Assembly: GCA_040757115.1 (NCBI GenBank)
Contig: JBFLYA010000128.1
Coordinates: 1 to 10,980, forward strand
Direction: 5' to 3'
DNA length: 10,980 nt
Source of the DNA: a bacterium
GTDB lineage: Bacteria; UBA9089; CG2-30-40-21; SBAY01
The notes beneath the pieces are model-generated. The model searched no databases, had not been told where the DNA came from, and saw only the letters and a list, made by a program, of their open reading frames with translations. Of this stretch, positions 1 through 10,980 are shown piece after piece (the first letter of the stretch is position 1; the number at the start of each line of letters is the position of its first letter). The position numbers were made by a program, and so were the translations under genes.

Positions 1-2
1 TT

Positions 3-104
3 ACGCAATTTGGTAATGGACTAAATATAATCAATGAAATCTCAAAAAAGGTTAAAGATATATATAATTCTTTTGACATCGATGTATCAAATCTCTCCCC
101 ATAG
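3..104 (+). CDS. 3' end of an unidentified protein gene, cut by the window edge
   Basis: Reading from base 3, an open frame of 33 codons runs to a TAG at 102-104. The residues end ...VKDIYNSFDIDVSNLSP. The composition (mixed charged and hydrophobic residues, no low-complexity run) looks like the C-terminus of a real protein rather than intergenic noise. The other two plus frames are stopped within the first 25 bases. It is the only gene-like stretch on the plus strand and points towards the repeat-rich gap at 105-446. I do not recognise the family from so short a piece. A chance open frame of this length is possible in AT-rich DNA, so the call is tentative. Confidence 0.4.
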   Translation, partial: TQFGNGLNIINEISKKVKDIYNSFDIDVSNLSP

Positions 105-446
105 TTATAACTTTTCGGGAATTTAGGTTATTAGTCAAAACTTTATTCAGAGTGGATAAGTAAAAAAAATCCCAAATCCCAAGCACCAAATCTCAAATAA
201 ACACCAAATTCCACATACCAAAAAGCGAATTAGAGATTAGTGAATTAGAGATTAGATTTTACTAATTCGCTAATTCGCTTAATTCACTAATTCACTAAAT
301 GGAATTTGGAATTTGTGATTTGGAATTTCATAGCCCTATCTATGTCAAATTTCGATTAATAAGTGCTATAATGCGTGTCCATTTGTGACTAATTTCCTTA
401 ATTCTCTGTGAACTCGGTGCCTCTGTGGCTGAATGCTTACACATCT
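105..446. other. Repeat-filled intergenic gap between the partial gene and the PIN toxin gene
   Basis: No gene is supported here. The gap contains the fold-back repeat at about 167-330 and a 34-bp motif at 337-370 that recurs in diverged form at 1755-1789. It also has a GTG/CTCT-rich stretch at about 403-434 that resembles 1367-1397 inside element B (both read roughly CT-CTGTG...GTG...CTGTGG..GAAT). It lies 3' of both flanking genes, which converge on it, so the fold-back could serve transcription termination from either side. Confidence 0.6.
167..330. repeat. Imperfect fold-back (inverted) repeat with internal short tandem units
   Basis: The left arm has a CCAAAT-rich block (about 167-213) followed by two tandem 15-bp units, GAATTAGAGATTAGT at 227-241 and GAATTAGAGATTAGA at 242-256. 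The right arm mirrors these in reverse complement: CTAATTCGCTAATTCGCTTA and AATTCACTAATTCACTA across 262-297, then a GGAATTTGG-rich block at 301-329. The whole could fold into one long imperfect hairpin with a short loop near 257-260. It holds no plausible gene. A similar GATTTTGGGTTTTGGATTTT-type tract appears at about 9551-9577, so this sequence style is dispersed. It is probably a non-autonomous element or fold-back repeat of unknown family. Confidence 0.65.
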
Positions 447-857
447 TTACGATATTAAACTTATTCCCATCATTGGAAAATGACGATCAAACCCAAACGC
501 GTCATGAATGTTATAGCGTTGACACACAACAAAATTGGCACAATCAGTCAATGATAAGAGTGTACTTTCATATTGACGAAATACGGCGATCGATTCTTGA
601 AAAAGGTCGTGATCAATATACACCACGCGTAAAATGCCTGTTTTACTCGTCAAGGTGATAATATCCAGAAATCGAATGGCGATATGATGACTGCTATCAT
701 ACCTTAGTCGAGTCACGGTTTCGTCAAGAACATAATCTGTTGTGAGTAAATAGGCGCGTTGTTGCTTCAACCGGTTATAGAGCCGATTTGCCTCTTTATG
801 ATAGTGATCGTTACTATCGGTTAGAGCAATCCACGCTCCTGTATCGACAAAAATCAT
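447..857 (-). CDS. vapC: PIN-domain ribonuclease toxin (VapC-like)
   Basis: A 136-residue single-domain PIN protein, the usual VapC size. The family's metal-binding acidic residues are all present: D5 in the opening IFVDTGAWIAL strand, E46 in VLDETVTRL, D105 in SLTDCANF, and D124 in the final AFGFDRHF block. In this family the cluster binds Mg2+ or Mn2+ and cleaves RNA, commonly tRNA or rRNA. The start codon at 855-857 overlaps the stop of the upstream gene as ATGA, the typical translationally coupled antitoxin-toxin layout. Together the pair forms a type II toxin-antitoxin module in the cytoplasm. No catalytic residue is missing and no frameshift is seen. The family call is secure; the RNA target cannot be inferred. 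Confidence 0.88.
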   Translation of the reverse strand: MIFVDTGAWIALTDSNDHYHKEANRLYNRLKQQRAYLLTTDYVLDETVTRLRYDSSHHIAIRFLDIITLTSKTGILRVVYIDHDLFQESIAVFRQYESTLLSLTDCANFVVCQRYNIHDAFGFDRHFPMMGISLIS

Positions 858-1081
858 GCTGCACCCCTTGTATATAAAATCTTATTATGATTTACTGAGG
901 CATCCTCCTGATTGGTGTGACATAAGCCAATCATTTGATCAAGCAACGCATAGCCGTCAGTCTCTTCAGTGGGTTCGATCACTTCGATATCCACCCAAAT
1001 TTTCTGTTGTGGCATCGTTTTCACGATATCGATCATGGGAATATATAATCCATCCTCTCGTTTAATTGCTTCAACTTGCAT
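854..1081 (-). CDS. Probable antitoxin partner of the PIN toxin
   Basis: A 75-residue protein whose first 37 residues (MQVEAIKREDGLYIPMIDIV...IWVDIEVIEP) alternate short strands in a way that resembles swapped-hairpin AbrB/MazE-like or DUF2281-type antitoxin N-termini. The rest is charged and probably binds the toxin. The ATG at 1079-1081 has a good ribosome site (GGGAGGT, 7 bases upstream). The TGA at 854-856 overlaps the toxin ATG by 4 bp, which implies coupled translation and supports the pairing. Such antitoxins usually neutralise the toxin and repress their own promoter. The foldback element A begins only 36 bp upstream, so the promoter region has probably been altered by that insertion. 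The antitoxin role rests mainly on context; the DNA-binding fold is a tentative reading. Confidence 0.72.
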   Translation of the reverse strand: MQVEAIKREDGLYIPMIDIVKTMPQQKIWVDIEVIEPTEETDGYALLDQMIGLCHTNQEDASVNHNKILYTRGAA

Positions 1082-1110
1082 AATATCTACCTCCCTCTCG
1101 TATAATATAA

Positions 1111-1140
1111 ATTATGGTAAGCGTTCAGGTGGTGTAACAA
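1111..1140 (-). promoter_or_regulatory. Possible sigma70-type promoter at the element A edge, upstream of the toxin-antitoxin pair
   Basis: On the minus strand, TTGTTA (1135-1140) and CATAAT (1111-1116) are separated by 18 bp. The -35-like hexamer lies inside the end of element A and the -10-like hexamer abuts the element's terminal GTAA. A start around 1103 would leave a leader of about 20 bases before the antitoxin ATG, with the ribosome site in it. This is a pattern match only; AT-rich DNA gives many chance matches. Confidence 0.35.
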
Positions 1141-1577
1141 AAGGAGATGTGGAGATTAAGGAGATAGGGAGATATTATTAAAAAAATTGGTAACTATTCA
1201 CCATTCACAATTTCTTCCCTAAATTTCCTTAATAATGGTGAATGGTGAATTGTCAATTGTGAATTGTGAATTATCACTCTTCACGGTGTCAAGCAAACCT
1301 GGCCCAAGAGTTCGATGCACCGCTATAGCGCATCCAATGACTCTATTCGATAATTCATCAAATTTCACTTCGTGCTCTCCGTACCCTTCGTGGTGAATAG
1401 TTACAAAAATTGAAATTAATAGAAACTAATAGAAATTTATGGAAATTTGTTGTTTTCCCCAATCAATTTCTACCTAATTTCTATAAGTTTCAATCTATTT
1501 CTATTATCTTATCTCCATATCACTCTTATCTCCTTATCCCCTTTCTTACACTTTTGATATATAGCCTGAACGGTTAC
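1117..1577. mobile_element. Fold-back MITE 'element A', copy 1, interrupted by element B
   Basis: The left end starts GTAAGCGTTCAGG at 1117 and the right end finishes CCTGAACGGTTAC at 1577. These are inverted ends with one mismatch over 13 bases. Behind them, arms of roughly 110 bp are imperfect reverse complements of each other (GGAGATTAAGGAGATA against TATCTCC...TATCTCCTTATC; AATAGAAACTAATAGAAAT against ATTTCTATAAGTTTCAATC). Without element B and the duplicated target bases, A would be 238 bp. There is no transposase and no plausible gene. Bases 1117-1189 are identical to 10858-10930, and 1405-1462 match 10923-10980 with one difference. The GTAA termini resemble those of the IS66 family. 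I see no clear target duplication around this copy (AAATTATG on the left, GAAAATTC on the right). Confidence 0.85.
1190..1404. mobile_element. 215-bp MITE 'element B' with perfect ends and target duplication, inserted in element A
   Basis: The ends are perfect 14-bp inverted repeats: GTAACTATTCACCA at 1190-1203 and its reverse complement at 1391-1404. The element is flanked by an exact 8-bp direct repeat, AAAAATTG at 1182-1189 and 1405-1412. The other copy of the host repeat has this octamer once (10923-10930) with nothing inserted, so it preserves the empty site. The interior has no gene. It includes GTGAAT/ATTCAC-rich sequence near the left end and a CGCTATAGCG palindrome near 1321-1330. 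GTAA ends with 8-bp duplications are the signature of the IS66 family, so B is best read as a non-autonomous derivative moved by such a transposase encoded elsewhere. Confidence 0.9.
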
Positions 1578-1604
1578 GAAAATTCTACCTCATCTTTCAT
1601 TTAA

Positions 1605-1634
1605 TGTCCCATAGGGACAATATATCGGTAAATG
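1605..1634 (+). repeat. Short hairpin repeat, copy 1
   Basis: The perfect palindrome TGTCCC-ATA-GGGACA (1605-1619) is followed by ATATATCGGTAAA. With the copies at 1647-1676 and 1695-1726 it defines a dispersed unit: a hairpin plus an ATATCGGTAGAAA-like tail. This copy reads in the plus direction. Confidence 0.75.
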
Positions 1635-1646
1635 GCTTTCCATAAA

Positions 1647-1676
1647 TTTTCTACCAATATATCGTTCCTACGGAAC
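1647..1676 (-). repeat. Short hairpin repeat, copy 2
   Basis: In reverse complement it reads hairpin GTTCC-GTA-GGAAC, then GATATATTGGTAGAAAA. It is the same unit as 1605-1634 but in the opposite orientation. The stem differs (GTTCC against GTCCC) on both sides, so pairing is preserved. Confidence 0.75.
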
Positions 1677-1694
1677 TGATTGATTTGTCTATCT

Positions 1695-1726
1695 ATTTCT
1701 ACCGATATTATGTTCCTAACGGAACA
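1695..1726 (-). repeat. Short hairpin repeat, copy 3
   Basis: In reverse complement it reads hairpin TGTTCC-GTTA-GGAACA, then TAATATCGGTAGAAA. It has the same orientation as copy 2. The loop is one base longer than in the other two copies, while the stem is intact. Confidence 0.75.
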
Positions 1727-1934
1727 ATTATTCTCATGCCTTATTTATGGGTATTATCCTATGTAAACTTCCAGTTAATAACTGCTATATCTTCTTTTTT
1801 GCAGACAATCTCTAATATCCGCATATACCACCACACTCTTAAGGTGTGACTCTAATTCTTGGCTGTTAAAAATGGAAAAATATGGACAGGGAGTTCAACT
1901 TGAACAATTAATTAGAAGGGATGTAAAGTGAGGA
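1727..1934. other. Intergenic remainder downstream of the sulfur operon
   Basis: No convincing gene is present. It includes the motif at 1755-1789, which matches 337-370 at 24 of the last 30 positions in the same orientation. It also has a palindrome CACACTCTTAAGGTGTG (1832-1848), another GTTCAACTTGAAC (1893-1905), and a 19-residue plus-strand open frame at 1872-1931 (MEKYGQGVQLEQLIRRDVK) with no ribosome site. The palindromes lie 3' of the CBS gene, but neither is followed by a U-rich tract on the minus strand, so no intrinsic terminator is claimed. Confidence 0.5.
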
Positions 1935-2306
1935 CTAATTTCCTTCTGCAACCATTTTTATGAAGTCTGTTGAGGTGAAAATACCGAGTGAACTTTTATC
2001 TTTTATGGTGATACGATGGAATTTATTGTCTGACATATACTTAGCCGCGGCTCTTGAATTCATTGTTTTTGCCTCTTCGACGCTAATTATTTTAAATTCT
2101 CTTTGCTCACAGAATTCTTTCAGATTTTGGTCTGACGGCTTATCATGTTCTGTAACTATCCCGAGAGTTTTACCTTCACGGTCAACAACAAACAAACAAC
2201 TTCGATTCAATTCTTTCATCCGTTGAAGGGCAAAATTGACGGTTCTATTCCAATCTACAGTCAGTAACGATTCAAATGTAGCGTAATCTGCGACAAATTT
2301 CTGCAT
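1935..2306 (-). CDS. Stand-alone CBS-pair protein, putative adenosine-nucleotide sensor of the Apr/Qmo operon
   Basis: A 123-residue protein made of one Bateman module and little else. The first CBS half has CLFVVDREGKTLGIVTEHD (residues 37-55) and the second HRITIKDKSSLGIFTSTDF (97-115). Both carry the G-h-x-T-x-x-D signature (G49-D55 and G108-D114) whose Thr and Asp contact phosphate and ribose of bound ATP, ADP, AMP or SAM in this family. No enzymatic or DNA-binding domain, signal peptide or membrane segment is visible. The ATG at 2304-2306 is preferred over one at 2327 because GGGAGGTG sits 5 bases upstream. That ribosome site overlaps the last codons of qmoC, and the gap is 2 bp, implying translational coupling. 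It is the last gene of the operon. A regulatory role in sulfate respiration is inferred from position only. Confidence 0.85.
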   Translation of the reverse strand: MQKFVADYATFESLLTVDWNRTVNFALQRMKELNRSCLFVVDREGKTLGIVTEHDKPSDQNLKEFCEQREFKIISVEEAKTMNSRAAAKYMSDNKFHRITIKDKSSLGIFTSTDFIKMVAEGN

Positions 2307-2308
2307 TT

Positions 2309-3400
2309 TTACACCTCCCGTTGACATTGTTTTGCATAAACCATAGCCGCTGTCCGATAAAGTAAATGAGCGAGTTTAGAATATGGGGCATAGATAAATA
2401 GGTAAAATACACTGACTAAATGGAGAAAGTAAATGGGATAAGCCAGGATGGTTATATTTGCCCATCGCGTAAATTGTGAAAGTATCCCGGTCAGGACAAC
2501 TACGGCAATGACAACAATGAGTGACCAGTCAAAGTAAGACCCTAAACCTGTCTTTTCCTTGTTTTTCAACCGGTTACCAATGACCAATATAATTCCAATA
2601 AGCAATGTGAGAGCACTGATATTGCCAATTATCTTTACTGGACTGAGTAATGGATAAGGGGATTCCTGTTTCAAGATATAGAGATAGAAAACGGCTAAAG
2701 CAGTTGTTATTGCCAGCCCAATAAATCCGTAAAAAACACCAAGATGGGCAATCGACCTGAGTTTGTTCACTTCGCATTTATTAAATCGGTTATGAGTTAA
2801 TATCTCAACAATTGTTGAAATAAGACTGGGAATTAAGCCTATCTTTGCATTTGGTCCAGATATATCTTTCCAATATCTGGTAATTCCCACACCAAAGACT
2901 ATTGCCGCAAATAATGCCACAGGTATAAAAATAGCATCAACATATTCCGTGGGCATAAACTTTGAAAAGATTATCTCGCCGGCAGGGATATTTAGATGAC
3001 CGCTAATTCCTAAAACAGCCAACAACAATATTACTGGAAAGGCAATCAGAAGTGGCACATATTTCACCTGGCTAACCATTTTACCCAAAAATTTTGGAAA
3101 AGAATAATGGGTGATAACCGCTTTGCGGATAGCGGCCATTACCTCACCTGGTTTTGCCCCTCGTGGGCAATAAACCGTACAGTCGCTACACTGGTGGCAA
3201 AGCCAGATATCCGGGTCAGCCAACAATTTATCTTTTAGTCCCCACTGTGCCCAAATCATCTCTTTGCGTGGAAATGGGTTGCCATCAGGGGACAATTTAC
3301 AGGTTACAGAGCAGGTGGCACACTGAAAACATTTTTTTAGAGAATCTCCGCCAGCACAAATTGTCTCGCGGATAAATTTTAAATCAGGTTTAATTAACAT
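2309..3400 (-). CDS. qmoC: QmoC, membrane haem b / Fe-S subunit of the quinone-interacting oxidoreductase
   Basis: A 363-residue fusion of an HdrC-like ferredoxin domain and an HdrE/NarI-like cytochrome b domain, the standard QmoC layout. Two [4Fe-4S] motifs are complete: C24-C27-C30-C34 and C68-C71-C74-C78 (the latter ending CPRG). About six hydrophobic segments follow, near residues 114-134, 153-173, 217-241, 255-275, 291-311 and 318-340. H219 (SIAHLGVFYGF) and H327 (YFLHLVSVFYLF) are likely haem ligands. In characterised Qmo complexes this subunit takes electrons from menaquinol and passes them to QmoA/QmoB. The ATG at 3398-3400 is chosen over that at 3410-3412, since GGAGGG (3405-3410) is placed correctly only for the downstream codon. 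It starts 48 bp after qmoB. A membrane subunit here distinguishes the operon from the qmoAB-hdrBC type. Confidence 0.95.
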   Translation of the reverse strand: MLIKPDLKFIRETICAGGDSLKKCFQCATCSVTCKLSPDGNPFPRKEMIWAQWGLKDKLLADPDIWLCHQCSDCTVYCPRGAKPGEVMAAIRKAVITHYSFPKFLGKMVSQVKYVPLLIAFPVILLLAVLGISGHLNIPAGEIIFSKFMPTEYVDAIFIPVALFAAIVFGVGITRYWKDISGPNAKIGLIPSLISTIVEILTHNRFNKCEVNKLRSIAHLGVFYGFIGLAITTALAVFYLYILKQESPYPLLSPVKIIGNISALTLLIGIILVIGNRLKNKEKTGLGSYFDWSLIVVIAVVVLTGILSQFTRWANITILAYPIYFLHLVSVFYLFIYAPYSKLAHLLYRTAAMVYAKQCQREV

Positions 3401-3448
3401 TTTTCCCTCCATTAATGGTCGGACAAGTCTGACTCGTTTGATGTTAAC

Positions 3449-5686
3449 TTAAAATCCCTTAAATGGATTTGGGCCTACCTTATCAATAGTTGCCATAAAA
3501 TCCTTAAATATTCCTGGTAACAAATCATATTCATTAATTGCAAGTTGAACCATTTTTACCCGGTCAGATTCAAGAGCCAATCTATTTAGCGTTTCCTGAA
3601 CCTTACCGAGCCGATAATTGGCTAATTCACTTCCTTTGACAAAGTGGCATTGATAGTCATCCCCATATTTACAGCCAATAAGAAGAATCCCATCAATTCC
3701 TTTTGATAAGGCATCTGAAATCCAGACAAGGTTAAAAGAACCAAGACATCTCACCGGGATAATCCGAATGAATGGGCTATATTCAAGTCGTTTAACCCCA
3801 GTCATATCCAGAGCCGGGATGGCGTCATTTTCACACATAAAGGCAAGCACTCGTGGTTTATTTTCAAATTCATCCGGCACGCTCACGGCTTTAAATATAG
3901 ATGAGATAATGTCAATCGAATAATTTTTAAAATTGATTATCCTTTCCGGACAGGCACCCATACAGGTCCCGCATCTTCGACATCGAGTAATATTTGGTAA
4001 AGGATTGAATTTCTCATCCTCATTAATTGCTCCAAACGGACATTCATCCGTGCATCTTTTACACTGGGTGCATCTTTGCATAAAAAAGTCGGGATAACTG
4101 CGGTCACTAACCCTTGGGTGAACTGCTTCGCCTTTACTGATTAATTCGATACATTGAATTGCCTTCAACGCCGCTCCACTTGCATCCTCTATACAGGCGG
4201 CAATATCCATTGGCTGACGCACACATCCTGCCGCATATATGCCCGTTCTCCGCGTCTCATAAGGAAAACAAATAAAATGTGAATCCGGAAAACCATACTT
4301 TAATTGGGGCAATTCCGGTCCTTGCCGATAGTCCAGATTCAGAATATCTGATTTAATGATGGGGTCTTGAGGCAGAGTTGGTTCTTCTTTTTTACAGGCT
4401 TCTTCCTGGCATTCTATCGTCTCTTTTTTTATCAGCCTTTCAATTGCGGTTGTTGGCACCATTCCTGTTGCCAGAACAACTAAATCGGCTTCAATAACCA
4501 TATCTTCGCCCAGCAATGTATCTTTAATCGTGATTGTTAGATTATTCCCATCTATAACTTCTACCCCAACGACCTCTCCTTTAGTTAAAAAAACGCCTTC
4601 ATCTTCTTGAGCCTTGATGTAAAAATCCTCATAAAGTCCCATTGTCCGCATATCCTTGTAAAATATGTAAGCCATTGCCTCCCGGTTTTGTTGCCGAACA
4701 TAGAGGGCTTGTTTAAGAGAGGTCATACAGCAATAGGTCGAACAATACGGCAGACGCTCTTTATCCCGCGAACCAGCACATTGAATAAAGGCAACATTTT
4801 TCGCCGGTTGACCATCTGACGGTCTGGTAATCAAACCCTTTTTAGCCAATTCCTCCATCTGAACATTGGTAATCACATTTGGCGATTTGCCAAAACCAAG
4901 ATATTCAAGTCCACTGGCATCATAAGGCTGGAATCCAGCGGCTAAAACTATTGCCCCAACCCGAAATTGGTTTGTCTTTTCATTTTGATTCACAGTAACA
5001 TCAAATAAACCAGGACCACCGGCAATCTTTTCTATTTTTGTCTCGGTATAAACCTTGATTCTCTGATTGGCAGAAATCTCTTTAATCATTTCGAGATGAA
5101 TTGGTATTTGAAGTTCCTGATATGGGGATTGGATAGGAAATTGTTTATGAAGTTTAGTCAGGAAACCACCCAGGTCTTTTTCTTTTTCAACTAAAATTAC
5201 TGTTTGACCTGCTTTTGCAGATTCAAGAGCCGCCGTCATCCCGGTTATACCACCACCAACGACTAAAATATCCCGACTTATCTCTGTTTCAGGTTGATAT
5301 GGGTCTAACAATTCTGTTTTTTGAGCCTTAACAATGCCCATTTTGAGATAATCTTCAGCCATCATTTGAGTATCTGGTTGATTTGGTGGCTGACACCAGA
5401 TAACCTGTTCCCGCAGGTTGACCCGCTCCATAATTTTATCGGTATCAAACGCAAATACATCCTGGTTGACCCGTGGAGAGCAACCCGCAATAACAATAGT
5501 ATTTATTCCATTCCCCTGGCAATCCTGATTAATTAATGCCAGACCATCTTGACTGCATAAGCTATGATGGGTTTTACAAACAGGGGTTTTGTATTCATTA
5601 ATTGCGACATTTGATAGTTTTTCCAGGTCAATAGCTTCACCAATACCACAACCTGAACACAAGTAAACACCTAATTTCTTTTCCAT
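3449..5686 (-). CDS. qmoB: QmoB, HdrA-like flavin/Fe-S subunit with C-terminal MvhD-like domain
   Basis: A 745-residue protein. Order of domains: an N-terminal HdrA-type cysteine region (C10, C13, C37, C44), an FAD-binding fold starting at GGGITG (144-149), the HdrA signature CAGSRD...PYCSTYCC (303-320), a long YRQGPELP...FPYETRR segment (453-480) ahead of the FAD-closing GIYAAGC (482-488), two [4Fe-4S] motifs (C539-C542-C545-C549 and C569-C572-C575-C579), and an MvhD-like domain from about 612 (C618, C647, C672, C680). It is a cytoplasm-facing partner of QmoA and passes electrons towards AprBA; its HdrA/MvhD make-up underlies proposals that Qmo may couple a second electron donor by confurcation. 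It begins 5 bp after qmoA, with its AAAGGA ribosome site in the qmoA tail. It is full length with no disruption. Confidence 0.96.
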   Translation of the reverse strand: MEKKLGVYLCSGCGIGEAIDLEKLSNVAINEYKTPVCKTHHSLCSQDGLALINQDCQGNGINTIVIAGCSPRVNQDVFAFDTDKIMERVNLREQVIWCQPPNQPDTQMMAEDYLKMGIVKAQKTELLDPYQPETEISRDILVVGGGITGMTAALESAKAGQTVILVEKEKDLGGFLTKLHKQFPIQSPYQELQIPIHLEMIKEISANQRIKVYTETKIEKIAGGPGLFDVTVNQNEKTNQFRVGAIVLAAGFQPYDASGLEYLGFGKSPNVITNVQMEELAKKGLITRPSDGQPAKNVAFIQCAGSRDKERLPYCSTYCCMTSLKQALYVRQQNREAMAYIFYKDMRTMGLYEDFYIKAQEDEGVFLTKGEVVGVEVIDGNNLTITIKDTLLGEDMVIEADLVVLATGMVPTTAIERLIKKETIECQEEACKKEEPTLPQDPIIKSDILNLDYRQGPELPQLKYGFPDSHFICFPYETRRTGIYAAGCVRQPMDIAACIEDASGAALKAIQCIELISKGEAVHPRVSDRSYPDFFMQRCTQCKRCTDECPFGAINEDEKFNPLPNITRCRRCGTCMGACPERIINFKNYSIDIISSIFKAVSVPDEFENKPRVLAFMCENDAIPALDMTGVKRLEYSPFIRIIPVRCLGSFNLVWISDALSKGIDGILLIGCKYGDDYQCHFVKGSELANYRLGKVQETLNRLALESDRVKMVQLAINEYDLLPGIFKDFMATIDKVGPNPFKGF

Positions 5687-5691
5687 AAATC

Positions 5692-6903
5692 TTATCCTTT
5701 TTGAATAGCCTTAAGTGCCGCTGAGGTAGCATCTTGAACTGATGAGGTAACATCTTGAGGTTTTTTCGCTACCCCTGCCGCATAAATTCCTTTTTCCGGA
5801 ATAATAAATCCATTTTTATCCTGCTGGATGAAATTTAAGCCTTGCCTGCCTGGTTCCATCCCGCAGGCTAAAACTACCAGGTCAACCCTTACCTTATTTT
5901 TATTTCCAGCCAGAATATCCTCCGCTTCAACAATCAATTCTCCGTTATCTTCCTCAACCGAGGCGACTTTGCCCTTGATTAATTTAACCTTTTCATCAGC
6001 CTGCACCCGATTATAAAAATCCTCATATTTACCCGGGGTGCGAATATCAATATAAAACATAAAAGCCTCTGACTCGGGGATACCTTCTCTCAGATAAGTT
6101 ATTTGTTTTAAAGAGGCAAGACAACAAACCGCTGAGCAATATGGCAGGTGGTTTTCATCCCGAGAGCCAGCACATTGGACAAAGGCAACCTTTTTTGGTT
6201 CTTTTTGGTCAGAAGGTCGCAGGATTTTACCGTTGGTTGGACCATTTGGTGCGGCAAGACGCTCCATCATCATATTGGTAATCACATCCTTGTATTTACC
6301 AAACCCAAGGTTATCAATCTTTGAGGCGTCGTAAGGTTGCCAGCCTGTCGCCACAACTATAGAACGGACATTAATTTGTTTTGTCTGTGGTTGCATCTCT
6401 AAATCAATTGCTTTGTATGGACAGGCATCCACACAAGAACCACATTTGATACAAACAGTATTGTCAATGACATATTTGTATGGAAATGCTAATTGATGGG
6501 GAAGATGAATGGTTTTGGTCTGGCTTAAGTTTAAATTAAAATCATCATTGCGGTCTGCTGGACAAACTTTAGCACATTCTCCACAGGCAGTACATTTTTC
6601 CGTAACAAATCGTGGATTAATCCGCAGAGTAACATCATAATTCCCCTCCTGACCACTAATTTTTTCTACTTCTGTCAGGGTAAAATACTTAATTCGGTTG
6701 TTTGTTTTAATTCGACGGAGGTTTATCTCCATTCCACAGTATGGTGGACAGAGTTTAGGAAAATAGCGATTCATCATCACCACTTTGCCGCCCAGATACG
6801 GCTTTTTTTCAATAAGCGTAACATTATAACCCGCTTCACCCGCTTCAACTGCGGTGGTTATGCCGCTGATTCCGCCACCAATTACCAGGATATCCTTTAA
6901 CAC
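5692..6903 (-). CDS. qmoA: QmoA, HdrA-like flavoprotein subunit
   Basis: A 403-residue flavoprotein from a GTG start. It opens MLKDILVIGGGISG (dinucleotide fold, glycines 9-14), then LCPPYCGMEINLRR (C52, C56), two [4Fe-4S] motifs (C104-C107-C110-C114 and C151-C154-C157-C161), the HdrA-family CAGSRDENHLPYCSAVCC block (244-261), and the FAD-closing GIYAAGVAKKPQDV near the C-terminus. With QmoB it forms the soluble arm of the Qmo complex that relays electrons from QmoC to APS reductase. The GTG at 6901-6903 is chosen because AGAGGTGA lies just upstream and the glycine motif then sits near the N-terminus as in relatives. A longer frame from 6969 would add 22 residues translated from an intercistronic hairpin, with no ribosome site. 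It follows aprA by 84 bp. Confidence 0.95.
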   Translation of the reverse strand: MLKDILVIGGGISGITTAVEAGEAGYNVTLIEKKPYLGGKVVMMNRYFPKLCPPYCGMEINLRRIKTNNRIKYFTLTEVEKISGQEGNYDVTLRINPRFVTEKCTACGECAKVCPADRNDDFNLNLSQTKTIHLPHQLAFPYKYVIDNTVCIKCGSCVDACPYKAIDLEMQPQTKQINVRSIVVATGWQPYDASKIDNLGFGKYKDVITNMMMERLAAPNGPTNGKILRPSDQKEPKKVAFVQCAGSRDENHLPYCSAVCCLASLKQITYLREGIPESEAFMFYIDIRTPGKYEDFYNRVQADEKVKLIKGKVASVEEDNGELIVEAEDILAGNKNKVRVDLVVLACGMEPGRQGLNFIQQDKNGFIIPEKGIYAAGVAKKPQDVTSSVQDATSAALKAIQKG

Positions 6904-6907
6904 TAGT

Positions 6908-6915
6908 TCACCTCT
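6908..6915 (-). promoter_or_regulatory. Ribosome binding site that sets the qmoA GTG start
   Basis: AGAGGTGA on the minus strand, with GAGG 7 bases before the GTG at 6901-6903. The alternative GTG at 6967-6969 has no purine-rich site at a proper distance, so this site decides the annotation. Confidence 0.7.
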
Positions 6916-6925
6916 TGAAGAGCTC

Positions 6926-6974
6926 AACGGGTGAGGTATCATAGGACATATATGTTTTATGTTCCCCACCCGTT
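6926..6974 (-). other. Inverted repeat in the aprA-qmoA intercistronic leader
   Basis: AACGGGTG (6926-6933) and CACCCGTT (6967-6974) are perfect 8-bp complements separated by 33 bases that include a small ACATATATGT palindrome. The structure lies just 3' of the aprA stop and ends ahead of the qmoA ribosome site. There is no U-run after it, so it looks more like an mRNA processing, stability or attenuation element than a terminator. The function is inferred. Confidence 0.5.
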
Positions 6975-6987
6975 AGCCATAAAATGT

Positions 6988-8913
6988 TTACTTTGGCACC
7001 AAATCCTTATGTGCCTTTTTGAATATCTCCCATTGAGCTGTCTTTGGGTCGTATTTCGAGTTGACAAAGCATTTCCAGTCATTATCATTAATCAGATTAA
7101 AATCTGACCGATAATAGAATCCTGGATATCGGCTTTCTTGTCTAAACAGGATATGTCGCAGATGAATCTCTGCGGTCCAGATACGATGATAATTTTCCCA
7201 ACATCTCATCAACTCATGCAGGTCTTTAGCGGCCATCTTTTTAGAATCTTCTTTAAGCATTTCAAGAAGGTTCAGTGCCGTTTCCAGCATAACTTTGTTA
7301 GTAATATAGTGAGTTTGGCAACCACCACCGTATTCATCCATAATCTTATTCAGACGAAACATTAACATTTTCGGTTTAATGTAATATGGGTTGACATCAG
7401 GGTCAACAGAATATCCTTTCTGATTCTCATAGTTAATGAACGGCAGGTAGATTTCATCCGCCAGTTCTCTTTTATCCTTAGTCACAGTTGGTGTAAAATC
7501 TTTACTGTCAAGGATAAATTTAATTGCGGCTTTACCTGCGATTCTACCTTCACAATGAGAGCCAGATGAGAATTTATGACCTGATGCACCAACGCCGTCG
7601 CCAGCTGTGAATAACCCTTGAACTGTAGTCATACGATTGTAACCCCATTGCCATTCTGCAGGAGCAATATCCTCCGGACCACTAACCCAAATTCCACTGC
7701 AACCTGAGTGTGAACCTAAGAGATATGGTTCTGTAGGCATCAGTTCAGACATATTCGTTTCTGGGGCAATATTCATCCCTGCCCAGAATCCCGCCTGACC
7801 AATACACATATCGAGGAAATCTTCCCATGCCTCTGATTCAAGTTCTCGACATTTCTTTGGCTCATTGTTATATTTGGCAAACAACTCTTTCATTGCTGTA
7901 GGTGTATCCATATAGACAGGTCCTCTACCTCTTCTCATCTCTTCAAGCATCTGATGATTTCGTAAACAGGTAGGAACTACTTTAGAACCACCATAGGGCA
8001 TATAGTCATTAAGCAGGTCTTTATTTTTTACTGTATAATCCTCCCCCATTGCGTTTAAGGCTTTTGCCTTGAATAATAAGAACCATGCTCCGACTGGACC
8101 AGCACCGTCTTTAAATCTGCACGGGACAAAGCGGTTTTCCATCATTGTTAGTTCTGCCCCAACCTGGGTGGCCATCGTATATGTTGAGCCAGCATTCCAG
8201 ATTGGATACCATGCCCGACCCATACCTTCGGCAGTTGATTGTCTTGGTCTAAAGATGTTTACCGCACCGCCACAAGCCATCAGAATCGCCTTAGCCCGAA
8301 AGATATAGATTTTATTTTCACGGACGCTAAATCCAACCGCACCAGCAATTCTATTTTGCTCTTTTTCGTCAAGCAAGAGTTTAACAATAAAAACCCTTTC
8401 ATAGATATTTTCCATACCCAGTGATGCTTTAGCCGCTTCCGCAACGATGGTTTTATAAGATTCACCATTAATCATTATTTGCCATTTACCGGTTCTGACT
8501 GGCTTACCACCTTTTTCAAGGGGAATTCCTTCACTGCCATGTTCTTTCCAGATTGGCAAACCCCATTCCTCATATCTATGAACTGTGTCGTCCACATGAC
8601 GGCCAACATCATAGATTAAATCATCGCGAACTACACCCATTAAGTCATTGGAAACCATCCGCACATAATCTTCGGGTGTATTTTCACCAAGATAGGTATT
8701 AATTGCGGAAAGTCCCTGGGCAACTGCCCCACTTCTTTCCAGAGCGGCTTTATCCACAAGTGTAATTTTCATTCCTTCAGGTGCCCATCTTTTAGTTTCA
8801 AACGCCGCTCCACAAGCGGCCATTCCACCACCTACAATCAAGAGGTCAGTATTAACTTCTACAATTTGTGGGTCTTTACAAAAATGAGATGTTTCTGCAG
8901 TAACTACAGACAT
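6988..8913 (-). CDS. aprA: APS reductase alpha subunit (FAD catalytic subunit)
   Basis: A 641-residue member of the fumarate reductase/succinate dehydrogenase flavoprotein family, normal AprA length. The FAD fold begins DLLIVGGGMAACGAA (23-37). The strongly conserved AprA block RFKDGAGPVGAWFLLFKAKA is at 266-285, GSHSGCSGIW at 400-409 holds the active-site histidine (H402, equivalent to His398 of the Archaeoglobus enzyme), and GDGVGASGHKFSSGSH (438-453) closes the FAD site. N72 and W236 lie where the APS-binding Asn and Trp of the crystal structure are expected. It reduces APS to sulfite and AMP in the cytoplasm through a sulfite-FAD adduct, fed with electrons by AprB. The ATG at 8911-8913 has AAGGAGGA 7 to 8 bases upstream. 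It follows aprB by 55 bp and precedes qmoA. Whether it runs reductively or oxidatively cannot be read from the sequence alone. Confidence 0.97.
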   Translation of the reverse strand: MSVVTAETSHFCKDPQIVEVNTDLLIVGGGMAACGAAFETKRWAPEGMKITLVDKAALERSGAVAQGLSAINTYLGENTPEDYVRMVSNDLMGVVRDDLIYDVGRHVDDTVHRYEEWGLPIWKEHGSEGIPLEKGGKPVRTGKWQIMINGESYKTIVAEAAKASLGMENIYERVFIVKLLLDEKEQNRIAGAVGFSVRENKIYIFRAKAILMACGGAVNIFRPRQSTAEGMGRAWYPIWNAGSTYTMATQVGAELTMMENRFVPCRFKDGAGPVGAWFLLFKAKALNAMGEDYTVKNKDLLNDYMPYGGSKVVPTCLRNHQMLEEMRRGRGPVYMDTPTAMKELFAKYNNEPKKCRELESEAWEDFLDMCIGQAGFWAGMNIAPETNMSELMPTEPYLLGSHSGCSGIWVSGPEDIAPAEWQWGYNRMTTVQGLFTAGDGVGASGHKFSSGSHCEGRIAGKAAIKFILDSKDFTPTVTKDKRELADEIYLPFINYENQKGYSVDPDVNPYYIKPKMLMFRLNKIMDEYGGGCQTHYITNKVMLETALNLLEMLKEDSKKMAAKDLHELMRCWENYHRIWTAEIHLRHILFRQESRYPGFYYRSDFNLINDNDWKCFVNSKYDPKTAQWEIFKKAHKDLVPK

Positions 8914-8941
8914 ATTCTTTTCCTCCTTATCTTAAATTATG

Positions 8942-8959
8942 GCAAGCAGGGATGCTTGC
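8942..8959 (-). other. Short stem-loop between aprB and aprA
   Basis: GCAAGCA (8942-8948) and TGCTTGC (8953-8959) form a perfect 7-bp stem with a 4-base loop in the 55-bp aprB-aprA gap. On the minus strand it is followed by the aprA ribosome site, not by a U-tract. It may stabilise or process the aprB 3' end, or tune aprA translation. The role is inferred. Confidence 0.6.
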
Positions 8960-8968
8960 ACTAGTGTA

Positions 8969-9403
8969 TTACTTTGCCGGGGTAGGCAGTGTTTTTCCGA
9001 CCTCGGTAAAAAAGTTTTGAGATTTAATATCATCCGCAGAGGGTTGTGCTTTTCCTTCATAAGGTTTAATCGACCCCTCTGGTGTAGTCCGAATAGGGAA
9101 CTTAAATCTCTTGATATTCCCATTACGGAATTTTATTGTCCACATAATCGAATCAGTCCCTCGTAAGGGAATAATGCTACCTCCCATTGGGACAATATCG
9201 GCATACGCCCTGATTTCTATTGCCTGTTGCGGACATATTTTTGCACAGGAATAACATTCCCAGCATTGCTCCGGCTCCTGATTGATTGCCTTGGTCTTTT
9301 CGTCATTCAATCTAAACAGGTCATTAGGGCAAATGTATTGACAGGCTGTTTTATCCTGTCCTTTGCAACCATCACATTTTTCTTTAATTACAAAACTTGG
9401 CAT
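8969..9403 (-). CDS. aprB: APS reductase beta subunit (two [4Fe-4S] ferredoxin)
   Basis: A 144-residue ferredoxin-like protein. It binds two [4Fe-4S] clusters through C10-C13-C21-C25 and C47-C50-C53-C57; the stretched spacing in the first group (C-x2-C-x7-C-x3-C) is typical of AprB. W48 sits exactly where Trp48 of the Archaeoglobus subunit bridges the clusters and the AprA flavin. Residues 65-100 give the beta-rich middle region, and the tail from about 105 (TTPEGSIKPYEG...) is the extension that wraps around AprA in known structures. It passes electrons from Qmo to the AprA FAD. The ATG at 9401-9403 has AAGGAGGT about 8 bases upstream. It lies 188 bp after sat, a gap occupied by a repeat, and 55 bp before aprA. 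No unusual feature. Confidence 0.97.
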   Translation of the reverse strand: MPSFVIKEKCDGCKGQDKTACQYICPNDLFRLNDEKTKAINQEPEQCWECYSCAKICPQQAIEIRAYADIVPMGGSIIPLRGTDSIMWTIKFRNGNIKRFKFPIRTTPEGSIKPYEGKAQPSADDIKSQNFFTEVGKTLPTPAK

Positions 9404-9425
9404 AAAATTTTACCTCCTTATTTTT

Positions 9426-9508
9426 GGTAATTGGTAACTGGTGAATGGTAATTAAATACCGTTCGGCTGAGTTCAGGACGAAGATATTTAACCAATTACC
9501 AATTAACC
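9426..9508. repeat. Fold-back repeat with a REP-like core between sat and aprB
   Basis: Outer arms are GGTAATTGG...GGTAATTAAATA (9426-9458) and TATTTAACCAATTACCAATTAACC-type sequence (9485-9508), which pair imperfectly. The centre, TTCGGCTGAGTTCAGGACGAA (9462-9482), forms its own hairpin (TTCG-CTGA against TCAG-CGAA). The core is much richer in G and C than the arms. It sits in the 188-bp gap that separates sat from aprBA and could attenuate or process the transcript. The family is unassigned. No strong promoter for aprB could be identified in the gap. Confidence 0.65.
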
Positions 9509-9591
9509 GATTATTTGCTTTTAGTTTCCTGAAACCCTATCTTTATTTTTGATTTTAGATTTTGGGTTTTGGATTTTTTTCATCACCTCCT

Positions 9592-10815
9592 CTATTTTTC
9601 TCCCTTTGCATGCTTATGTAATTTAATCTCTATCTTTTCCGCCTCGTCCAGTTTAGCATAATACTCTTTTAAAATCGCTAATACCTCAGGTCGGCTAAAG
9701 TGGTCTGGGACATCCTGATTTTCAGACAGGAGTTTTCGGAGCATAGTCCCGCTTAAAATCACCCGATACTGATTGTCATGAGGGCAGGTTTTCATTGAAG
9801 CCATACCATCACATTTGGTGCAATAGAAAGTATTATCGATTCTAAGTGGTTGAAGCAAAAGGGCATCTGATGGAATTTCATCAAAGATGTGGTGAGCATC
9901 AAAAGGTCCATAATAATTACCCACACCAGCGTGGTCTCGACCGACCAGGAGATGGCTACAGCCGTAGTTTTGTCTGAAAACGCCGTGGAGTAAAGCCTCG
10001 CGTGGTCCAGCATAACGCATCTCCATTGGATAAACCCCTTGAATACAGGTATCTTTGACAAAGTAGTGTTCTGCTAAGGTATTAATTGCTCTAACACGAA
10101 TATCAGCAGGTATATCTCCTGCTTTCAGTTTACCCACCAATTGATGAATAAATACGCCGTCGCAAACCTCAACCGCTATTTTAGCCAGATATTCATGAGC
10201 TCGATGCATCGGATTTCGTAATTGAAGAGCGGCTACTTTACTCCAACCTTTTTCTTTAAAAAGTTCTCTTGTCTGTGCTGGTCTCATATAAAGCTCACCG
10301 TATTCCTGTGGATAATGGAGTTCATTCAATACTTTTACCGCACCGGCTAAATTTACCATTTCCTGCGATATAACTTTATGAACCCCTGGATGCTCATGGT
10401 CAATAGTTTTAAAAACCTGTTTGCATTCATGTTCCTTATCAATTATGTATTTCTCCTCAATCTTCATTGTGCCCATTAATTCGCCGCTTTCCTCGTCAAT
10501 CAAAGCGACCTCTTCACCCTTTTTTAAACTATCTGCTTGACCTTCTGTGGTTGAAAGTGTAATAGGAATAGGCCAAAAAATACCATTTGTCATCATCATT
10601 TCATTGCAAACACCCTGCCAATCAGCTTTACCCATAAAACCGGTTAATGGTGTAAAAGCACCAATACCCATCATTATCAAATCAGATGTCTCTCGCGATG
10701 TCATCTTTATTTGAGTTAAAGTTTTGGCTTTCTTTTGCTCTTCCTTTAATTCATCACCCGTTAGCAACAACGGCTTTAATTCTTCACTCCCATGTGGTGC
10801 AATTAATTTTGACAT
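9592..10815 (-). CDS. sat: Dissimilatory-type ATP sulfurylase (sulfate adenylyltransferase)
   Basis: A 407-residue homo-oligomeric ATP sulfurylase without an APS-kinase domain. It forms APS and pyrophosphate from ATP and sulfate, the first step of sulfate reduction (or makes ATP from APS in the oxidative direction). Signature motifs are intact: [11 protein letters not shown] (198-208) for sulfate and [15 protein letters not shown] (266-277), GRDHAG (292-297), and SGTMLR (355-360). C332, C335, C344 and H346 form a zinc-site-like cluster of the kind seen in thermophile and dissimilatory enzymes. The ATG at 10813-10815 is preferred because AAGGAGGG lies about 7 bases upstream. A longer frame to 10881 would add 22 residues encoded partly by a transposable element. 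It is the first gene of the cluster; element A copy 2 begins 43 bp upstream of the start. Confidence 0.97.
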
Positions 10816-10822
10816 ATTTTTT

Positions 10823-10830
10823 CCCTCCTT
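10823..10830 (-). promoter_or_regulatory. Ribosome binding site that sets the sat start
   Basis: AAGGAGGG on the minus strand, 7 bases before the ATG at 10813-10815. It rules in the 407-residue form and against the extended frame reaching 10881. Confidence 0.8.
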
Positions 10831-10854
10831 AAATTGTTGATTTTTTAATTCGCA

Positions 10855-10881
10855 ATTGTAAGCGTTCAGGTGGTGTAACAA
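10855..10881 (-). promoter_or_regulatory. Weak promoter-like pair at the element A edge upstream of sat
   Basis: The same TTGTTA hexamer of element A (10876-10881) lies 15 bp from TACAAT (10855-10860), which spans the element-flank junction. The spacing is shorter than the 16-18 bp optimum, so this is only a possibility. The true sat promoter may be elsewhere in the element or beyond the window. Confidence 0.2.
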
Positions 10882-10980
10882 AAGGAGATGTGGAGATTAA
10901 GGAGATAGGGAGATATTATTAAAAAAATTGAAATTAATAGAAACTAATAGAAATTTATGGAAATTTGTTGTTTTCCACAA
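10858..10980. mobile_element. Fold-back MITE 'element A', copy 2, uninterrupted but cut by the window end
   Basis: It starts GTAAGCGTTCAGG at 10858. The first 73 bases are identical to 1117-1189, and the sequence then continues straight into what lies at 1413-1462 in copy 1, with one mismatch (10977 A against 1459 C). It therefore preserves the site that element B interrupted in copy 1. The window stops near the centre of the fold-back, so its right end is not visible. Orientation is the same as copy 1, and it lies 43 bp upstream of the sat start codon. Confidence 0.85.

What the first reader, a model, noticed from the sequence alone, without database searches (positions are those of the whole stretch)
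1182..1412. Nested MITE with perfect ends, 8-bp target duplication and its own empty site in the same window
Element B (1190-1404) has perfect 14-bp inverted ends and is flanked by AAAAATTG twice. The matching host repeat at 10858-10980 carries AAAAATTG once, uninterrupted. This is direct evidence of a transposition into a repeat. GTAA termini plus 8-bp duplications are known hallmarks of the IS66 family, so a non-autonomous IS66-type family can be proposed without any transposase in sight.
Basis: partly seen in the sequence, partly recalled or inferred. Interest (0 to 1): 0.75.

Follow-up and report, generated by a model that had tools for sequence, protein, structure and literature searches.

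The report
Nested IS66-type miniature transposon family
A short gene-less jumping DNA element sits inside another one in an uncultured sulfate-metabolising bacterium; comparison with a sister species shows that both families, whose ends match IS66-type transposons, jumped recently, which is a well-documented but ordinary kind of bacterial mobile element.

Summary
Element B (1190-1404) has perfect 14-bp inverted ends and AAAAATTG on both sides. The repeat it sits in (A) recurs uninterrupted at 10858-10980.

In the window's own genome B has at least 20 complete copies; 14 have a perfect 8-bp duplication and 3 have 7/8. Lengths of 208-236 bp step by 7 bp, a small tandem repeat. The sister species (about 97% identical in most flanks) carries clean empty sites for several copies, e.g. 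CTTCTAAC once versus twice.

The IS66 reading holds and can be narrowed. B's ends match those of single-gene IS66 (ISBst12-type) elements: 26 complete ones from many phyla have GTAACT[A/G][C/T]TCAG-type ends and perfect 8-bp duplications. A is a separate 237-bp IS66-type MITE whose ends match a broken IS66 element in the same genome.

B always lies at the same site and orientation in A. Four A::B loci lack the unit in the sister species, and one has an intact outer duplication (ACCTAATT). The A::B composite therefore probably moves as a unit.

No intact partner transposase was found, but contigs under about 3 kb read as N. New member of a known kind.

The parts
1190..1404 (+). Element B: 215-bp non-autonomous miniature transposable element (no ORF of 60 aa or more lies within it)
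1190..1203 (+). Left terminal inverted repeat of B, GTAACTATTCACCA
1391..1404 (-). Right terminal inverted repeat of B, GTAACTATTCACCA on the minus strand
1182..1189 (.). Left copy of the 8-bp target duplication AAAAATTG
1405..1412 (.). Right copy of the 8-bp target duplication AAAAATTG
1196..1211 (+). Start of the 7-bp tandem unit (TTCACCA / TTCACAA) next to the left end; copies of B differ by whole 7-bp units (208, 215, 222, 229, 236 bp)
1193..1253 (.). Subterminal imperfect hairpin of B (arms 1193-1212 and 1234-1253); whole element folds better than shuffles (z -3.6, single-stranded DNA)
1117..1577 (+). Host repeat A, a 237/238-bp MITE interrupted by B (461 bp with B and the duplication)
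1117..1129 (+). Left end of A, GTAAGCGTTCAGG
1565..1577 (-). Right end of A, GTAACCGTTCAGG on the minus strand
10858..10980 (+). Second copy of A without B (related empty site), cut off by the contig end; AAAAATTG once at 10923-10930

Best explanation
B is a non-autonomous miniature element (MITE) of the IS66 type, single-ORF ISBst12-like branch. A DDE transposase supplied in trans by such an IS66 element recognises the GTAACTATTCACCA ends and inserts B by cutting the target with an 8-bp stagger, which repair turns into the 8-bp duplication. A, the host repeat, is an independent IS66-type MITE with the other end class (GTAAGCGTTCAGG / GTAACCGTTCAGG). B inserted into an A copy at AAAAATTG, and the resulting A::B composite then spread mainly as one unit, B riding as passenger between A's ends. 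Shown: ends, duplications, copy families, empty sites in the sister species, end match to IS66 elements. Inferred: the enzyme step, trans action, and movement of A::B as a unit.
For: 1) 20 complete B copies in the genome: 14 with 8/8 and 3 with 7/8 duplication at different targets; perfect matches 1 each for lengths 5-7, none for 9-11. 2) 582 end matches (up to 2 mismatches) against 59 for the reversed control; up to 1 mismatch 223 against 3. 3) Sister species G001: single CTTCTAAC where G000 has CTTCTAAC-B-CTTCTAAC (L003/L173); near-clean empty sites for L005/L170 and L012/L169; shared B at L019/L174. 4) 26 complete single-ORF IS66 elements with GTAACT[A/G][C/T]TCAG-type ends and perfect 8-bp duplications; 18 of 50 ends tabulated begin with B's exact GTAACTATTCA. 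5) In the phylum, IS66 frames or remnants lie next to GTAACTATTCAGC (L086, own-genome L065), GTAACTATTCACCC (L093) and GTAACTACTCAGG (L084). 6) A: at least 12 copies with perfect 8-bp duplications; own-genome IS66 L061 has A-type ends GTAACCGTTCAGG. 7) A::B at C64+C306 is flanked by ACCTAATT on both sides; G001 has ACCTAATT once and no A; C311, C105 and C350 also lack A::B in G001. 8) ISDge4 (ISBst12 group, ends GTGACTACTCAGCA / GTAACTGCTCAGCA) was seen to transpose with an 8-bp duplication (PMC12898284).
Against: No intact IS66 transposase with B-type ends was found in the genome: only remnants, and L061 has two stops. The short contigs fetched (62 of 63, all of about 2.1 kb or less) read as N, so a collapsed IS copy could be hidden. 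The IS66 elements found inside this phylum lack clear 8-bp duplications themselves. IS66 ends usually have G at position 12 where B has C (47 of 50). Three of 20 B copies and about half of the A copies have mismatched flanks, best explained by recombination between copies or by assembly errors. Different B haplotypes inside A would also fit independent insertions.
Confidence: 0.9

Rival explanations
1. B hits A again and again at the same site: AAAAATTG in A is an insertion hot spot, and the A::B loci are independent insertions rather than copies of one composite.
For: B copies inside A carry different haplotypes, some sharing variants with B copies elsewhere (L013 with L009, L014 with L011).
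Against: All A::B copies have the same site and the same orientation, while other B targets share no consensus. At four A::B loci the sister species lacks A altogether, and no locus with plain A in one species and A::B in the other was found. The variants can arise by 7-bp slippage and conversion: orthologous C332/C327 A::B copies themselves differ.
Confidence: 0.2
2. B and A are not mobile; they are dispersed intergenic repeats spread by recombination, with boundaries mimicking transposons.
For: No intact transposase found; some copies have mismatched flanks.
Against: Exact ends, exact 8-bp duplications at unrelated targets and single-copy targets in the sister species.
Confidence: 0.02
3. 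B is moved by a transposase of another family that also makes 8-bp duplications.
For: Several IS families make 8-bp duplications (general knowledge), and no partner element was found intact in the genome.
Against: The first 11 bases of B's end are shared exactly with many complete IS66 elements, and IS66 frames lie next to such ends in this phylum.
Confidence: 0.06

Closest known systems
IS66 family, ISBst12 group (single-ORF IS66), e.g. ISDge4 of Deinococcus geothermalis (PMC12898284)
   Same: Ends GTAAC-T-(A/G)-(C/T)-TCAG(C/G), 8-bp target duplication; the same end class as B.
   Different: B has no transposase gene, is 208-236 bp, has C instead of G at end position 12, and holds a 7-bp tandem repeat.
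Classical IS66, e.g. ISPa75/ISPsko1 (ends GTAAGCGTCCGG / GTAACCGTCCGGG; PMC12888890)
   Same: A has the same left/right asymmetry GTAAGCG / GTAACCG.
   Different: A has TTCAGG where these have TCCGG, carries no gene, and the related own-genome element L061 is a single-ORF type without room for tnpA/tnpB in its span.
Bacterial MITEs in general (MITEPsy1, MITEAba12, MITECca01 with 169 copies; PMC3189936, PMC6382973, PMC9769881)
   Same: Short, gene-less, inverted ends shared with an IS, target duplication, many copies, often nested in other mobile elements.
   Different: The passages I read link MITEPsy1, MITEPsy2 and MITECca01 to IS5-like, Tn3-like and IS982-type elements; no IS66-derived MITE turned up in the held papers.
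BrickBuilt MITE of Porphyromonas gingivalis (PMC4596501)
   Same: A MITE that contains a tandem repeat.
   Different: 23-bp unit and other ends; B's unit is 7 bp and overlaps its end sequence.

Membership tests
MITE (non-autonomous miniature inverted-repeat element) | Short, without a transposase gene, with terminal inverted repeats | tested here: met
   215 bp, 14/14 inverted ends, no ORF of 60 aa or more inside
MITE (non-autonomous miniature inverted-repeat element) | Multiple dispersed copies with the same boundaries and target duplications | tested here: met
   20 complete copies, 14 with 8/8 and 3 with 7/8 duplications
MITE (non-autonomous miniature inverted-repeat element) | Insertion into previously unoccupied sites | tested here: met
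   Empty orthologous sites in G001 for L003, L005, L012 and for A::B at C64/C306
IS66 family, ISBst12-type (as non-autonomous derivative) | GTAA-type ends like those of complete elements of the group | tested here: met
   GTAACTATTCA shared exactly with 18 of 50 ends of complete IS66 elements; position 12 differs in 47 of 50
IS66 family, ISBst12-type (as non-autonomous derivative) | 8-bp target duplication | tested here: met
   B. 26 complete IS66 relatives:
IS66 family, ISBst12-type (as non-autonomous derivative) | An autonomous IS66 partner with the same ends in the same genome | tested here: inconclusive
   Remnants only (L065 GTAACTATTCAGCAC; L063); short contigs read as N
IS66 family, ISBst12-type (as non-autonomous derivative) | Mobilisation by an IS66 transposase in trans | not testable with these tools
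   Needs an in vivo or in vitro transposition assay
   TnpA/TnpB families were not searched; the matching relatives have one long transposase frame

The most novel reading that the evidence does not exclude
A MITE within a MITE forms a stable composite (A::B) that is propagated as a unit by the outer element's IS66-type transposase, while the inner element remains separately mobile through a second IS66 lineage, so two non-autonomous families ride on each other in one genome.
Probability: 0.6. Interest if true: 0.45.

Novelty: new member of a known kind. Interest (0 to 1): 0.35.

Why it matters
It gives a clean, dated example of IS66-type MITEs: two families with distinct end classes, matching IS66 elements, 8-bp duplications and orthologous empty sites in a sister species. 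IS66 transposition, and the ISBst12 group in particular, is poorly characterised (PMC12898284), so short defined ends plus a set of filled and empty sites make the end requirements and the trans action directly testable. The copy numbers also help to explain why assemblies of such genomes break into many contigs at these repeats.

Tried and rejected
I fetched 63 short contigs (C352, C400-C460, C462) to look for a collapsed IS66 copy and found nothing. One search then showed that every one except C352 reads only N, because those stretches are withheld, so that negative result is void and I did not try further. Rfam: no match in 1000-1700. Plasmids: only two 41-43-bp chance-like matches; viral contigs: none. 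The window's own insertion could not be compared in G001, because the orthologous contig ends at window position 1664. Recurrent insertion into A was considered and rated less likely than movement of A::B as a unit. A 2,078-bp pairing in L187 (AGTAC ends, 7/8 duplication) was rejected as chance.

Full report
Observation. B runs from 1190 to 1404; both ends read GTAACTATTCACCA inward (14/14), and AAAAATTG stands at 1182-1189 and 1405-1412. The surrounding repeat recurs at 10855-10980 with 97-99% identity and without the insert. Strictly this is a related empty site, a sister copy of the repeat, and it is cut off by the end of the contig.

Is B a family? The window is contig 128 of a 4.32-Mb, 462-contig assembly. 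A search with B gave about 22 near-complete copies plus fragments. Twenty distinct copies are complete with both flanks readable; 14 have perfect 8-bp duplications, mostly of unrelated sequences (AAGGGATC, CTTCTAAC, TTTATTTC, CTTTCCTC, GCCGAGAG, CATTAAAT, ATTGGGCT and others) and 3 have 7 of 8. Lengths 5, 6 and 7 give one perfect match each and 9 to 11 give none. The ends alone occur 582 times with up to 2 mismatches against 59 for the reversed control, and 223 times against 3 with up to 1 mismatch, so B is one of many elements that share these ends. B copies are 208, 215, 222, 229 or 236 bp long; the alignment shows that whole 7-bp units (TTCACCA/TTCACAA) next to the left end, and a similar unit inside, come and go.

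Host repeat A. With B removed, A is 237-238 bp and begins GTAAGCGTTCAGG and ends with GTAACCGTTCAGG reversed. At least 40 close copies were listed in each of the two species (the listing limit). Among copies with both ends, at least 12 carry perfect 8-bp duplications (for example GAAATAAG, AAAAAGTG, AACTTTAT), and about half have mismatched flanks. A is therefore a MITE family of its own. The window's copy has no outer duplication.

Sister species. G001 (same genus; flanks 94-99% identical) has orthologous flanks for 13 of 16 loci tested. Where this genome has AATCTATCTTCTAAC-B-CTTCTAACTTAGATAATG, G001 has AATCTATCTTCTAACTTAGATAATG. L005/L170 and L012/L169 are near-clean empty sites; at L002 and L008, B together with its surrounding insert is missing; B is shared at L019/L174. 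So B moved both before and after the two species separated.

A::B. B lies in A at the same site and in the same orientation at about nine loci. Four testable loci (C64, C105, C311, C350) lack the whole A::B in G001. For C64 the other half of the locus is contig C306: the two overlap by 117 identical bases inside A, the outer flanks are ACCTAATT on both sides, and G001 has ACCTAATT once. One A::B locus is shared (C332 and G001 C327, flank CCCACAAG). Since other B targets have no common sequence, repeated independent hits on one 8-bp site in one orientation are unlikely, and movement of A::B as a unit is the simpler reading. B haplotypes inside A are mixed, which I ascribe to 7-bp slippage and conversion; independent insertions remain possible.

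Which transposase? In this genome five PF03050 (IS66) matches were found. L061 is a nearly complete IS66 element, 1,563 bp between GTAACCGTTCAGGTA ends, that is, A-type ends, with two in-frame stops. L065 is a remnant beside GTAACTATTCAGCAC, and L063 is a decayed relative of L093 in genome G014, where an IS66 frame stops directly before GGGTGAATAGTTAC, the reverse of GTAACTATTCACCC. L084 (GTAACTACTCAGG ends) and L085 (GTAACCGTTCAC ends) are intact IS66 transposases in related genomes (Pfam PF03050 and NCBIfam NF033517).

A scan of one genome per species with an alignment of the B-type IS66 proteins gave 80 loci. In 26 the element is complete, with GT-starting inverted ends of the GTAACT[A/G][C/T]TCAG kind and perfect 8-bp duplications; most have one long transposase frame. 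Of 50 ends tabulated, 18 begin with exactly B's GTAACTATTCA; at position 12 the family has G in 47 of 50 and B has C. The published ISDge4, placed in the ISBst12 group, has ends GTGACTACTCAGCA and GTAACTGCTCAGCA and made an 8-bp duplication when it jumped (PMC12898284). Classical IS66 ends GTAAGCGTCCGG and GTAACCGTCCGGG (PMC12888890) resemble A's two ends.

Limits. No intact transposase with B-type ends was found in this genome. Short contigs that I fetched to look for one read only N except C352, so the negative search of them means nothing. The IS66 elements within this phylum have no clear duplications of their own. Trans mobilisation was not tested and cannot be with these tools. Organism names are not shown for the window's genome; the window also carries sat, aprBA and qmoC, so it comes from a sulfur- or sulfate-metabolising bacterium.

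Verdict. B is a new MITE family of a known kind (ISBst12-type IS66). No IS66-derived MITE appeared in the held papers, but the library is partial and ISfinder was not searched, so priority cannot be claimed. The nested composite is the most interesting aspect.

Noticed in passing
window 117-449: Another dispersed repeat of about 325 bp that ends with GTAAGCATTCAGCC reversed at 440; dozens of copies in the genome and inserted at one locus in the sister species (L177). Probably a third IS66-like MITE family.
   Followed up: partly
window about 1602-1789: A further dispersed repeat with about ten copies in the sister genome (CCCATAGGGACAATATATCGG...); the G001 contig orthologous to the window ends inside it.
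   Followed up: no
window 1935-10881: Sulfate activation and reduction cluster on the minus strand: sat, aprB, aprA, two HdrA-like flavoproteins in the place of qmoAB, qmoC, and a CBS-domain-like protein (the last three named by eye except qmoC).
   Followed up: partly
window 447-1081: A possible PIN-type toxin and small antitoxin gene pair directly upstream of A (by eye); no NCBIfam match and no match in the sister genome at DNA level.
   Followed up: no
G007 and G015 (relatives): Two relatives outside the family hold 120 and 152 matches to B's end; in G007 nearly all listed are GTAACTACTCACCA, suggesting independent expansions of related elements.
   Followed up: no
L140, L144, L107, L109, L083 (A copies): A copies are interrupted by other insertions at other positions, so A is a frequent landing place for several elements.
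   Followed up: no
L011, L014, L016: B copies whose two flanks do not match; in L014 one flank is A and the other is unrelated, as expected from recombination between B copies or from a misassembly.
   Followed up: no
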